This document shows positions 1 through 64,000 of a stretch of 64,000 bases of DNA, one piece after another (within the stretch, counting starts at the first letter, position 1; the number at the start of each line of letters is the position of its first letter). The position numbers were made by a program, and so were the translations under genes. This DNA is from Sinomicrobium weinanense (lineage in GTDB: Bacteria; Bacteroidota; Bacteroidia; Flavobacteriales; Flavobacteriaceae). The stretch covers positions 124,001 to 188,000 of the forward strand of contig NZ_JAHKRR010000002.1 in assembly GCF_018863395.1 (NCBI RefSeq), in the 5' to 3' direction. Below the pieces are notes generated by a model. That model was not told the DNA's origin and searched no databases. It saw nothing but the letters and a program-made list of their open reading frames with translations.

Positions 1-816
1 GCCTATAAAGACAGCATTAACTTCTCTAAAATGGGAGGTACGCCGTCTAACGACGACTTTTATGCTTTTATCAACGGTACACGCAGTATCGGAGAAAAGA
101 TCAACGCCCTGCGCGAACAGATGATGAAGGCTTCACAAGAAAAAGACACGGTAACCATAGCTACTTTACAGGATACCTATGCCGATATCATGGATGAGGC
201 CAAGGAATATGAAGTGCAATTTGTTACCGACAATCCGGATTCTTATATCTCTGCCATAGTGCTTGAAAAAATACTCCAGTCCAAGTCACAGTCTCCGGAA
301 AAGGTAAAGGAGCTGTTCTCCACCCTGACCGAGGAGGTAAAGAAAACCAAGCCTGCACAACGAATAACTACGCAATTGGAGCAAGCATCCAAGTTGTCCA
401 TAGGTGCTGTGGCCCCCGATTTCTCCGGTCCTACTCCCGAAGGAGAAACCCTGACCTTAAAAGATATCAAAGGAAAAGTAACCATTATCGATTTCTGGGC
501 GGCATGGTGCAAACCCTGCAGGGCCGAAAATCCACATGTGGTTTCGCTCTACAACAAATATAAAGACCAGGGATTGAGCATCATCGGTGTTTCCCTGGAC
601 CGAAAAAAGGAAGATTGGGAAAAAGCCATCGAAGAAGATCAACTTCCCTGGCATCATATTTCTAACCTGAAGTTCTGGCAGGACCCCATTGCACAGCTCT
701 ATAACATAAAGGCTATCCCCGCTACCTTTATCCTCGATGAAGAAGGCAAGATCGTGGCTAAAAACCTGCGCGGTGAAGATCTCGACGCCAAACTGGCCGA
801 GCTTTTTGAAATGTAA
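1..816 (+). CDS. TlpA/ResA-type thioredoxin-like protein, 5' end outside window
   Basis: The frame is open from base 1, so the gene almost certainly begins upstream and the first Met at base 31 is internal. The visible 271 residues end in a thioredoxin-fold domain of the TlpA/AhpC-TSA class. The redox motif WAAWCKPC has cysteines near visible residues 170 and 173, and a cis-Pro loop (IKAIPATFIL) lies near the end. The N-terminal half is helical and matches what is usually found between a DUF4369-like domain and the thioredoxin domain in Bacteroidetes. Such proteins are normally exported and reduce disulfides in the periplasm. The signal peptide cannot be checked because the start is missing. 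The gene ends just before a strong terminator, so it is not linked to the genes that follow. Confidence 0.85.
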   Translation, partial: AYKDSINFSKMGGTPSNDDFYAFINGTRSIGEKINALREQMMKASQEKDTVTIATLQDTYADIMDEAKEYEVQFVTDNPDSYISAIVLEKILQSKSQSPEKVKELFSTLTEEVKKTKPAQRITTQLEQASKLSIGAVAPDFSGPTPEGETLTLKDIKGKVTIIDFWAAWCKPCRAENPHVVSLYNKYKDQGLSIIGVSLDRKKEDWEKAIEEDQLPWHHISNLKFWQDPIAQLYNIKAIPATFILDEEGKIVAKNLRGEDLDAKLAELFEM

Positions 817-832
817 AAATCCATTACCAGAT

Positions 833-869
833 ATAAGAAAGGCTATCCGTGAGAGATAGCCTTTCTTAT
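833..869. terminator. Bidirectional intrinsic terminator
   Basis: A perfect 15-bp stem (833-847 pairing with 855-869) closes a 7-base loop and is flanked by A-rich sequence on the left and T-rich sequence on the right. It lies between the convergent thioredoxin gene and lutC, so it can end both transcripts. It marks the left edge of the fucose operon. Confidence 0.85.
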
Positions 870-889
870 TTTCTGTTTTTCCTTTCCTC

Positions 890-1468
890 CTAATACAGTA
901 TCACAGCCAGCTCCTTAGCTCCCTGTGCTCCTTTTACCAGAGTTTGTTCTATATCTGCCGTCTTGGACGGGCCTGCCATAAACAGTCCGAAACCAAAGGT
1001 TTTCCCCTCCTCTATCCTGGCATAGGCCTCGTGCATGGTGGCCACTAAGTGGTTACGGGAAAGCAGTATTATCAGTTTTTCGGGAATAAAGGCGAGCAGG
1101 CGGGACGTCAGTTCCTCATCGGTGAACCAGAGGGCAGCGTTTTCCACCACTCCGAAAGAGGCCTCCGCGACAAACACTCCCGGGATATTGTCTTGATCAA
1201 AAGGCATATCTTCATCAAATACCAATGGATATTTTTCCCGCAGACGGGGAACGGACGATTGTATTTTTTGCCCCTCGCTCCACTGCGTTATGATCCCTGT
1301 GATGTTTTCTTCTTCCCCGAGAAACACCTCGGTCCCGGAAGCCTCTGCCGTACGTACATACTCTTCTACCAGGGCCGTTTTGTCATACAAAAGGTCTATC
1401 TCCGGCCTGGGAAGCGGGTCCCCGCACGCTTTTTTTAAACTATCGAGTATCTTTTCCTTACTGTTCAT
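890..1468 (-). CDS. lutC: LutC-type lactate utilization protein (LUD domain)
   Basis: The 192-residue protein is a single LUD domain, the family that includes LutC/YkgG. LutABC is an iron-sulfur L-lactate oxidase system that converts L-lactate to pyruvate in the cytoplasm. The C-terminal half holds the typical FVAEASFGVVENAALWFTD segment and a GFGLFMAGPSKTADIEQ motif. It is shorter than the Bacillus LutC (about 240 residues) but of a usual length for Bacteroidetes. It lies 41 bp downstream of lutB and is the last gene before the terminator at 833-869. In this operon it would consume the L-lactate released by fucose breakdown. Confidence 0.88.
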   Translation of the reverse strand: MNSKEKILDSLKKACGDPLPRPEIDLLYDKTALVEEYVRTAEASGTEVFLGEEENITGIITQWSEGQKIQSSVPRLREKYPLVFDEDMPFDQDNIPGVFVAEASFGVVENAALWFTDEELTSRLLAFIPEKLIILLSRNHLVATMHEAYARIEEGKTFGFGLFMAGPSKTADIEQTLVKGAQGAKELAVILY

Positions 1469-1508
1469 CGATCCTTAAACTTTGATATGTCTGAAGTAGG
1501 AGTTTATA

Positions 1509-2885
1509 TTATTTTTGTCTTTTCTTATACCATTGCCGGAAGGTTTCCCCGGGCACTTCCGGGAACACCCTGGCCTTTTTGCCGTCTTCTCCTTTACTGT
1601 TCCAAGGGTTGAATTTTGACTGCAACAGGCTTTTCGGCACCCATCGGAACGCCGTAGTGACCATCCCGTATTTTTTATGGCTTTTCAATATGCTGCTTCC
1701 CACTTGCATACTCATTTTTTTGGATGTATCGGCAGAGGTTTCATCTGTAAGTTTTTGCCTCCATTTATACAATAGCCCGGCCAGGTCTATTTTTACCGGA
1801 CATACATTATTGCACGAACCACAGAGTGTAGAAGCAAAAGGAAGGTCCTTGTTTTTTTCTTTGCCGTAGAACGGGGCCAGTACGCTCCCGATGGGTCCGG
1901 GGACCGTATGGTGATAGGAATGTCCGCCGGAACGCCTGTACACCGGGCAGGTGTTCATACATGCCCCACAACGGATGCAACGCATGGCCTGGCGGAATTC
2001 CGGATCGGTATAAATATCAGTACGCTTATTGTTCACTATGATGATGTGCTGTTTCACATCCGGTCGCGGCTTCCTGTAATGTGAGGTAAAAACGGTAACT
2101 GGCTGTCCGGTTGCCGAACGGGCGAGCAACCGGGTAAAGACCGCCAGTTCCTTATACCCCGGAACGAGTTTTTCCAGTCCCATACAGTGGATCACCGTTT
2201 TTTTACTGTGCACCCCCATATCCGCATTGCCTTCATTGGTGCAGACCACTACGGCGCCGCTTTCGGCAACCCCAAAGTTTACGCCGGTTATTGCCGCATC
2301 AGCTTTTATAAAGTCCTTTCGCAATGCTTCCCTGGCCGCAGCAGTGAGATAGCCCGGATCGGCATTGCCTTTTTCTGTTTGCATCTTTTCGTGAAAAGTG
2401 TCGCTGACTTCCTCTTTTTTCAGGTGAATAGCAGGGACAACAATATGACTGGGGTGTTCTTTCCTGAGCTGGACTATCCTTTCGCCAAGATCGGTATCCA
2501 CCACGTCGAATCCCTCTTTTTCCAGATAAGGGTTCAACCCGCATTCTTCCGTAAGCATGGATTTGCTCTTCACTACGGACCGAGCATTATTTTCACGGAG
2601 TATGGAGGCGGTGATCTCGCGAAGTTCGGCATCGTCCCATGCCCAATGTACCTGCATTCCGTTTTGTAATGCATTTTCCTCGAAGGTTTGCAGGTAATCT
2701 GCCAGGCGGGACAGGGTATGGTCCTTGATCGCAGCAGCAGTGCTTCGCAGCTTCTCCCAATCCTCTATGGTATCGCGCTGTTTATCACGTTTGGCTCTTA
2801 AGAACCACAAGGCATCATTATGCCAGTCCGTTTTGTCGGAGGTGGTTATAAATTCTTTGCTCAGATTTGCATGTGTTCCTTTCAT
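1509..2885 (-). CDS. lutB: LutB-type iron-sulfur lactate oxidation protein
   Basis: This 458-residue protein has an N-terminal LUD domain followed by a ferredoxin-like region. The first cluster motif has cysteines at about residues 303, 306, 309 and 313 (CIRCGACMNTCP). The second has cysteines at about 355, 358 and 362 (CGSCNNVCP), matching two 4Fe-4S sites. This architecture is the LutB/YkgF family, which relays electrons from L-lactate oxidation. It sits between lutA and lutC on the same strand. The 152-bp gap to lutA carries an intergenic repeat, so internal processing or a secondary promoter is possible. No odd residues were seen. Confidence 0.92.
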   Translation of the reverse strand: MKGTHANLSKEFITTSDKTDWHNDALWFLRAKRDKQRDTIEDWEKLRSTAAAIKDHTLSRLADYLQTFEENALQNGMQVHWAWDDAELREITASILRENNARSVVKSKSMLTEECGLNPYLEKEGFDVVDTDLGERIVQLRKEHPSHIVVPAIHLKKEEVSDTFHEKMQTEKGNADPGYLTAAAREALRKDFIKADAAITGVNFGVAESGAVVVCTNEGNADMGVHSKKTVIHCMGLEKLVPGYKELAVFTRLLARSATGQPVTVFTSHYRKPRPDVKQHIIIVNNKRTDIYTDPEFRQAMRCIRCGACMNTCPVYRRSGGHSYHHTVPGPIGSVLAPFYGKEKNKDLPFASTLCGSCNNVCPVKIDLAGLLYKWRQKLTDETSADTSKKMSMQVGSSILKSHKKYGMVTTAFRWVPKSLLQSKFNPWNSKGEDGKKARVFPEVPGETFRQWYKKRQK

Positions 2886-2898
2886 GATTCATCTGTTA

Positions 2899-3050
2899 GG
2901 TTTGGTATTCGGTGGTTGGTATTCAGTGGTTGGGTACTTGGTGATTAGCCTTCGGCTCAATCCTTTTCTGAGCATTTCGACAACCCCATATAAATTCCTT
3001 CAAAATGCCCAGAAGACCGGACGTAACCGAATACAGATTACTGATTACCA
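2899..3050. repeat. Intergenic inverted repeat, GGTATTCGG/ACCGAATAC family (copy 1)
   Basis: The gap between lutA and lutB holds iterated GGTATTCGGTGG and GGTACTTGGTGATTAG strings. These are mirrored on the right by ACCGAATACAGATTACTG and TGATTACC. Related inverted sequence is found at 15021-15093 and 46801-46860. The right end overlaps the last codons of lutA. No coding potential was seen. Confidence 0.55.
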
Positions 3051-3784
3051 CTTCCCCCTTCTTCCGAATTGAGCAGTTCTGCTATGTGCATTATTTTCAT
3101 CGGGCTGTTCTCCGCCTGGAACACCCCTTCCAGGTGCATGAGGCACGACATATCGGTAGCAGTTACATATTCGACACCTGCCATAGACATACCCTTCATC
3201 TTATCGCTTCCCATCTTTACGGAAACTGCTGCTTCAGACACGGCAAAGCTCCCGCCAAAGCCGCAACATTCATCGGCTTTGGGCGGAACAACCAATTCGA
3301 GTCCGTCCACTGTGGAAAGTACTTCTTCTATTTTGGAATAGTGCGGTACTTTTAGTTCTGAAGGCGTCCCCAGGTTTAATCCCCTAAGGCCGTGACAGGA
3401 CAGGTGTAATCCCACTTTATGAGGGAAAGATGCCTTTAGTTTTTCAAGGCCGGTAACGTCGTGAAGAAACTCGGTGAGCTCCCTTACCCTGGACAGTTCT
3501 TCTTTCCCAACCAACGGCTTCAGCAGATGATGGGTAAGATGGGATGAACAACTGGCCGACGGGGTTACCAGGTAATCTACCTCCTGCAGGGCTTTCAAAA
3601 ATGGTTTTTCGTAACCACGGGTCATTTTTTCATATCCGCTGTTGGCCATAGGCTGGCCGCAACACAAGGGGTCTTGTAAAAAAACAACAGTGCATCCCAC
3701 TTTTTCCAGCACTTCCAAAGTATCTTTCCCCACTTTCGGGTATAGCTGGTCTATATAACAGGGCACAAACAGTCCTACAAGCAT
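3038..3784 (-). CDS. lutA: LutA-type (Fe-S)-binding protein, CCG domains
   Basis: The 248-residue protein has the two cysteine-rich CCG domains of LutA/YkgE. Visible motifs are PCYIDQLYP near the N terminus, DPLCCGQPM near residue 40, LHLSCHGLRG near 130 and DECCGFGGSF near 170. It is the third component of the LutABC L-lactate oxidation complex. Its ATG (3784-3782) shares one base with the TAA stop of the upstream mutarotase gene (TAATG). This is a classic translational-coupling arrangement that ties lactate oxidation to fucose catabolism. Function by family is secure; the substrate as L-lactate from fucose is inferred from the operon. Confidence 0.92.
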   Translation of the reverse strand: MLVGLFVPCYIDQLYPKVGKDTLEVLEKVGCTVVFLQDPLCCGQPMANSGYEKMTRGYEKPFLKALQEVDYLVTPSASCSSHLTHHLLKPLVGKEELSRVRELTEFLHDVTGLEKLKASFPHKVGLHLSCHGLRGLNLGTPSELKVPHYSKIEEVLSTVDGLELVVPPKADECCGFGGSFAVSEAAVSVKMGSDKMKGMSMAGVEYVTATDMSCLMHLEGVFQAENSPMKIMHIAELLNSEEGGSGNQ

Positions 3785-4125
3785 TACAAGGCAGATTTAA
3801 AATCAAATATCCTGGTCATCAGTCGCCATTTTTCCCTGGGTTTGCTTCCCGGCATGGCCTGTTGGTATTTCCACATCAGCTTTTCCCATTCCTGAACTTT
3901 CGTGTTCGAGGCATCCATAAATTCTTTCTGCTTAAAGGAAAAATCGTCATCAGTTTCCATGATCATAAACAGGCGGTTCTGAATACGATATATTTCCATG
4001 TCTATAATACCACTTTCGCATATGCTTTTCAACACTTCGGGCCACACTTTCGCATGATGAGCTTCGTATTCGGCGATCAGCTCATCATCTTCTTTTAAAT
4101 CCAAGGCTAAACAATACCGTTTCAT
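3784..4125 (-). CDS. L-rhamnose mutarotase family protein, likely L-fucose mutarotase
   Basis: This 113-residue protein belongs to the RhaM-like L-rhamnose mutarotase family (COG3254), small ferredoxin-like-fold enzymes that interconvert sugar anomers. Recognisable segments are the N-terminal KRYCLALDLK, the YEAHHAKVWPEV stretch with the likely catalytic His, and the WEKLMWKYQQ helix. It is not the FucU family. Its place between fucP and lutA in a fucose operon argues that it acts on L-fucose, as family members in other fucose loci do. It lies 56 bp downstream of fucP and overlaps lutA by one base. Mutarotation would supply the anomer required by the dehydrogenase. Confidence 0.85.
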   Translation of the reverse strand: MKRYCLALDLKEDDELIAEYEAHHAKVWPEVLKSICESGIIDMEIYRIQNRLFMIMETDDDFSFKQKEFMDASNTKVQEWEKLMWKYQQAMPGSKPREKWRLMTRIFDFKSAL

Positions 4126-4180
4126 TGCTTGTTCACAGTTTAAATGTTGCAGGTTGCAAGTTAGGAGGACCGGCTACGGA

Positions 4181-5485
4181 TCAATATACTTTTTTGTGTA
4201 CCCAGGTACCGTATATACTTATATAAACAAAGCAAACCAGTGGCAGGATAAACGAAAAATTCACTTCCGGAACCCCGGTAATTAATACATCGGATACACC
4301 AGACCCTCCGATATCTATGATAAGGGCCTGGAACTGGGGCATCAGGGCTCCTCCCACAATAGCCATTACCAATCCGGCCGCTCCTATTTTTGATTGTTCT
4401 TCAGAAAGGCCTTCGAGGGCTATACCATAAATCGTGGGGAACATCAGTGACATGGCAAAGGATATACCTACTATACTGTACAGCCCGAACATTCCATTGA
4501 TCCAGATGGTACCGATACAGAATGCTATGCCGAGCAAGGCAAAGGCCATCAGTAGCCTTCCGGAACTCATAAAGCGAAGCATATACGTACCTATGGCACG
4601 TCCTACAAGGAAGAGTATAAAAGCGACAAACTGGTAATACGCCGCATCGTCACTGCTTACTCCCAGGCCTTCGGCATATTGGTATATGTAGGTCCAGCAC
4701 ATGATCTGTGCACCTACATAGAGGACCTGTGCCAGTACTCCAAGAATATATTTTTTGTTCCGGAAAAGCCCGGAGAATGTTTCTTTCAGGCCAGGAATAC
4801 CTCCTTCATCTCTTACCTGCGGCATCTTGCTCACCACGATCAACACAAATACGGCAAGGATCACAAGCCCCAGAGCTACATAAGGGTCTCTTATCACCAT
4901 GAGGTCTGAAGTACGGATCATGACTTTCGTGGCTTCATCCAGGGCGCTGAAGTCTTCCACATCTACGGATTGTAGTTTCCTAAGGACAAATTGCTGTGCT
5001 ACCAGGAGCCCGAGAACCAGCCCGAGAGGGTTAAACGCCTGCGCCAGGTTGAGTCTTTGTGTTGCGGTTTTAGTGTCTCCCATGGCCAGGATATAAGGGT
5101 TGGCCGTAGTCTCTAAAAAGGCCAGGCCGAAAGTCAGGATATACAATCCGAGGCAGAAGAACCAGAATTTTTCAGTGATGGCCGCCGGGTAGAACAGTAG
5201 TGCCCCTCCGGCATACAGGGCGAGGCCTATGAGGACCCCTGTTTTATAGGAATATTTTCTGACGAACAGTGCTGCCGGAAGTGCCATACAAAAGTACCCG
5301 CCGTAAAATGCCATCTGCACCCAGGCTGCCTGTGAATTATTGAGTTCCAGTACTTTTTTAAAAGCCTGCACCATAGGATCGGTAACGGCGTTTGCGAAAC
5401 CCCAGAGGGCAAAAAGGGAAGTCACAAGAATAAAGGGCAGCAGGTTCTTTTTCGGAACCACGGGTGATAATGTTTCTTTCTTCAC
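4181..5485 (-). CDS. fucP: L-fucose:H+ symporter, major facilitator superfamily
   Basis: The 434-residue protein has about 12 hydrophobic segments and the FHS-family hallmarks of FucP. These are the N-terminal FALWGFANAVTDPMVQAFKK, then a PAALFVRKYSYKTGVLIG loop, and FLETTANPYILAMGD in helix 5. The acidic residue and Asn of these motifs line the fucose site in the characterised E. coli protein. It would import L-fucose across the inner membrane with protons. It sits 72 bp downstream of the SDR gene and 56 bp upstream of the mutarotase gene, in the catabolic operon. Length is normal and no defects were seen. Confidence 0.93.
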   Translation of the reverse strand: MKKETLSPVVPKKNLLPFILVTSLFALWGFANAVTDPMVQAFKKVLELNNSQAAWVQMAFYGGYFCMALPAALFVRKYSYKTGVLIGLALYAGGALLFYPAAITEKFWFFCLGLYILTFGLAFLETTANPYILAMGDTKTATQRLNLAQAFNPLGLVLGLLVAQQFVLRKLQSVDVEDFSALDEATKVMIRTSDLMVIRDPYVALGLVILAVFVLIVVSKMPQVRDEGGIPGLKETFSGLFRNKKYILGVLAQVLYVGAQIMCWTYIYQYAEGLGVSSDDAAYYQFVAFILFLVGRAIGTYMLRFMSSGRLLMAFALLGIAFCIGTIWINGMFGLYSIVGISFAMSLMFPTIYGIALEGLSEEQSKIGAAGLVMAIVGGALMPQFQALIIDIGGSGVSDVLITGVPEVNFSFILPLVCFVYISIYGTWVHKKVY

Positions 5486-5556
5486 TATTTTATGGGTTTT
5501 TATTGGGATTGATCGATCTCTGACCGTGCTTAATTCTTTATCGGGTTTTAATTTTT

Positions 5557-6339
5557 TCAGGTTAATGCCCTGTCCAGGTGTACGTATCCCCCGTCTACGT
5601 ACAGCAACTGTCCGGTAGTATGACTCGACCTGTCAGACAAAAGGAAGGCCACTGTATTGGCTATTTCCTCAGCGGTGGTCATACGTTTTTCCAGGGGTAT
5701 TCTTTCGGTAATTGTCTTTAATTTTTCTTCGGAATCGGGAAAGGTCTTTATCCATTTTGCATACTGCGGCGTATAGCATTCCGATACGATCACCGCATTG
5801 ACACGGATGTTATACGGAAGCAGTTCCACCGCCCATTCCCGGGTAAGTGCATTCCGGCCACCATTGGCCGCTGCATACCCGGAGGTGCCACCCTGGCCGG
5901 TAAGCGAGGTTTTAGAACCGATATTGACTATGGCTCCCCGGTTTTTTTTCAATTCGGGCAGAACGAGATGAGCCATCAGGTAATAATGGGTAAGGCTTTT
6001 GTTGATGGAGGCCACAAACTGCTCATAAGAGCCATTTTCGAGGCTTACACCATCGTTTACCCCGGCATTGTTGACCAGGCCATCTATCCTTCCAAACTTC
6101 TTCAGCACCTCTGCAACCGCATTGGCACATGCTTCCGGATCGGTTAGTTCGCCTATTACGGCACCGGCCTTTCCTCCTTTTTCTTCTATCGCACGGATGG
6201 CTTTCTGGTTGTCACTCTCATTTCTTCCCACAATAACGGGGATCGCGCCTTCTCCGGCAAGCACTTCGCATATTCCATAACCGATGCCTTTTGCTCCCCC
6301 GGTCACTATGATCACTTTCTCGTCTAAATGTAAATTCAT
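5557..6339 (-). CDS. SDR-family oxidoreductase, probable L-fucose dehydrogenase
   Basis: This 260-residue short-chain dehydrogenase has the Rossmann motif TGGAKGIG near residue 14, the NNAG motif near residue 90 and a catalytic Ser in NIGSKTS. The active-site motif reads YAAAN, so the usual YxxxK lysine is asparagine (codon AAT). I infer oxidation of L-fucose to L-fucono-lactone. A similar SDR fills this role in the Campylobacter jejuni fucose locus, and the other SDR in this operon fits the later step. It lies upstream of fucP. The 363-bp gap before it is filled with repeats, so it could have its own promoter. Which of the two SDRs acts first is inference. Confidence 0.75.
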   Translation of the reverse strand: MNLHLDEKVIIVTGGAKGIGYGICEVLAGEGAIPVIVGRNESDNQKAIRAIEEKGGKAGAVIGELTDPEACANAVAEVLKKFGRIDGLVNNAGVNDGVSLENGSYEQFVASINKSLTHYYLMAHLVLPELKKNRGAIVNIGSKTSLTGQGGTSGYAAANGGRNALTREWAVELLPYNIRVNAVIVSECYTPQYAKWIKTFPDSEEKLKTITERIPLEKRMTTAEEIANTVAFLLSDRSSHTTGQLLYVDGGYVHLDRALT

Positions 6340-6701
6340 ACCTGCATTTTCCTGTTTTTCGGCACAATTTAAGCGCTAAAAATAGCTTAAAAAAAATTTA
6401 TATGGCCTAATATTAACGATTTAACATTTGTTATTCCTATTGTTTTATTCTTTTGGATATTAGGAACTGCCTGAGTTTTATTCCCTTCGACAGGCTCAGG
6501 ACATCGCCCTTCGACAGGTGATGTACTGAACCCGCCGAAGTGCTCAAGGCAACGCCTTTCGACAGGGGTAAAGGATTGATAGGAGATTGATCCGGCTACG
6601 CCGGGAGATTGAATGGGATTGAAATGTTTAAGGTCAATCTCCCGATGGCGATCGGGATTCAATCTTCCTCCAATCTTCCATCAATGTCCTATCAATCTCC
6701 G
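6340..6701. repeat. Repeat-filled intergenic gap: TTCGACAGG repeats and GGAGATTGA inverted repeat (copy 1)
   Basis: The gap between the GH95 gene and the SDR gene has no gene. From about 6480 to 6560 it holds three degenerate copies of a CTTCGACAGG-type unit. From about 6571 to 6707 lies a large imperfect palindrome built from GATTGATAGGAGATTGATCC-like arms with a GCCGG/CCGGC core. The right arm runs into the final codons of the GH95 gene. A second copy of this palindrome lies at 54018-54130. The left part (6340-6480) is AT-rich and could hold the promoter for the SDR-to-lutC segment, but no clear TAnnTTTG could be fixed. Confidence 0.6.
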
Positions 6702-9101
6702 TTATTTTTCAGATTGATCTGCATTTTGTTTCGGAGCAAGATCACTCCCCAGCCATATTTTTTGTCCGGCCGGAAGTTTTATCTCCTTTTCGGTACCGTT
6801 ATAAAGCAACCTGCATGTTTTGGCTTTTTTGGAATACAGGCCGAGGCCGGTCAGTTTACCATCTTTCCATGTTATATCCACTTCTGTATTTCCTCTTGCT
6901 ACCAGTCCTTCCACTTTTCCCGTTTTCCAGTTTTCCGGAAGGGCGGGAAGTATCCGGATAAATCCTTCATGCGACTGCATCAGCAATTCGGCTACACCGG
7001 CGGTAAACCCAAAATTCCCGTCGATCTGGAACGGCGGATGCATATCGAACATATTGTTTGCCATGGATATTTGCAGAAACTTCCGGATGTTCTCTTCCGC
7101 AGAAACCCTGTCCAGTAAACGGGCATTGAAGCTGATCATCCAGGCCCTGCTCCACCCGGTGCCCGCGCCTCCGTGTTCGAGGCGATAATCAATGGTCTTT
7201 TTGGCGGCAGCAAAGGCTTCCCCATCTTCCTGGGTGATCTTGCTCCCGGGATGCAGGGCATACAAATGCGACATATGACGATGCCCTTTCTCGGCTTCCT
7301 CAACGGGCTTGTTCCATTCGAGTATCCTTCCGTCCTCTCCGATAACCACTCCGGGATACAGGTTTTGCAGTTTGGCTCTTACTTCTTTGGTAAAATCGTC
7401 CTCTATGCCGAGCACCTGTGCCGCATTGAGCGTATTTTCAAACACTTCGCCTATGATCTGGTGCCCCATTGCAGCACCGGCGGAAACGGCTGCCGGTTTT
7501 CCGTCTCCGGCGATATACGAATTTTCGGGAGAGGTTTCGGGAACAGAGATCCAGTTTCCGTTTTCATCTTTTACCAGCCAATCGAGATAAAAAGAAGCAA
7601 AGGCCTTTAAAGCCGGATATGTTCTGTTTTTTAAAAACGTGGTATCCCCGGTATAGCGATAATGCTCCCAGTAGTGTTGCGCCAGCCATCCGCCGCCATG
7701 TATCCAGGAGCCCCAGTATGGCTGTTCTGCCCGCATCCATGCGGATGCCCACAGATCGGTAGCATGGTGTATTACGGTTCCGCGGTTGATGCCGTATTGT
7801 TCCTTTGCCGTGATCTTTCCGCGTTCTATCAGCCGGTCCGTAAAATCGAAAAGCGGCAGGTGGAATTCGCTCAGATGGGTTACTTCGGCTGGCCAGTAGT
7901 TCATTTGTAAATTGATATTGAGATGATAGTCGGCATTCCAGGGGGCTTCGATATGTTCGTTCCAGATCCCCTGGAGATTGGCCGGGTTGGTACCGGGCCT
8001 GGAAGAGGAAATAAGCAGATACCTTCCGTACTGGAAGAGTTTGGCCATAAGGTCCGGATCGTCCTTTCCATCTCTTATTCTTTTCAGTCTTGCCTCCGTA
8101 GGAATCGAATCCAGTTCTGCGCCACCGAGGTCGAGAGCCACTCTCTTATAATATTTCTGATGATCTGTTACGTGTGCCTGTAAAAGTTCATCGAAGGTCT
8201 TGTCTTTTACGGTTGTGAGTACCCGGGTGTTTTCTTTTTCGTAATCGTTGTTGTAAAACGAAGTACTTCCGGTCAGGATCAGGGTGGCCTTTTTTACATT
8301 TTCGAGCCGTAATTTACCGTTATCGGCTTTTACGGTGCCGGAATTGTGCCTGACCTGTAACCTGGTCTCGAAGTTCACTCCTTTATCTATCGGAAAAGGC
8401 TCAGACTTTACCACTCCCCCGTATTGTGTTACCGTACCTTTCATGCTTATCTCATCGGGAGCAGGATTGGAAACGGAGACCGTGGGATGCCCGTGATCTT
8501 CCGGGCGGTCCAGCCTTAGTGAAAAATCCATGCCCTCCCCGGCTGTCGTGGCCAGCTCTATAACGAGTACATTATCGGCTGCAGACGCAAATACTTTTTC
8601 GGTGTAAGTATTCCCATCCGCTGTATACCGTACAGAAGCCACCGCACTGTCGAGGTCCAGTGAACGGGTGTAGTTTTCTGTTGTTTTATCCTTGTCGAAG
8701 TCAATATACAGATCACCCATGGTCTGGTGCGATTTCAGCATGGTCTTATAGGAAAATCGTTTTACGATCTCCTGGTCTGCTTCGTGCACTTTTCCTTCTT
8801 TGACCAGTTTGCGAAGGTACTCCAGGTCTTCCGGCGTGCCTTTTGAATCGCCAAGGTCCGGACCTCCCGGCCACATGGAATCTTCATTTAGCTGTATACG
8901 TTCGTGCGCCGGGTCTCCGAAGATCATAGCGCCGAAACGTCCGTTCCCTACGGGAAGTGCTTCCATCCATTCGGCTGCCGGCCGGGTATACCAGAATTTA
9001 TCGGTTTTGCCAGGTTCTTTTCCTGTTTTATCATTGCAGGAAAGCAGTGCAAAAACGGAAATAATGTATACCAATATACTTATACCCTTAATTCTTTTCA
9101 T
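6702..9101 (-). CDS. GH95 family alpha-L-fucosidase, lipoprotein
   Basis: The 799-residue protein starts with a lipoprotein signal peptide (LLSC, lipid Cys near residue 22) and is therefore membrane-anchored, facing the periplasm or cell surface. The body matches glycoside hydrolase family 95: an N-terminal beta-sandwich (WYTRPAAEWMEALPVGNGRF) followed by an (alpha/alpha)6 catalytic domain. That domain shows NLQMNYWPAEVTHLSEF, GAGTGWSRAWM and QIDGNFGFTAGVAELL. These carry the conserved Asn, Glu and Asp residues of the family. GH95 enzymes usually release terminal alpha-1,2-fucose by inversion. The start codon directly follows the stop of the GH29 gene (TAG-ATG), so the two fucosidases are co-translated. 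Its ending is overlapped by an intergenic repeat arm. Confidence 0.93.
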   Translation of the reverse strand: MKRIKGISILVYIISVFALLSCNDKTGKEPGKTDKFWYTRPAAEWMEALPVGNGRFGAMIFGDPAHERIQLNEDSMWPGGPDLGDSKGTPEDLEYLRKLVKEGKVHEADQEIVKRFSYKTMLKSHQTMGDLYIDFDKDKTTENYTRSLDLDSAVASVRYTADGNTYTEKVFASAADNVLVIELATTAGEGMDFSLRLDRPEDHGHPTVSVSNPAPDEISMKGTVTQYGGVVKSEPFPIDKGVNFETRLQVRHNSGTVKADNGKLRLENVKKATLILTGSTSFYNNDYEKENTRVLTTVKDKTFDELLQAHVTDHQKYYKRVALDLGGAELDSIPTEARLKRIRDGKDDPDLMAKLFQYGRYLLISSSRPGTNPANLQGIWNEHIEAPWNADYHLNINLQMNYWPAEVTHLSEFHLPLFDFTDRLIERGKITAKEQYGINRGTVIHHATDLWASAWMRAEQPYWGSWIHGGGWLAQHYWEHYRYTGDTTFLKNRTYPALKAFASFYLDWLVKDENGNWISVPETSPENSYIAGDGKPAAVSAGAAMGHQIIGEVFENTLNAAQVLGIEDDFTKEVRAKLQNLYPGVVIGEDGRILEWNKPVEEAEKGHRHMSHLYALHPGSKITQEDGEAFAAAKKTIDYRLEHGGAGTGWSRAWMISFNARLLDRVSAEENIRKFLQISMANNMFDMHPPFQIDGNFGFTAGVAELLMQSHEGFIRILPALPENWKTGKVEGLVARGNTEVDITWKDGKLTGLGLYSKKAKTCRLLYNGTEKEIKLPAGQKIWLGSDLAPKQNADQSEK

Positions 9102-10538
9102 CTATTGTTCTGAAGATGTATTATTTTCCGCTACTTTGATCTTGAATGTCCACGCTTTGGTACTGCCGACAGCTCTCAGAGCTTTCCGGGGAACTGAAAC
9201 CGTTACTCCTTCTCCTTCGGTATACTTCCATTCCAGGGGTTCGTCGTAACCCAGTAAAAGAACTTCCGATCCTTCTTCGGGCTTAAGGTGATCAAAACGG
9301 ATCCTCTTACCTGGTTTTTCAAAACTTACAGCATAATAAATCGGTGTTCCTTTTTTCCGGGTAAACCGGATATTTTCACCCTGTTTATACCCCGTATCCG
9401 GGCTTTCCGTGCCGTATATCGCTTCACCGTTGACCTTGATCCATTCCCCGATGTCTTCCAGCCGTTCTACGCTGGCATCGGGTATATTCCCTAGGGCATC
9501 GGGCCCTACATTGAGCAGGTAATTCCCTCCCTTGGCGGCGACATCAACGAGATTACGGATGAGGGTTTCCGAGGATTTCCAGTTGTTGTCATCGGTTTTG
9601 TATCCCCAGGTATCGTTCATCGTCATACAGGATTCCCAGTCAAAATCGGAAGTACCGTCCAGTATTTCCTGTTCGGGAGTGCCGAAATCTCCAGCATAGT
9701 CACTGTCGTCGCGGTTCATGCCCTGCATGCCCTGTCGCCCTTTGTCTACCCGGTTGTTGATAATGATCTCCGGTTTAAGGCTGCGCACATATTCATACAG
9801 TGCAAGTCCCTGCTCATGGGTAAATTCTTTCTCCCATTCCCCGTCAAACCACAGGATGGTGGGATCATAGGCGTTAACCAGTTCTTTTAGCTGGGGTTTG
9901 AGATAGTTTTCCAGGTAATCGGCAAAACGCGCTTCATTATTTTCCGAGGGCTCCCCACCCGCATAAGTGTCGGCATGAGAATCGGGATGGTGCCAGTCCA
10001 TAATGGAATGGTAGAGTCCGAATTTTATTCCCTGGGCCTTACAGGCGTCAGAAAGGGCCTTCAGCACATCTTTGCCATAAGGTGAAAAATCTACAATATC
10101 ATAATCGGTGATTTTTGAATCCCAAAGGCAAAAACCATCGTGGTGTTTGGAGGTAATGACCAGGTACTTCATTCCGGCCTTTTTCATCAGGGAAACCCAT
10201 GCTTCTGCATCGAATTCCGTGGGATTGAACTGCTTTGCATATTCTTCATAAACGTCCACGGGAATTTTTGCATTGTACATGATCCATTCTCCTATACCCT
10301 TTGCCTCTTTCCCTTCGTATCTCCCCGCAGGTACGGCATAAGCTCCCCAGTGGATAAACATACCAAAGCGGGCGTCGCGCCACCAGGCCATACGCTGGTC
10401 AAATGCCTCTTCGGACTCTTCCAGGTAATTCACGGTTTCTTTTTCGGCAGGCTGTTTTTCGGGCTTCTGCTCCTTTTGCTTCTCCTTGCAGGCTACGGCC
10501 AGAAAAGCCGTCAGTACTAAAACATGTAATGTCCTCAT
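9102..10538 (-). CDS. GH29 family alpha-L-fucosidase, lipoprotein
   Basis: The 478-residue protein has a lipoprotein signal (LAVAC, Cys near residue 17) and a GH29 (beta/alpha)8 domain. Diagnostic motifs are FGMFIHWGAYAVP, ITSKHHDGFCLWDS (residues 129-141) and ILWFDGEW. In the last of these, Asp 232 is the expected catalytic nucleophile. A C-terminal beta domain starts near residue 390. GH29 enzymes are retaining exo-alpha-L-fucosidases, often acting on alpha-1,3/1,4 or aryl fucosides, so this complements the GH95 enzyme. It is co-transcribed with the abutting GH95 gene and follows the lactonase gene by 70 bp. Exact linkage preference cannot be read from the sequence. Confidence 0.94.
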   Translation of the reverse strand: MRTLHVLVLTAFLAVACKEKQKEQKPEKQPAEKETVNYLEESEEAFDQRMAWWRDARFGMFIHWGAYAVPAGRYEGKEAKGIGEWIMYNAKIPVDVYEEYAKQFNPTEFDAEAWVSLMKKAGMKYLVITSKHHDGFCLWDSKITDYDIVDFSPYGKDVLKALSDACKAQGIKFGLYHSIMDWHHPDSHADTYAGGEPSENNEARFADYLENYLKPQLKELVNAYDPTILWFDGEWEKEFTHEQGLALYEYVRSLKPEIIINNRVDKGRQGMQGMNRDDSDYAGDFGTPEQEILDGTSDFDWESCMTMNDTWGYKTDDNNWKSSETLIRNLVDVAAKGGNYLLNVGPDALGNIPDASVERLEDIGEWIKVNGEAIYGTESPDTGYKQGENIRFTRKKGTPIYYAVSFEKPGKRIRFDHLKPEEGSEVLLLGYDEPLEWKYTEGEGVTVSVPRKALRAVGSTKAWTFKIKVAENNTSSEQ

Positions 10539-10607
10539 AATTTTTGGCGTTATGGTTGTTAAATAATTTATATCGTTCTTGACTGACTTCTACCAGCCCT
10601 GTCATTT

Positions 10608-11438
10608 TTATTCCGGTCCGGCAGGTATTCCGTAGAACTGTACGGCATTTTTGCCCATAATCTCCGGGAGTTCGTCCGGACTGAAATAATCCTTTACGAT
10701 CTTCAGCACTTCTCCATAACCACAGGAAATCAGGCAAACGGGCCAGTCCGACCCGAACATGAGCCTGTTCGTTCCGAAGGCTTCCGTAACAGTATCAAGA
10801 AAGGGCGTAAAGTCCTCCTGTTTCCAGGTAAAATTATCGGTTTCCGTTACCATTCCGGATAGTTTACAATACACATTTTCACTTTCGGCCAGTCTGCGGA
10901 TGTTTTTTGTCCATTCTTTATCGAGCCCCCCGGATATTTCCGGTTTGGCGATATGATCCAATACAAAACGCTGGCGGGGAAACCGGCGTACCAGATCCAC
11001 GGCAGCCGGTAACTGACGGGCATAGACCAGAATATCATAAGTAAGCCCGAAGGCTCCCAGTGCACCGATGCCTTTCCGGAAATCTTCCCGTAACATAAAA
11101 TCATCCGGTTCGGCCTGTACAATATGCCGTACACCACGGAAAAGAGGATTGCCGGAGAACCGGGCCAGGGATGTGCTTACATCCTCCGACAGAAGATCTA
11201 CCCAGCCTACCACAGCTTTTACGAACGGGTTTTCCGCAGCACATTTCAGCAGAAACTCCGTTTCTTCTTCAGATTGGTCGGCCTGTACGGCTACACATCC
11301 GTCCATCCCGTTTTTTTCCAGGACAGGTTGCAGGTCCGAAGGCATAAAATCCCTCCGGATGACCTGCATGCTATCGTCTATCCATGCATCCCGTTCCGGG
11401 TTGTATTGCCAGAAATGCTGATGAGCATCGATTTTCAT
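10608..11438 (-). CDS. Amidohydrolase family protein, probable L-fuconolactonase
   Basis: The 276-residue protein is a COG3618-type amidohydrolase. It opens with KIDAHQHFWQY, a metal-binding HxH motif. It has FVLDHIAKPEI near residue 170 and ends with the GSDWPVC motif near residue 240, which carries the conserved active-site Asp. Members of this cluster hydrolyse sugar lactones, including L-fucono-1,5- and 1,4-lactone, in non-phosphorylating fucose pathways. In this operon it would open the lactone made by the dehydrogenase. It lies 106 bp downstream of the FAH-family gene, separated by a GTGAGAA repeat, and 70 bp upstream of the GH29 gene. Confidence 0.85.
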   Translation of the reverse strand: MKIDAHQHFWQYNPERDAWIDDSMQVIRRDFMPSDLQPVLEKNGMDGCVAVQADQSEEETEFLLKCAAENPFVKAVVGWVDLLSEDVSTSLARFSGNPLFRGVRHIVQAEPDDFMLREDFRKGIGALGAFGLTYDILVYARQLPAAVDLVRRFPRQRFVLDHIAKPEISGGLDKEWTKNIRRLAESENVYCKLSGMVTETDNFTWKQEDFTPFLDTVTEAFGTNRLMFGSDWPVCLISCGYGEVLKIVKDYFSPDELPEIMGKNAVQFYGIPAGPE

Positions 11439-11454
11439 TGGCTATCTGTTTTAT

Positions 11455-11568
11455 GGTGAGAAGGTGAGAAAGTGAGAAGGTGAGAACAGGTTTCCCCTCC
11501 TTTTTACGTTCTCACTCTCTCGCCTTCTCACTCTCTCACTTTCTCACTTTCTCACACTAACATATGCT
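11455..11568. repeat. GTGAGAAGG-type inverted simple repeat (family A, copy 1)
   Basis: Four tandem GTGAGAAG/AGTGAGAA units at 11456-11486 are mirrored after a short C/T-rich loop by TTCTCAC units at 11509-11556. The two arms can form a long stem. The right arm includes the last codons and TGA stop of the FAH-family gene. Related arrays occur at 20552-20603 and 30801-30838. Confidence 0.75.
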
Positions 11569-12410
11569 TTTGCTTCCTGCTTTGCCGATCCGAGCCCTTC
11601 AATACCGAGTTCTACCACATCACCCGGTTTGAGGTATCTGGGCGGATCAAATCCCAGTCCTACACCCGCAGGAGTTCCTGTCGAAATAACGTCTCCGGGT
11701 AAAAGGGTCATAAATTCGCTCAGGTAGCTGATCACTGTGGGGATATCGAAAATAAAATCTGAGGTGTTAGAATTTTGCAGCGTTTCCCCGTTAACCTTTA
11801 ACCATAAGTTCAGGTTATGGGGGTCCAGTTCTTCATCGGCAGTCACGAGGTATGGTCCCAACGGTGCAAAGGTATCGCAGCTCTTTCCTTTTACCCATTG
11901 TCCGCCGCGCTCCAGTTGGTAGGCGCGTTCGCTGTAATCGTTGTGTAGCGCATACCCCGCTACATAGTTCATGGCCTCTTCTTTGGTAACATAGGAAGTT
12001 TTTTTGCCAATGACTACCGCCAGTTCCACTTCCCAATCGGTCTTTTCGGAACCGCGGGGAATCACTACCGGGTCATTGGGGCCTACAATAGAAGATGTTG
12101 CCTTGAAAAACACCACGGGTTCCTTTGGCACATCCATTCCGCTTTCTGCGGCATGTTTTGCATAGTTCAGCCCGATGCAGATCAGTTTGGAAGGCCGTTT
12201 TACCACGGGGCCAAACCGAAATCCTTCCGTTACTTCCGGGCATTTGTCTTTATGATCCGCTAACCAGGCCTTTAAACGCCCTATACCATCTTCAGCAAAA
12301 AAATCTTCCGTATAGTCCTGCCCGAAATCGCTCACATCGAGTTGTTTGCCATCCGGCAGTTCTACTCCCGGTTTTTCCTTTCCTTCGGGGCCAAATCTGA
12401 ATAGTTTCAT
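11544..12410 (-). CDS. Fumarylacetoacetate hydrolase family protein, probable 2,4-diketo-3-deoxy-L-fuconate hydrolase
   Basis: The 288-residue protein has the FAH-family catalytic domain, with KLICIGLNYAKHAAESG near residue 75 and VVFFKATSSIVGPNDPV near 100. It also has WEVELAVVIG with the metal-ligand glutamates and STGTPAGVGLGF near 245. In the pathway described for Xanthomonas fucose catabolism, a FAH-family enzyme cleaves 2,4-diketo-3-deoxy-L-fuconate to pyruvate and L-lactate. That fits the lutABC genes at the end of this operon. It lies 35 bp downstream of the second SDR gene. The last codons and TGA stop lie within a GTGAGAA repeat, so the C terminus may have been altered when the repeat arrived. 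Confidence 0.85.
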   Translation of the reverse strand: MKLFRFGPEGKEKPGVELPDGKQLDVSDFGQDYTEDFFAEDGIGRLKAWLADHKDKCPEVTEGFRFGPVVKRPSKLICIGLNYAKHAAESGMDVPKEPVVFFKATSSIVGPNDPVVIPRGSEKTDWEVELAVVIGKKTSYVTKEEAMNYVAGYALHNDYSERAYQLERGGQWVKGKSCDTFAPLGPYLVTADEELDPHNLNLWLKVNGETLQNSNTSDFIFDIPTVISYLSEFMTLLPGDVISTGTPAGVGLGFDPPRYLKPGDVVELGIEGLGSAKQEAKAYVSVRK

Positions 12411-12444
12411 TCGTTATGTGTTTGTTTTTATTTGTGGTTCTTTT

Positions 12445-13200
12445 TTAGCTGTTCAATTTAATAAACCCTCCGTCCAGCGGGTAATCTGTCCCGGTGGTAA
12501 AAGACGCTTCGTCAGAGCACAGGAAATAGGCCAGGTTGGCCACTTCTTCGGGTTTGGCCATACGCCCTATGGGCTGGGTTTTGGAGAGGGTGTCGTACAT
12601 TTCCTTTTCCCTGCCGGGATAATTTTTGGCCAGGAAACCGTCTACGAAAGGCGTATGCACCCTGGCCGGGGAAATGCTGTTACAACGGATACCTTCAGAT
12701 ACATAGTCCTTGGCAACGGAATAGGTTATCGCCAGGACCGCACCTTTGGTCATGGAGTAGGCAAAACGGTCGGCAATACCTACATGGGAGGCTATGGATG
12801 CCATATTGAGGATCACACCTCCGCCGTTTTTCTTCATATGAGGTATTGCGGCATGAATGCAATTGTACACCCCTTTTACGTTTACGGCAAAAAGTTTGTC
12901 CATATCGGCCTCGGTAGTTGTTTCTACGGTGCCGATGTGGGATACTCCGGCATTATTGATGAGAATGTCAATAGTACCCGAGGCTGCAATGTCATCGATC
13001 ACCCTGAGCACTTCTGCCTGGTCACTGACATCACAGGGGATGATCTGCAGGGTATCTCCATCATCTTCCGAAAAGGCTTCTCTGGCTCCTTCGACATTTC
13101 GTTCCAGCATAAAAACAGTGTGCCCCTTATCGAGGAACACACGTGTTATCGCAGCTCCTATACCGGAGCCTCCACCGGTTATAATTACATTTTTTGACAT
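12445..13200 (-). CDS. SDR-family oxidoreductase, probable 2-keto-3-deoxy-L-fuconate dehydrogenase
   Basis: This 251-residue short-chain dehydrogenase has TGGGSGIG at the N terminus, NNAG near residue 85, a catalytic Ser in NMASIAS and a canonical YSMTK motif. The C-terminal DGGF is also typical. It is the complete-triad SDR of the operon. Its place just upstream of the FAH-family hydrolase gene (35 bp) suggests it oxidises 2-keto-3-deoxy-L-fuconate to the 2,4-diketo acid that the hydrolase splits. The alternative, that it is the first-step L-fucose dehydrogenase, cannot be excluded from sequence alone. Confidence 0.8.
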   Translation of the reverse strand: MSKNVIITGGGSGIGAAITRVFLDKGHTVFMLERNVEGAREAFSEDDGDTLQIIPCDVSDQAEVLRVIDDIAASGTIDILINNAGVSHIGTVETTTEADMDKLFAVNVKGVYNCIHAAIPHMKKNGGGVILNMASIASHVGIADRFAYSMTKGAVLAITYSVAKDYVSEGIRCNSISPARVHTPFVDGFLAKNYPGREKEMYDTLSKTQPIGRMAKPEEVANLAYFLCSDEASFTTGTDYPLDGGFIKLNS

Positions 13201-13363
13201 TTTATTGTGATTTCTAATTGTTCTAAGTTTAAAGTTGCGGGGGACCAGTTACCAGTTGCAGGTTGCCAGTTTTTATACTTCCTCTTTACTTCACTCCTTT
13301 TAACTTTTTTACTCCGTCATTATCACTAAAATACTTCATCCCTCTAACTTCACACTTCGTATT

Positions 13364-14983
13364 TTACAATGAAATTCCTCTTTTCCATGGAATAAAATCA
13401 TCCTGTTGCAGTTTTTGGGCACAGGTTTGTTTTTCTCCGCTCGCCACTGCAATAATGAGTTCCATCAATTCGTCGGCCAGTTCCTTTTGCGATTTGCTTT
13501 CGGAAAAAAGCCTCCCGGCATCAAAGTCGATAATATCATTTATTTTTTCGGGGAGCATGGAATTGGACGATATTTTCACCACGGGGCAGACCGGATTTCC
13601 TGTCGGAGTTCCGAGGCCGGTGGAAAAAAGGATGATGTTGGCCCCTGCTCCGGCCAATCCGGTTGTCGATTCTACATCATTCCCAGGCGTACAAAGCAGG
13701 TTAAGGCCTTTTCGGGTAGCGTATTCCCCATAATCCAATACGTCCGATATGGGGCTTCTCCCCCCCTTTGTCGCCGCTCCGGCAGATTTTATGGCATCGG
13801 TAATCAATCCGTCCCTGATATTTCCGGGAGAGGGATTCATATCAAAACCGGAGCCGACCTCTTGTGCCCTGGTTTCGTAGTTTCGCATTAAGCGTACGAA
13901 TTTTCCGGCGGTTTCCCTGGTAGTACAACGATCTATCAGATCCTGTTCCACACCACACAGTTCGGGGAACTCAGACAGAATACTCTTCCCTTTCAATGCG
14001 TTGATCCGGTCTGCGACCACACCGATCAGCGGGTTGGCGGAGATCCCGGAAAAACCATCAGAACCACCACATTCCAGCCCGAGGGTCAGTTTGGAAAGGG
14101 GGGCCGAGGTTCTCCGGCAATTGTTGGCTTTCCTGAGCCCTTCGAAAGTGTCGTGAATGATCTCGTTCAACATGGTGTGTTCGGAAGAATACTGTTGCTG
14201 CTCAAAGAAAAGCAGCGGTTTCCCCAGCTCCTCCCCGGTTTGCCCCAGGGCTTCTTCGAGCATGGCGATCTGTGCGTGCTGACATCCCAGGCTGAGCACG
14301 GTGGCCCCTGCTACATTGGGATGGCGTATATAACCTGCAAGCAGGTTTACCAGCAATTGGGTATCCTGGCGTGTTCCGCCACAGCCTCCTTCGTGAATGA
14401 GGAATTTTATGCCGTCTACATTCGGGAATACCTTATTTTTTTCCACAGTGTTTGTCCCTTCCTGTGTTCTGCCCTGAAATTTCCCGGCCAATTCCCTGAC
14501 CTGTAATTTATAGGGGTTTTCTCTACGGAAGCCGAGTTCAGTCTCCAGGGCTTCCTGTAACACTTTCAGGTTTCTGTTCTGACAAAATACCAGGGGGATG
14601 AACAACCAGTAATTGGCCGTTCCCACCTGTCCGTCTTTCCTGTGGTAGCCCTGAAAAGTACGGTCGGTATAATTGTCTACCTCCGGCGGCTGATAGCGGT
14701 ATTCCTGTTTTCCTATGTGATACGGAGCTGCCACATGTCTGGTATTTTCTACGGTAAGCATACTGCCCGCCGGGAGCCCGGTGGTCAGTTTCCCTACCGG
14801 CACACCATACATGCAGATGGTGTCTCCCTCATTCATAGCGTTCAGGGTAAATTTGTGTTTTACGGGTATATCCTGTACCAGTTGCACGTCATTCCCGTCT
14901 ATTTCGAACCTGTCATTTTCGTTCAGATCCGTAAGGGCTACGGCTACGTTGTCTCCGGAGTGTATTTTTAGATATCGTTCCAA
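13364..14983 (-). CDS. UxaA-family (altronate dehydratase-like) hydrolyase, probable L-fuconate dehydratase
   Basis: The 539-residue protein is a full-length UxaA/GarD-type dehydratase. An N-terminal SAF-like domain (KIHSGDNVAVALTDL) is followed by the catalytic part with HEGGCGGTRQD near residue 192 and LECGGSDGFSGISANP near 303. The C-terminal part shows GLGTPTGNPVCPVVKISSN. Conserved His and Cys residues of the metal site are present. UxaA homologues occur in the Campylobacter fucose locus, so I infer dehydration of L-fuconate to 2-keto-3-deoxy-L-fuconate. The gene is the first of the operon. A minus-strand TACTTTTG at 15138-15131 is its likely -7 element, giving a leader of roughly 140 bases. 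Confidence 0.82.
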   Translation of the reverse strand: MERYLKIHSGDNVAVALTDLNENDRFEIDGNDVQLVQDIPVKHKFTLNAMNEGDTICMYGVPVGKLTTGLPAGSMLTVENTRHVAAPYHIGKQEYRYQPPEVDNYTDRTFQGYHRKDGQVGTANYWLFIPLVFCQNRNLKVLQEALETELGFRRENPYKLQVRELAGKFQGRTQEGTNTVEKNKVFPNVDGIKFLIHEGGCGGTRQDTQLLVNLLAGYIRHPNVAGATVLSLGCQHAQIAMLEEALGQTGEELGKPLLFFEQQQYSSEHTMLNEIIHDTFEGLRKANNCRRTSAPLSKLTLGLECGGSDGFSGISANPLIGVVADRINALKGKSILSEFPELCGVEQDLIDRCTTRETAGKFVRLMRNYETRAQEVGSGFDMNPSPGNIRDGLITDAIKSAGAATKGGRSPISDVLDYGEYATRKGLNLLCTPGNDVESTTGLAGAGANIILFSTGLGTPTGNPVCPVVKISSNSMLPEKINDIIDFDAGRLFSESKSQKELADELMELIIAVASGEKQTCAQKLQQDDFIPWKRGISL

Positions 14984-15020
14984 TTATGCTGTATTGTATT
15001 TTTTTAACAATGGCGATGTT

Positions 15021-15093
15021 TGGTAATCGGTGAAGTTTATCAATCTCAGATATCTTACAAACCGAATACCGATTACTGACCACTGATCACCAG
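15021..15093. repeat. GGTAATCGG/CCGATTACTGA inverted repeat (copy 2)
   Basis: In the leader of the fucose operon, TGGTAATCGGTGAAG on the left is mirrored by ACCGAATACCGATTACTGACC on the right. The same strings occur in the gaps at 2899-3050 and 46801-46860. It could form a hairpin in the 5' leader of the uxaA-like mRNA. Confidence 0.5.
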
Positions 15094-15130
15094 TTTTTCC
15101 GATCCCGGGAGAACAATCTTCCGGGAATTT

Positions 15131-15173
15131 CAAAAGTAAACAGTTTTTCTACGGAAAAGTTCTTATATCTTTG
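15131..15173. promoter_or_regulatory. Back-to-back divergent promoters of the fucose operon and its AraC regulator
   Basis: Minus strand: TACTTTTG at 15138-15131 fits the Bacteroidetes -7 consensus TAnnTTTG, with a TTTTC-like -33 near 15158-15155. Plus strand: TATCTTTG at 15166-15173, with TTTTT at 15144-15148 about 17 bases upstream as a -33 element. The two promoters interleave within about 45 bp. RNA polymerase occupancy, or an AraC protein bound here, could therefore affect both directions. Confidence 0.6.
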
Positions 15174-15224
15174 CTCTTATTTGTACAATATTTGCTCACA
15201 TGCCGTTTCGTTAAAAAATGCCTT

Positions 15225-16076
15225 ATGGATTTGCATTTCCTGCATAAAAACCTGGAGACAAATTTTAAAGCCTCACACCACCGGGAAAAGGAATTCCTGA
15301 AGTTGTGGCATTACCATCCGGAATATGAACTGGTCTATATTTCCAAAGGCCGGGGTACGATATATGTCGGTGACTATATTGGCCCCTATCAACCGGGAAG
15401 CGTATTTTTGATCGGCGCTCACCTTCCGCATATGTTTGAGACTTTGAGCAGTTCATTTCCGGAAGAAGAAGACATATCCGAAGCCTACGTTATACATTTT
15501 GGCGAGGAATTCATCGGGGGATTTTCCGGAAACTCTGTTGAGTTTGGTTATATCCCCAACCTGATCAACCACGCTGTTACCGGGCTGTTTTTCCCGTTTC
15601 CCGGGAAAAAAGCCTGCAAGACCTTTAAAAAAACGGTAAACGGCAATATCCAGGAAAACACCCTGCACTTTCTGCGAATATTGTACCTGCTTCAACAAAA
15701 GAAAAAAGAACATCTGGCCACCCCGGCATGGATAAAACAATTTAATTCCGGCGATAAAAAACTGAACAAGGTACTTCAGTATATCATGCAACATTTCCAG
15801 GAAGAACTCTCCCTGGAGGAGATCGCTTCTTATGCAGGAATGAACAAAACGGCTTTTTGCCGGTATTTTAAATTAAAAACAGGAAAATCCTTTATAGAAT
15901 TCCTCAACGACCTGCGGATCGGTTTTGCCTGTAAATCTTTAATGGAAGAAAATGTTTCCAGATCCATTTCTGAGGTATGTTATGCCTCCGGATTTAACAG
16001 TCTTTCCTATTTTCACAGGATCTTTAAACGCAGCAAAGGCGTAGCGCCTTCGGAATATCGCGGAGGAACCGATTGA
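15225..16076 (+). CDS. AraC-family transcriptional regulator of the fucose operon
   Basis: I place the start at 15225, giving 283 residues. The longer frame opening at 15171 begins with TTG inside the predicted -7 element and would fall upstream of the transcript start. The N terminus is a cupin-like sensor domain (FLKLWHYHPEYELVYISKGRG). The C-terminal 100 residues are an AraC HTH pair: LSLEEIASYAGMNKTAFCRY, then ISEVCYASGFNSLSYFHRIF. It is divergent from the fucose genes and is the only regulator adjacent to them. By family behaviour it should sense L-fucose or a pathway intermediate and activate the uxaA-to-lutC operon. The inducer is inferred. Confidence 0.88.
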   Translation: MDLHFLHKNLETNFKASHHREKEFLKLWHYHPEYELVYISKGRGTIYVGDYIGPYQPGSVFLIGAHLPHMFETLSSSFPEEEDISEAYVIHFGEEFIGGFSGNSVEFGYIPNLINHAVTGLFFPFPGKKACKTFKKTVNGNIQENTLHFLRILYLLQQKKKEHLATPAWIKQFNSGDKKLNKVLQYIMQHFQEELSLEEIASYAGMNKTAFCRYFKLKTGKSFIEFLNDLRIGFACKSLMEENVSRSISEVCYASGFNSLSYFHRIFKRSKGVAPSEYRGGTD

Positions 16077-16115
16077 GATAGTTAAGGGCTATTTTTACAA
16101 AACCCTCAAAATGTT

Positions 16116-18284
16116 TTATTTGAACCGGAATACTCCTGCTTTTTCAAAGACCTCAAAAATATTGGCGATCACTTCCAGAGGGATTTCTATTTTATACTCG
16201 GCATATAATGCATCGCGAATATCTAAAACAGACTTCCGGCCATCGCTGTAACTGGCTATTACATCTTCAAACTGGTATATCCTCAACTCTCCTGCTTCGC
16301 GCTTTCGGAGTATATTCAATACTTTTTCTATTTCCTGTTCTATTTCCTCGTATTTACCGGAATATTCCTCACCGAGTATATCATAGGTAGAATAGAATGC
16401 ATTGAGTTCTTTGCCTTTTATCCGTACAGGAACTATTTTCTCCGCCTCTTTCTCCTTTGACGAAGATGCCCGGGGCGCTATGTCTTCACCTCCATTCAGG
16501 TTCTTTGCCAGGGCTTGTATATCGTTTAATATCAACTTTTCTTCCTGGTCATACAACACTATCTTTTCTTCTATAATTTTTTTGGTACTCCTGTCCCCGG
16601 AAAACAACAAACAAGATCTAAGAGCCTCTTTTTCTCTTTTGTAGGCATACTGAATGATCTTTGAAGAAAACCCGAGGTCGTTTTGAATATCGGATGAACC
16701 CAACAACAATTTTCTGGCTTCAAACTCATCATTTTTAAGTCGTCTTTTCCCGTACATTTCCACCAGGTTCATAATATCTGATACATTTGAAGAATCTCCA
16801 TAAGCTGTCATTATTACTGAGGCCAGCCCTATAAAGGCCACCCTGTGCAACTGTGTAGGATCTACTTTGTCCGGGGTGTCCTCGCTGGAGTGATAATAAT
16901 TGTCCGGCCAGGTACTATACGCAACTCCCGGAATACCAAAATCATTAAATATCTGATGGTCAGAACCCCTGGTATAGGAGTGCATCGATGCATTGATCTG
17001 GTTTCTGCTCCCGTTTACTGAAATGATCTGAAAATCCTTTCTCACGGGATACCTGTTGTTATTGTATTTATTCAGAAAGTCCACGATCGATGAGGAAAAG
17101 GCATTGATATAAGACGCATTCCAATCCGGGGTGTAGCTGATATTAAAAAATGAATTGGTTTTCTTCAGGTCCGCACCGAGCATATCCAGGTTAAGGTTTA
17201 AAATTCGCTTTTTATTCTCTTTAAAATGCCTGGAGAACCACGCTTTTGTACCTGTAAATTCGGGAACCCACAAAAAGCGTATGGTCCTCAGCGGCCGGCT
17301 TATCTTTTTCTGACGAATAAGATTGTTCAGGGTTCTGGCCACTTCCAATGACACGGCACTTCCCGAAGCGTTGTCGTTTGCTCCCGGCTTATAGTGATCT
17401 ATATGGGCCGTGATCACAATTTCTTCATCCGGATATTTCGAACCTTTTATAACCCCACTGACTACGCCAAAATCATCTGCCTGGGATTTCGTGTCTATAT
17501 CGACATAAAGCGTCATCTCTCCGTACTTTTTCAGGGATTCCCGCAACTCTTCAGCCCTGCGTTCGGATATCATAAAGGCAAAGTATTCTTTGGCCTTATC
17601 TTCGACCCTGGGTATACCCGCCCATCCTACCTGATCGGCAAAATCGCCTTGCAGGCGGTTGGATTTATCCCAGTAGGGAACAGAATAATGTGATATGATA
17701 CCAATAGCCCCTTTTTCCCAAACCGCTTTTTTTACAACACCGGAAGGATAATTAGAAGTAAGGACGATCTTTCCGGCAAGGTCTTTATCTTCATAATCTT
17801 TTTCTGTCCCGGCACCTATATCTATAAGTTTTGCCTTTGCCTTTTTAGAATAGCTGTTCCTTACCAGGGACATAGGCAGATCGGCATAGGATGTGATCTT
17901 GTAATTATAGGGTTTCAGTGACCAGAGCTCTCCTTTTTCTGCTATCCAGAACGATTGGGGGGTATCTCCAAAATAACTGGTTTTCCCGTCGGCAACATAT
18001 TTTTCAACTTCCACATCTTCCAACCGGAATTCCTGTGCTTTTTGCTTTACCCAGTCAACGGCATCATTATATTTCCCCGTATTTTGCTGACGGTCCCACA
18101 ATGAAATTTGTTGTACGTAATTATAAGCACGATCTCCGGAGCTGTGATGAATCAGTAATCTGGTTATGGAATCGTTCAATATCAGCCCGGTATCGGAACT
18201 TAGTTTATCTATTACACCACTTTTCTGGGCAAATAAGATACACCCGCTCAGTGTCAAAGCCACAAAGGAAATCAGTTTTTTCAT
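16116..18284 (-). CDS. Exported M28-family metallopeptidase with C-terminal extension
   Basis: The 722-residue protein starts with a signal peptide (MKKLISFVALTLSGCILFAQ). A PA-like domain (residues ~150-230) precedes an M28 zinc peptidase domain. That domain shows TAHIDHYKPGANDNASG (His and bridging Asp), WVPEFTGTKAW (Glu), NLDMLGADL (Asp) and YHSSEDTPDKVD (His), so the two-zinc site is complete. Residues after about 520 form a helical extension with no family I recognise. M28 enzymes are aminopeptidases or carboxypeptidases in the periplasm or outside the cell. It is convergent with the AraC gene (40 bp gap), has no operon partner and is unlikely to belong to the fucose module. Confidence 0.88.
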   Translation of the reverse strand: MKKLISFVALTLSGCILFAQKSGVIDKLSSDTGLILNDSITRLLIHHSSGDRAYNYVQQISLWDRQQNTGKYNDAVDWVKQKAQEFRLEDVEVEKYVADGKTSYFGDTPQSFWIAEKGELWSLKPYNYKITSYADLPMSLVRNSYSKKAKAKLIDIGAGTEKDYEDKDLAGKIVLTSNYPSGVVKKAVWEKGAIGIISHYSVPYWDKSNRLQGDFADQVGWAGIPRVEDKAKEYFAFMISERRAEELRESLKKYGEMTLYVDIDTKSQADDFGVVSGVIKGSKYPDEEIVITAHIDHYKPGANDNASGSAVSLEVARTLNNLIRQKKISRPLRTIRFLWVPEFTGTKAWFSRHFKENKKRILNLNLDMLGADLKKTNSFFNISYTPDWNASYINAFSSSIVDFLNKYNNNRYPVRKDFQIISVNGSRNQINASMHSYTRGSDHQIFNDFGIPGVAYSTWPDNYYHSSEDTPDKVDPTQLHRVAFIGLASVIMTAYGDSSNVSDIMNLVEMYGKRRLKNDEFEARKLLLGSSDIQNDLGFSSKIIQYAYKREKEALRSCLLFSGDRSTKKIIEEKIVLYDQEEKLILNDIQALAKNLNGGEDIAPRASSSKEKEAEKIVPVRIKGKELNAFYSTYDILGEEYSGKYEEIEQEIEKVLNILRKREAGELRIYQFEDVIASYSDGRKSVLDIRDALYAEYKIEIPLEVIANIFEVFEKAGVFRFK

Positions 18285-18451
18285 GGGATTGGAATTTAGG
18301 GTTGGTCAGGAATTTCGCCAATACGGCTTCACCTCCTTGAGTTGTTGTTTTTCAGTTATATTTTTCTGTAATTTTATTCAATCCTGTTCTAAGAATTTAG
18401 ACGATCTGCAATCAAAAGTGTTACAAAAATTAACAGCTCTTCCTTAATGAG

Positions 18452-20551
18452 TTATTTTTTCTGAAATTCCGCTTCTTCTATCAGATACAATCCGAACCGG
18501 ATCTTCCAATAAGGTATTTCTCCTTTGAAGTATTCGAAATACGGGCGCAGGGCTTCCGGATTTTCGAGGGCTTCCCGGGCCTTCCCTACGGCCTTGATCT
18601 CTCCGGATGAAATAAACTGGTCTATTTCTATTTTTTCTCCTTCTTCGTGCTTTTTTAGCAGGTGACTCAGTATCGTATCTGTTTTCAATTCCCGTTTTTT
18701 CGCTATTTCTTCAACGGTCAGTCCTTCCCGGTAAAGCATAAAGGTACGGTCTTGTGTGGGCAGTTGTTTTAACAATTCCTCCCGGTGTTCTGCTATGACC
18801 TTCAGAAAATGGCCTGCATATTTTTTCTTTTTCACCTCTCCTACTCCACTGACCTGGTCAAATTCGTCCTCATTGGCCGGTAACCTGGCCTCCATATCCT
18901 TCAGGGTAGCGTCACTGAAAACGATATATGCGGGGACATTTTCTTCTTGTGCAATAGCAGAGCGGAGTTTGCGCAATTTTCCAAACAGGGCATCATCCGG
19001 AGCTTCTTTTTCCCTTGACCTAGCGGTTTCTTTAACAGGTTGTACCAGGGTTGCCAGCTGTACTTTTTTACCTTCAAACAAAATTGCTTTGGCCAGTGGG
19101 GTCAATGCCAGGCGGCCGTTTTCGTGAAAACGAACCTCGAGTATTCCCTGGTTGATCATCTGAATGATATATTGCTGCAGGTCCCTCCATGAGATATCCT
19201 TTACGGTCCCATAGGTCTTTACCCGGTTGTACCCTTTTTCAAAAACAGCGGCATTTTGTGCGCCCCGGAGAACATCTGCCACCATGCCCAGAGCTTCCTC
19301 TTCTTTTAGCCGCGCTACGGCAGAACACACTTTCTGGGTAAGTACAGTACCGTCAAAATATTGTGGCGGATTTTTGCAAATATCACAATTCCCGCAATTT
19401 TCAGACAGGTGTTCCCCGAAGTAATTGAGCAAGGCTATCCGGCGACAGCTCAGGGCCTCTGCAAATTGCTGCATACGTTCGAGTTTGGCCAGTTGAAATT
19501 CCCGTGTAGGCGAATCATCCATGAACTTTCGCAACTGTACCACATCAGCGAAGCTATAAAACAACAAAGTATGTGCCGGGAGTCCATCACGCCCGCTACG
19601 GCCTATCTCCTGGTAATATCCCTCTATGTTTTTGGGCATATTATAGTGAATGACCCAACGGACATTACTCTTGTCTATCCCCATACCAAAGGCGATGGTA
19701 GCCACCACTATGGAAACCCGGTCATGAATAAAATCTTCCTGAACACTTGTTCGCTTTTCAGGAGACATTCCGGCGTGATATGCCCTGGCTTCATAACCAT
19801 TTTGCTGCAACTTTGTTGCCAGTTTTTCTGTTCCTTTACGACTGAGGCAATAGATAATGCCACTCTCTTCCTGACGGGCACGCAAAAAATCCAGTATTTG
19901 CCGGATACGATTATTTCCCGGCCGGACATCGAGATAAAGGTTTTTCCGGTCAAAGGAGGCAATGTGCTGCGAGGCTTCGGGGATGTTCAATTGGTGTAGT
20001 ATGTCTTCTCTTGTAGCCTGGTCTGCCGTAGCTGTAAAGCCCACCACCGGGGTTTCCGGAAGTATTTCTTTCAGGTTTCCCAAACGGGTATATGCCGGAC
20101 GGAAATCATGCCCCCAGGCAGATATGCAATGGGCTTCATCCACAGCTACCAGATTTATGGTAACACCAGTGAGCAGGGGAATTAACTGCGGAAGGCTCTC
20201 CGGGGCCACGTACAACAATTTCAATCGCTGCTCCCGGAGTCCGGACAGCACCAAAGACTGTTCATCGGGTGACTGGACACTGTTGTAATAAGCAGCTTCT
20301 ATACCATTGGCCCGCAGGGCATCTACCTGGTCTTTCATCAGTGCTATAAGCGGTGATATAACCACAGCCATGCCTGGCATCATTAAAGCCGGTAACTGGA
20401 AACACAGGGATTTTCCTCCTCCCGTCGGCATTACGGCAAGTACATCTTTTCCTCCGAGTATTTCGGTAATGATACGTTCCTGATTGGGACGAAAACTGTC
20501 ATATCCGAAATGTGTTTTCAGAACTTGTAAAATATTATTTGTATCGATCAT
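18452..20551 (-). CDS. recQ: ATP-dependent DNA helicase RecQ
   Basis: The 699-residue protein has the helicase core with Walker A (MPTGGGKSLCFQLPA near residue 40) and DEAH box (VDEAHCISAWGHDFRP). Motif VI is QEIGRSGRDG. The RQC domain carries zinc-binding cysteines (CRRIALLNYF, then CGNCDIC). An HRDC domain (residues ~515-590) and a C-terminal helix-turn-helix (TVEEIAKKRELKTDTILSHL) follow. RecQ unwinds 3'-to-5' in recombination and repair. A GTGAGAAGG repeat lies right against its start codon, so its 5' leader contains that repeat. Confidence 0.96.
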   Translation of the reverse strand: MIDTNNILQVLKTHFGYDSFRPNQERIITEILGGKDVLAVMPTGGGKSLCFQLPALMMPGMAVVISPLIALMKDQVDALRANGIEAAYYNSVQSPDEQSLVLSGLREQRLKLLYVAPESLPQLIPLLTGVTINLVAVDEAHCISAWGHDFRPAYTRLGNLKEILPETPVVGFTATADQATREDILHQLNIPEASQHIASFDRKNLYLDVRPGNNRIRQILDFLRARQEESGIIYCLSRKGTEKLATKLQQNGYEARAYHAGMSPEKRTSVQEDFIHDRVSIVVATIAFGMGIDKSNVRWVIHYNMPKNIEGYYQEIGRSGRDGLPAHTLLFYSFADVVQLRKFMDDSPTREFQLAKLERMQQFAEALSCRRIALLNYFGEHLSENCGNCDICKNPPQYFDGTVLTQKVCSAVARLKEEEALGMVADVLRGAQNAAVFEKGYNRVKTYGTVKDISWRDLQQYIIQMINQGILEVRFHENGRLALTPLAKAILFEGKKVQLATLVQPVKETARSREKEAPDDALFGKLRKLRSAIAQEENVPAYIVFSDATLKDMEARLPANEDEFDQVSGVGEVKKKKYAGHFLKVIAEHREELLKQLPTQDRTFMLYREGLTVEEIAKKRELKTDTILSHLLKKHEEGEKIEIDQFISSGEIKAVGKAREALENPEALRPYFEYFKGEIPYWKIRFGLYLIEEAEFQKK

Positions 20552-20603
20552 AATGTGAGAAGATGAGAAGGTGAGAAAGTGAGAGGATTAGAATGTGAAA
20601 GGG
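20552..20603. repeat. GTGAGAAGG simple repeat (family A, copy 2)
   Basis: Tandem GTGAGAAGATGAGAAGG and GTGAGAAAGTGAGAGG units begin within a few bases of the recQ start codon and lie in its 5' leader. They match the arms at 11455-11568 and 30801-30838. No mirrored arm is obvious here. Confidence 0.7.
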
Positions 20604-20618
20604 TGGAATATGTTAATT

Positions 20619-20882
20619 CTATCCGAAGAATTTATAAAAGGACATTAAGGTGGTCATCACAACAAAAACGATACTAATAACCCAAAGCAAAGTCTTAAAC
20701 TGGATGTCCAACTTTTTTTCTAAAAGATCCATTCTGCTTTCCAAACGGTTTTCTATATTTTCAATTTTGTGAAGCACCTTCTCCATGTCGCTGTCGGTTT
20801 TCATTTCGATCAGTGCTAAGATAGGATTTTTTAGCCTCCTTGGCAACTTTTCTGCCTGTTCGTTAAGGTCGGTGATCTTCAT
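20619..20882 (-). CDS. Small coiled-coil protein with C-terminal membrane anchor
   Basis: The 87-residue protein has an amphipathic, charged region with a predicted coiled coil (residues ~33-62, KVLHKIENIENRLESRMDLL). One hydrophobic segment near the C terminus (LLWVISIVFVVMTTLMSFY) makes it tail-anchored in the inner membrane. I do not recognise a family with confidence; it resembles small Bap31- or CCDC90-like coiled-coil proteins. It sits between ssb and recQ on the same strand. The ATG is preceded by A-rich sequence without a strong Shine-Dalgarno, which is normal in Bacteroidetes. Confidence 0.7.
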   Translation of the reverse strand: MKITDLNEQAEKLPRRLKNPILALIEMKTDSDMEKVLHKIENIENRLESRMDLLEKKLDIQFKTLLWVISIVFVVMTTLMSFYKFFG

Positions 20883-20928
20883 TTTTAAACACTTAAAAGT
20901 TCACACAGATACAAGAAACTGATTTAAA

Positions 20929-20960
20929 CCCCAGATTCCAGAGTTTTCTGGAATCTGGGG
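20929..20960 (-). terminator. Hairpin terminator downstream of ssb
   Basis: A perfect 14-bp stem (20929-20942 with 20947-20960) has a 4-base loop. On the minus strand it follows the ssb stop by about 22 bases and is followed by TTTAAAT. The U-run is weak, so it could be an attenuator rather than a full terminator. Confidence 0.65.
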
Positions 20961-20982
20961 CTCCTGATCTGACATTTCCTTA

Positions 20983-21315
20983 TCATTTGCCCAACAACAA
21001 CATTTCGTGACAGAGAATTTCCGTGATATAGCGCCTGTTCCCCTTTTCATCTTCCCAGGACCTTGTGGTCAGTTTACCTTCTACGGCAATTTCCTTTCCC
21101 TTCTCTACATAGTTTTCCACTACATTGATCAGGCTGCCACGGACCACTATGTTGTGCCAGTAGGTCCGCTCTACCTTTTCTCCGTTCTTGTTCTTATAAT
21201 TATCGTTGGTGGCCAGGGAGAACCGGGCTATCTTGCTCCCGTCTTCAAAATTGATAAATTCGGGATCATGACCCAATCTTCCAATGAGTTGCACCTTGTT
21301 TCTAATGGCGTTCAT
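20983..21315 (-). CDS. ssb: Single-stranded DNA-binding protein, short form
   Basis: The 110-residue protein is one OB-fold of the SSB family, from RNKVQLIGRLGHDPEF at the N terminus to WEDEKGNRRYITEILC near the end. It binds single-stranded DNA in replication and repair. The protein stops right after the OB-fold. The glycine-rich linker and acidic DDDIPF-like tip that recruit partner proteins in standard SSBs are absent. Bacteroidetes often carry such short paralogues beside a full-length copy, so this is probably accessory. A minus-strand TAAGTTTG at 21382-21375 is a likely -7 element. recQ lies nearby but is separated by the hairpin. Confidence 0.92.
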   Translation of the reverse strand: MNAIRNKVQLIGRLGHDPEFINFEDGSKIARFSLATNDNYKNKNGEKVERTYWHNIVVRGSLINVVENYVEKGKEIAVEGKLTTRSWEDEKGNRRYITEILCHEMLLLGK

Positions 21316-21839
21316 AATACTAAAATTTTAAGGTTAAACAGTTATTACAATCGGACTTGAAAAATCCAACAGGGCAAACTTAAACCCCCAATAGCTGTTT
21401 ATCCGGTTGTTAAACGATTACTTTCGTTTGTAAACGGTTGTAAATGATTGTAATTAATTAAAAACGAATATAATACTGATTACCATAAAATTACAAAACA
21501 CCTCGCGAAACATTTTTTTTAGCTGTTTTTTTAAATTTTCCGGAATAACACCTTGCAGCCGATAAAATTTGTTCTTGTGCCGAAAAATTCAGCCACAAAG
21601 TTTGCCAGGGTTAGGTAAAGGAATTTAAAGTACCAGTAAACCTTATATTGTTCATCTGAATACCACAGATACAGATTTCTACCGGCTTATATCTTTTAAG
21701 GATGTTTTTCCATTTTTTCTTCCTGCAAAAAAGCAAAAAACGGGGATATACTATGGTGGAAATAATATCAGGTAAAAAATGCTGTCCGAAAGAAACTTTT
21801 TGTTCAAAATACACAGTAGGGGTACATCATTCAATACCG
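21316..21839. other. AT-rich intergenic region upstream of ssb and downstream of panE
   Basis: This stretch of about 520 bases shows no convincing gene. The only frame, 67 codons on the minus strand at 21611-21814, has low-complexity content and no family likeness. Near the right side of ssb there is a TAAGTTTG on the minus strand (21382-21375), a fair -7 element for ssb. The rest is AT-rich with no clear palindrome. Confidence 0.5.
21375..21382 (-). promoter_or_regulatory. Probable ssb -7 promoter element
   Basis: Minus-strand TAAGTTTG fits TAnnTTTG. It lies about 60 bases before the ssb start codon. A matching -33 TTTG was not found at the expected distance, so confidence is moderate. Confidence 0.45.
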
Positions 21840-22766
21840 CTATTCTGTTCTGGCTTTCAATTCCATAGGCCGTAAACATTCATAGATCATTTCATTTACA
21901 GGGGTGGGAACACCGAGTTCTTTACCTTGTTTTACGATATAGCCGTTAAAATTTTCCAGTTCGGATGGTCTTCCGTCCATGATATCGCGCTGGGTCGAGG
22001 CCGTGGTCCCGGCAGGCTGGGTATTAATAATCTCAAACGCCTTTTGAACATGGCTTTCATCCAGCGGAATATTTTTGGCAAGGGCCACTGCTTTGATCTC
22101 CGCTGCGGTTTGCTGCATCACTCTGTATAAATAATCACTTTCGCGAATTTTGTCGATAGGGACCCTGGTCAATCCGCCAATTCCACTGATGGTTGCAATA
22201 AAGAGAAACTTTTTCCAGACCTCGAGCTGAATGTTTTCGGGGTTTGTATTCGTAATCTCCGCCCTGTTAAAAATGTCTGTCAAACGGTTTATCCGGTTGG
22301 TTTTTGAATTATCGGTCTCGCCAAAAGTGATACGCGGTTCAAAGGAAACATGTTTGATCTTCCCCGGTTTTTCCACAAAACTGATCAAATGACACAGCCC
22401 TGCCAGAACATTTTTTTTCGGAAGAATCTCGCATAGTTTTTCGGCATTGTCGGCACCGTTCTGTAAAGGCAACACCATGGTTTCCGGGCCCAAGACAGGT
22501 TTTAGCTGTTCCGCCACCTCAGGGATCTGCCAGGATTTTACGGCCAGGATCACCAGTTCGGGAGTAGAAACTTCCGTTAAGTCATCGGTAACAAGTTTAG
22601 GGCTAACCTTAAAGTTACCATTAATACTTTCTACTTCCAGACCATGTTGCCGAATCGCTTCGAGGTGTTTTCCACGGGCAATCATGGTTACGGGATAGCC
22701 TGCTTTTGCCAGGCGGCCACCGAAATAGCCGCCCACACCACCAATACCAAAAACCAGTATTTCCAT
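21840..22766 (-). CDS. panE: 2-dehydropantoate 2-reductase family protein
   Basis: The 308-residue protein has the N-terminal NADP-binding motif FGIGGVGGYFGGRLA and the C-terminal ApbA/PanE domain. The segment EVWKKFLFIATISGIGGLTRV carries the catalytic lysine region, followed by TQRDIMDGRPSELENFNGYI. PanE reduces ketopantoate to pantoate in coenzyme A synthesis. The family also contains other ketoacid reductases, so the substrate is likely but not certain. It is a stand-alone gene divergent from the methyltransferase gene, with about 270 bp between them. Confidence 0.88.
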   Translation of the reverse strand: MEILVFGIGGVGGYFGGRLAKAGYPVTMIARGKHLEAIRQHGLEVESINGNFKVSPKLVTDDLTEVSTPELVILAVKSWQIPEVAEQLKPVLGPETMVLPLQNGADNAEKLCEILPKKNVLAGLCHLISFVEKPGKIKHVSFEPRITFGETDNSKTNRINRLTDIFNRAEITNTNPENIQLEVWKKFLFIATISGIGGLTRVPIDKIRESDYLYRVMQQTAAEIKAVALAKNIPLDESHVQKAFEIINTQPAGTTASTQRDIMDGRPSELENFNGYIVKQGKELGVPTPVNEMIYECLRPMELKARTE

Positions 22767-23040
22767 TTCAATCGTTTATTGATTTCGTTTTGCGTAAAAT
22801 TAAAAATTATCACTGGAAAATTCATGGATGTTGTCCGGATGTTGATATCCGGGATTTATTGATGCCTGTCAAGGCAAAGGCTCAATTTTCTTTTTATTGC
22901 ATTGGTATAAAAACACTCATGTACAGGTTTCTCCCCATTACCGGAGAAAGCAATGACCTCTTTCACCCGGCCTTTTTGCCCTTCCCGTCCTTTTTCCGTA
23001 TATTTAATTAGTTGTAAAACAGGTAAAATCATAGTCGATC

Positions 23041-23736
23041 ATGAAAAAAGCTGCCACGGTTCTTTGGTGTAGCCTGCTCTTTTTTCTTCATTCTTATGCG
23101 CAGGACACTTATTCTGAAAAACGCAAACAAATGGTAGAAAGTCAACTCATAACCAGAGGGATCAAGGACAAAGCTACCCTGAATGCCATGCGCACCGTGG
23201 AACGCCACCAGTTGGTACCCGGAACGCAAACACGGTATGCATATGAAGACAGGCCCCTGCCTATCGGTTACGGGCAAACGATATCCCAGCCCTATATCGT
23301 AGCCTATATGACCGAAACCATCCGTCCCGAGGCGGGAATGAAAATCCTGGAGATCGGCACAGGCTCGGGCTATCAGGCAGCGATACTGGCAGAGATCGTA
23401 GACCGGGTATATACTGTAGAGATCGTAGACTCCCTGGGCAGGCGTGCCCAGAAAAAACTTCGCGATCTGGGGTATAAAAATATCCATGTAAAACTGGGGG
23501 ACGGCTACTTCGGCTGGGAAGAACACGCGCCTTTCGATGCCATAATCGTAACCGCAGCAACAGAATACATTCCCCCTCCCCTCATGGAGCAACTGAAAGA
23601 GGACGGAAAAATGGTGATCCCGGTCGGCGCTCCTTTTACGGCACAGTACCTTATGCTGGTGAAAAAAAAGAATGGAAAAATAAAAACCCAAAAACTTCTC
23701 CCCGTAAGATTCGTCCCGTTTACAAGAAGCGACTAA
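23041..23736 (+). CDS. pcm: Exported protein-L-isoaspartate O-methyltransferase
   Basis: The 231-residue protein has a signal peptide (cleavage near LHSYAQ) before a complete PCMT domain. The domain shows ILEIGTGSGYQAAILAE (SAM-binding motif I) near residue 104, LGDGYFGWEEHAPFDAIIVTA and PVGAPFTAQYLMLV. The enzyme family methylates isoaspartyl residues so damaged proteins can be repaired, and it is normally cytosolic. Here the signal peptide points to the periplasm, a pattern seen in some Bacteroidetes. It is followed after 21 bp by a membrane spermidine-synthase-like gene, making a likely operon. The source of SAM outside the cytoplasm is an open question. Confidence 0.88.
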   Translation: MKKAATVLWCSLLFFLHSYAQDTYSEKRKQMVESQLITRGIKDKATLNAMRTVERHQLVPGTQTRYAYEDRPLPIGYGQTISQPYIVAYMTETIRPEAGMKILEIGTGSGYQAAILAEIVDRVYTVEIVDSLGRRAQKKLRDLGYKNIHVKLGDGYFGWEEHAPFDAIIVTAATEYIPPPLMEQLKEDGKMVIPVGAPFTAQYLMLVKKKNGKIKTQKLLPVRFVPFTRSD

Positions 23737-23757
23737 CCTGAAAAAGACACTCCCGGT

Positions 23758-26148
23758 ATGTATCGAATACTGCTTTCCATAGGTCTTTTATCCCTGGCCA
23801 TGATCGCTTACCAGATAAGCCTTATGCAGTATCTTTCCATAGTGCAATGGTATCACTACGCCTATATGGTCATTTCCATTGCCCTGCTCGGTTTCGGTGC
23901 TGCGGGAACCGTAATATCGCTTTTCAGAAAGTCACTCCTGCGCCATATGAACGCTCTGCTTCCTTTTCTCATCTTTTTTTCGGGACTGAGCATGCCCCTG
24001 GCTATCCGGGTCTCCGGAATGCCCTTTGCCCGGTTTGACACCTATCTCCTGTTTGTGGAACGGCGACAACTGTGGCAATTACTGCTGAACTACATTATCT
24101 TTTTTATTCCTTTCTTTTTCTGCGCCCTGGCCATAGGGCTGGTCTTTGTAAAATATGTCCGGGAGATAGGAAAGCTGTATTTTGCCAATCTCACCGGGTC
24201 CGGGTTAGGCGGACTGGTGGCTATCGTTCTGTTCTGGACGGTCTCTCCTGCCCGGATAGCATATATAACCGGTGGTATGGCCGTAATTGCCGCTATATTG
24301 GTAATCCCGGCAGCAACTGCTTTACCCAAGGAAAAAAGGGCCTTTTATTCCAGCCCCCGTTTTTTGTACACATTTTTCCCCCTCCTGCTCCCATTGTTAT
24401 TTGCAGGATATTATTATCCTCCCGAAATTATTTCTTCCCAGTACAAAAGCCTGAACCGGACGCTGCTGCTTCCGGATGCGGAAATCTGTTGGGAGCGGAA
24501 CAGTCCTCATGGCTGGGTACAATACGTTTCTTCACCGGCACTGCGTTATGCTCCAGGGCTCAGCCTTGCCTATCCGGGGGATATCCCCGTTGTGGACGCT
24601 CTTTTCAACAACGGAGAATGGTATGGGGCAATATTTCCGGAAACGGCAGAAAAAAACACCGATGTACTGGCCTATACCACTTCTGCCATAGCTTCTGAAA
24701 TCATTTCCCCGGAAAAGGTATTGGTCCTGAACGCAGGGACGGGAATGCGGGTATCGCATTTTTTGAACCTGGGGATCCCTTCCATAGATGCTACGGAATC
24801 TCATCCTTTGATCACTTCTTTTGCCAAAAGAAATATGGGGTATTCCAGGCTGTTCCAGCAGGATCCCCGCTCTTTTCTCCGGAAACCGGGAAAACAATAC
24901 GACCTGATCTGCCTTCCATACATCGGCGCTTTTGGCGGAACGGCTGGCCTGCAGGCCATGCAGGAGGAATACCTGCTCACCACAGAAGCCTTTTCCCTGA
25001 TCTATGACCGTCTGAGCGACCACGGCATTATAGAAGTGACCTGTTGGACAGACAACCCATACCGCAACCCGTTGAAAACTGCAGCTAGCATCGCCGAGAT
25101 GCTTTCTCAAAAAGGCATAGAAACCCCGCTACAACAAACCGTAGCTGTCCGGAGCTGGAACACCATAACATTCCTCGTTAAAAAAAGCCCTTTTACGGAA
25201 GCACAGCAACAATCGGTACGTGATTTCTGTGAACGGCTTTATTTCGATCCCTTGTTACTCCCCGGAATTACGGAGGAAGAAAGAACAACCTATAACGATC
25301 TTGAAGACAAAAGCCTGTTCTCCCTGACAGATTCCATTTTTAGCAGAAACCGGGAAGCCGTCTATAAAAATTATGATTTCCACATCCGGCCGGCTACTGA
25401 CGATCAACCTTATTTTTCACAGTTTCTCCGGTGGAAGAGCTTTCCGCAATTGCAACGCCTGTACGGACAGCAGTCGGCATCGTTCCTGGAACTGGGGTAC
25501 CTCATTGTCCTGGTTACCTTTGTTCAATCTGCAATGCTGGCCATTATCTTTATCGTACTGCCCCTTTTTCGCTTCAGGAAAAAAAGTGGTGGCAAACTTC
25601 AGACGCTTTTCTATTTCTCAGGATTAGGTATCGGGTATATGTTTGTGGAGATCGTCCTCATACAACAGTTCACCCTGTATCTGGGCCATCCGGTCTATGC
25701 CATTACCGCGGTTATCGGCACCATGCTGCTCCTGTCCGGTACCGGCAGCTATCTCTCTTCCCGTTTATCGCCGAAGCCGGCTGTTCTCCGGAAGGTCACT
25801 CTTCTCATAACCGTGCTGCTTCTCCTCTATGGATGGTTTTTGACAGCTATATTACAGGCGGGCACGGGCTTTCCCTTTTTCGTAAAAATTTTCCTGGCCG
25901 TAATTCTTATCGGAATTCCCGCCGTGATCATGGGAATGCCTTTTCCGCTCGGGTTACGGTACCTTTCACAACAGGAAAAAGCCAATATTCCCTGGGCGTG
26001 GGGGATAAACAGCTGTATGTCGGTAGTAAGTACAGCATTAGCGACCATTATAGCCCTGGAAAGCGGTTTTATCTTATTAATGATTTTTGCCGCCTTGGCT
26101 TATTTTATTACTTTTAGTAGCAGTTTTCTAAAACCAGATCAATCATGA
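23758..26148 (+). CDS. Large integral membrane protein with spermidine-synthase-like domain
   Basis: The 796-residue protein has a membrane N terminus (about six hydrophobic segments, residues 1-215). A soluble middle carries a degenerate Rossmann/aminopropyltransferase-like segment (VLVLNAGTGMRVSHFLNLG near residue 323). A second membrane part with about six segments starts near residue 580 (FYFSGLGIGYMFVEIVLIQQ). This matches the membrane-bound spermidine/spermine synthase-like proteins of Bacteroidetes and Proteobacteria. The acidic polyamine-binding residues are not recognisable, so true polyamine synthesis is doubtful. It follows the exported pcm gene by 21 bp and overlaps the VOC gene by 4 bp (ATGA). 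Confidence 0.75.
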   Translation: MYRILLSIGLLSLAMIAYQISLMQYLSIVQWYHYAYMVISIALLGFGAAGTVISLFRKSLLRHMNALLPFLIFFSGLSMPLAIRVSGMPFARFDTYLLFVERRQLWQLLLNYIIFFIPFFFCALAIGLVFVKYVREIGKLYFANLTGSGLGGLVAIVLFWTVSPARIAYITGGMAVIAAILVIPAATALPKEKRAFYSSPRFLYTFFPLLLPLLFAGYYYPPEIISSQYKSLNRTLLLPDAEICWERNSPHGWVQYVSSPALRYAPGLSLAYPGDIPVVDALFNNGEWYGAIFPETAEKNTDVLAYTTSAIASEIISPEKVLVLNAGTGMRVSHFLNLGIPSIDATESHPLITSFAKRNMGYSRLFQQDPRSFLRKPGKQYDLICLPYIGAFGGTAGLQAMQEEYLLTTEAFSLIYDRLSDHGIIEVTCWTDNPYRNPLKTAASIAEMLSQKGIETPLQQTVAVRSWNTITFLVKKSPFTEAQQQSVRDFCERLYFDPLLLPGITEEERTTYNDLEDKSLFSLTDSIFSRNREAVYKNYDFHIRPATDDQPYFSQFLRWKSFPQLQRLYGQQSASFLELGYLIVLVTFVQSAMLAIIFIVLPLFRFRKKSGGKLQTLFYFSGLGIGYMFVEIVLIQQFTLYLGHPVYAITAVIGTMLLLSGTGSYLSSRLSPKPAVLRKVTLLITVLLLLYGWFLTAILQAGTGFPFFVKIFLAVILIGIPAVIMGMPFPLGLRYLSQQEKANIPWAWGINSCMSVVSTALATIIALESGFILLMIFAALAYFITFSSSFLKPDQS

Positions 26149-26519
26149 ACTTAAATCAGGTCACGGCTCCTTCATCAGATCTGTCAAAAGCCATCCCTTT
26201 TTATGAAAACCTGGGATTGAAACTGATTGTAAGATCACTTCCCCATTACGTACGATTTGAATGTCCGGATGGCAATTCCACCTTTTCACTTCACCTTGTG
26301 GATGAACTTCCGAAAGGGGAAGGAATACATGTCTATTTTGAATGTGAGAACCTCGACGAACACGTCCGGGCCCTTGCGGATAAAGGGATCGTTTTTGATG
26401 AACTTCCGAACGACAAAAGATGGTTGTGGAGAGAAGCGAGGTTAAAAGACCCGGACGGTAACCTGCTGGTATTATTCCATGCCGGCGAAAACAGGAAAAA
26501 CCCGCCGTGGCGAATATAA
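26145..26519 (+). CDS. VOC-superfamily (glyoxalase/bleomycin resistance-like) protein
   Basis: The 124-residue protein has the beta-alpha-beta-beta-beta modules of the vicinal oxygen chelate fold. Visible motifs are KAIPFYENLGLKLIVRS, HLVDELP (His near residue 47) and LKDPDGNLLVLFH with an acidic pair near the end. Members act as isomerases, dioxygenases or drug-binding proteins, and the sequence does not tell which. The start overlaps the preceding stop as ATGA, so it is translationally coupled to the membrane spermidine-synthase-like protein. The next gene begins 50 bp downstream on the same strand. Confidence 0.82.
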   Translation: MNLNQVTAPSSDLSKAIPFYENLGLKLIVRSLPHYVRFECPDGNSTFSLHLVDELPKGEGIHVYFECENLDEHVRALADKGIVFDELPNDKRWLWREARLKDPDGNLLVLFHAGENRKNPPWRI

Positions 26520-26569
26520 AAGGATAGCGATCAATATCAGAAAATGTCACTTCTCAAAACCTATCTCCT

Positions 26570-27595
26570 ATGAAAACCGTCTTATCCTTCATTTTCATAT
26601 TCCTCTTAACAATCTCCTGCAAACCGGGGCAGGAAGAACCCCTGGTCCGGAAAGATCACACGGTAAAGAGCACGGACGGAGTAGAACTCCATGTACGGGA
26701 AGTCTTTTTTAAGAACGGTACATCCCAAAACACATCCCCGTTACTTATGGTACACGGCGGAGGGCCGGGCGCCATCGCCTCTTTCGACCTGGATGTTCCG
26801 GGTGGCTCCCTCGCTTCCGATATTGCAGAAAAAGGATTTAAAGTCTACCTGATGAATATCCGGGGCTGGGAGAGATCTACCCTTCCGGAATACGACCTTT
26901 CAGACTCTACCCTTGTAGCCGGCAACTACCGGGAAGCAGGCGAAGACATAAATGCCGTTATCGATTTTATCCGGGAACGGGACCATGTAAAGAAGGTCTC
27001 TTATTTCGGATGGGCAACAGGGGGGCATTGGGGAGGTTATTACGCTGCCCTGCACCCGCACAAACTGGCTCATTTTATTTCGCTCAACTCTCTGTACGGT
27101 GTAAATGCTCCATGGGAACTCAAACAGTTTTTTAGATCGGACCGGGATTCTTCTCTTTATAACAAGCAAGGGTTTTTCCGGAAATCGGCCAAAGGTTCAC
27201 TGACCGGAAAGTGGACCTCTACCATCCCCACGGAAAACAAGGAAACATGGCGCGACCCCGGAATAGCAGAGGCTTATGATGAGATCGCTGTAAAACTTTC
27301 TTCACTCCCCGATACCATGATCGTACCCGGAGGGTACAGAGAAGAGAGTTTTTACATGTCTAACGGAAAAAAATACTGGGATGCAAAAAATATTTCCACA
27401 CCCTCGCTCGTAATGCGAAGCGAACTGGATTTCTGGTCGAGGCCCGAAGATCTGGAAGCCATAAACAAAGACCTGAGGATCGAAAAGAAAAAGGTCATTA
27501 CCATTCCCGGCACCCACTATCTGTTTCTGGACCGTCCGGAACGGGGGCGGGACAGGTTGATCCGGGAAATTGTAAATTTCCTGGAAGAGTATTAA
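26570..27595 (+). CDS. Alpha/beta-hydrolase-fold lipoprotein with altered nucleophile elbow
   Basis: The 341-residue protein has a lipoprotein signal (LTISC, Cys near residue 17) and an alpha/beta hydrolase fold with the oxyanion motif LMVHGGGPGA near residue 60. Its layout resembles prolyl iminopeptidase-like enzymes. The nucleophile elbow, normally GxSxG, reads FGWATGGHWGG, with Ala (codon GCA) where Ser is expected. A plausible acid (SELDFWS) and a histidine (PGTHYLFLDRPE) are present. It may be inactive, use another residue, or serve as a binding protein. It follows the VOC gene on the same strand with a 50-bp gap, at the end of this group. Confidence 0.75.
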   Translation: MKTVLSFIFIFLLTISCKPGQEEPLVRKDHTVKSTDGVELHVREVFFKNGTSQNTSPLLMVHGGGPGAIASFDLDVPGGSLASDIAEKGFKVYLMNIRGWERSTLPEYDLSDSTLVAGNYREAGEDINAVIDFIRERDHVKKVSYFGWATGGHWGGYYAALHPHKLAHFISLNSLYGVNAPWELKQFFRSDRDSSLYNKQGFFRKSAKGSLTGKWTSTIPTENKETWRDPGIAEAYDEIAVKLSSLPDTMIVPGGYREESFYMSNGKKYWDAKNISTPSLVMRSELDFWSRPEDLEAINKDLRIEKKKVITIPGTHYLFLDRPERGRDRLIREIVNFLEEY

Positions 27596-27602
27596 AAACT
27601 GA

Positions 27603-27765
27603 AAAAGGGTGTCTTCTAAAAGCCTGTACTCGTTATGCTGACTTGTTTCAGCATCCCATCCCGATTGTCCGATCAGTGTTATGGGCCCCTGAAACACCCC
27701 TTCGACTGTGCTCAGGGTAAAAGTTCAGGGTGACGTAAAGACCACTTTTTAGAAAACACCCTCTT
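27603..27765. repeat. MITE-like element with terminal inverted repeats (family D, copy 1)
   Basis: The element has an outer left arm GGGTGTCTTCTAAAAG and a right arm CTTTTTAGAAAACACCC. Inner material includes CAGCATCCCAT, CCTGAAACACC and TTCAGGGTGACGT. The same order of outer arms and inner strings occurs at 63664-63800, with drift. It carries no ORF and lies between converging genes. Confidence 0.65.
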
Positions 27766-27816
27766 GTTTACGGTTCGGTGTTTATTTTAGAACAGTTGGC
27801 TTATGTACTGACTTGT

Positions 27817-28896
27817 TTACATTTTTTCGTACATCCCTCTCAGTTTCTGAGGGGTAATGACCTGTTTCCAATCCTTACCGAGTGCATTTTCCCAAAGCGG
27901 CACCATTCCCATGGAAACGCTTATCATTGTATCGAAATCATCATCAGTGAGGTTTGCACAAAGGCCTTTCGGAATTTCTACTTCATACTTGTCTACCATC
28001 TTCTTGAACTGCTTAACACCTTCCGGATAAAATTCTTCCAGGTGATCGAAGACAATACAATTTCCTACACCGTGCCGGGTTCCGAGCAGATAGGAAAGTC
28101 CGTAGCTCATGGCATGGGCTACACCTACCTGCGAATAGGCAATGCTCATGCCTCCGTGCCAGGATGCCATCATCAGCTTGTCGCGCGATTCATCTTCGGA
28201 CAGGGATCCATTGAAAAAGACCTCGTTGCAGAGGTCGAGTGATTTTTCTCCGTAGCTCTGGCTAAAAGCATTCAGGTAGGTCCCTGTCAACGATTCTATA
28301 CAATGAATGTAGCAATCCATCCCGGTATAGAACCACTGGTTTAAGGGCACCCCGGTACAAAGGTCCGGATCCAGCACCACCTGGTCAAAAGGGGTATGGT
28401 CTGAATTAATGCCCAGTTTCTTTTCAGGCCCGGTGAGGACCGTAGTCCTCGAAACTTCCGCCCCGGTTCCACTGATTGTTGGGATACCCACGTGATACAG
28501 GGCAGGATTTTTTAACAGGTCCCATCCCTGGTAGTCTTCGGAAGACCCCGGATTGTTGAGCATAATGGCAACGGCCTTGGCCAGGTCCATCAAGGTTCCG
28601 CCTCCAATACCTATAACCCCGGAAGGAAGCGCATCAAATTCTTCTTTTATACTGTCGCGAAGCGCGTCTACCTGCGAGGTCTTGGGCTCTACGTCCGAGT
28701 TTATAAAAATAACCTTATCGTTGTGATAAAGCGGTATTCTCTTTTCAAGAGGGCTGCCCTTAAAAACATCATCCACAAGAAAGATAAACGGCGATGAGGT
28801 GCTCGTGCGTTTGGAAGTTATTATTTCTTCTAACTGGTCAAAACTACCGCGCCCAAAAACCACCCTGGGCACCATGGGGAAATTTTTAAAATTCAT
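27817..28896 (-). CDS. Iron-containing alcohol dehydrogenase, KdnB-like (Kdo 8-oxidase candidate)
   Basis: The 359-residue protein has the type III Fe-alcohol dehydrogenase fold. The NAD-binding GIGGGTLMDLAKA motif lies near residue 98. Metal ligands are seen in MDCYIHCIE (Asp, His) and in AHAMSYGLSYLLGTRHG (two His). The N terminus PRVVFGRGSFDQL resembles KdnB, which oxidises the C8 hydroxyl of Kdo so that KdnA can aminate it to 8-amino-Kdo. The proximity of kdsB, 1.1 kb away on the same strand, supports this. A kdnA gene is not in the window, so the assignment remains probable. A decayed acetyltransferase pseudogene lies immediately upstream. Confidence 0.72.
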   Translation of the reverse strand: MNFKNFPMVPRVVFGRGSFDQLEEIITSKRTSTSSPFIFLVDDVFKGSPLEKRIPLYHNDKVIFINSDVEPKTSQVDALRDSIKEEFDALPSGVIGIGGGTLMDLAKAVAIMLNNPGSSEDYQGWDLLKNPALYHVGIPTISGTGAEVSRTTVLTGPEKKLGINSDHTPFDQVVLDPDLCTGVPLNQWFYTGMDCYIHCIESLTGTYLNAFSQSYGEKSLDLCNEVFFNGSLSEDESRDKLMMASWHGGMSIAYSQVGVAHAMSYGLSYLLGTRHGVGNCIVFDHLEEFYPEGVKQFKKMVDKYEVEIPKGLCANLTDDDFDTMISVSMGMVPLWENALGKDWKQVITPQKLRGMYEKM

Positions 28897-28914
28897 AATG
28901 TTGCTTTTTGCATT

Positions 28915-29280
28915 TTACTTACTCAATTCCAGTTGAAACTGCTGTGCAAACAGTCCCACTTGACACCCGTCCATCAGAGTGTGATGTACATATCCGGGCA
29001 TCTGTTTTTTGCCATTTTCTTCGAATATCTTCCCGCAAGATATGTTCGGGGATGAATTCTTAAACCTAAAACTCCTGGCATGAGACAGCGCGGTAAACTG
29101 TACCCGGGGGATGGCCTAAAAGCGGATCATATTATCACCTCTTCCGGAAGGTATCAGTTAACTCGTATTACGAACCCTGTCTATTTCTAATTGTGCATTT
29201 TTACGGAATGCGGTAAAACCTTCTTTAAAATCTTTTAAAAAAATAAAAGTGTTCTTTCCGGTTTCGGTATTCTATGTTCA
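28915..29280 (-). pseudogene. Remnant of a chloramphenicol acetyltransferase-type (CatA) gene
   Basis: Translating the minus strand in one frame gives a recognisable CAT C-terminal half: KNTFIFLKDFKEGFTAFRKN, then IPRVQFTALSHARSF, then MPGYVHHTLMDGCQVGLFAQ, ending at a TAA (28917-28915). The VHHTLMDG segment corresponds to the CAT active-site HHxxxDG motif. Four in-frame stops interrupt the frame: one after IDRVRNTS, one after GDNMIRF and two before NTETGKNT. No start codon or N-terminal half is visible upstream, because the HAD gene follows at 29293. I read this as a truncated, decayed gene. The intact ancestor would have acetylated chloramphenicol or a related xenobiotic. Confidence 0.78.
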
Positions 29281-29292
29281 GTTTCCTGACCA

Positions 29293-29991
29293 CTACAAAA
29301 ACCTCAACACTTCCTTAATGTTGTTTACGGTTCTGTATCCACCGTTATTTTCATCTTCGCGTACTATTTCGTGTGCCCAGGTGGTATGAAAAGGCACATG
29401 AATAGCCTGTGCTCCTATATTTACTATTGGAAGAATATCGGATTTCAGGGAATTTCCTATCATGAGAAATTCTTCTTCCCTGATCTCCAGGTGTTCGAGC
29501 AGGTTCCGGTAATTCTCTTCTTTCTTTTCACTGAGCACCTCTATATGATGAAAATATTCGGAAAGCCCCGACCGTCCCATTTTCCGTTCCTGGTCCAGCA
29601 GGTCTCCTTTGGTCAGTAATACAAGCCGGTATTTTCCACTTAATTGCCGAAGCACTTCTTCTACCCCGTCCAATAGTTCCACGGGTTTAGAGATCATCTC
29701 TTTACCGAGATGCAGGATCTCGGAAATGGTTGCTACGGGAACCTTCCCATTCGAAAGGTCTATGGCACTCTCTATCATGGAAAGCATAAATCCCTTGATC
29801 CCGTAACCGTAAAGTTCGAGATTATCCATTTCCACCTTAAACAGTTCCTGGTCTATTTTGTTCTCGGTTTCGTATGCCGACAATAATCGGGCAAATTTTT
29901 GTTCGGCTTCCCTGAAGTAGGTTTCATTGACCCAAAGGGTATCGTCGGCATCAAAGCCTATGACCCTGGTGCTGTCGTAATTTATTTCCAT
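29293..29991 (-). CDS. HAD-superfamily hydrolase
   Basis: The 232-residue protein has HAD motif [10 protein letters not shown] near residue 13, a helical cap (residues ~25-100), motif II LLTKGD near 125, and the motif III/IV region [10 protein letters not shown] near 175. Members dephosphorylate small molecules such as sugar phosphates or nucleotides. It overlaps the end of kdsB by 10 bp, so the two are co-translated. It could serve in Kdo metabolism, but it does not look like KdsC, which lacks the helical cap. The substrate is unknown. Confidence 0.85.
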
Positions 29992-30710
29992 ATTTTTTTA
30001 GCTCTTTCGAGGTCTTCCGGGGTATCTATTTCTACGCCTTCGGTCCTGGTTTCCACCATTTTTATTTTTTTTCCGTATTCGAGATAGCGTATGGCCTCTA
30101 TCTTTTCGGAAGCCTCCAGGGGCAGCATCGGCAAGTGATAAAAATCCATAATGGCATTTTTCCTGAACGCATATATCCCTTTGTGCTTAAAATATCTCGC
30201 TCCTACATCCTCTGCCCTGGGATATGGGATCGGAGAACGGGAAAAGTAAAGGGCAAAATCGCGGTTGTCCACAATGACCTTTACGATATTGGGATCGTTT
30301 ATTTCGTCCCAGTCCCTGATCTCGGTCATCAGTGAAGCGAGGTCTATTTCCTTTTCACGGTCGTCCTTGAACACTTCGATAACCTTGCTGAGGCTTTCCG
30401 CATCGGTAAACGGTTCATCGCCCTGTACATTGACTACGATGTCGACATCCATATTTTCTACGGCCTCGGCTATCCTGTCACTTCCGCATTCGTGCTCTTT
30501 TTTGCTCATGACCGCCTTGCCGCCGTTCTTTACGATCTCACTGTAAATTATATCGCTGTCGGTAACTACCAAAACATCGTCAAAGAGCCCGGTACGAACT
30601 GTTACTTCATAGGTTCTGACTATAACAGGTTTTCCGTTGAGGTCCTGCATCAGTTTTCCCGGGAACCGGGTAGCCGCATATCTCGCGGGTATCATGGCTA
30701 TGATCTTCAT
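29982..30710 (-). CDS. kdsB: 3-deoxy-manno-octulosonate cytidylyltransferase
   Basis: The 242-residue protein starts with the nucleotidyltransferase signature [16 protein letters not shown] and continues with [19 protein letters not shown] near residue 95 and the C-terminal [11 protein letters not shown]. KdsB activates Kdo (or 8-amino-Kdo in some bacteria) with CTP for lipopolysaccharide core synthesis. It is the first gene of an operon with the HAD gene. A minus-strand TAATTTTG at 30740-30733 provides the -7 element. The KdnB-like gene downstream raises the possibility that the true substrate is 8-amino-Kdo. Confidence 0.95.
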
Positions 30711-30732
30711 CTGTGTCTCTTTTACGAAAGAC

Positions 30733-30760
30733 CAAAATTAATTATTTCCTGTCAGGCAAG
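30733..30760 (-). promoter_or_regulatory. kdsB promoter
   Basis: Minus-strand TAATTTTG (30740-30733) matches TAnnTTTG. A TTG lies about 16 bases further upstream (30759-30757) as a possible -33. The predicted transcript start is 15-20 bases before the kdsB ATG. Confidence 0.55.
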
Positions 30761-30800
30761 AAAATTTAGAGCGGTGATAACGCGAGAAATATTATATACT

Positions 30801-30838
30801 CATATCTCACCTTCTCACTTTCTCACCTTCTCACTTCC
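30801..30838. repeat. GTGAGAAGG simple repeat (family A, copy 3)
   Basis: Tandem CTTCTCAC/TTTCTCAC units lie in the gap after the DUF4126 gene and supply that gene's TGA stop codon. On the minus strand the gene ends as AAG TGA, directly followed by GAAGG. The same AAG TGA GAA junction is seen in the FAH-family gene at 11544. Confidence 0.7.
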
Positions 30839-31397
30839 CACGAGGCCGTATTTTCCGGTAAAAACGAAATACCATCACAAGGATAAGGATCACCAGAACG
30901 ATGGCCAGGATAGGCAGAAATATGGAGACTACGGACAATATCACGGATACCACCGTCTCTATTGTAGAAACAATGGGATTTCCAAATCCTGCTGTCGAGA
31001 CCGAAGAGGTTAAGCGTGTAGCGGCAGAGGCTCCCTTGATCGCGGCTGCCGTCCCTCCACCAGCGATCAGTGCTATGGCCCAGGTCATGGCTGGATCCAG
31101 CCCGGATGCGGTCGAAACCACGGCAAGAGTACCCGCTATACCTGCCAGCGGAAGGGCAATACTGTCGAGCAGGTTGTCTACCCACGGAATATAGTAAGCA
31201 AATATTTCCACAATTACGGCCACCCCGAGGATGATCAGAGCCGGGAGGCCTCCTACCCACTGCCAGCTCTCGTTGAGCTCCCACATGCCGAAATGAGAAG
31301 CAAGGCTCAGAATGAGCAATGGCAGAAAAATACGAAAGCCTACACTGGCTGCAAGCCCTATACCGAGAAATATGCTGATTATGGTTTCGGTAGTCAT
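30831..31397 (-). CDS. DUF4126 family membrane protein
   Basis: The 188-residue protein is strongly hydrophobic with about five to six membrane segments. It includes the family-typical FLGIGLAASVGFRIFLPLL at the N terminus, AYYIPWVDNLLDSIALPLAG in the middle and an Ala/Gly-rich ALIAGGGTAAAIKG segment. Function is not established for the family. The C terminus RPRGK and its stop are formed at the edge of a GTGAGAA repeat. It is a single gene on the minus strand between repeats. No partner suggests a role. Confidence 0.82.
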   Translation of the reverse strand: MTTETIISIFLGIGLAASVGFRIFLPLLILSLASHFGMWELNESWQWVGGLPALIILGVAVIVEIFAYYIPWVDNLLDSIALPLAGIAGTLAVVSTASGLDPAMTWAIALIAGGGTAAAIKGASAATRLTSSVSTAGFGNPIVSTIETVVSVILSVVSIFLPILAIVLVILILVMVFRFYRKIRPRGK

Positions 31398-31463
31398 ATC
31401 GATTGGTTTTTAGGTTAGAGTTTGTAAAGTTATAAAGTTTTTTATGTCTTACCTGTCCCCCCC

Positions 31464-31545
31464 TGCCCCTCAAACAGGGAGCTAGAGAGCTTTTAAAAAA
31501 ATAAAGGCTCCCCCTTGAGGGGGGCGGGAGGGGGTGTTCCCCTCA
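31464..31545. repeat. C/G-run inverted repeat in intergenic gap
   Basis: CCCCCTGCCCCTCAAACAGG on the left is mirrored by CTCCCCCTTGAGGGGGGCGG and AGGGGGTG on the right, around an A/T-rich centre. Such C-run/G-run elements are common between genes in Bacteroidetes. It lies between two minus-strand genes and could form a strong hairpin. Confidence 0.6.
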
Positions 31546-31566
31546 GACAATTCCATCGATATCCGG

Positions 31567-32994
31567 TCATTCTTCAACAAAAAAATCATCCTTAAATCCT
31601 ATAAGGTATAGTTTGGTCCTGGCACGCGTTACTGCGGTATAGAGCCATCGCAGGTAATCGCGGTTTATTCCGTCGGGAAGATAGGGCTGTTCCACGAATA
31701 TGGTATCCCACTGTCCGCCCTGGCTCTTGTGGCAGGTTATGGCGTAGGAAAACTTGACCTGAAGAGCGTTAAAATATTTATTGTTCTTTACTTTCAGGAA
31801 CTTTTTGTAATTAGCTCCCTCATCTTCGTAATCCTTCATCACTTCCTGGTACAGCCTGTTAGAATCTTCATAGGGAAGAGACGGGGTTTCGGCATGGATA
31901 GTGTCTAGCAGTAACACGGTTTCCAGGGGTTTCATATCGGGATAATCGATCATTCTCACCTTTACTTCGGCGAATTTAAACCCGTAGAGTTCTTTTATGG
32001 CAAATATTTCCAGGACCTCGATGATATCCCCATTGGCAATAAACCCGGCTTCGCTGCTGGCCTTTACCCAGAAATAATTGTTCTTTACCACCATAAGGTA
32101 ATCTCCGGTAGCCAATTCGTTATCGTGAAAGAGTATCCTGCTCCTGATCTGTTGGTTGTAGAGATTGGCCCTTTTATTGGACCTTACGATGATCACCGTT
32201 TCCTCCCGGCCTTTATTTCCGTAGGCTTCGTCAATGGCATTTTGTATGTCATAACCATCGGTGAGCCGTACAATATCTTTAAAACCGTTCAGGTCGAATT
32301 TAAAATCAAAAACACTGCTTTCTCCCAGGCATTCCCTAATATTGGTGGCGTTGTACAAGATGCCGGAATTCAATTGCTGCCGCACTACTTCGTCCAGTTC
32401 CACCTTGTTCACATCCTTGTTATAGTGCAGGGACAAGGTATTTTCGTCCAGGGCCGGGCTTATATCCAGGTTTACCGGGGGTAGCTGTGCCGTATCGCCG
32501 ATAAGCATCAGTTTGCAATTGTTCCCGGAATATACATAATACATCAGGTCGTCGAGCAGGGAACCGTTTTCGAACAGCTTGGAATCTCCGGGCAGATCGG
32601 GGATCATGGAGGCTTCGTCAACGATAAAAAGGGTGTCCTTGTGCTTGTTGGCCTGTAAGACAAATTTTATCCCGCCATTCTTCTGTTTCCTCGGAAAATA
32701 TATCTTCTTGTGAATGGTAAAGGCCGCAGTCCCGGCATAAGAGGTTATGACCTTGGCCGCCCTGCCCGTAGGTGCCAGGAGCACCGTTTTTTTATAACTC
32801 CCCCGCATATTGGACACCAGTGTACCGATGATCGTCGTTTTTCCGGTTCCGGCAAAACCTTTAAGCAGAAACACGCGGTCTTCGTGTGTCGAAAAAACAT
32901 ATTCCGACAACTGTTGAAGGGCCATTTCCTGTTTTAAAGTAGGGCTATGGGGAAATTCCTTTACAATATTCCTGAAAAACGAAGGTGCATCCAT
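31567..32994 (-). CDS. RecD-like/UvrD_C_2 ATP-dependent DNA helicase
   Basis: The protein of about 475 residues has Walker A GFAGTGKTT near residue 48, Walker B LFIVDEASMI and a C-terminal UvrD_C_2 segment AITCHKSQGGQWDTIFVEQP. The final YTAVTRARTKLYLIG is helicase motif VI. It is the short RecD/Dda-like superfamily 1 helicase of Flavobacteria, likely acting in repair. I prefer the ATG at 32994 (MDAPSFF) over that at 33015. A minus-strand TATTTTTG at 33020-33013 would be the -7 element, and the longer start would lie upstream of the transcript start. Confidence 0.88.
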   Translation of the reverse strand: MDAPSFFRNIVKEFPHSPTLKQEMALQQLSEYVFSTHEDRVFLLKGFAGTGKTTIIGTLVSNMRGSYKKTVLLAPTGRAAKVITSYAGTAAFTIHKKIYFPRKQKNGGIKFVLQANKHKDTLFIVDEASMIPDLPGDSKLFENGSLLDDLMYYVYSGNNCKLMLIGDTAQLPPVNLDISPALDENTLSLHYNKDVNKVELDEVVRQQLNSGILYNATNIRECLGESSVFDFKFDLNGFKDIVRLTDGYDIQNAIDEAYGNKGREETVIIVRSNKRANLYNQQIRSRILFHDNELATGDYLMVVKNNYFWVKASSEAGFIANGDIIEVLEIFAIKELYGFKFAEVKVRMIDYPDMKPLETVLLLDTIHAETPSLPYEDSNRLYQEVMKDYEDEGANYKKFLKVKNNKYFNALQVKFSYAITCHKSQGGQWDTIFVEQPYLPDGINRDYLRWLYTAVTRARTKLYLIGFKDDFFVEE

Positions 32995-33044
32995 AAAATC
33001 TGCTTCTTTCGTCAAAAATACGAAGGGATTTGGAAATTACGCCC

Positions 33045-33151
33045 CTTGACTTTAGTTTATACAGAGTTTACCGAAGGACTCGGGATGACAAAATAATTTA
33101 TAACTCCGGTTCTTGGGCACTTCGGTAAACTCTGTATAAACTAAAGTCGAG
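33045..33151. repeat. Long perfect inverted repeat between divergent genes
   Basis: Two 29-bp arms are perfectly complementary (33048-33076 and 33120-33148). The left arm starts GACTTTAGTTTATACAG and the right ends CTGTATAAACTAAAGTC. A 43-base spacer contains CTCGGGATGACA, a string typical of flavobacterial intergenic repeats. It sits in the divergent promoter region of the helicase gene and the 33240 operon. Confidence 0.85.
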
Positions 33152-33195
33152 AGGCATTTTTAGCGGGAAAAACTTTTCTGAATAAAAAAAAATTG

Positions 33196-33203
33196 TAGTT
33201 TTG
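33196..33203 (+). promoter_or_regulatory. -7 element of the 33240-35253 operon
   Basis: TAGTTTTG matches TAnnTTTG. TTTT at 33174-33177 lies 18 bases upstream as a possible -33. The start codon at 33240 follows after about 36 bases. Confidence 0.55.
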
Positions 33204-33239
33204 CGTAAAACCTCTTTAAACTAAAATCAAAAGATTAAA

Positions 33240-33890
33240 ATGAAAACAGCGATACAAATTGCTTTATGGCTCCTCAGTATTTTCTTTGCCTACAAGATTT
33301 ACCGATCTGTCAATGACCCTATTAAATTTGACAAAGTAAAAAAAGAACGCTATGCCAAGGTAATTGACAAGCTCAAAGAAGTGAGGGATGCCCAGGAAGC
33401 ATACCGGACCGTTACCGGTAAGTTCGCCAAAGATTTTAACAGCCTGATCAGGTTTATAGATACCGCAGAATTTGCCATTACCCAGCAACGCGATACCAGT
33501 TGGATGGAATACGATAAAGTATATCGGATCGACATGCAAAAAGAGGGTAAGATCATTGACACTTTAGGTTTTGTATCAGTGAAAGACTCATTGTTCAAAG
33601 GTACGGACAGCTATAAAACATTGATGGATGTGCCCAATGCCCCCAACAATGAAAAATTCAAAATGGATGCCGGCATCATAGATCGAAACGGATTTAAGGC
33701 TTCTGTGTTTGAAGCAAAAGTTGATAAAGGTGTTATCCTTCATGACCAGCCGAAAGACCTGTTGGCCAAAGAAAAACAAATCATTTCGATCAGTGAAGTG
33801 CCCGGACCTGAGATCATAGTCGGTTCGTTAGAAGAAGTGAGTACAACTGGTAACTGGCCTATAATCTATGACTCAAAAAAGGACGAATAG
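33240..33890 (+). CDS. Conserved flavobacterial membrane-anchored protein of unknown function
   Basis: The 216-residue protein starts with one hydrophobic segment (residues 3-20, IQIALWLLSIFFAYKIY). The rest is soluble and charged, including a helical stretch (KVIDKLKEVRDAQEAYRTVTG) that resembles the stalk of a type-IV-pilin-like protein, although no prepilin cleavage site is seen. I do not recognise a named family. It is the first gene of a three-gene operon with a DUF3822 protein (23-bp overlap) and rsmD. The gene order suggests a role near the cell envelope, but no function can be given. Confidence 0.75.
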   Translation: MKTAIQIALWLLSIFFAYKIYRSVNDPIKFDKVKKERYAKVIDKLKEVRDAQEAYRTVTGKFAKDFNSLIRFIDTAEFAITQQRDTSWMEYDKVYRIDMQKEGKIIDTLGFVSVKDSLFKGTDSYKTLMDVPNAPNNEKFKMDAGIIDRNGFKASVFEAKVDKGVILHDQPKDLLAKEKQIISISEVPGPEIIVGSLEEVSTTGNWPIIYDSKKDE

Positions 33891-34701
33891 TACATATTCG
33901 ACAACCAATTATAACGAATTGTCCATTCAGGTTAGCTTGAGTGGACTTTCTTTTTGCGTACTGGACGGACTGAGCAAAACCATCTTTGCCATAGAGCAAC
34001 ATCCTTTCGAAAACAGTGTCACCCCCCAGGCATTGCTTCAGAAGACGGAACAGCTTTTCAGTGAAAAGGAAATTCTGGAGCAGTCTTTCAAAAAAGTATA
34101 TGTCATACACAGGAACAACCTTTCTACCATAGTCCCCAGGCCGCTTTTCAGCGATAAAAACCTTTCGGAATACCTGAAATTCAATGTTAAGATCTTCGAT
34201 ACCGATTTTGTTACCTACGACGATCTTGGCAGTACGGAACTCATCAATGTTTACATCCCTTTTGTCAATATCAACAATTATATTTTTGACCGTTTCGGGG
34301 AATTCGAATACCGGCATTTTTCGAGCGTCCTGGTAGAGACACTGCTCCGGAACCTCCCTGATGCCACCGGCCCCATGATGTATGTCCATGTACAAAAAGG
34401 ACATTTTGAGATCGTGGTCATAAAGGATAAAAAACTGGCCCTGTACAACACTTTCGAATACACCAACAAGGAAGATTTTATCTATTATATATTATTCACA
34501 GCCGAACAGTTGCAACTGAACCCGGAAGAATTTCCGCTTTATTTACTCGGGGATGTACACGACGGGGACGAACTCCATCAAATGGTGTATACTTATGTGA
34601 GGCATGTGGATTTCGGCAATAACCACTGCCATTATCAGCTTGCCAGGGACCTGGAGGCTGTGGAACCTCACCGGGAATTCATTTCTGTAAATTCATTTTA
34701 A
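33868..34701 (+). CDS. DUF3822 family protein
   Basis: The 277-residue protein matches the DUF3822 family, Bacteroidetes proteins with an actin/ASKHA-like fold prediction. Visible segments are LSIQVSLSGLSFCVLDG near the N terminus, YVHRNNLSTIVPRPLF-like sequence near residue 75 and TYDDLGSTELINVYIPF near 115. The ATG lies 23 bases before the preceding stop, and its own TAA is followed at once by the rsmD ATG, so all three genes are coupled. Function is unknown. The constant neighbour rsmD suggests only shared expression. Confidence 0.82.
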   Translation: MTQKRTNSTYSTTNYNELSIQVSLSGLSFCVLDGLSKTIFAIEQHPFENSVTPQALLQKTEQLFSEKEILEQSFKKVYVIHRNNLSTIVPRPLFSDKNLSEYLKFNVKIFDTDFVTYDDLGSTELINVYIPFVNINNYIFDRFGEFEYRHFSSVLVETLLRNLPDATGPMMYVHVQKGHFEIVVIKDKKLALYNTFEYTNKEDFIYYILFTAEQLQLNPEEFPLYLLGDVHDGDELHQMVYTYVRHVDFGNNHCHYQLARDLEAVEPHREFISVNSF

Positions 34702-35253
34702 ATGCGTATCATCTCCGGAAAATATAAGGGGAAACGGCTCATGGCCCCTAAAAAACTACCTGTACGCCCCACTACGGATTTTGCCAAGGAAGCGCTTTTC
34801 AATATCCTCGAAAACCATTTTTATCTCCAGGAGATCTCCGTACTCGACCTTTTTGCAGGTACGGGCAATATCAGTTATGAATTTGCCAGCCGGGGCTGTA
34901 CAAACATAACTTCGGTAGATGCCCATCCGGCGTGTGTACAGTATATCCACAAAACAGCAAAGGAGCTGGATCTCCCCGTTCGAGTCATTAAAAGTGACGT
35001 ATTCCGCTTTCTGGACAAGGTACGCACAAAAACAGATCTTATCTTTGCCGACCCTCCGTATGACCTCTCCCCGGCAGATTTTGCCCGTATAGCAGAACTG
35101 GTGTTTAAAAAAGAGCTGTTGGGAGAAGAAGGTTTTCTTATCATAGAGCATTCCAAGTTTACCAGCCTCGAAGACCTCCCCCATTTCAGTTTCCACAAAA
35201 GATACGGTAACTGTGTGTTCAGTTTCTTTGAATGGGAGGCAGAGGACAAATAG
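34702..35253 (+). CDS. rsmD: 16S rRNA (guanine(966)-N(2))-methyltransferase
   Basis: The 183-residue protein has the RsmD N terminus MRIISGKYKGKRL, the SAM-binding LDLFAGTGNISYEFASRG near residue 52, and the catalytic LIFADPPYD near 113. It methylates G966 of 16S rRNA during ribosome assembly in the cytoplasm. The ATG abuts the stop of the DUF3822 gene. A strong terminator follows about 35 bp after the stop codon. Confidence 0.93.
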   Translation: MRIISGKYKGKRLMAPKKLPVRPTTDFAKEALFNILENHFYLQEISVLDLFAGTGNISYEFASRGCTNITSVDAHPACVQYIHKTAKELDLPVRVIKSDVFRFLDKVRTKTDLIFADPPYDLSPADFARIAELVFKKELLGEEGFLIIEHSKFTSLEDLPHFSFHKRYGNCVFSFFEWEAEDK

Positions 35254-35284
35254 CATTATTTGATAACTCAAAACACAAAGACAT

Positions 35285-35316
35285 AAAAAAACCGCGGAGA
35301 CTTTCCGCGGTTTTAT
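35285..35316. terminator. Bidirectional intrinsic terminator
   Basis: The stem AAAACCGCGGA/TCCGCGGTTTT has a short loop, with an A-run on the left and TTTTATTTTT on the right. It lies between the converging rsmD and M1-peptidase genes and can serve both. Confidence 0.85.
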
Positions 35317-35333
35317 TTTTCAGATCATTTCTT

Positions 35334-37277
35334 TTAAAATTCCCTGGGCCAAACATTGTTGGAGCCATTAACATCGGGAAGTATTTTGTCGGGGTCTACT
35401 TCCACCTTTTTCACTTCCTTATCGGTTTCCAGCAAGTGGTTCCACTGCTCTCCCCGTTGCCATACTTCCACAGGAAGGGTTTTTCGTTCCCTGGAACCAT
35501 CGGCATAGGTCACTTCATAAAGTACAGGCATAGGCATACTTCCCCTGTTACTGAAGCCGATCACGTAACTGCCTTCCAACGACTGTACGGCATCTACAGA
35601 CAGATCTATGTTCTCATTGCCGTAGAACCAGCTTTTCCAGAACCAGTTGAGGTTTTCTCCAGCCACATTTTCCACAACATTGAAGAAATCTGCCGGTTGC
35701 GGGTGCTTGTAGGCCCAGGCTTTGATGTATGCCTTGAACGCATTGTCAAAACGCTCGTGCCCAAGGATGTATTCCCGGAGCATCAGCAGTCCCAATGCAG
35801 GCTTGTAATAGGCTACCATACCCAGGTTATGGCTTTGCACGATATCCGGATAGGTGGATATGCTTTCGCGGCCCTTATCGGTCAGCCATCCTACCTGTCC
35901 CCTGGACTGGTTTAATCTGGACGGGTATTCCCCGTTGTTAAAGTCCAGCGTGCTGTAATGATTGATAAAGGTATTGAAGCCTTCATCCATCCAGGCATAT
36001 CGTCTTTCGTTAGATCCAACGATCATCGGGAACCAGATGTGCCCGAACTCGTGATCGGTTACACCCCATAATCCTCTGCCCTTGGCCTTATAACCACAAA
36101 AAACGATCCCGGGATATTCCATACCTCCTACGTTAGAAGCAACGTTAACCGCTGCCGGGTAAGGATATTCATGCCACTTTTCGGAATAGTATTCAATAGA
36201 AGCCTTGGTATATTCCGTAGAACGGCTCCAGGCCTGTTCTCCATCGCTTTCATCCGTATAGACCGACTGGGCCATTGCTTTCTTTCCGCTAGGCAGGTTT
36301 ATACGTGCCGCATCCCAGATAAATGCCTTGGAAGAAGCAAAAGCGACATCCCTGGAGTTTTTGATCCTGAAGTGCCATGTGATCTTCCCATCCTGCTTTG
36401 GCCTTGTTTCGGAAGTATTCCCCACTTCCTCCGGAGTAATGATATACACGGTCTCGTCACTTCCGGATGCTTTAGCCATCCGGTTTTGTTGTTCTTTGGT
36501 CAACACCTGTTTTGCATTAACCAGCTCTCCGGAACCTACTACAATATGGTCGTAGGGTACGGTAATTTTATAGTCGAAATCGCCGTATTCCAGGTAGAAC
36601 TCTCCTGCTCCCAGGTAAGGCTCTACGTTCCAGCCCTCAACATCGTCAAAAACGGCTACCCTGGGATACCATTGTGCCATGGAATACACCACTCCTTTTT
36701 TCATGTTCAGGCGGCCCATCCTGTCCATTCCTTTTTCGGGTATCTTATACTCGAAATTCATAGAAACAGTGGCTTCTCCTCCCTTTGCAGCGATCGGCTG
36801 GTTAAAGAATACCTGCATACGGGTATCGTTAATAATGTGTTTGGAAGATGCCTTGCCCCTTCTCCCGGTTTTGGCAGCTACGTTCGATATTTTATATCCG
36901 CCGTCCACATCTCCGGAATACCTGTTTCCTTCAATCGGAGTGGTCAGCGTTCCCCGCGAATCTTCGGTAAAACGGTTCTGGTCCAGCTGAAGCCAGATAA
37001 AATCCAGGGGCTCCGGGCTGTTGTTATGGTAGGTGATCGTGATCTTTCCCTTGAGTTGGTTGGTTTCATCGTCCAGTTCCGCTTCGATATTGTAGTCTGC
37101 TCCGTTCTGCCAGTATTCCGGACCGGGAACGCCGGAAGCCGAACGGTAGGTGTTGCCTCGGTTGTACATAAATTCGCCGAACAGATCCTGGTTGTTGTCT
37201 TCTGGCTGTTGTGCATGGGCACTTACCATAAACAAAGCAGCAACGACCAGCATCTTTTCCATTAGATGTCTCATCAT
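35334..37277 (-). CDS. Exported M1-family metallopeptidase
   Basis: The 647-residue protein has a signal peptide (MVSAHAQ) and an N-terminal beta-sandwich domain. The gluzincin core follows, with GGMEYPG (GAMEN equivalent, residues 384-390), zinc motif HEFGH at 409-413 and the third ligand Glu in WMDEGFN near 432. It would trim N-terminal residues from peptides in the periplasm or at the surface. It is a single gene; a 13-bp inverted repeat with a 15-base loop lies 35 bases upstream of its start. A second Met at residue 6 is an equally possible start. Confidence 0.92.
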   Translation of the reverse strand: MMRHLMEKMLVVAALFMVSAHAQQPEDNNQDLFGEFMYNRGNTYRSASGVPGPEYWQNGADYNIEAELDDETNQLKGKITITYHNNSPEPLDFIWLQLDQNRFTEDSRGTLTTPIEGNRYSGDVDGGYKISNVAAKTGRRGKASSKHIINDTRMQVFFNQPIAAKGGEATVSMNFEYKIPEKGMDRMGRLNMKKGVVYSMAQWYPRVAVFDDVEGWNVEPYLGAGEFYLEYGDFDYKITVPYDHIVVGSGELVNAKQVLTKEQQNRMAKASGSDETVYIITPEEVGNTSETRPKQDGKITWHFRIKNSRDVAFASSKAFIWDAARINLPSGKKAMAQSVYTDESDGEQAWSRSTEYTKASIEYYSEKWHEYPYPAAVNVASNVGGMEYPGIVFCGYKAKGRGLWGVTDHEFGHIWFPMIVGSNERRYAWMDEGFNTFINHYSTLDFNNGEYPSRLNQSRGQVGWLTDKGRESISTYPDIVQSHNLGMVAYYKPALGLLMLREYILGHERFDNAFKAYIKAWAYKHPQPADFFNVVENVAGENLNWFWKSWFYGNENIDLSVDAVQSLEGSYVIGFSNRGSMPMPVLYEVTYADGSRERKTLPVEVWQRGEQWNHLLETDKEVKKVEVDPDKILPDVNGSNNVWPREF

Positions 37278-37311
37278 TTCTTTTGTGGTTTAAGTGATTA
37301 TTTAAGTTAGT

Positions 37312-37352
37312 GAACTCATTTAAAGCCAATCAGGGAGAGTTTAAATGAGTTC
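37312..37352. repeat. 13-bp perfect inverted repeat upstream of the M1 peptidase gene
   Basis: GAACTCATTTAAA (37312-37324) and TTTAAATGAGTTC (37340-37352) are perfect reverse complements with a 15-base gap. This could be an operator or a leader hairpin for the peptidase gene. Confidence 0.6.
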
Positions 37353-37502
37353 AGTCAGAATTAGATGTGCTAAAATACACAAACATTTGGAGTGCCCATA
37401 GAAGATTTAACAAAGGGTTAACTTTGTGTGTTCGTTTTAACTGCCATTCCCTGAAGTTAAGCCCTATTTTTCATTTTTTGTTTGTTCAGGGTTTTATGCC
37501 AT

Positions 37503-37531
37503 TTTGAATGGAAAAATTTAATGTATTTTTG
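37503..37531 (+). promoter_or_regulatory. Promoter of the ABC importer operon
   Basis: TTTG (37503-37506), a 17-base spacer and TATTTTTG (37524-37531) match the -33/-7 Bacteroidetes promoter. The predicted start of transcription nearly coincides with the ATG at 37537, so the mRNA would be leaderless or almost so. Confidence 0.5.
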
Positions 37532-37536
37532 AACCT

Positions 37537-38673
37537 ATGATAAGAGCCGCACTAGTAACCGTCATATCCCTGTTGTTCCTCTCGGCGTGTAAAAGAGAGA
37601 AAACGCAAAATCCTGCCGGGGAAAGGACGGAAATAGCAGTAAAATATGCCAAAGGGTTCCGGATCACCCGTTTCGATTCCTATACGAAAATCGAAGTATC
37701 CGCTCCCTGGCCGGACGCCAAGGAGCATTTCACCTATATCCTGACGAGTAAAGGTGAAACCATTCCCGACGGGGTTACTTATGACACATGGGTCAATGTC
37801 CCGGTAGAAAACGTAGTTGTTACTTCCACCACCCATATCCCGGCCCTGGAAGCTCTTGGAGTGGAAGACCGGCTTACGGGATTTCCGGACACCCGTTATA
37901 TCTCTTCCGAAAAAACCCGGAAAAATGTAGATCTCGGCCGGGTAAAAGAACTGGGGAACAATGAAAGTATTAACACTGAAGTCCTTATCGACCTGCAACC
38001 TGATGTCGTAGTGGGATTTGCACTTAGCGGAAGTAATAAAACCTATGAAACCGTACAAAGATCGGGGATCCCTGTGGTCTTTAACGGCGACTGGGTAGAG
38101 GAATCCCCGCTCGGCAAAGCCGAATGGATCAAGTTCTTTGCCCCTTTCTTTGGCAGGGAAGCAAAGGCCGACAGCATTTTTAACCATATAGAGACCGAAT
38201 ATCTCAATGCCCGGAAACTGACGGAAAACATCACCGAAAAACCTACCGTGCTAAGCGGTGCCATGCACAAGGACGTATGGATACTTCCCGGGGGGAAAAG
38301 CTGGGCAGCACAATTCATACGCGATGCGGGTGGCGACTACCTGTGGAAAGACACAGACAATACCGGGAGCCTGTTCTTAAGTTTTGAAAGCGTACTGAAC
38401 AGGGGCCAGGATTCAGATTTCTGGATATCGCCTACCATGTTCTCCGGTTATGAGGAATTAAAAACAGCAAACCCGCATTATAAAGAGTTTAAGCCGTTCC
38501 GGGCACAAAACATATACACGTACAGCAAGACCAAAGGAGCCGGGGGAGGCATGCTCTATTACGAACTGGGGCCCAACCGCCCGGATATTATCCTCAAGGA
38601 CCTCATTCACATCTTCCACCCGGAAATACTGCCGGAGCACCAACCTTTTTTCTTTAAACCTCTGGATCAATAA
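37537..38673 (+). CDS. Substrate-binding lipoprotein of a BtuF/FecB-type ABC importer
   Basis: The 378-residue protein has a lipoprotein signal (LFLSAC, Cys near residue 18). Its periplasmic binding domain of the helical-backbone type shows VVTSTTHIPALEALGVEDRL near residue 88 and INTEVLIDLQPDVVVGF near 145. Such proteins deliver siderophores, haem or cobalamin to a FecCD-type permease. No cobalamin riboswitch or Fur-like site is obvious, so the ligand is open. Permease and ATPase genes follow, making a complete importer. There is no TonB receptor gene beside it. Confidence 0.88.
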   Translation: MIRAALVTVISLLFLSACKREKTQNPAGERTEIAVKYAKGFRITRFDSYTKIEVSAPWPDAKEHFTYILTSKGETIPDGVTYDTWVNVPVENVVVTSTTHIPALEALGVEDRLTGFPDTRYISSEKTRKNVDLGRVKELGNNESINTEVLIDLQPDVVVGFALSGSNKTYETVQRSGIPVVFNGDWVEESPLGKAEWIKFFAPFFGREAKADSIFNHIETEYLNARKLTENITEKPTVLSGAMHKDVWILPGGKSWAAQFIRDAGGDYLWKDTDNTGSLFLSFESVLNRGQDSDFWISPTMFSGYEELKTANPHYKEFKPFRAQNIYTYSKTKGAGGGMLYYELGPNRPDIILKDLIHIFHPEILPEHQPFFFKPLDQ

Positions 38674-38687
38674 ACCCCTGAAACGAT

Positions 38688-39710
38688 TTGAGACCGCTAA
38701 GATCATACAAACTCCCTTTCCTGTTGTTTACCCTGTTGCTCGTGTTCTGTTTTTTCGTAAACATCAGCCTGGGGTCGGTTTATATTCCGCTGAAACAGAT
38801 CATATCGGTATTGTTCAACGGGGAAACGGAAAAACAGGCCTGGGATTATATTATTCTCAACTATCGCATACCCAAAGCGGTCACGGCCATACTCACGGGC
38901 TCCGGCCTGGCAGTAAGCGGGCTTCTGATGCAGACCCTTTTCCGGAATCCGCTGGCAGGGCCTTTTGTATTGGGAATAAGTTCGGGAGCCAGCCTGGGGG
39001 TTGCCCTCCTTATCATGGGAGCCTCCACACTGGGGATCACGGTTTTCCTCAGCAATGTATCCCTGGCCGTTGCAGCTACCGCCGGGAGCTTCCTGGTATT
39101 GCTCGCAGTGATCTCGGTCTCCATCAAAGTAAGGGATACCATGGCCATTCTTATCATCGGGCTGATGTTTGGCAGCATTACCTCGGCCGTGGTGAGCGTA
39201 CTGTCTTATTTCAGCAGTGCCGAAAAATTGCAGCAATACATCTTCTGGTCTTTCGGCAGCCTGGGAAACCTGGGATGGAACGAACTCCTGTTCCTGTTTC
39301 TCCTCGTATTGTTCGGTATTGCGATGAGTATATTTTCCCTGAAAAGCCTCAATTCCCTGTTACTGGGTGAAAATTATGCCAGAAGCCTGGGCACCGATAT
39401 CCGGAAAAGCAGGCTTATTATCATATTCGCTACCAGCATACTGGCCGGGGGCATCACTGCTTTTGCCGGACCGATAGCCTTTGTGGGGCTTGCCGTGCCC
39501 CATCTTACCCGGCAGGTTTTCAACACCACCAATCACAAGGTGTTACTTCCGGCCGTGATCCTGTATGGTGCCATTTTAATGCTGATATGTGACACCATTG
39601 CGCAATGGCCCGCAAGCGAATTTACCCTGCCCATTAACGCCATCACTTCCATTGTCGGTGCACCTGTGGTGATCTGGTTACTCGTACGTAAACGAAAAAT
39701 GATATTTTAG
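38688..39710 (+). CDS. FecCD-family ABC transporter permease
   Basis: The 340-residue protein has about ten membrane segments and family motifs ILNYRIPKAVTAILTGSGLA, LFRNPLAGPFVLGISSGASLG and the coupling-helix region AGPIAFVGLAVPHLTRQ. It forms the inner-membrane channel of the importer. The start codon is TTG at 38688, 14 bases after the stop of the binding-protein gene. No ATG is placed better, and the N terminus already begins just before the first helix. Confidence 0.92.
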   Translation: MRPLRSYKLPFLLFTLLLVFCFFVNISLGSVYIPLKQIISVLFNGETEKQAWDYIILNYRIPKAVTAILTGSGLAVSGLLMQTLFRNPLAGPFVLGISSGASLGVALLIMGASTLGITVFLSNVSLAVAATAGSFLVLLAVISVSIKVRDTMAILIIGLMFGSITSAVVSVLSYFSSAEKLQQYIFWSFGSLGNLGWNELLFLFLLVLFGIAMSIFSLKSLNSLLLGENYARSLGTDIRKSRLIIIFATSILAGGITAFAGPIAFVGLAVPHLTRQVFNTTNHKVLLPAVILYGAILMLICDTIAQWPASEFTLPINAITSIVGAPVVIWLLVRKRKMIF

Positions 39711-39782
39711 GGGACAGGTAACGGGTGAAGGGTAACTAACGGATGGGGATTAATAGGACGGGATAACAACATAACTGATATT

Positions 39783-40574
39783 ATGACAACGGACAAAAAA
39801 AATACGGTCCTCAAAGCAGAAAGGCTCGGTATCGGCTATAAAAACGGAAAGCATATTTCCGAAATAGCTTCGGATATTTCCTTTGCCATAAGCCGGGGGG
39901 AACTGAATGCCATCGTCGGGGCCAACGGTATCGGAAAGTCTACCTTGCTACGTACGCTTGCGGGAATACAACCATCATTGTCCGGAACAATCATTCTCAA
40001 CGATAAACCCCTGCCGCGATACACCAACACAGAACTGGCCAGGGAGATCAGCCTGGTACTCACCGATCAGCTTCCTTCCAGGAACCTTACGGTTACAGAG
40101 ACCATTGCCCTGGGCAGACAGCCTTATACCAACTGGATCGGGACCCTTACCGAGAACGATCTCCACAAAGTAAAGGAAGCCATAAACCTGTTGAATCTCG
40201 GGGAAATACAGCACAAAAAATGCTACACCCTAAGCGACGGACAATTACAAAAAGTAATGATCGCCCGGGCCATTGCCCAGGACACATCGATCGTAATCCT
40301 CGACGAGCCCACTACCCATCTCGACGTATATCACAAGACCTACATCCTTAAACTCCTTAAAGACCTGGCCCGCCAAACGCAAAAGAGTATTCTCTATTCA
40401 TCTCACGAGATCGAACTTTCCATACAACTGTGCCACAAGATCCTGGTGATGAGCAGCAAGGGAACGTATTTCGGCTCGCCCTGCCAACTTATCGAAGAAG
40501 GAAGTTTTAACCACCTCTTCCCCGGAGACCTCATCACATTCGACCGGAATACGGGGACCTTCAAGGTGAAGTAA
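39783..40574 (+). CDS. ABC importer ATP-binding protein
   Basis: The 263-residue ATPase has Walker A GANGIGKST near residue 43, a signature motif that reads LSDGQ instead of LSGGQ (residues ~150-154), Walker B VILDEPTTHLD and the switch His in LYSSHE. It would power the FecCD-type permease encoded 72 bp upstream. The LSDGQ variant occurs in the FepC/BtuD class. The last gene of this operon, it is followed by a repeat-like gap. Confidence 0.92.
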   Translation: MTTDKKNTVLKAERLGIGYKNGKHISEIASDISFAISRGELNAIVGANGIGKSTLLRTLAGIQPSLSGTIILNDKPLPRYTNTELAREISLVLTDQLPSRNLTVTETIALGRQPYTNWIGTLTENDLHKVKEAINLLNLGEIQHKKCYTLSDGQLQKVMIARAIAQDTSIVILDEPTTHLDVYHKTYILKLLKDLARQTQKSILYSSHEIELSIQLCHKILVMSSKGTYFGSPCQLIEEGSFNHLFPGDLITFDRNTGTFKVK

Positions 40575-40725
40575 GCTACGTTTTTTGATTTGCGATCGAC
40601 GAATTACGATTTAATACTGTGGTTCTTAAGAAGCGCCCGAAAAAGTTACCCGGGTAAAACCAAAAGACCGGTTCCTGAGTCCGTCGATTTCACTCAGGAT
40701 AAACTGAAGCCGAAGGAAAAATTTC

Positions 40726-40733
40726 TATCTTTG
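40726..40733 (+). promoter_or_regulatory. -7 element of rmuC
   Basis: TATCTTTG matches TAnnTTTG, 35 bases before the rmuC ATG. The -33 part is not clear. Confidence 0.5.
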
Positions 40734-40768
40734 ACAAATTAAGTACCCTTTAAAAAACACCCTTATAA

Positions 40769-42094
40769 ATGACCGAAAGTCTCCTTATCTTTATCGTAGC
40801 TGCCGTATCTGTTATTGCGGGTGTCTTTGCCGGGATCTATATCCAGGGATTGAAGTCCAAAAACCAGCAAAGCACCTGGACAGAGAGGGAAAACCAGTTG
40901 CAATCTACAGCGAACGGTTTGCGCGAAGACATCGAAAAACTGCATTCGGAAAAGGGAGACCTCCGGCGTGAAAAGGAGAACATAGGCCTTCAGCTCGCCC
41001 GGAAGGAAACAGAACTGGACAACCTCAGGGAGAAAAACCGGGAACAAAAAGAGGAGGTAGAAAAACTCCAGGAAAAATTTACCCGTGAATTTGAAAACCT
41101 GGCCAATAAGATCCTCGACGAAAAGAGCAACAAGTTTACCCAGCAAAACCGGGAAAACATCAAGAATATCCTCACTCCCCTGCAGGAAAAGATACAGTTG
41201 TTCGAAAAAAAGGTCGAAGAGAGCCAGAAGGAAAATATCAGCATTCACTCTGCCCTGAAAGAGCAATTGCTCAATCTGCAAAACCAGAACCTGAAGATCA
41301 CCCGGGAAGCCGAAAACCTTACCCGTGCCCTGAAAGGAGACAGCAAAATGCAGGGAAACTGGGGCGAACTGGTCCTGGAACGGGTGCTGGAAAAAAGCGG
41401 GCTCGAAAAGGGCCGCGAATACGACATACAACAAAGTTTCACCCTGGAAGACGGCTCGCGCGTACTGCCGGACGTTATTATCCACCTGCCCGATGGTAAA
41501 AAAATGGTTATCGACTCCAAGGTATCCCTTACAGCCTATGAGCGCTATGTCAATGCAGAAGAAGATCAGAAAGAACTGTTTCTCAAGGAACATGTCAATT
41601 CCATAAAACGTCATATCGAACAGCTTTCCGGCAAAAAGTACGAGGACCTCTACGAGATGGAAAGTCCGGATTTCGTATTGATGTTCATTCCTATCGAGCC
41701 TGCATTTGCCATTGCAGTACACGAAGACAATTCTCTGTATAACAAGGCTTTTGACAAGAACATCGTTATTGTCACCCCTTCTACCCTGCTGGCCACATTA
41801 AGAACTATCGATACCATGTGGAACAACGAAAAGCAACAGCGAAATGCCATAGAAATAGCCAGGCAGGCCGGGGCCCTCTACGACAAATTCGAAGGATTGG
41901 TTACCGACCTGACTAAAGTGGGCAAAAAAATGGACGAGGCCAAAACCGAGTACAAAGGAGCTATGAACAAACTCTTCGAGGGCCGGGGAAATATTATCAT
42001 CAGCATCGAAAAGCTGAAAAAAATGGGCGCTAAAGCCAAAAAATCACTTCCCGAAGCCATCGTAAAACGTGCCGGAGAGACCGAAGAAGAGTAG
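40769..42094 (+). CDS. rmuC: DNA recombination protein RmuC
   Basis: The 441-residue protein has one N-terminal membrane segment (residues 4-24) and a long coiled coil (about 30-190). The RmuC domain follows, with MQGNWGELVLERVLEKSGLEKG, LPDVIIHLPDGKKMVIDSKVSL and VIVTPSTLLATLRTID. The domain is related to PD-(D/E)XK nucleases. It limits rearrangements at inverted repeats in E. coli, which is of interest in a region so rich in such repeats. The TAG stop lies inside a perfect 30-bp palindrome. It is followed by two small genes on the same strand. Confidence 0.93.
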   Translation: MTESLLIFIVAAVSVIAGVFAGIYIQGLKSKNQQSTWTERENQLQSTANGLREDIEKLHSEKGDLRREKENIGLQLARKETELDNLREKNREQKEEVEKLQEKFTREFENLANKILDEKSNKFTQQNRENIKNILTPLQEKIQLFEKKVEESQKENISIHSALKEQLLNLQNQNLKITREAENLTRALKGDSKMQGNWGELVLERVLEKSGLEKGREYDIQQSFTLEDGSRVLPDVIIHLPDGKKMVIDSKVSLTAYERYVNAEEDQKELFLKEHVNSIKRHIEQLSGKKYEDLYEMESPDFVLMFIPIEPAFAIAVHEDNSLYNKAFDKNIVIVTPSTLLATLRTIDTMWNNEKQQRNAIEIARQAGALYDKFEGLVTDLTKVGKKMDEAKTEYKGAMNKLFEGRGNIIISIEKLKKMGAKAKKSLPEAIVKRAGETEEE

Positions 42095-42120
42095 AGGGCG
42101 CAATGCATTGCGCCCTCTAC
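42091..42120. repeat. Perfect 30-bp palindrome overlapping the rmuC stop
   Basis: GTAGAGGGCGCAATG (42091-42105) is directly followed by its exact reverse complement CATTGCGCCCTCTAC (42106-42120), with no loop. The rmuC TAG is at 42092-42094. The form GTAGAG-GCGCAAT-ATTGCGC-CTCTAC is a palindrome type known between genes in Bacteroidetes and cyanobacteria. Confidence 0.85.
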
Positions 42121-42181
42121 TGTGCCTCACTTGTGCCACAACTGAATAAAAAAAGTCATTCTAACTTAAATTTATATACCA

Positions 42182-42547
42182 GTGAAAAAAGCCGCCATTA
42201 TTATCCTGTTATCTGCCATAGCCATTTTCCTCATTTACTATGCTTTTATCTATTATGTACCGTATAGTGAAGGGGTACGATCGGGAGAACTCATCAAAGT
42301 TAGCCACAGGGGGGCCATGGTAAAAACCTGGGAAGGAGAGATCAGCCAGGGGATCTCAGGGGCACAGATCTTCCATTTTTCGGTCCTGCCCAAAGATAAA
42401 CAGGTGATTGAGGACCTTAAAAAATTCCAGGGAAAATATGTTAAAGTGGACTATGTGGAGCGCTTTACCACTTTTTTCTGGCTGGGAGAAACCAAATATT
42501 TCGTAACGAATGTCGTGAAAGAACAGTCTCCTCATAAAATAAATTAG
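42182..42547 (+). CDS. Small membrane-anchored conserved protein
   Basis: The 121-residue protein has one hydrophobic N-terminal segment (AIIILLSAIAIFLIYYAFIYY) and a soluble beta-rich C-terminal part (VRSGELIKVSHRGAMVKTWEGE). It is a conserved flavobacterial type that I recognise only by its general shape. The start codon is GTG. The next gene (thioesterase) begins two bases after its stop, so they are coupled. No function can be assigned. Confidence 0.72.
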   Translation: MKKAAIIILLSAIAIFLIYYAFIYYVPYSEGVRSGELIKVSHRGAMVKTWEGEISQGISGAQIFHFSVLPKDKQVIEDLKKFQGKYVKVDYVERFTTFFWLGETKYFVTNVVKEQSPHKIN

Positions 42548-42549
42548 AC

Positions 42550-43095
42550 ATGGCCGTAAAATTCAAGACCATTTCTGCATCGCAAGTAACTATTTCGGAG
42601 CTGATGCTGCCGTCGCATACCAATTTCAGTGGCAAAATACACGGGGGGTATATCCTTTCCCTGCTCGACCAGATCGCTTTTGCCTGTGCCTCCAAACACT
42701 CCGGAGCCTATTGCGTAACGGCTTCGGTAGACACGGTAGATTTCCTGAAACCCATTGAGGTCGGGGAACTCGTTACCATGAAGGCTTCGATCAACTTCAC
42801 AGGAAATTCTTCCATGATCGTCGGTATACGGGTGGATGCCGAAAATATTCAGACAGGGGCCATAAAACACTGTAATTCGTCTTATTTTACCATGGTAGCC
42901 AAGGACGACCACGGGAACAACGTGGATGTCCCCGGCATCATTATCCGTAGTGAAAAGGAATTACAGCGTTTTTACAAAAGCGTAAAACGGATAGAACTGA
43001 AAAAGGAAAGGAAGGCACACGCTTCTATGATCCACCTGAATACGGATACGGCAGACATTCCGGATAAATACAAGGTCCAAATAGATATTCCCTAA
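42550..43095 (+). CDS. Acyl-CoA thioesterase (hotdog fold)
   Basis: The 181-residue protein is a hotdog-fold thioesterase of the YciA/cytosolic acyl-CoA type. Its N-terminal active segment is HTNFSGKIHGGYILSLLDQIA, and VTASVDTVDFLKPIEVGELV forms the central strands. Family enzymes split acyl-CoA to free acid and CoA in the cytoplasm. It begins 2 bp after the preceding gene. The repeat array at 43126 starts 30 bp after its stop. Confidence 0.87.
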   Translation: MAVKFKTISASQVTISELMLPSHTNFSGKIHGGYILSLLDQIAFACASKHSGAYCVTASVDTVDFLKPIEVGELVTMKASINFTGNSSMIVGIRVDAENIQTGAIKHCNSSYFTMVAKDDHGNNVDVPGIIIRSEKELQRFYKSVKRIELKKERKAHASMIHLNTDTADIPDKYKVQIDIP

Positions 43096-43125
43096 GCTAT
43101 TGATGATTAGTTTCCATCCTAATAT

Positions 43126-43237
43126 ATCGTTTAAATAGACGATATTATGTATTATCGTGTTTTTAAACGATAACAAAACAAATCGTGTTTTAAGGCGATA
43201 TTTGCAAATATCGCTTTTTTAATAGATATTTGTGATA
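43126..43237 (+). repeat. Four 28-bp direct repeats with ATCG-N10-CGAT palindromes (operator-like array)
   Basis: ATCG starts at 43126, 43154, 43182 and 43210, exactly 28 bp apart. In the first three units it is followed after ten bases by CGAT; in the fourth by AGAT. The ten-base cores are TTTAAATAGA, TGTTTTTAAA, TGTTTTAAGG and CTTTTTTAAT. The fourth unit ends on the ATG of the SatD-like gene. Units three and four also carry GATATTTG, one mismatch from the -7 consensus, 28 bp apart. A perfect palindrome GCGATATTTGCAAATATCGC bridges units three and four. Confidence 0.85.
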
Positions 43238-43866
43238 TGACCAGTGTTATTACCGGAGACATCATCAATTCCCGCGAAGCGGCTTCGCCCGTGCAATGGC
43301 TTTCTACATTAAAGGAAAGCCTGTCTCTCGTATCTGCTGCCCCGAAATATTGGGAAGTCTTCCGGGGCGACAGTTTCCAGGTGGAGGTACAGGACTATTA
43401 CAATGCTTTCCAGGCTGCCGTATACATCAAGGCCTCTCTTAAAACGATCAAAGACCTCGATGTACGGATGGCCATAGGCATAGGTTCCAAGACACACGAA
43501 GCCTCTACCATTTCCGAATCGAACGGCGAGGCTTTTATTTTTTCGGGAGAATTGTTCGAAACACTGAAAAAGGAAAAGAAAAACCTGGCTATCAAGACCG
43601 GGGTTCACCGGATAGACGAAGAACTGAACCTCTATTTTAAACTCGGGCTCATAGCCATGGACAACTGGACGCCCAACTCTGCGGAGATCGTAAAACTGAC
43701 CATCGAAAACCCAAAACTTTCTCAACAGGAAGTGGGCAAACTCATAAACATTAAGCAGAATACCGTAAGCGAACGCCAGAAAAGAGCCTACCTCGACGAG
43801 GTCATGGCTCTGGATCGTATGTACAGGCACAAAATAGACCATATAGAGCACGCCCCGGCAAGATAG
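43237..43866 (+). CDS. SatD family protein with C-terminal helix-turn-helix
   Basis: The 209-residue protein matches the SatD family: SVITGDIINSREAASP at the N terminus, EVFRGDSFQVEV near residue 45 and VRMAIGIGSKTHEASTISES near 80. The N-terminal part looks like a nucleotidyl-cyclase-type fold. The C terminus resembles a helix-turn-helix (NPKLSQQEVGKLINIKQNTV, then SERQKRAYLDE), so it may bind DNA. The start codon lies at the edge of a four-unit 28-bp repeat array, which suggests self-control. It is 42 bp before the DUF3307 gene, a pairing seen in other genomes. Confidence 0.8.
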   Translation: MTSVITGDIINSREAASPVQWLSTLKESLSLVSAAPKYWEVFRGDSFQVEVQDYYNAFQAAVYIKASLKTIKDLDVRMAIGIGSKTHEASTISESNGEAFIFSGELFETLKKEKKNLAIKTGVHRIDEELNLYFKLGLIAMDNWTPNSAEIVKLTIENPKLSQQEVGKLINIKQNTVSERQKRAYLDEVMALDRMYRHKIDHIEHAPAR

Positions 43867-43908
43867 TGCTTCGCCCCGGATTGTCAATATCAAAAAAATA
43901 TCTGCCCT

Positions 43909-44610
43909 ATGGTAATATTGCTAAAACTTTTACTCGCACACCTCATCGGCGACTTTATCCTGCAAACGGACCGCGGGGTTAAGGAAAAGGAAGAAAAAAA
44001 ACTGGCGTCCGGAAAATTATACCTGCATATACTGATCCATATCCTCCTTGTTTTCCTCTTTCTCTGGGACTCCAGGCTATGGTATGCAGCTCTTATCATC
44101 GGGGGTACCCACTTTATTATAGATGCCGCCAAACTACTGCTGCAAACCCCGAAGACCAAAAGACTGTTCTTTTACATCGACCAGTTGTTGCATCTGCTGG
44201 TCATTGTTGCAGTATGGTGCCTTATACAAGGATATATCCCGGCATTTTCCCTGTCCGAAAAACAGTTGCTTCTTCTTACGGGAGGACTGTTCCTTACCTT
44301 TCCTACATCCATTATCATCAAAACCACCATCTCTGTTTACACCCCAAAAACGGATCTGGAAAAGGATGATTCCCTGGAAAATGCGGGAAGGTATATAGGC
44401 ATTCTTGAGCGATTACTGGTCTTTATCTTTATCGCAACCGGCCATTGGGAAGGTGTTGGCTTTCTGATCGCTGCAAAATCCATTTTCCGTTTTAGCGACC
44501 TTACCCAGGCCAAAGACCGGAAACTTACCGAATACATTCTCATAGGCACCCTGCTGAGCTTCGGCACCGCCATTGTAGTAGCGATCGTATGTACTTCTTT
44601 CCTGCTCTGA
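43909..44610 (+). CDS. DUF3307 family membrane protein (SatE-like partner)
   Basis: The 233-residue protein has about six to seven membrane segments. Family features are AHLIGDFILQTDRGVKEKEE near the N terminus, GGTHFIIDAAKLLLQTPK near residue 66 and IAAKSIFRFSDLTQAKDRK near the C terminus. It is commonly encoded next to SatD-like proteins, as here. Function is unknown. It could be a membrane effector or transporter whose expression is set by the SatD-like protein. Confidence 0.82.
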   Translation: MVILLKLLLAHLIGDFILQTDRGVKEKEEKKLASGKLYLHILIHILLVFLFLWDSRLWYAALIIGGTHFIIDAAKLLLQTPKTKRLFFYIDQLLHLLVIVAVWCLIQGYIPAFSLSEKQLLLLTGGLFLTFPTSIIIKTTISVYTPKTDLEKDDSLENAGRYIGILERLLVFIFIATGHWEGVGFLIAAKSIFRFSDLTQAKDRKLTEYILIGTLLSFGTAIVVAIVCTSFLL

Positions 44611-44693
44611 CAACGATTCAATGATGTTGCAGTTTTTTGTTATTTGCCGGGATTTATTGAGATTTGTTGAGGCAGGACTCCTGCCCCTGGAGA

Positions 44694-45542
44694 TTAAAAT
44701 ATCCTGGTAAGGTTAAAACCGAAATAGATATCCCCGTCTCCCCAGTCACCGGCGGCCTGCCCGAGGAAACCGTTCTCAAACATCGGCTGGGCATTGGTAA
44801 AATGCATCTGAAAAATATGTCCGCCTGTTTCCAGGTCTATTCCAATAGACAAAGGGTTCTTAAAAGGCGAAGACCCGGCGCGGTTAAGATGCCAGCCATA
44901 ATCTGCATTTATGCTCCATCTCGGGCTTAACTTGTATCTCCCCCCTACCCCCAATGCAAACTGTGAGTTGTCCTGTTCGTTGACCACCACGTAGTTTTCG
45001 TGCAGAAATGTAGGCATCAGTTCCAGGGACAGCTTATCTGTAAATTTTCTGGAGATCAGAAGTTGTGTTGTATAGGATAGCCTGTGCTTAAACTCCATTT
45101 CGGGCAGGTTGTCCTTACTCATCTCTGTATTCACGGCTACAAGATGATATCCTACCACTGTAAACGGAAAACCGTTTTCCTTCTGGCGTAAAAGCCTGTA
45201 TTTTATCGTAGCTCCATAGTTTTTCTGGTAAGAGCTCCTGGAAATCCCTACCGTTATACCATCGCTAATACCGTACATGAACTGGAGCCGGGTAACAGCC
45301 TGGTCCAATCCGAAAAAATCGTCCAAGCCGTATTTTATACTCCCGAAGCGGTGAGACACAACAAAATAAAAATCATTTTTATAGAGCAGTTTCGTAGATT
45401 CAAAATTGACGATTTTGATTCCTTTAAAAGCTGCCTTTACATAGCCGTTTTCTTCTACTTCGGCATCCAGTTCGTCCAGTAGGTCGTCCTGGCTAAAGCA
45501 GCACAGGGGCAATACGAATAATAATAGGGTAAGAAGTTTCAT
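44694..45542 (-). CDS. DUF5777 family beta-barrel protein
   Basis: The 282-residue protein has a signal peptide (LLFVLPLCCFSQ) and alternating beta strands, ending in an aromatic-terminated strand (GDIYFGFNLTRIF) typical of outer-membrane barrels. The motif FVVSHRFGSIKYGLDDFFGL near residue 62 matches the DUF5777 family. Its role is unknown. It is encoded 4 bp after the OB-fold protein gene, so the two form an operon. Confidence 0.82.
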   Translation of the reverse strand: MKLLTLLLFVLPLCCFSQDDLLDELDAEVEENGYVKAAFKGIKIVNFESTKLLYKNDFYFVVSHRFGSIKYGLDDFFGLDQAVTRLQFMYGISDGITVGISRSSYQKNYGATIKYRLLRQKENGFPFTVVGYHLVAVNTEMSKDNLPEMEFKHRLSYTTQLLISRKFTDKLSLELMPTFLHENYVVVNEQDNSQFALGVGGRYKLSPRWSINADYGWHLNRAGSSPFKNPLSIGIDLETGGHIFQMHFTNAQPMFENGFLGQAAGDWGDGDIYFGFNLTRIF

Positions 45543-45546
45543 ATGA

Positions 45547-45927
45547 TTAATGATTTAAGATATAGCACTCATCAAACCGGATCTCCTCCAGCAGTTCGTC
45601 ATATCCCAGGAATCTGCCTTTAAAGGAAATGCGTTCTCCTGTCTTTATTCCCGGGGGTTCACCAAACTGGGCTATTATATAATTGTCCACTGCCACGTAT
45701 TCTTTCTCCAGGCTTGTTACCTCACCATCAATGCGGATCACCTTGTTCACATACTTTTCTGCTGACGCCACGGCATCTTCCCGGAATTCACGGATAAATT
45801 CTTCTGAAGAAAAAGTATACGCGGCTTCTTCGTTCTTAATATCCCTGTGAGGCTGGTAGACATATCTGTATACCATAAAACCCACAACGAGAATCCCTAT
45901 TACAACCCAAAGCCATTTTCTGCTCAT
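45547..45927 (-). CDS. Membrane-anchored OB-fold (tRNA_anti-like) protein
   Basis: I place the start at 45927 (MSRKWLW), giving 126 residues; a longer start at 45954 adds a non-conserved MLIVQIIFF. One N-terminal membrane helix (WVVIGILVVGFMVYRY) precedes a beta-rich OB-fold-like region (VNKVIRIDGEVTSLEKEYVAV). In Bacteroidetes such proteins sit at the membrane and their partners are unknown. Coupling with the DUF5777 barrel gene suggests an envelope role. Confidence 0.75.
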   Translation of the reverse strand: MSRKWLWVVIGILVVGFMVYRYVYQPHRDIKNEEAAYTFSSEEFIREFREDAVASAEKYVNKVIRIDGEVTSLEKEYVAVDNYIIAQFGEPPGIKTGERISFKGRFLGYDELLEEIRFDECYILNH

Positions 45928-46107
45928 GAAGAAAATAATTTGTACAATTAACACAAAATCATAATAAATTTACGTAAAATAATATTTTTAAGAAAAAATC
46001 ATCAAACAAATAAAATAAAGATCATTTTTACGGAAGTATTTAGACAGTTTCTTATAGTATGCCCTGTTTTTGTATTTTTATATCTTGATCCGTAAACATT
46101 CTGAAGC

Positions 46108-46722
46108 ATGGAGAAAGAAAAATACCGGGCCGCATTCAGGTCAGCATTCGAAAGTTATGTTCCTATAACGGATGAATCCTGGTCGTCCATAAATTCCATC
46201 ACCCATTTTCAGACGCTTCAAAAAGGAGAAGTATTGCTCCGGGAAGGCCAGGTAGCCAGGTCCCTCTACTTTATATGCAAAGGGGCATTGCGAACCTACT
46301 TTACCGATGCTGACGGGAATGTGTATAATAAGAACCTTTTTATGGAAGGGAGTTATGCAGCTTCCAAGGTATCTTTATTGCAGGGAGCCCCTTCTTATTT
46401 TACCATTGAGGCGCTGGAAGATTCCATACTTATCACTATCAACTACAAGGGCTATCGCGAACTTATCCGGACGAACGAAGACATACGCAACTTCTATATC
46501 GCCTATATCGAAAAGAACTGGATCATTGAAAAAGAACAAAGGGAAATTTCCCTCGTTATGGAAAATGCCACCGACCGATACCTCAAACTCCTGGAAAAGC
46601 ATCCGGATATCGACAGGCGAATTCCCAAACTCCACATTGCCTCCCACCTGGGTATTACTCCTACCCAACTAAGCCGGATACGAAAGAATTTAAAAATAAA
46701 AAACGAAAACAAACCTGCATAA
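46108..46722 (+). CDS. Crp/Fnr-family transcriptional regulator
   Basis: The 204-residue protein has a cyclic-nucleotide-binding-like domain (LQKGEVLLREGQVARSLYFI near residue 33) and a short C-terminal winged helix (HIASHLGITPTQLSRIRKN). The phosphate-binding cassette Arg and Ser of true cAMP receptors are not evident, as is usual in flavobacterial members. It is a single gene facing the EamA/RidA group and could control it, which is inferred from position only. Confidence 0.85.
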   Translation: MEKEKYRAAFRSAFESYVPITDESWSSINSITHFQTLQKGEVLLREGQVARSLYFICKGALRTYFTDADGNVYNKNLFMEGSYAASKVSLLQGAPSYFTIEALEDSILITINYKGYRELIRTNEDIRNFYIAYIEKNWIIEKEQREISLVMENATDRYLKLLEKHPDIDRRIPKLHIASHLGITPTQLSRIRKNLKIKNENKPA

Positions 46723-46800
46723 AAGGAGCCATCCGGCAGGGCAAACGCATCTTGTACAGAAAAGATCGTGTTTCGACTGCACGGTTCTAAAGGTTAAGGA

Positions 46801-46860
46801 GGTGATCGGTAATCGGTATTTGGTTACTCTAAAAAACAATGATTACTGAATACCGATTTT
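46801..46860. repeat. AATCGGTATT/AATACCGATT inverted repeat (copy 3)
   Basis: AATCGGTATTTGGTTACTC on the left is mirrored by GATTACTGAATACCGATT on the right. The core 10-bp arms are perfect. It shares strings with 2899-3050 and 15021-15093. Confidence 0.6.
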
Positions 46861-46904
46861 ACAGCTTCTCAACATATGTAAATGTTTTGCTGTTCCGGGT
46901 GAAA

Positions 46905-46912
46905 TAACTTTG
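46905..46912 (+). promoter_or_regulatory. -7 element upstream of the EamA gene
   Basis: TAACTTTG matches TAnnTTTG. TTTG at 46886-46889 is a possible -33, with a slightly short spacing of 15. Confidence 0.5.
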
Positions 46913-46938
46913 TCCTGAATATTTTAAACGAAAGTACG

Positions 46939-47001
46939 ATGAGAAAACCGGTCATTCTTATGGCAGTTTTTTCATTTAAATCAATTTTTCAGGCAAGATG
47001 A
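46939..47001 (+). CDS. Possible 20-residue upstream ORF coupled to the EamA gene
   Basis: ATG at 46939 opens a 20-codon frame starting MRKPVILMAVFSFK and ending at TGA 46999-47001. That stop overlaps the EamA start codon as ATGA. It lies between a good -7 element and the transporter start. It could be a leader peptide coupling translation, or the remnant of a larger gene. Too short to judge by composition. Confidence 0.35.
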   Translation: MRKPVILMAVFSFKSIFQAR

Positions 47002-47906
47002 ACAATTTAAAAGGAGTATTGTTAGTTGCCTTTGGAGCTGCCAGTTATGGCATCCTGGCAACGATCGTCAAGCTGGCCAACAACGATGGCTTTGGCACGG
47101 CAGGGCTTACATTTTCTCAATATCTGTTTGGTGCGGTTATCCTGAGTATTGGTGCTGTGTTGGTTAAGCGTAGTGGTAAAACACATCAATCCGGCAGCCC
47201 TGTTTCAATTTACCCCAGGCTAAGGCTATTCCTGTTTGGCACTTCTCTTGGGTTGACGAGTAGTTTTTATTACCTGTCCATCCAGTATGTACCTGTATCT
47301 GTCGGTATCATCCTTTTGATGCAGACCATTTGGATGGGAGTCATATTAGAATTTTTTACCGCCAGGGAATTAGTGCGTAAAAGAAAAATTGCAGGAGCAT
47401 TGGTTGCCATTCTGGGTACGCTCATGGCTGCAAGGGTCTTTGAAACCGATATCAATTTCAGTTTTAAAGGGATCCTATATGGCCTTTTAGCTGCCGTAAG
47501 CTATACAGTGGCTATTTATGCCGCAAACAGAGTATCTCTCCATTTACCCAATATGATAAGAAGCAAATACCTTGTATACGGAGGTTTTCTGGCCATTCTC
47601 ATATTCTGGAATATCCGGATCATTGAGGAATTCAGTTGGGAGGCCCTTTTAAAATGGGGCATTGTTCTGGGCCTGTTCGGCACCATACTACCGCCTGTTT
47701 TGTTCAACAAAGGTATTCCGGAGATCGGTACCGGGCTGGCAAGCATTATTGCAGCCCTGGAAATCCCCGTGTCGGTCTTTAGCGCTTACCTGTTGCTTTC
47801 GGAGCACATAGGCATCTTACAGATTACAGGTATTGTGACCATTCTTATCGCTATGATATTGATCAACTATCGCAGGAGAAAGAAAGCGGATATTCCAATT
47901 CATTAA
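46998..47906 (+). CDS. EamA/DMT-family transporter
   Basis: The 302-residue protein has ten membrane segments in two EamA halves. Visible segments are LVAFGAASYGILATIVKLAN at the N terminus, VSVGIILLMQTIWMGVILEF near residue 100 and ASIIAALEIPVSVFSAYLLL near 255. Family members export amino acids or other metabolites. It may be translated from an overlapping 20-codon upstream frame (ATGA). The lipoprotein RidA gene follows 28 bp later on the same strand, so they are probably co-expressed. Confidence 0.88.
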   Translation: MNNLKGVLLVAFGAASYGILATIVKLANNDGFGTAGLTFSQYLFGAVILSIGAVLVKRSGKTHQSGSPVSIYPRLRLFLFGTSLGLTSSFYYLSIQYVPVSVGIILLMQTIWMGVILEFFTARELVRKRKIAGALVAILGTLMAARVFETDINFSFKGILYGLLAAVSYTVAIYAANRVSLHLPNMIRSKYLVYGGFLAILIFWNIRIIEEFSWEALLKWGIVLGLFGTILPPVLFNKGIPEIGTGLASIIAALEIPVSVFSAYLLLSEHIGILQITGIVTILIAMILINYRRRKKADIPIH

Positions 47907-47934
47907 AACATTACAAACACAATAGCAACAAGTT

Positions 47935-48441
47935 ATGAAAATAACTCTTTTATCATTAACGACCATCCTGCTTTTACTTATGGGATGTATTGATACGAAC
48001 AAAGAGGACAACCATTTAAAACTGAAAAATATGAGTGCTATCGTACATAAAAACCCGGGGACTCTATTTGATCCTACGCCATATGGCTTTAGCCATTCCA
48101 CCGGCACTACGGCAAAGGGCAGTTATGTATTTATTTCGGGCCAGAGCGGAGGTGAAGATCTGGAACACAGGCTTTCGGATGATTTCAGAACTCAGGTCCG
48201 TTACGCCCTGCTCAACTTAAAAAGTGTTTTAGCGGAATATGACCTGAATCCCGAAAATGTACTTAAAATTACGATATTGATTGTAGACCACGATCAGGAC
48301 AAATTACAGGTCTGGACCGAAGAGATGCAGAACGTATGGAAAGACGGAAAATTCCCTGCGAGCACCTTAATTCCCGTACCCCGATTAGCTCTGGGCGGCA
48401 TGCTTATCGAGGTTGACGCTTTAGCTTTTATGCCGGAATAA
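47935..48441 (+). CDS. RidA/YjgF-family lipoprotein (first of two)
   Basis: The 168-residue protein has an N-terminal lipoprotein signal (LLLLMGC, Cys near residue 18) before a RidA fold with YVFISGQSGG and VRYALLNLKSVLAEYDLNPE. The last part reads PASTLIPVPRLALGGMLIEVD. The Arg essential for imine deamination (RSCVQV-like motif in RidA) corresponds to Ser here, so deaminase activity is unlikely. Lipid anchoring would place it outside the cytoplasm, unlike ordinary RidA. It follows the EamA gene by 28 bp. Confidence 0.82.
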   Translation: MKITLLSLTTILLLLMGCIDTNKEDNHLKLKNMSAIVHKNPGTLFDPTPYGFSHSTGTTAKGSYVFISGQSGGEDLEHRLSDDFRTQVRYALLNLKSVLAEYDLNPENVLKITILIVDHDQDKLQVWTEEMQNVWKDGKFPASTLIPVPRLALGGMLIEVDALAFMPE

Positions 48442-48543
48442 TAATTTTTACTGAAGGTCATCCAGCCGGAACCTTCCGTTATAACCTGCTATCGTACTGA
48501 TCGTAGCCATCTAAACTATTCAAAGAATTTCAATTGATAAACA

Positions 48544-48993
48544 ATGAACCAGTTAACACTATCTGCATTAGCTTTTCTGGGCGGGATCTTCCTCGCGGCC
48601 CAGGGAAGTTATAATGCCCATCTGGGAGTTTTGCTGAAAAACCCCTTCCTGGCATCGGTCACAGCATTCTTTTTCAGTACGATCTTTGCCCTGATCGTCG
48701 CCGCTATCAGCCTTAAACAATTGCCGGACAGGGAAACGATACAGCATATCCCTTTTTACCTGTGGTTTATCGGGGGGCTTTTCTGCGTACTGGGCATCAG
48801 CCTGTATTATTATACCATTCCCAGGCTTGGAATTTCTACCATGATATCCCTGGGATTGTGCGGTCAGCTTATCTTTGCAGTGATAGCCGGTCATTTCGGA
48901 TGGCTGAACCTGCCCACCGAGCCCATAACCCTGAAAAAAACCATAGGGGTCATCTCCATGATCGCCGGAATTTTACTCATTAACCTGAAATAA
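48544..48993 (+). CDS. DMT-family small transporter (YdcZ/DUF606 type)
   Basis: The 149-residue protein has about five membrane segments. The family-typical N terminus LAFLGGIFLAAQGSYNAHLG is followed by WFIGGLFCVLGISLYYYTIP near residue 75 and MIAGILLINLK at the end. Its length fits half-size DMT proteins that pair or dimerise. It is 103 bp downstream of the first RidA gene. The substrate is unknown. Confidence 0.85.
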   Translation: MNQLTLSALAFLGGIFLAAQGSYNAHLGVLLKNPFLASVTAFFFSTIFALIVAAISLKQLPDRETIQHIPFYLWFIGGLFCVLGISLYYYTIPRLGISTMISLGLCGQLIFAVIAGHFGWLNLPTEPITLKKTIGVISMIAGILLINLK

Positions 48994-49086
48994 AAAAAAG
49001 TCAGAAGTAGGAGGTCAGAAGTCAGAAATAGCATTAATCCACATACAGAACCTCAAACTCCGGATTTTCAACCTAAAAATCAATCA

Positions 49087-49830
49087 ATGAAAACACAAGA
49101 AAACATCAATATCACCAAAGCCAATATAGAAAACCTGACCTCGCTTTGGGCCACTGTGAGTTCTCCGTTTAAATCCTATCACACAAACGGGTTTTTCGAT
49201 TATGCTACGGTACCGGACTCTGACTGGCCCAATCGTTTATGGTTTAACCGGGATATTACGGAACACACCGTAAAAGACATCTTAAACATCCTGAAATCGA
49301 GCCAGGTAAAACTGACGGTGCCTTACTGGGATATTTACGATAGCAGATCGTATGAATTACTGGAATCCGAAGGGTTTACCCAAATTTTTGAACAGGTAGG
49401 CATGTCCTTACCCCTTACCACTCATTTCCCGCAGGCGGACCGGTTGGACATACGGCCTGTTTCCAATCGTGATGAGGCCAGTGCATGGGCAACCCTGTAT
49501 CCGAAGGCTTTCGGATACCGTATAGGCGAGAACATACTGCTGCACACCGGGAAAGAGGTTTCGTATTTCCTGGTCTGTTTTCAGGACCAGCCCATAGGAA
49601 CTGCCATTATACACTATACAGGCAGGGTAGCCGGGATACACGGCGTAGGTGTTATTCCCGAAATGCGAAGAAAAGGATTTGCCGAAGAGATCATGCGATT
49701 TACACTGAACAAGGCAATAGACGCCGGAGCCCAATACGCCACTTTGCAAGCCTCCGCCATGGGGAAAGGCCTTTATGACAAGCTGGGATTTACCGAACAG
49801 TTTGTGATGAAAAACTATACGCTGGTTTAG
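49087..49830 (+). CDS. GNAT-family N-acetyltransferase
   Basis: The 247-residue protein has a C-terminal GNAT domain with the acetyl-CoA-binding VIPEMRRKGFAEEIM near residue 195 and the late motif GLYDKLGFTEQ. The N-terminal 110 residues may be a divergent second half. Members transfer acetyl groups to amines; the substrate is unknown. A strong terminator follows the stop codon. Confidence 0.85.
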   Translation: MKTQENINITKANIENLTSLWATVSSPFKSYHTNGFFDYATVPDSDWPNRLWFNRDITEHTVKDILNILKSSQVKLTVPYWDIYDSRSYELLESEGFTQIFEQVGMSLPLTTHFPQADRLDIRPVSNRDEASAWATLYPKAFGYRIGENILLHTGKEVSYFLVCFQDQPIGTAIIHYTGRVAGIHGVGVIPEMRRKGFAEEIMRFTLNKAIDAGAQYATLQASAMGKGLYDKLGFTEQFVMKNYTLV

Positions 49831-49841
49831 AGCATGCCAGG

Positions 49842-49888
49842 CAAATACACGGTGCTGCCATAAAGGGCCACCGTGTATTTGTCTTTTT
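49842..49888 (+). terminator. Intrinsic terminator after the GNAT gene
   Basis: The 13-bp stem CAAATACACGGTG/CACCGTGTATTTG encloses a 14-base loop and is followed by TCTTTTTTC. It ends the EamA-to-GNAT group. Confidence 0.85.
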
Positions 49889-49968
49889 TCTGATCACTTT
49901 AGATTTTGGAAACAGGAAACTAATCCATATTTTCGAAGTAGCATTTCCCTAACCTAACATCCGGAAAA

Positions 49969-50418
49969 ATGAAATCCATCCCCCTGCTCCTCGTTTCCCT
50001 GTTATTTATTGCCTGCACTCCCGAACATTCCAAAACCGAATTTATAGATGTTTCCGAAAGGGGCTATTCGAATAGTGCAGAGATAGACCTGGGCGGTTCT
50101 AAAATGGTTATTCTGTCCGGCCAGATCGCCGTCAATACAAAGGGTGAAATTGTAGGTATAAACGATTTTGAAAAACAGGCAGACCAGGTTTTCCGGAATA
50201 TTAGCTCTCTCGTGGAAAAATCGGGAGGAAGCATGGACGACCTGGTAAAAATAGACTGCTATTTTACAGATATTTCCAAACTGGGAACATTCAGAAAAGT
50301 CCGGGACCGTTATATTAACCCGGAGGCACCACCTACCAGTACCGCAATGCAGATCGACCAACTGGTCCACAAAGACCTGATGATCGAAATTGCGGCGACG
50401 GCTGTGATCAAAAAATAA
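49969..50418 (+). CDS. RidA/YjgF-family lipoprotein (second of two)
   Basis: The 149-residue protein has a lipoprotein signal (LLFIAC, Cys near residue 16) and a RidA fold with MVILSGQIAVNTKGEIVG and QVFRNISSLVEKSGG. The C-terminal STAMQIDQLVHKDLMIEIA replaces the catalytic Arg by Ser, as in the first RidA protein, so classical deaminase function is unlikely. A near-consensus TATTTTCG element lies about 35 bases upstream. It is separate from the first cluster by a terminator. Confidence 0.82.
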   Translation: MKSIPLLLVSLLFIACTPEHSKTEFIDVSERGYSNSAEIDLGGSKMVILSGQIAVNTKGEIVGINDFEKQADQVFRNISSLVEKSGGSMDDLVKIDCYFTDISKLGTFRKVRDRYINPEAPPTSTAMQIDQLVHKDLMIEIAATAVIKK

Positions 50419-50566
50419 TATTCCCTTTCATTTCAATCTGTTTCTGAAGTTCCGGGGCCGGCTCTCCCCTTTTCTCCTTAAACCTGAAACTTCTTATTGA
50501 TCCAATGATATTTTTACAGCCCTTTGGCTTCGCCCAACCATGCGGAAGCGCATAAAAAAATACGCC

Positions 50567-50689
50567 TATATTTGCAGTATCATTAAAATTTCACTTTCCA
50601 TATCAAAAACGGTGCTGCCATCATCGGGTCGGAAATTGGGGAAATATGGCATTTTTCAATCCATTTTTTTCCAACCGGGACTACCTTTG
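50567..50689 (+). promoter_or_regulatory. Two candidate -7 elements ahead of the NhaC-like gene
   Basis: TATATTTG at 50567-50574 and TACCTTTG at 50682-50689 both fit TAnnTTTG. The nearer one leaves a leader of about 15 bases, the farther about 130 bases. No riboswitch could be recognised in the longer leader. Confidence 0.45.
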
Positions 50690-50710
50690 CCCATCTTATA
50701 ACGTAATCAA

Positions 50711-52015
50711 ATGTCAAAAAACAAGTTTTACACCTTAATTCCCCTTTTTGTTTTTATTGCGATTTTTCTCGGTACGGGAATTTATCTGGGAGATTTTTAT
50801 CAGCTTCCCTCTCCCGTGGCGATTGCTTTGGGCATTATGGTTGCTTTTCTGATCTACCGGGCACCGGTTCCGAAAAAAGTGGATCATTTTATAGCGGGCT
50901 GCGGTGATCCGAAGATCATCACCATGTGTATTATTTATCTCCTGGCAGGGGCTTTTGCTACGGTGACCAAGGCCATTGGCGGGGTAGATATGATGGTTAA
51001 TATCGGGCTTACTTATATTCCTGTACGCTATCTGGCAGCAGGTATTTTTATGATCTCATGTTTTTTATCGGTTTCCATCGGTACCTCCGTAGGCAGTATT
51101 GTGGCCCTAGGCCCCATCGTTGTGGGATTGGCAGAACAAAGCGGTATTTCTATGGCTTTGCTTTGCGGGGCACTTTTGGGTGGTTCTATGTTTGGAGATA
51201 ACCTGTCGTTCATTTCAGATACGACCATTGCAGCCACACAAACACTGGGCTGTGAGATGAAAGATAAATTCAAGGCGAATTTCAAGCTGGTATTTCCGGC
51301 AGCTCTCATCACCCTGCTGATCCTTTTCTGGAGTGGCCGGAACGAAGTTTTACCGGAAGGACTGTCTATGGCTACGGTCCCTAACAATTATTGGCTAATG
51401 GTCCCTTATCTTTTGATCATTGTTCTGGCCATACTGGGCGTCCAGGTTTTTATAGCCTTACTGCTCGGGATCCTGGTGGCAGGTGCAATCGGGTTCGTTC
51501 AGGGGGATTTTACTGTGATCTCCTATACAAAAGAGATATACAGCGGTTTTACTTCCATGACCGAGATCTTCTTGCTTTCTATGCTCACCGGAGGATTGGC
51601 TTATATGGTAGAAAAACAAGGGGGGATCGATTGGATATTATCGCAAATGAAAAAGCGGATCCGCTCGGCTAAAAGTGCGCAATGGGGCATTGGGCTCCTT
51701 GTCGGTGCTGTCAATTTTGCCGTAGCCAACAACACGGTTTCCATCCTGGTCTCAGGCTCCCTGGCCAAGGATATTGCCACGGAATATCACCTCCCGAGGC
51801 CCCGGGTCGCTTCGATCCTGGACCTGTTTGCCTGTATTGTACAAGGTATATTGCCCTACGGGGCCCAGGTACTTATTCTATTGAGCTTTACCAATACCCA
51901 GCTGGGCTATATGGCATTATTCCAAAACTCTTATTACATATTTGCCGTACTGGCAGTGACCGTTCTGTATTTTCTCCTGCCGCAAAAAAACTATGGCCGG
52001 GATACAGGATATTGA
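50711..52015 (+). CDS. NhaC-family Na+/H+ antiporter
   Basis: The 434-residue protein has about eleven membrane segments. NhaC-family motifs are FLSVSIGTSVGSIVALGPIV near residue 118, LLGGSMFGDNLSFISDTTIA near 160 with the conserved acidic residues, and VGAVNFAVANNTVSILVSG near 335. It exchanges sodium (or other ion/organic-acid pairs in some members) for protons at the inner membrane. It is a single gene ended by a hairpin at 52025-52052. Confidence 0.87.
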   Translation: MSKNKFYTLIPLFVFIAIFLGTGIYLGDFYQLPSPVAIALGIMVAFLIYRAPVPKKVDHFIAGCGDPKIITMCIIYLLAGAFATVTKAIGGVDMMVNIGLTYIPVRYLAAGIFMISCFLSVSIGTSVGSIVALGPIVVGLAEQSGISMALLCGALLGGSMFGDNLSFISDTTIAATQTLGCEMKDKFKANFKLVFPAALITLLILFWSGRNEVLPEGLSMATVPNNYWLMVPYLLIIVLAILGVQVFIALLLGILVAGAIGFVQGDFTVISYTKEIYSGFTSMTEIFLLSMLTGGLAYMVEKQGGIDWILSQMKKRIRSAKSAQWGIGLLVGAVNFAVANNTVSILVSGSLAKDIATEYHLPRPRVASILDLFACIVQGILPYGAQVLILLSFTNTQLGYMALFQNSYYIFAVLAVTVLYFLLPQKNYGRDTGY

Positions 52016-52024
52016 ATATAAAAT

Positions 52025-52052
52025 AAGGGGGAAGTTTAAAACTCCCCCCTTA
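52025..52052. terminator. Hairpin between convergent NhaC-like and Hcp genes
   Basis: AAGGGGGAAGTTT pairs with AAACTCCCCCCTT with one mismatch. It lies between the two stops and may serve both directions. Confidence 0.65.
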
Positions 52053-52095
52053 GCATTTGATTTGATCACTTACGATATTAAATCAAAAGGAATAA

Positions 52096-52482
52096 TTACA
52101 CCCATTCGTTCATGTGCTCCCCGCCACCGCTGGAAATCACACGACATGAAATGGTAAAGGTCTCCGTCAAGGGATTCCTTCCTGCAGCTTCGAAATTCTC
52201 CCTGTATTTTACAAGGTAACCTTCCGTAAAATGCACTTCCCTGAGTTTAGCGTCAGTATCGCGCTTAATATAAGTGATGGTTCCGTTCTTACGTTCAAAA
52301 TTATTGGTCATCCACTCAAAAAAGAAAGAGTCCCCGGTAGATTCTACCGTCAGATAAATTCTTCCTCCACGGGTTACAGAAGAAGGACGCCCTGTGGCAT
52401 CAACTTCCTGTGCCAGATCGTAATTGGCATTCAGAATATTTACTTTCTTCCCGCCTACATTTAACGTTGCTTTAAAAGCCAT
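52096..52482 (-). CDS. Type VI secretion tube protein TssD/Hcp, Bacteroidetes type
   Basis: The 128-residue protein matches the Hcp/TssD family of the Bacteroidetes type VI system (T6SS-iii): MAFKATLNVGGKKVNILNAN at the N terminus, then GRIYLTVESTGDSFFFEWM and TETFTISCRVIS near the C terminus. Hcp rings stack into the inner tube of the contractile system. No other type VI genes are in the window, so it is an orphan copy or an effector carrier. The gene lies alone between two plus-strand genes. Confidence 0.85.
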   Translation of the reverse strand: MAFKATLNVGGKKVNILNANYDLAQEVDATGRPSSVTRGGRIYLTVESTGDSFFFEWMTNNFERKNGTITYIKRDTDAKLREVHFTEGYLVKYRENFEAAGRNPLTETFTISCRVISSGGGEHMNEWV

Positions 52483-52776
52483 ACTACTAAGTTTTTAAAA
52501 ATTAAGGTTTACAAAAAAATATACCAAATCAAATATCGAATTACTAATACCCGCAATATATTAAAGATAAAACCGTCCCCCAAGACAAATACGGGTTATT
52601 TTCTACTTTTATATAAGAATTAACTTTTAGAAGCTGTTTTAAACAGGCCGGACCCGGTTCAAATGACAAAAACCTTTTTTTGCCTGTTCAAAATGTACAA
52701 TCGGAAAAATCCTTATTTTTGGAAAGAAAGGGACACAATCCAAAAGCCCCGTCATTCTTTTTAAAAATACATTTCA

Positions 52777-53973
52777 ATGCTAAAAAAAACGTTTTTACTC
52801 CTCGCCTGCACCGCGACCCTTCTGGCCTGCAAAGAAAAAAAGAACCGGACCACCCTGCCCGGGGAAAACAAGGCCCCAAAAAATACAGCAGCCCCTAAAG
52901 ATGCTTCTTTTGCCTTTATCGGTACTTATACCAGGAAAGAAGGACATGTGGACGGCAAGGCAGAAGGCGTATACCTGTTGCAAAGGGAAGGAAACGATGG
53001 CCAACTCAAAATTGTAACCACAGCAGCAAAAATGACAAATCCATCTTTTCTGGCCATTTCTCCCGACAGACAAAACCTCTATGCAGTGAGTGAGGTTGCC
53101 AGAGAGAACGAAACAGGGGCCCTGCATGTATTTGCCCTGGACGATTTTAAAAAGCCGGTCTTTCTCCAGGAATTACCCACCGATGCCAAGGCCCCCTGCC
53201 ACGTGAACCTGGACCACAAGGGAAAATATGTATTTGTGGCCAATTATGTAGGTGGCGTAGTAAAAATGTACAAAAGGGACAAAAAAGGTTTGTTGTCTCC
53301 GGCAGATACTGTACAATTAAACGGATCAGGCCCTGACACAGCGCGGCAGGGAGAATCGCACCCCCATTCGGTAGCCGTTTCACCCGATGACCGTTTTATA
53401 TTTATTCCCGACCTCGGTAGTGACAAAATATGGATTTTCGGTATCGACGGGGAAAAAGACCGCCTGGTCCCCGCGCCAGGGGAATTTGCTGCCACATCGC
53501 CCGGGGCGGGCCCGAGGCATTTTATATTTCATCCGGAAGGGCATTATGCCTACGTGATCAATGAACTCAACAATACCATCCACGCCTATGCATACGATGC
53601 CGAAGAAGGAAAACTGACCGAGATACAAACCATCAACACGCTTCCCGAAGGGTTTGAAGGACAAAGCAATACAGCCGATATACACATACACCCCAACGGA
53701 AAATTCCTCTACGGTTCCAACCGTGGGCACAACAGCATCGCAGTATACGCCATAGACCCGGATAGCGGTAAATTATCGCTTGTGCAACACGAATCTACCC
53801 GGGGAGATTTTCCGAGGAACTTTGCCATCCACCCTTCCGGAAAGCAGTTGTATGCAGCCAATCAGAATTCGGGAAATATTGTACAGTTCGACATTGATCC
53901 CGAAACAGGAAGATTGTCTTACGAGGGGCAATTAGACGTAAAATCCCCGGTTTGTATCACATTCTATCCCTGA
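52777..53973 (+). CDS. Lactonase-fold (7-bladed beta-propeller) lipoprotein
   Basis: The 398-residue protein has a lipoprotein signal (LLAC, with a second Cys at residue 19) and the Pgl/lactonase propeller. Motifs are FIGTYTRKEGHVDGKAEGVY, HPHSVAVSPDDRFIFIPDLG near residue 200 and AIHPSGKQLYAANQNSGNIV near the end. The family includes 6-phosphogluconolactonase, but a lipid-anchored member is more likely to act on other lactones or to bind sugars. TATTTTTG at 52714-52721 is a likely -7 element. It is a single gene. Confidence 0.85.
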   Translation: MLKKTFLLLACTATLLACKEKKNRTTLPGENKAPKNTAAPKDASFAFIGTYTRKEGHVDGKAEGVYLLQREGNDGQLKIVTTAAKMTNPSFLAISPDRQNLYAVSEVARENETGALHVFALDDFKKPVFLQELPTDAKAPCHVNLDHKGKYVFVANYVGGVVKMYKRDKKGLLSPADTVQLNGSGPDTARQGESHPHSVAVSPDDRFIFIPDLGSDKIWIFGIDGEKDRLVPAPGEFAATSPGAGPRHFIFHPEGHYAYVINELNNTIHAYAYDAEEGKLTEIQTINTLPEGFEGQSNTADIHIHPNGKFLYGSNRGHNSIAVYAIDPDSGKLSLVQHESTRGDFPRNFAIHPSGKQLYAANQNSGNIVQFDIDPETGRLSYEGQLDVKSPVCITFYP

Positions 53974-54017
53974 GTTCACCAATGATAAACTTACCCCGGA
54001 TAATGTTATCTGAATTG

Positions 54018-54130
54018 TAAAAGATTGATACGAGATTGGTCCGGCTAAGCCGGAAGATTGAAAGAGATTGAAACTTTTTTTATCAATCTTCCAACAGCCA
54101 TCAGGATTCAATCTTCCATCAATCTTTTAC
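54018..54130. repeat. GGAGATTGA/TCAATCTTCC palindromic element (copy 2)
   Basis: Left arm units AAGATTGATACGAGATTGG and GAAGATTGAAAGAGATTGA are mirrored by TCAATCTTCCAACAG and TCAATCTTCCATCAATC, with a TCCGGCTAAGCCGGAAGA core. The same order of arms occurs at 6571-6707. It lies just upstream of the fluoride riboswitch. Confidence 0.7.
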
Positions 54131-54195
54131 CTGAAAAACGAGTTTTGTCTCCGATTTCAGGAAATTTAACTATTTTTGCAGCTTTAATCTTATCA

Positions 54196-54252
54196 GTGGC
54201 AATGGTGTCTGCCGGAAACCGCCCTTTAACGAGGGATGATGGCGCCTGTTTG
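54196..54252 (+). promoter_or_regulatory. Fluoride riboswitch (crcB motif)
   Basis: The stretch GGCAATGGTGTCTGCC, then AAACCGCC, then GATGATGGCGCCTGT follows the fluoride riboswitch consensus. The 5' GGTGTC pairs with GGCGCC to form P1, the GGC/GCC helix and the conserved AACCGCC give the pseudoknot, and the 3' GATGATG is the hallmark. It starts 118 bases upstream of a CLC-type gene whose motifs fit a fluoride antiporter. It should raise expression when fluoride is bound. Confidence 0.9.
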
Positions 54253-54315
54253 ATCCGGGTAATTGTTTCAGATAACCTTTATCGGGCATTATATTAATGT
54301 ATAACAGGCATCATT

Positions 54316-55623
54316 ATGACAAAACAAGAGGTTTCCAGAAAACTGCGTTCCATAGAACAATTTCCCTCCCTTTTTTTCCTGGGCAAATGGATCTTGCTAT
54401 CTGCACTGGTAGGTATCCTGGCCGGATCGGCCTCAGCCTTTTTTCTTATTGCACTCGATTGGGCCACGAATTACAGGGAAGCACATCAGTGGATCATCTG
54501 GCTGCTTCCTTTCGGCGGACTTATCATAGGGTTGAGCTATCACTATTGGGGCCAGGATGTGGTGAAAGGGAACAATCAGCTTCTCGAAGAATTTTACAGC
54601 CCCAGGCAGATCATTCCGCTGAAAATGGCGCCCCTGGTACTATTCGGCACCGTAGCCACCCACTTTTTCGGGGGATCGGCCGGCCGTGAAGGTACTGCGG
54701 TACAGATGGGCGGGGCTATTGCCGACCAGTTTACCAGGATATTCCGCCTGCGCCCGAGAGACCGGAAAATACTGCTTATCATCGGTATCAGTGCCGGATT
54801 TGCCTCGGTCTTCGGCACGCCTCTTGCCGGGGCGGTCTTTGCCCTGGAAGTGCTGGTTATAGGCCGAATGCGTTACGAAGCCCTCCTGCCCAGTGTCCTT
54901 ACCGCGGTCATTGCCGATTATGCCTGCCGCTGGTGGCAGGTAGGCCATACCCACTATCATATTGCCACAGTACCCGACATGCAGTTACCGTTCCTGCTAT
55001 GGGCTGTACTGGCCGGAATTTTATTCGGCCTGGCCGCCCTGGCCTTTTCGCGGTCGACACATTTTTTCGGCAAGCTGTTCGGCAGTAAAATAAAATACCC
55101 GCCGCTACGCCCGGTTCTGGGAGGAGCGGTTATTGCCGTAGTCGTATATCTTATGGGGACTACCAAATACATAGGCCTGGGGATCCCCACTATTGTAGAT
55201 GCTTTTGAAACAGAACTCCCGCCTTATGACTTTGTCCTGAAGATCGTCTTTACCGCCTTTACCCTCGGTGCCGGCTTTAAGGGTGGCGAGGTGACCCCTT
55301 TGTTCTTTATCGGTGCCACCTTGGGCAATGCCCTGGCCCTTTTTATTCCCCTGCCTGTGGCATTACTCGCAGGAATGGGCTTTGTAGCCGTCTTTTCCGG
55401 GGCGACGAACACCCCCATTGCCTGTACCATTATGGGCATAGAGCTCTTCGGTATTCAAAGCGGTATGTTCATCGCCATTGCCTGTGTCACCGCCTACCTG
55501 TTCTCCGGGCATTCCGGGATTTATTCCGCCCAGGTCATCGGAAGCCCCAAACACCTGTTTTACGGCAGGGACCGCGGAAAGACCCTTACGGAAGTGGATA
55601 AAAGGCGTAAGGAAACATCTTAG
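54316..55623 (+). CDS. CLC-F-type fluoride/proton antiporter
   Basis: The 435-residue protein has the CLC fold with about ten membrane segments. The gating-glutamate motif GREGTAVQMG is intact. The residues that distinguish fluoride-specific CLCs are present: the canonical GSGIP is replaced by KGNNQLLEEF, and the GxFxP motif by GGEVTPLFFIGATLG. The gene sits downstream of a fluoride riboswitch, which independently supports fluoride export as the function. It would expel fluoride in exchange for protons at the inner membrane. It is a single gene. The protein ends with a short charged tail and no CBS domains. Confidence 0.92.
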   Translation: MTKQEVSRKLRSIEQFPSLFFLGKWILLSALVGILAGSASAFFLIALDWATNYREAHQWIIWLLPFGGLIIGLSYHYWGQDVVKGNNQLLEEFYSPRQIIPLKMAPLVLFGTVATHFFGGSAGREGTAVQMGGAIADQFTRIFRLRPRDRKILLIIGISAGFASVFGTPLAGAVFALEVLVIGRMRYEALLPSVLTAVIADYACRWWQVGHTHYHIATVPDMQLPFLLWAVLAGILFGLAALAFSRSTHFFGKLFGSKIKYPPLRPVLGGAVIAVVVYLMGTTKYIGLGIPTIVDAFETELPPYDFVLKIVFTAFTLGAGFKGGEVTPLFFIGATLGNALALFIPLPVALLAGMGFVAVFSGATNTPIACTIMGIELFGIQSGMFIAIACVTAYLFSGHSGIYSAQVIGSPKHLFYGRDRGKTLTEVDKRRKETS

Positions 55624-55795
55624 TAAGCGATAAGAAGGCTATAAGGCGAACTATTAAGCTAAAAGATGAAACTCTAAGTGTGGACACAGGGGGTGTAACC
55701 CACAACACGAAACCAACAATCAGAAAGTTAAACCTGCCGCCTCTCCTTTGCCCCGTGCAAACAATACACTAACTTGCATCCTGCAAACCCTGCCT

Positions 55796-56665
55796 ATGGA
55801 AAAAAAAGGAAACAACAACGGTTATCGTCAGACCATCGAAATACCCAAAAGCATACGATATACGGGAAAGTTCCTCCAATCGCTGTCCCCCGGCCTCGCT
55901 ACAAAGTTTGCAGCGAAGCTGTTCACCTCCCCTTTTAAATATAAAATACCGAAACGGGAACAGCATATGGACGGGGAAAGCAGGCAAACCCGAAAGAATA
56001 TCCCTTCCATTGATAAGGAGATCGTGGTATATGAATACGGGGACAGTCCTGAAAAAATACTGTTGGTACACGGATGGAGCGGCCGGGGCACCCAGTTGGT
56101 TAAGATTGCCGACGCCCTGTGCAAAGCAGGATATTCTACCGTGAGCTTCGATGCCCCGGCCCATGGCAGGGCAGACGGAAAGACCTCCAATATGGCAGAA
56201 TTTATCGAAGCGGTAATGCTGCTCGAAAAGGAATACGGCCCGTTCAAAGCTGCCATCGGCCATTCCCTCGGAGGGATGACGCTGCTCAACGCTGTGAAAA
56301 AAGGGCTGGACATACAAAAACTGGTCACCATAGGTTCCGGCGACATGGTCTCGGATATTGCCCTGGACTTCGTGAGGACACTGGGATTAAAGGATGAAAT
56401 AAGCCACCGCTTAAAAAAGTCCTTTGACCAGCAGATGGGCTTTGACATTAACACCCTCTCTGCCAGTACAGCCGCCCGGGACGTATACATCCCGGTGCTG
56501 ATCATCCACGATACGGACGACCTGGATGTCCCGGAAAGCGCAGCCCGGAATATCCTTAAAAACCTAAGCCAGGGAGAACTGATGATCACCTCCGGGCTGG
56601 GACACAGAAAAATTCTCGGGGATGGACGGGTCATTCAGAAAATTATTACCTTTATCAAAAATTAA
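55796..56665 (+). CDS. Alpha/beta-hydrolase-fold protein
   Basis: The protein of about 289 residues starts best at ATG 55796 (MEKKGNNNGYRQ); the longer frame opens with TTG at 55748. It has the hydrolase motif LLVHGWSGRGTQLVKIADAL, an intact nucleophile elbow GHSLGG and the final acid and His in DTDDLDVPES and GLGHRKILGDG. It lacks a signal peptide and is probably cytoplasmic. The substrate is unknown; esterase- or lipase-like activity is likely. The next gene (56676) begins 10 bp after its stop. Confidence 0.82.
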   Translation: MEKKGNNNGYRQTIEIPKSIRYTGKFLQSLSPGLATKFAAKLFTSPFKYKIPKREQHMDGESRQTRKNIPSIDKEIVVYEYGDSPEKILLVHGWSGRGTQLVKIADALCKAGYSTVSFDAPAHGRADGKTSNMAEFIEAVMLLEKEYGPFKAAIGHSLGGMTLLNAVKKGLDIQKLVTIGSGDMVSDIALDFVRTLGLKDEISHRLKKSFDQQMGFDINTLSASTAARDVYIPVLIIHDTDDLDVPESAARNILKNLSQGELMITSGLGHRKILGDGRVIQKIITFIKN

Positions 56666-56675
56666 AACGAAAACG

Positions 56676-57197
56676 ATGAAAAGAATTCTTGCATTATTAG
56701 TAGTGACCAGCCTGGCTTTTGTTTCTTGTGAAGGTGATCAGGGACCTCCCGGGGAAGACGGGTTAGATGGAGCAATTGGTACGACTTATGATTTTTTTGT
56801 AGACTTTAACGAAAGTAACGGCTATAGTCATACACTCCTTTTTGCCGATAAAGGTATAGAAGTCTTTGAATCCGATGGTGTTTTAGTTTACAGATCGAGC
56901 GAATATTATGAAGATCCGGAAGGAGAAATTGATATTTGGAAACCTCTCTCTCAAAGAGTTTATTTTACTAATGGAGATATTCTGGAATATGATTTCGAGC
57001 ATACTTTTGGAGAAGTCAATATTTTCTTGGGTGGAAATATCGAAGACTTCGGAACCCTTAGTGACGAATATACTCAAAACCAATTATTCAGAATTATTGT
57101 TGCACCGTCTGATTTTATAAATAACGCAAATGTAAATTTAAATGATTATAATTCTGTAGTTAAAGAACTACAATCCTATAAATTGAATCGTCAATAG
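56676..57197 (+). CDS. Collagen-like-motif lipoprotein of unknown function
   Basis: I place the start at 56676 (MKRILALLVVTSLAFVSCEG), giving 173 residues. The longer frame from 56622 overlaps the preceding gene. There is a lipoprotein signal (FVSC) and a short collagen-like GDQGPPGEDGLDG stretch directly after the lipid Cys, a pattern common in flavobacterial surface lipoproteins. The remainder is acidic and beta-rich without a family I recognise. The DNA is clearly more AT-rich than the neighbours, as is the next gene, so the pair may have arrived together. Confidence 0.72.
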   Translation: MKRILALLVVTSLAFVSCEGDQGPPGEDGLDGAIGTTYDFFVDFNESNGYSHTLLFADKGIEVFESDGVLVYRSSEYYEDPEGEIDIWKPLSQRVYFTNGDILEYDFEHTFGEVNIFLGGNIEDFGTLSDEYTQNQLFRIIVAPSDFINNANVNLNDYNSVVKELQSYKLNRQ

Positions 57198-57236
57198 CCC
57201 CCTATTTAATCCAAACAAACTAAACCTACTTCTGCT

Positions 57237-58820
57237 ATGAAACAAAATTACTTTTTGTTAGCTACGCTATTGCTAACAATTTCATTAGCCCATTCCCAAT
57301 CCATTAAAATTAAGAATGTTAAATATTCCGGAGGTTCTTCTATAAGCAACGGAACCATAGAAATACCGGATGGAGGAAGTGTTAAAATTGATTTTACCGT
57401 GGAATATAATACTGGTGGAATTGATTATGGAGGGTCGGCTAATATTGGAATTATGTTCCCCAACTCCTCCATGATAACTTCTATTTTAGGCACCATGACC
57501 ATTTCACCGAGATACTGGGATAGTCGAACTTTTTCTAATAAAACTTTGTCATCCTCAAATTATCCCGATGGTTCAACTCTTATTGCCGAAATGAATATTC
57601 CTAGTTATGGAATCACGAAAAGCAATAAAATTCCAATAAAAATAAAACCTAAACCGATAAAACCTATAGATCATAACGATATAAGAGATAATCAATCCGT
57701 TGGACAAGGCGTTACTCCTAAAAAATTGTTAGGCAGCACCCCGACGGGAGGAAATGGACAATATGAATATCAATGGCAACATTTCAACAGTGGCCGTTGG
57801 CAAAATATAACTATAAATTCAAAGGGGAAAGATTATCGACCTCCTGTTCTAACCAAAACTACAAAATACAGGAGAATTGTAAACTCAGGCGATGCTAAAA
57901 AAAGTATTAGTAATGAAGTTACCATCCGGTTTATCTCAATTAACAATACAATTTACGGAGATAAAACTGTATTTTATAGAGAACATTTTGAAATAACAGG
58001 AAATAATGCCTCTGGAGGAGATGGAGACCCAACTTATAAATGGCAAAGAAAAGAAGAGTCTCAATGGATTGATATATTTAATCGCGGTTCTTCCAATCCA
58101 ATAAATCTTCACTTATACCCCAGAGCGACATATAAATATAGGCGTTTAGCAATTTTTGAAAATGTAACAGGCGCAAGTAATACGGTAACTATTACCGTTA
58201 AGCCTAAATATGTTATTGAAAACAATTATATATCAGGAGATCAAACCATAAATATCAATGAAAGACCAAGTGTAATAACCGGAAGTACTCCTCAAGGAGG
58301 TAGTGGTACCTATTCTTATCAGTGGAGAGAATTAAAAGGTAGAGGAGCCCGAGATATTGAAGGTGCAACATCTAAAAACTACCAGCCTCCGAGTTATTCT
58401 GAAGCCCAAACGATACAATACAAAAGATTTGTGTATTCTAAAAATTCGGATAGAAGTCAGAGCAATATCATTACAATAACAGTAGTTCCTAATTCTCAAA
58501 AGACAAATGTTGATCTTATTTCAAAACCCATTGCAGAAACAACAGACATAAACACTTCTTTCCAAGTTTACCCCAACCCATCCAACAACGGAAGAATTCA
58601 ACTTCAATACACCGCAAATGATAATATAGTCTCAGATAATGCCAAAGTTATTATATACTCCGGGACTTCCGGAAAAAAGATGTTTGATAAAGATGTCAAA
58701 ATAGTGAACTCTGAAGTACAAACAGAGATCAACATCCCTCAATATCGAAGTAATGATATTTATGTTATAAAACTTTTGGTTGATGATAAAACCCTGACCA
58801 AAAGAGTACTCGTTAAATAG
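57237..58820 (+). CDS. Secreted protein with Ig/PKD-like repeats and a T9SS sorting tail
   Basis: The 527-residue protein has a signal peptide (LLTISLAHSQ). Its middle holds three related units about 90 residues apart, each with a GGxGxxxYxW core: TPTGGNGQYEYQW near 167, NASGGDGDPTYKW near 256 and TPQGGSGTYSYQW near 350. These look like Ig/PKD-type adhesin modules. The C terminus is a type A sorting domain (FQVYPNPSNNGRIQLQY to DKTLTKRVLVK), so the protein is exported by the type IX system to the surface or medium. It follows the collagen-motif lipoprotein by 39 bp. Base composition is AT-rich. Confidence 0.82.
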   Translation: MKQNYFLLATLLLTISLAHSQSIKIKNVKYSGGSSISNGTIEIPDGGSVKIDFTVEYNTGGIDYGGSANIGIMFPNSSMITSILGTMTISPRYWDSRTFSNKTLSSSNYPDGSTLIAEMNIPSYGITKSNKIPIKIKPKPIKPIDHNDIRDNQSVGQGVTPKKLLGSTPTGGNGQYEYQWQHFNSGRWQNITINSKGKDYRPPVLTKTTKYRRIVNSGDAKKSISNEVTIRFISINNTIYGDKTVFYREHFEITGNNASGGDGDPTYKWQRKEESQWIDIFNRGSSNPINLHLYPRATYKYRRLAIFENVTGASNTVTITVKPKYVIENNYISGDQTININERPSVITGSTPQGGSGTYSYQWRELKGRGARDIEGATSKNYQPPSYSEAQTIQYKRFVYSKNSDRSQSNIITITVVPNSQKTNVDLISKPIAETTDINTSFQVYPNPSNNGRIQLQYTANDNIVSDNAKVIIYSGTSGKKMFDKDVKIVNSEVQTEINIPQYRSNDIYVIKLLVDDKTLTKRVLVK

Positions 58821-58841
58821 AGTTATAATTCAGCGTTTCTA

Positions 58842-58884
58842 AAAACACCTGTTAATTTTTTTTCGATATTAACAGGTGTTTTTT
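58842..58884 (+). terminator. Intrinsic terminator after the T9SS-cargo gene
   Basis: The 16-bp stem AAAAACACCTGTTAAT/ATTAACAGGTGTTTTT with a T-rich loop is followed by TTATTTTA. It closes the AT-rich pair. Confidence 0.88.
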
Positions 58885-59297
58885 ATTTTACACAAAAAAG
58901 AGGTGATATAAATCTTCACAACCATGTCAGGCTACAGATCCAAATTCGAAACAGCACCTCATTCACAGTTACAGATTGTGTTTCATATTATGTATCAACG
59001 AAACCAGAACAAAGTACTGTGTGAACTCCGCCAGCCTAACGTGAAAACCGAAAAAATACACCCCCGCTTCGCATCTGTTTCAACCTTATTTCCAAAACAC
59101 ACTTACACCACTCATTAACAACTATTTAACCCTGATTTTCGCACCTGTTTTTCCGGAGAAAAAATTTCTTGATCAAATCCCCCTAAAACCTTTTCGTATT
59201 TATTACCTTTGGCCCTTGTTGTACACATAATATGTACCCTGAAAGAGATATCAGGGGCTTAAAAGGAAACACTAAACAATTAAATTCAATCTGAGAA
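58885..59297. other. Intergenic region with no convincing gene
   Basis: A 64-codon frame at 58924-59118 (MSGYRSKFETAPHSQ) exists but has no family likeness and unusual composition, so I do not call it. Near 59205-59212 a TACCTTTG could be the -7 element for pruA, about 85 bases before its start. No repeats were seen. Confidence 0.5.
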
Positions 59298-60923
59298 ATG
59301 GGAAAAGGTTTTTTTCATGTTCCGGTGGCAGTTAATGAACCTGTAAAGTCATATGCCCCTGGAAGCCCTGAAAGAGAAGAGGTACTAAACCAGTACAAAG
59401 CCTATTTTAACGGTTCGGTAGATATCCCCATCTATATAGGTGGTGAGGAGATCCGTACCGGGAACACCAGGTCTATTGCACCTCCGCATGACCATCAGCA
59501 CATTGTAGGCCAGTACCACCTTGCTGAAAAATCGCATATAGAAAAGGCCATAGCTACGGCTCTGGAAGCCCGTAAAAAATGGGCTGCCCTGCCCTGGGAA
59601 CAGCGTGCTGCCGTGTTCTTGCGTGCTGCTGATCTTATTGCAGGCCCTTACCGTGCCAAAATGAATGCAGCTACCATGCTGGGGCAATCCAAGAACATCT
59701 ATCAGGCCGAAATTGATTCAGCATGTGAGATCGTAGACTTTCTGCGGTTTAACGTAGAATACATGGCTCAGATATACAACGACCAGCCCGAATCGTCCGA
59801 AGGTATCTGGAACCGGGTGGAATACAGGCCCCTGGAAGGTTTTGTATATGCCATTACCCCGTTCAATTTTACAGCTATTGCAGGAAACCTGCCTTCGAGT
59901 GCTGCCCTGATGGGTAACGTGGCCATTTGGAAACCCAGCGACAGCCAGATGTTCTCCGCCAAGGTGATCATGGACGTATTCAAGGAAGCAGGAGTACCCG
60001 ACGGTGTTATCAACATGGTATCCGGCGATCCCGTGATGATCACCGACACCATCCTGGCCAGCCCGGATTTTGCGGGAATACACTTTACCGGGTCTACCAA
60101 CGTATTCAAGAACATATGGTCCAAGATAGGAGCCAACATACACACCTACAAGACCTACCCGAGGATCGTAGGCGAAACCGGGGGAAAAGACTTTATCATC
60201 GCCCACCCCAGCTCGAAAGCAAAACAGGTGGCTACGGCTATTTCCCGCGGAGCTTTCGAATTCCAGGGACAAAAGTGCAGCGCCGCCTCGAGGGTATACC
60301 TGCCGAAATCGATGGCCGATGAAGTCCTGTCCTTTGTTAAGGCCGATGTGGAATCCTTTAAGATGGGATCGCCCGAAGATATGAGCAACTTTATCACGGC
60401 AGTGATCCACGAAGGTTCCTTTGACAAGCTGGCCAGCTATATCGACCAGGCCAAAGCAGATCAGGATGCGGAGATCGTTGTGGGTGGAGGTTATGACAAA
60501 TCCAAAGGATATTTTATCGAACCCACCGTGATCCTCACCACAAACCCGCAATACAAGACCATGACCACCGAATTGTTCGGCCCGGTAGTTACTGTATATG
60601 TCTATGAAGACGAGAAGTGGGCAGAAACACTTCAGCTGGTAGACAGTACATCCGAATACGGCCTTACGGGAGCAGTCTTTTCCAATGACCGCTATGCCGT
60701 GGAAGAAGCTGCCAAAGCCCTGGAAAACAGTGCAGGTAACTTCTATATCAACGACAAACCCACGGGAGCCGTTGTAGGACAGCAGCCTTTTGGCGGTGCC
60801 AGGGCATCCGGGACCAATGACAAAGCCGGGTCTGCGCTCAATCTGCTGCGATGGGTCTCTACCCGCCTTATCAAGGAAACTTTTGTATCTCCCGAAGATT
60901 ACCGCTACCCCTTCCTGGGATAA
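59298..60923 (+). CDS. pruA: L-glutamate gamma-semialdehyde dehydrogenase (1-pyrroline-5-carboxylate dehydrogenase)
   Basis: The 541-residue protein is an aldehyde dehydrogenase of the PruA type. It has ITPFNFTAIAGNLPSSAALM near residue 190, the catalytic Glu in VGETGGKDF near 290 and the catalytic Cys in GQKCSAASR near 325. The C-terminal QQPFGGARASGTNDKAGS is diagnostic for the P5C-dehydrogenase branch. It oxidises glutamate semialdehyde from proline breakdown to glutamate. Proline dehydrogenase is not in the window. A terminator follows. Confidence 0.95.
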   Translation: MGKGFFHVPVAVNEPVKSYAPGSPEREEVLNQYKAYFNGSVDIPIYIGGEEIRTGNTRSIAPPHDHQHIVGQYHLAEKSHIEKAIATALEARKKWAALPWEQRAAVFLRAADLIAGPYRAKMNAATMLGQSKNIYQAEIDSACEIVDFLRFNVEYMAQIYNDQPESSEGIWNRVEYRPLEGFVYAITPFNFTAIAGNLPSSAALMGNVAIWKPSDSQMFSAKVIMDVFKEAGVPDGVINMVSGDPVMITDTILASPDFAGIHFTGSTNVFKNIWSKIGANIHTYKTYPRIVGETGGKDFIIAHPSSKAKQVATAISRGAFEFQGQKCSAASRVYLPKSMADEVLSFVKADVESFKMGSPEDMSNFITAVIHEGSFDKLASYIDQAKADQDAEIVVGGGYDKSKGYFIEPTVILTTNPQYKTMTTELFGPVVTVYVYEDEKWAETLQLVDSTSEYGLTGAVFSNDRYAVEEAAKALENSAGNFYINDKPTGAVVGQQPFGGARASGTNDKAGSALNLLRWVSTRLIKETFVSPEDYRYPFLG

Positions 60924-60954
60924 GCTTTCTTCCGGAACAACTATAAACCAAACT

Positions 60955-61005
60955 TCCCTGCCAGCCCGTGATCTTTTCGATCCCGGTCCGGGCAGGGATT
61001 TTTTT
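60955..61005 (+). terminator. Intrinsic terminator after pruA
   Basis: TCCCTGCC (60955-60962) pairs with GGCAGGGA (60991-60998), with an inner GATC/GATC pairing, followed by a run of T. Confidence 0.8.
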
Positions 61006-61162
61006 GTTTCCCTATTTGTTCCTTTTCCCTTCTCCCACGCCTGTTTACAGGGGTTAAGTGTTAAATTCCACATTTAACAAACATTTAACCATATCCCCTT
61101 AAACCTTGGCTTACATTTACGATCTAACTTAAAAATCCTAAAAAAAATAACTCACCTAAGTA

Positions 61163-63598
61163 ATGAAAAAAACCTTATTATTACTGAGTATTTTCCTTTT
61201 ACAATACTCTTTCGCCCAGCAGTCGGGATCCGATTCGGTAACTCTTACCGGAACAGTAGTAGACAGTGAAACCAATGATCCCCTGGAATTCGCCACCCTG
61301 GTGGTGCGAAGCCTCGATAACCCGGAAAAAGTTAGCGGGGGCCTGACCGATGCGGAAGGAAAATTCAATGTAACCATAAGTGCCGGAAACTATGATGTAA
61401 GCGTGGAATTCATGTCTTACAAATCCTATACTTTAAAAAATCAGTCCCTCACCGGTTCCAAAAACCTGGGGACCATCCCCCTTTCTCTAGACATCGCACA
61501 ACTGGATGAAGTGGAAGTCGTGGGACAACGGACCACAGTAGAACTTCGTCTCGACAAAAAAATATATAATGTAGGACAGGACCTCACTACCAAGGGAGGT
61601 TCCGTTTCAGACGTCCTGGACAATGTACCTTCTGTTTCTGTCGACGTGGAAGGGAATGTAAGTTTAAGGGGAAATGACAACGTTCGTATCCTCATCAACG
61701 GAAGGCCTTCGGGCCTTGTCGGGCTGAACTCCGCAGACGCATTGCGGCAACTTCCGTCTGACGCCATCGAAAAAGTGGAGGTCATTACCAGCCCTTCCGC
61801 CCGCTATGACGCGGAAGGTACCGGGGGTATACTGAACATCATCCTCAAGAAGGGAAAAGCCGACGGCTTTAACGGCTCTGTAACCGTTAATACAGGAATT
61901 CCGGATAATCACGGGGTTTCTACAAACCTCAATTACAGAACAGGTAAATTCAACTTTTTTACCAATGGAGGTTACAGTTACAGGGACGCTCCCGGAAACT
62001 CATATAACTTCACCGAATACAAGGGCAATGTGGACAACAGATTCCTGGAAGAAACGCGTGACCGAAACCGAAAGTCCAATAATTTAAACGCCAATGTAGG
62101 GGCTGAATACAATATCAATGACAAGCACTCCATAGTAGGGTCTGTTCTTATTCGTGACCAGAACGGTGATAACACCACGAAAAACTATACGGATAAATTC
62201 GATGATAACCGCAACCTCACCAACCAGGTCTTCCGCTACACCGGAGAAGATGAAAAGGACAAGACCCTGGAATTCAACCTCAATTATTTAGGAAAGTTCA
62301 ACGATGAGGGCCACGAACTTTCTGTTGCCCTGCAGCACAGTGACGACGAGGAAGATGAACGCTCCAACATTTACGATCAGCCGGTCTATCCGGATGAAGG
62401 ACCGCGAACCTATGAAAAGCTAAGAACATTTGAAAAACAAAAGAATATCCTGGTGCAGGCCGATTATGTCCTCCCCCTGGGAGAAGAGTCCCAGTTCGAG
62501 GCCGGTTTTAAAAGCAACCTCAACGATATGTCCAATGACTATACCGTAGAGAACCAGGACGATGAAGGGAACTTCTACGTAAACGACAGCCTTACCAACC
62601 TGTTCAACTACGATGAACACATTCATGCCTTCTATGCACAGTATGGCACGAAATTCGACAAATTTTCCGTGCTCCTCGGGCTGCGTACCGAAATTACCAA
62701 TATCGATATTTCCGTAGAAGGCTTTGACCTGGATGCCAAAAAGAATTACACCAAGGTATTCCCCACTGTAAACCTTGGGTACGAACTCCGGGAAAACGAA
62801 AGTATTACCCTCGGCTATAACCGCCGTATACGACGCCCCTGGTCACGATTCCTCAACCCTTTCCCTTCCAGGGAGAGCAAGACCAATGTATTCCAGGGAA
62901 ATGCCGACCTCAACCCCAGCTATTCCGATGCATTCGACCTGGGATACCTGAGGCAGTGGACAAACCTAACCTTTAATGCTTCCGTATATTACCAATACGC
63001 CACCGACGTTTTTCAGTTTATTTCCGAACCTACGGGCAATGTTACAGACGAAGGGGATCCCATTATAAAACGCGGTCCCATAAACCTGGCTACGGACAGC
63101 CGTTTCGGTTTTGAACTGGCCCTGATGTACTCTCCCTTTCAGTGGTGGAGAATAAATACGGACTTTAACTTCTTCAGATCCTCATTAAGGGGAAGTTATA
63201 ACGATGTCAGCTATGACGCCGACAATACCAGTTGGTTTACCCGTCTTAATTCCAAGGTAAACCTGCCCGGAAAAATTGATTTCCAGACCATCCTTTTTTA
63301 CAGGGGGCCATACAGTAATTCCCAGAACGAATACAAGGGCATGCTGTCTACCAACCTAGCCTTCAGCAAAGACATTCTTAATGACAATGCTACCGTTTCC
63401 CTTAATGTCAGTGACCTCTTTAATTCCCGCAAACGGAAAATGGAGACCATTACGGATTCTTTCGAAACGGAAAGTGAATTCCAGTGGAGAGAACGTCAGT
63501 TTACCCTTTCTTTTACGTACAGGTTCAACCAGTCTAAAAGACAAAGGGACAGGCAGGAAAGAAACGGAGACGAAGATATGGGAGGTTTTGAAGGATAA
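61163..63598 (+). CDS. TonB-dependent receptor with CarboxypepD_reg-like domain (outer-membrane barrel)
   Basis: The 811-residue protein has a signal peptide (LLQYSFAQ). A CarboxypepD_reg-like beta-sandwich (residues ~27-110, GTVVDSETNDPLEFATLVVR) is followed by a plug domain (VLDNVPSVSVDVEGNVSLRG) and a long barrel rich in aromatic-alternating strands, ending QFTLSFTYRFNQSKRQRDRQ. It belongs to the outer-membrane-beta-barrel family rather than SusC; no SusD gene follows. The ligand is unknown. It ends with a charged tail rather than the usual terminal aromatic residue. It is a single gene. Confidence 0.88.
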   Translation: MKKTLLLLSIFLLQYSFAQQSGSDSVTLTGTVVDSETNDPLEFATLVVRSLDNPEKVSGGLTDAEGKFNVTISAGNYDVSVEFMSYKSYTLKNQSLTGSKNLGTIPLSLDIAQLDEVEVVGQRTTVELRLDKKIYNVGQDLTTKGGSVSDVLDNVPSVSVDVEGNVSLRGNDNVRILINGRPSGLVGLNSADALRQLPSDAIEKVEVITSPSARYDAEGTGGILNIILKKGKADGFNGSVTVNTGIPDNHGVSTNLNYRTGKFNFFTNGGYSYRDAPGNSYNFTEYKGNVDNRFLEETRDRNRKSNNLNANVGAEYNINDKHSIVGSVLIRDQNGDNTTKNYTDKFDDNRNLTNQVFRYTGEDEKDKTLEFNLNYLGKFNDEGHELSVALQHSDDEEDERSNIYDQPVYPDEGPRTYEKLRTFEKQKNILVQADYVLPLGEESQFEAGFKSNLNDMSNDYTVENQDDEGNFYVNDSLTNLFNYDEHIHAFYAQYGTKFDKFSVLLGLRTEITNIDISVEGFDLDAKKNYTKVFPTVNLGYELRENESITLGYNRRIRRPWSRFLNPFPSRESKTNVFQGNADLNPSYSDAFDLGYLRQWTNLTFNASVYYQYATDVFQFISEPTGNVTDEGDPIIKRGPINLATDSRFGFELALMYSPFQWWRINTDFNFFRSSLRGSYNDVSYDADNTSWFTRLNSKVNLPGKIDFQTILFYRGPYSNSQNEYKGMLSTNLAFSKDILNDNATVSLNVSDLFNSRKRKMETITDSFETESEFQWRERQFTLSFTYRFNQSKRQRDRQERNGDEDMGGFEG

Positions 63599-63663
63599 AG
63601 CCCGTATTTTATCGGTCGGCCTCCTTTAAACAAGGCCTCTTTATTTTCGGTTTTAGAAATAGA

Positions 63664-63800
63664 TAAGGGATGTCTAAAAAGTCCAGAATCCTGTCATGTT
63701 GAACTCGTTTCAACATCCCATTACGCTGATCAGACAATCGCTATGGGAACCTGAAACGAGTTCAGGTTGACGTGAAATTTTTTTTAAGGCATCCCTTTTG
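63664..63800. repeat. MITE-like element with terminal inverted repeats (family D, copy 2)
   Basis: AAGGGATGTCTAAAAAG on the left is mirrored by TTTTTAAGGCATCCCTT on the right. The inside holds CAACATCCCAT, TATGGGAACCTGAAAC and TTCAGGTTGACGT, matching the order at 27603-27765. It contains no ORF. Confidence 0.65.
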
Positions 63801-63885
63801 CGTTTTTTATATGGTTTTGTGCCTCGAAAGTCCGGCTCTGACCATAAGAATATCACAAATCCGGGGACCTGCAAAAACATCTATA

Positions 63886-64000
63886 TTACACATAGCTTTC
63901 TACTTTCTGTTCCAGGAACTTCATGGTTGTTTCCAGCCTGTTCACCGCTTCTTTTATTTCGTCGGGGGTCAGTGAGGCGAAGCCCATACGCAGGCCGGGA
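63886..64000 (-). CDS. C-terminal end of a PLP-dependent (MocR/PdxR-like) regulator or aminotransferase, start outside window
   Basis: On the minus strand a frame open from the window edge encodes PGLRMGFASLTPDEIKEAVN, then RLETTMKFLEQKVESYV, and a TAA (63888-63886). The GLRLGFASLT-type motif with a following helix is typical of the last part of MocR/PdxR fusion regulators, which join a GntR-type HTH to an aminotransferase fold. Only about 37 residues are visible, so the family call is moderate. Confidence 0.6.
   Translation of the reverse strand, partial: PGLRMGFASLTPDEIKEAVNRLETTMKFLEQKVESYV

Follow-up and report, generated by a model that had tools for sequence, protein, structure and literature searches.

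A Putative Autoregulatory Operator Array in Front of the satD-DUF3307 Genes of Sinomicrobium weinanense and Its Relatives

The satD gene of Sinomicrobium weinanense is preceded by an array of evenly spaced palindromes, which is most likely the operator of a satD-DUF3307 operon, with SatD as both its binder and its autorepressor; binding and repression are predictions. The evidence is computational and comprises the array itself, its conserved geometry, the covariation of its letters with SatD residues, its phase relative to the promoter and the linkage of satD to DUF3307. Coordinates refer to the window, that is, the whole stretch of 64,000 nucleotides that was analyzed, and the features are collected in Table 1.

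Table 1. Features of the satD-DUF3307 region in the window.
Feature	Position	Strand	Basis and remarks
Operator unit 1, ATCG-N10-CGAT	43126..43143		Sequence; pattern search; putative
Operator unit 2, ATCG-N10-CGAT	43154..43171		Sequence; pattern search; putative
Operator unit 3, ATCG-N10-CGAT	43182..43199		Sequence; pattern search; putative
Operator unit 4, ATCG-N10-AGAT, one half-site degenerate	43210..43227		Sequence; pattern search; putative
Predicted -33 element TTTG	43201..43204	+	Sequence; 20 bases 5′ of the predicted -7 element; between units 3 and 4
Predicted -7 element GATATTTG	43225..43232	+	5/6 to TAnnTTTG; overlaps right half-site of unit 4; phase preference in relatives
SatD-like protein, 209 aa	43237..43866	+	Cyclase/GGDEF-like palm ~1-120, C-terminal HTH, predicted specificity residues T176 and E179
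DUF3307 membrane protein, 233 aa, all-helical	43909..44610	+	Pfam DUF3307, PF11750

The Array Upstream of satD

The half-sites ATCG and CGAT alternate at positions 43126 (ATCG), 43140 (CGAT), 43154 (ATCG), 43168 (CGAT), 43182 (ATCG), 43196 (CGAT) and 43210 (ATCG), followed by the variant AGAT at 43224-43227; the array (43126-43227) is thus composed of seven exact half-sites and one variant, placed at strict 14-bp intervals in alternating orientation and forming 28-bp units. The preliminary description had reported ATCG four times at 28-bp steps, with CGAT ten bases on and AGAT in the last unit, and this is borne out by the sequence and by pattern search; its further statement that the array stops on the ATG does not hold, as the last half-site ends 9 bp 5′ of the satD start codon (43237). 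One pattern with 28 specified bases covers the seven exact half-sites without a mismatch, and in 100 shuffles of the window no match was found at three mismatches or fewer; the array score was 49.4, whereas 1000 dinucleotide shuffles gave at most 22.4. Palindromes inside the 18-mers and between them are both symmetric, and the choice of the dyad inside the 18-mers rests on its arms, which show the greatest complementarity at 8-10 bases.

A two-unit pattern with 0-1 mismatches was found exclusively 5′ of satD in all six genomes of the genus; in one of them (G003), one satD-promoter match has 2 mismatches. When 2 mismatches were allowed, one or two further places per genome appeared in these six genomes, versus 0-1 for the reversed control.

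Tandem Repeats Finder, run on the window, did not list the satD array, in which the half-sites alone repeat. The window also contains tandem repeats of an 8-bp unit, GTGAGAAN, at 11455-11486, 11509-11555, 20555-20602 and 30805-30836; a three-unit pattern with at most 2 mismatches matched the whole genome 39 times in forward and 69 times in reverse orientation (overlapping matches counted), against 0 for the reversed control, so that this unit is a dispersed repeat.

Conservation of the Geometry

SatD homologues were found by protein search in 31 of 60 relatives and in 218 of 397 genomes of the family. A first set of 112 loci combined 52 returned by the searches and 60 picked down the family listing (an incomplete selection, in which some with internal stops were omitted), and a second set of 103 loci combined the best 80 of 570 named relatives with 23 found by searching 149 class-level genomes; counting identical upstream regions once reduced the 215 loci to 201. 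The half-site is ATCGT in the genus Sinomicrobium, and elsewhere, by lineage, ATTCC, ATTAG, ATAAG, ATCAC, ATCAT, ATCTG or ATTAC; because the letters differ in this way, a search for ATCG-N10-CGAT alone would miss most arrays, and the fixed-letter search was replaced by one for the geometry with free letters.

In the 112 upstream regions of the first set, 4-mers recurred at lag 28 in 2381 cases against 184 expected by dinucleotide shuffles, and reverse-complement 4-mers peaked at lags 12, 14, 16 and 28. A scan of steps from 24 to 32 bp, performed on 28 of these loci, gave a high score at 28 only, and the array score exceeded the 99% point of the shuffles in 104 of the 112. Among the 201 unique loci, an AT-anchored array score above 14 was reached in 188, a value exceeded by 2 of 430 shuffles; the check proposed at the outset, namely a search for similar repeats in front of homologous satD-DUF3307 pairs, was therefore positive, with palindromes in 28-bp steps at these 188 loci. 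For the 13 loci having no 28-bp array by the AT-anchored score, the free-letter score recovered step 28 in two (L210 and L216) and was higher with step 29 in eight, some of them barely above shuffles. In distant Bacteroidota the arrays persist with different letters and a step of 28 or 29, the shuffles in this case covering step 28.

The 188 arrays contain three units in 102 cases, four in 58, five in 19 and two in 9, as counted by a search allowing up to five units. A side observation concerns locus L293, where satD is preceded by five near-identical 29-bp units with the palindrome ATAAG...CTTA(T), most of them followed by the promoter word TATATTTG.

Covariation of Half-Site Letters with SatD Residues

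Among all SatD columns, residue 179 shared the most mutual information with positions 3, 4 and 5 of the half-site, as calculated on 102 of the 112 loci; the runner-up was residue 175 for positions 3 and 5, and residue 176 for position 4. In the AlphaFold2 model, all three residues belong to helix 174-183, the predicted recognition helix. In phylogenetically disjoint pairs, taken from a tree based on DUF3307 and on residues 1-138 of SatD, the share of pairs that differ at residue 179 is 60% where the sites differ and 9% where they are the same, which is the widest gap of all columns, the different-site pairs being also the more distant ones (0.83 vs 0.64). Restricting the joint tree to its well-supported branches left independent switches that associated TC with K in 5/5 pairs, C[GT] with E in a mean of 5.5/7, [TA]A with Q in 1.6/5 and CA with small residues in 1.0/3; none was reversed, and these switches are few in number, with a best median p of 0.0625. 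The tree built from the SatD N-terminal domain alone gave just one well-supported pair per test, too few to be informative.

Over the 188 loci, the residues at 176 and 179 follow a simple code: A/K corresponds to TCC (44/52, with close variants in 7 more), T/E to CG (24/24), N/E to CTG (7/7), A/Q to [A/T]AG (21/21), A/R to TAC (17/17) and S/E to CGG (6/7). Rarer residue pairs are less regular, as for T/R, which is found with TAC once, with CAC twice and with others twice. When the letters were predicted by residues 176/179 from proteins less than 70, 60 or 50% identical (thresholds measured in the N-terminal domain), position 4 was correct in 167/169, 115/120 and 43/48 loci, respectively (accuracy 0.99, 0.96 and 0.90), and positions 3-4 in 144/169, 99/120 and 36/48. 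The nearest relative from the same pool (<70%) gave 117/182 for position 4 and 96/182 for positions 3-4; random column pairs reached, for position 4 at the three thresholds, a mean of 0.42, 0.32 and 0.27 and at best 0.67, 0.57 and 0.53.

Sixty-four further loci were fetched after the residue table had been made, of which eight repeat earlier proteins, leaving 56. A 28-step array was present in 27 of them, 19 exceeded 14 at step 29 only and 10 had neither; the shuffle maximum for step 29 was 19.1, and two of the nineteen step-29 loci (L292 and L306) are below it. The 28-step arrays comprise 24 with a tabulated residue pair and three with a new pair. The table, which permits more than one letter pair for some residues, fits positions 3-4 in 22 of the 24 (the misses are L268 and L276), eight of these tests being on A/R proteins, seven of which are 83-93% identical to earlier ones; among the fresh proteins less than 70% identical to any earlier one, 13/14 fit. 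Residue pairs shuffled among the 24 loci gave a mean of 9.0 fits, and at most 16 in 2000 trials.

Since the letters of the array covary with its own recognition helix, SatD is taken as the binder; the correlation indicates that SatD itself is very probably the reader of the array, controlling its own unit, and it supports the autoregulation by the SatD-like protein suggested in the preliminary description. Genomes with two satD copies are too few to support a claim of insulation between copies, namely G493 (L210/L216, with related half-sites), G607 (L224/L234) and G749 (L281/L282); another candidate, G079, was rejected, both matches being adjoining pieces of one interrupted reading frame.

Overlap with the Promoter

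The Bacteroidota promoter consensus is described as TAnnTTTG (-7) plus TTTG (-33) (PMC6847099, PMC2483708). TAnnTTTG is present in 128 of the 188 upstream regions, versus 23 for the reversed and 31 for the reverse-complement control, and in 137 of its 199 occurrences its first base coincides with the last base pair of the right half-site. A perfect -7 element at this phase (phase 17, on the right half-site) occurs in 93/188 loci and is absent there in 95/188; in 51 of the 93, TTTG lies exactly 20 bases 5′ of it. As to the window, the F. johnsoniae numbering (T-12 to G-5) would put the start of transcription at about 43237, with a nearly leaderless message; with the -7 copy at 43197-43204, the leader would measure about 28 bases.

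Operator and promoter appear interleaved, because promoters of this kind have a TTTG-to-TTTG distance of 28 bp, which is also the step of the array. An unlikely explanation is that the period is set by tandem promoters (TTTG-N20-TAnnTTTG, 28 from TTTG to TTTG) and that the palindromes are secondary; it would account for the exact 20-base spacing in 51/93 loci, for the matching N21 spacing in the 29-step array of L293 and for the occurrence of TAAATTTG beside the half-site in the Vibrio lentus and Salinivibrio plasmid copies. However, the half-site letters covary with SatD residues, 95/188 arrays lack a perfect -7 element at phase 17, and the array on the Vibrio lentus plasmid keeps the 28 bp outside Bacteroidota (51.0 vs 18.6), all of which counts against this explanation.

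Repression is preferred over activation because the right half-site overlaps the -7 element. Many regulators are known both to activate and to repress, and arrays of two to five units (in the search allowing up to five) go beyond what the occlusion of a single promoter needs, so that SatD might bind the array and activate the operon, or do both depending on a ligand, with distal units recruiting RNA polymerase; this is nonetheless improbable, as the in-phase overlap of a perfect -7 element with the operator in 93/188 loci and the end of the array at most 10 bp from the start codon in 71/188 both suit occlusion. That another regulator binds the array, SatD being a mere neighbor, is a view for which no positive evidence was found and is very improbable, given the accuracy with which residues 176/179 predict position 4 (0.99, 0.96 and 0.90, against no more than 0.67, 0.57 and 0.53 for random column pairs). 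Transcribed palindromes can form stems, yet a role as leader RNA hairpins in attenuation or stability is scarcely credible, since the stems would be of 4-6 bp with loops of 8-10, units 1-3 of the window lie upstream of the transcription start predicted from the -7 element, and neither the fixed direct-repeat step nor the covariation with the HTH would be expected.

Turnover of the Array

Two half-site classes, with at least two half-sites each, coexist in 27 of the 188 arrays, and about a dozen of these two-class arrays form clear blocks in one common 28-bp phase. Two-block arrays include L008, L041, L118, L140 and L159, in which the promoter-proximal block fits the SatD residues and the distal block looks like a relic, and L047, L130 and L133, in which the promoter-proximal units mismatch the protein and the distal block fits instead. 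In 84 of the 152 loci with enough flank, rmuC is found upstream of satD; this neighborhood is a shared chromosomal place where the letters still drifted, which counts against a purely selfish element.

The SatD and DUF3307 Proteins

The window SatD aligns over residues 5-184 to positions 4-195 of the 211 of the Pfam SatD model (PF16264), that is, over its full length, with 25.3 bits (E 1.4e-5), below the curated cut-off of 29 bits; in the phylum, PF16264 exceeded the cut-off in 10 of 61 genomes, one of which (G158) belongs to the family of the window. The C-terminal HTH-like segment noted earlier finds support in a Sigma70_r4-like match (E 1.2e-4, 22.0 bits, below the cut-off of 24.1) and in the helices predicted by AlphaFold2 at 163-169, 174-183 and 186-200 (pLDDT ~97; 95 for the model). 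Matches of SatD to HMG-box among PDB sequences (E 0.0022 and weaker, residues 150-209) and to PADLOC models (E 0.0019 in the HTH part, for a Sir2/Argonaute-type model, and E 0.028 for a homing endonuclease) were taken as chance.

With the modelled N-terminal part of SatD, Foldseek returned class III cyclases and GGDEF at the top, and also GTP cyclohydrolase III and the Cas10 palm; the top matches had a probability of ~1.0, a TM of ~0.4 and a best E of 1.7e-3, none reaching E 0.001. Asp8 and Asp45, each conserved in 200/201 SatD proteins, would represent the metal-type aspartate pair, an equivalence drawn from known sequence motifs. Positions 101 and 105, which we take to correspond to the transition-state Asn/Arg of class III cyclases, are mostly I/V/Q and E (143 of 201; R in 31), respectively, so that these residues are not kept. 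Because the Asp pair is kept and the transition-state residues are not, the predicted palm is likely to bind a nucleotide and classical cyclase activity appears doubtful; the nucleotide may be a ligand or a product of SatD. The open-licence literature searched describes neither DNA binding by SatD nor such an array, in agreement with the earlier statement that no such description was known for this family, and its papers on SatD mention no operator array or cyclase-like fold; PMC4886424, considered as a SatD description, was set aside, the paper covering DUF2652 cyclase-like proteins.

The membrane protein reported to follow is confirmed as DUF3307 (PF11750, E 4e-28, 98.4 bits, above the cut-off of 23). 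Its predicted structure is all-helical (pLDDT 91) and gave noise alone against the PDB (best E 0.23), with no fold match; against the PADLOC defence models DUF3307 had no match. In 55 sequences the residues H11, D15, H40, H44, H68, D72, D91 and H95 are invariant, a His/Asp pattern that suggests a metal-dependent membrane enzyme. DUF3307 is located 3′ of satD on the same strand in 112/112 loci of the first set and in 101/103 of the second; measured from the start of the satD stop codon, the distance to the DUF3307 start is up to 85 bases in the first set and 45 in the window, and stop and start overlap as ATGA in 73 of 101 second-set loci.

Plasmids, Other Phyla and Phages

Outside Bacteroidota, a SatD-like gene followed by DUF3307 is also present on plasmids, or records labelled as such, from Vibrio lentus (conjugative), Salinivibrio (two), Pseudoalteromonas, Enterobacter kobei, Sphingomonas insulae and Fusobacterium; within Bacteroidota, a Segatella copri plasmid carries the pair. 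The E. coli plasmid pEC34A (L238), of 3770 bp, encodes a SatD-like HTH protein and DUF3307, its other annotated genes being a short hypothetical protein, the Rop protein and mobA. It is a tiny mobilizable plasmid with the SatD-like protein and DUF3307 as main cargo, and DUF3307 is matched as well by five Klebsiella plasmids of identical length. Among the plasmid proteins, the one from Fusobacterium exceeds the Pfam SatD cut-off (53.5 bits) and those from Vibrio lentus and Salinivibrio costicola are below it; the E. coli, Enterobacter, Sphingomonas, Pseudoalteromonas and Segatella proteins have no Pfam SatD match, and their assignment rests on a first motif of GD[IL]/ADI type, on RGD[S/G][F/W]Q, on weak HTH matches in most of them and on the DUF3307 neighbor.

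The array of the Vibrio lentus plasmid is clear, with step 28 and a score of 51.0, versus 18.6 as the highest of 15 shuffles. More modest scores, still above 15 shuffles, were obtained at step 28 for pEC34A, Salinivibrio and Pseudoalteromonas and at step 29 for Enterobacter and Fusobacterium; the Sphingomonas upstream region gave no array score above 15 shuffles, and the Segatella array exceeds shuffles only with a start codon 3′ of the annotated one. On the Sphingomonas insulae plasmid (L242, 1075-4567), the pair adjoins an annotated Pycsar effector and an adenylate/guanylate cyclase on the other strand; DUF3307 is also found on two haloarchaeal plasmids.

Tblastn against phage records gave no match for DUF3307 or for the Vibrio SatD, and one match of SatD (E 0.09, residues 146-185 only) was dismissed as chance. 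The window DUF3307 matches the PHROG family phrog_2470 (membrane protein, category moron) with E 2e-15, and DUF3307 is named in a jumbo phage (PMC8504454); phages carry DUF3307 relatives.

Proposed Mechanism and Significance

According to the proposed mechanism, SatD dimers would place the recognition helices (174-183) of their C-terminal HTH on both half-sites of each 18-bp palindrome, neighboring dimers lying 28 bp apart (29 in some distant lineages) and binding probably in a cooperative manner, as the preliminary description had suggested. Residues 176 and 179 would select base pairs 3-5 of the half-site, which would explain why array letters and residues vary in concert. Given the overlap of the right half-site with the -7 element, SatD on its sites would exclude RNA polymerase and repress both satD and DUF3307. 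Both metal-type aspartates are conserved in the N-terminal palm, which probably binds, or else produces, a nucleotide controlling the formation of dimers or of the array-bound complex.

A bolder reading, possible if doubtful, sees in SatD-DUF3307 a widespread transferable switch: a nucleotide-sensing repressor of cyclase fold would polymerize on the 14-bp-spaced array and silence a membrane enzyme, the matched drift of operator and helix would insulate the copies from one another, as for a selfish or defence element, and a disturbance of nucleotides, e.g., by phage infection, would dissolve the polymer and free DUF3307.

SatD and DUF3307, for which the literature searched offers no mechanism, thus gain a testable role, with named putative sites, a promoter and two specificity residues. 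The arrays and their proteins form a naturally occurring set in which repressors and operators match in pairs and follow a simple recognition code; this set may be useful both for understanding how regulators change specificity without losing control and as a source of insulated repressors for use in Bacteroidota. Should the palm domain sense or make a nucleotide, a second-messenger fold would be linked directly to a promoter.

Comparison with Known Systems

The family to which SatD owes its name (PF16264) includes the product of the S. mutans sat operon, whose genes are linked with acid tolerance (PMC11323703); the window protein matches this model over residues 5-184 and differs in scoring below the curated threshold (25.3 bits against 29), and the Fusobacterium SatD, which exceeds that threshold with 53.5 bits, likewise shows an HTH-like stretch at its C-terminus and has DUF3307 as its neighbor. 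With class III cyclases, GGDEF, GTP cyclohydrolase III and the Cas10 palm, SatD shares the predicted fold and the two Asp; unlike class III cyclases, it mostly lacks the Asn/Arg at the corresponding positions and carries a C-terminal HTH after the palm. As in HTH autorepressors, a modelled HTH is accompanied by sites in the protein's own promoter that appear matched to its own helix.

Autorepressed toxin-antitoxin operons with repeated operators exist, and satD-DUF3307 resembles them in being a small two-gene operon with a predicted DNA-binding first gene, a frequent stop/start overlap and plasmid copies; in contrast to them, it has a chromosomal place beside rmuC in 84/152 loci. To our knowledge, no direct contact between the SatD and DUF3307 proteins has been described. 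A further likeness to toxin-antitoxin systems is that satD of S. pyogenes was essential in transposon screens and is yet accessory, being present in 178 of 249 genomes (PMC11323703).

Co-evolution of transcription factors and operators is described for the GntR and MerR families, where residues of the DNA-binding domain correlate with site letters (PMC4494728, PMC5045206). SatD likewise shows a correlation between residues and site letters; it differs in that most of its arrays repeat an equal palindrome three to five times with a constant step, in a promoter putatively under its own control, and in that many specificity switches are found inside one orthologous gene, satD.
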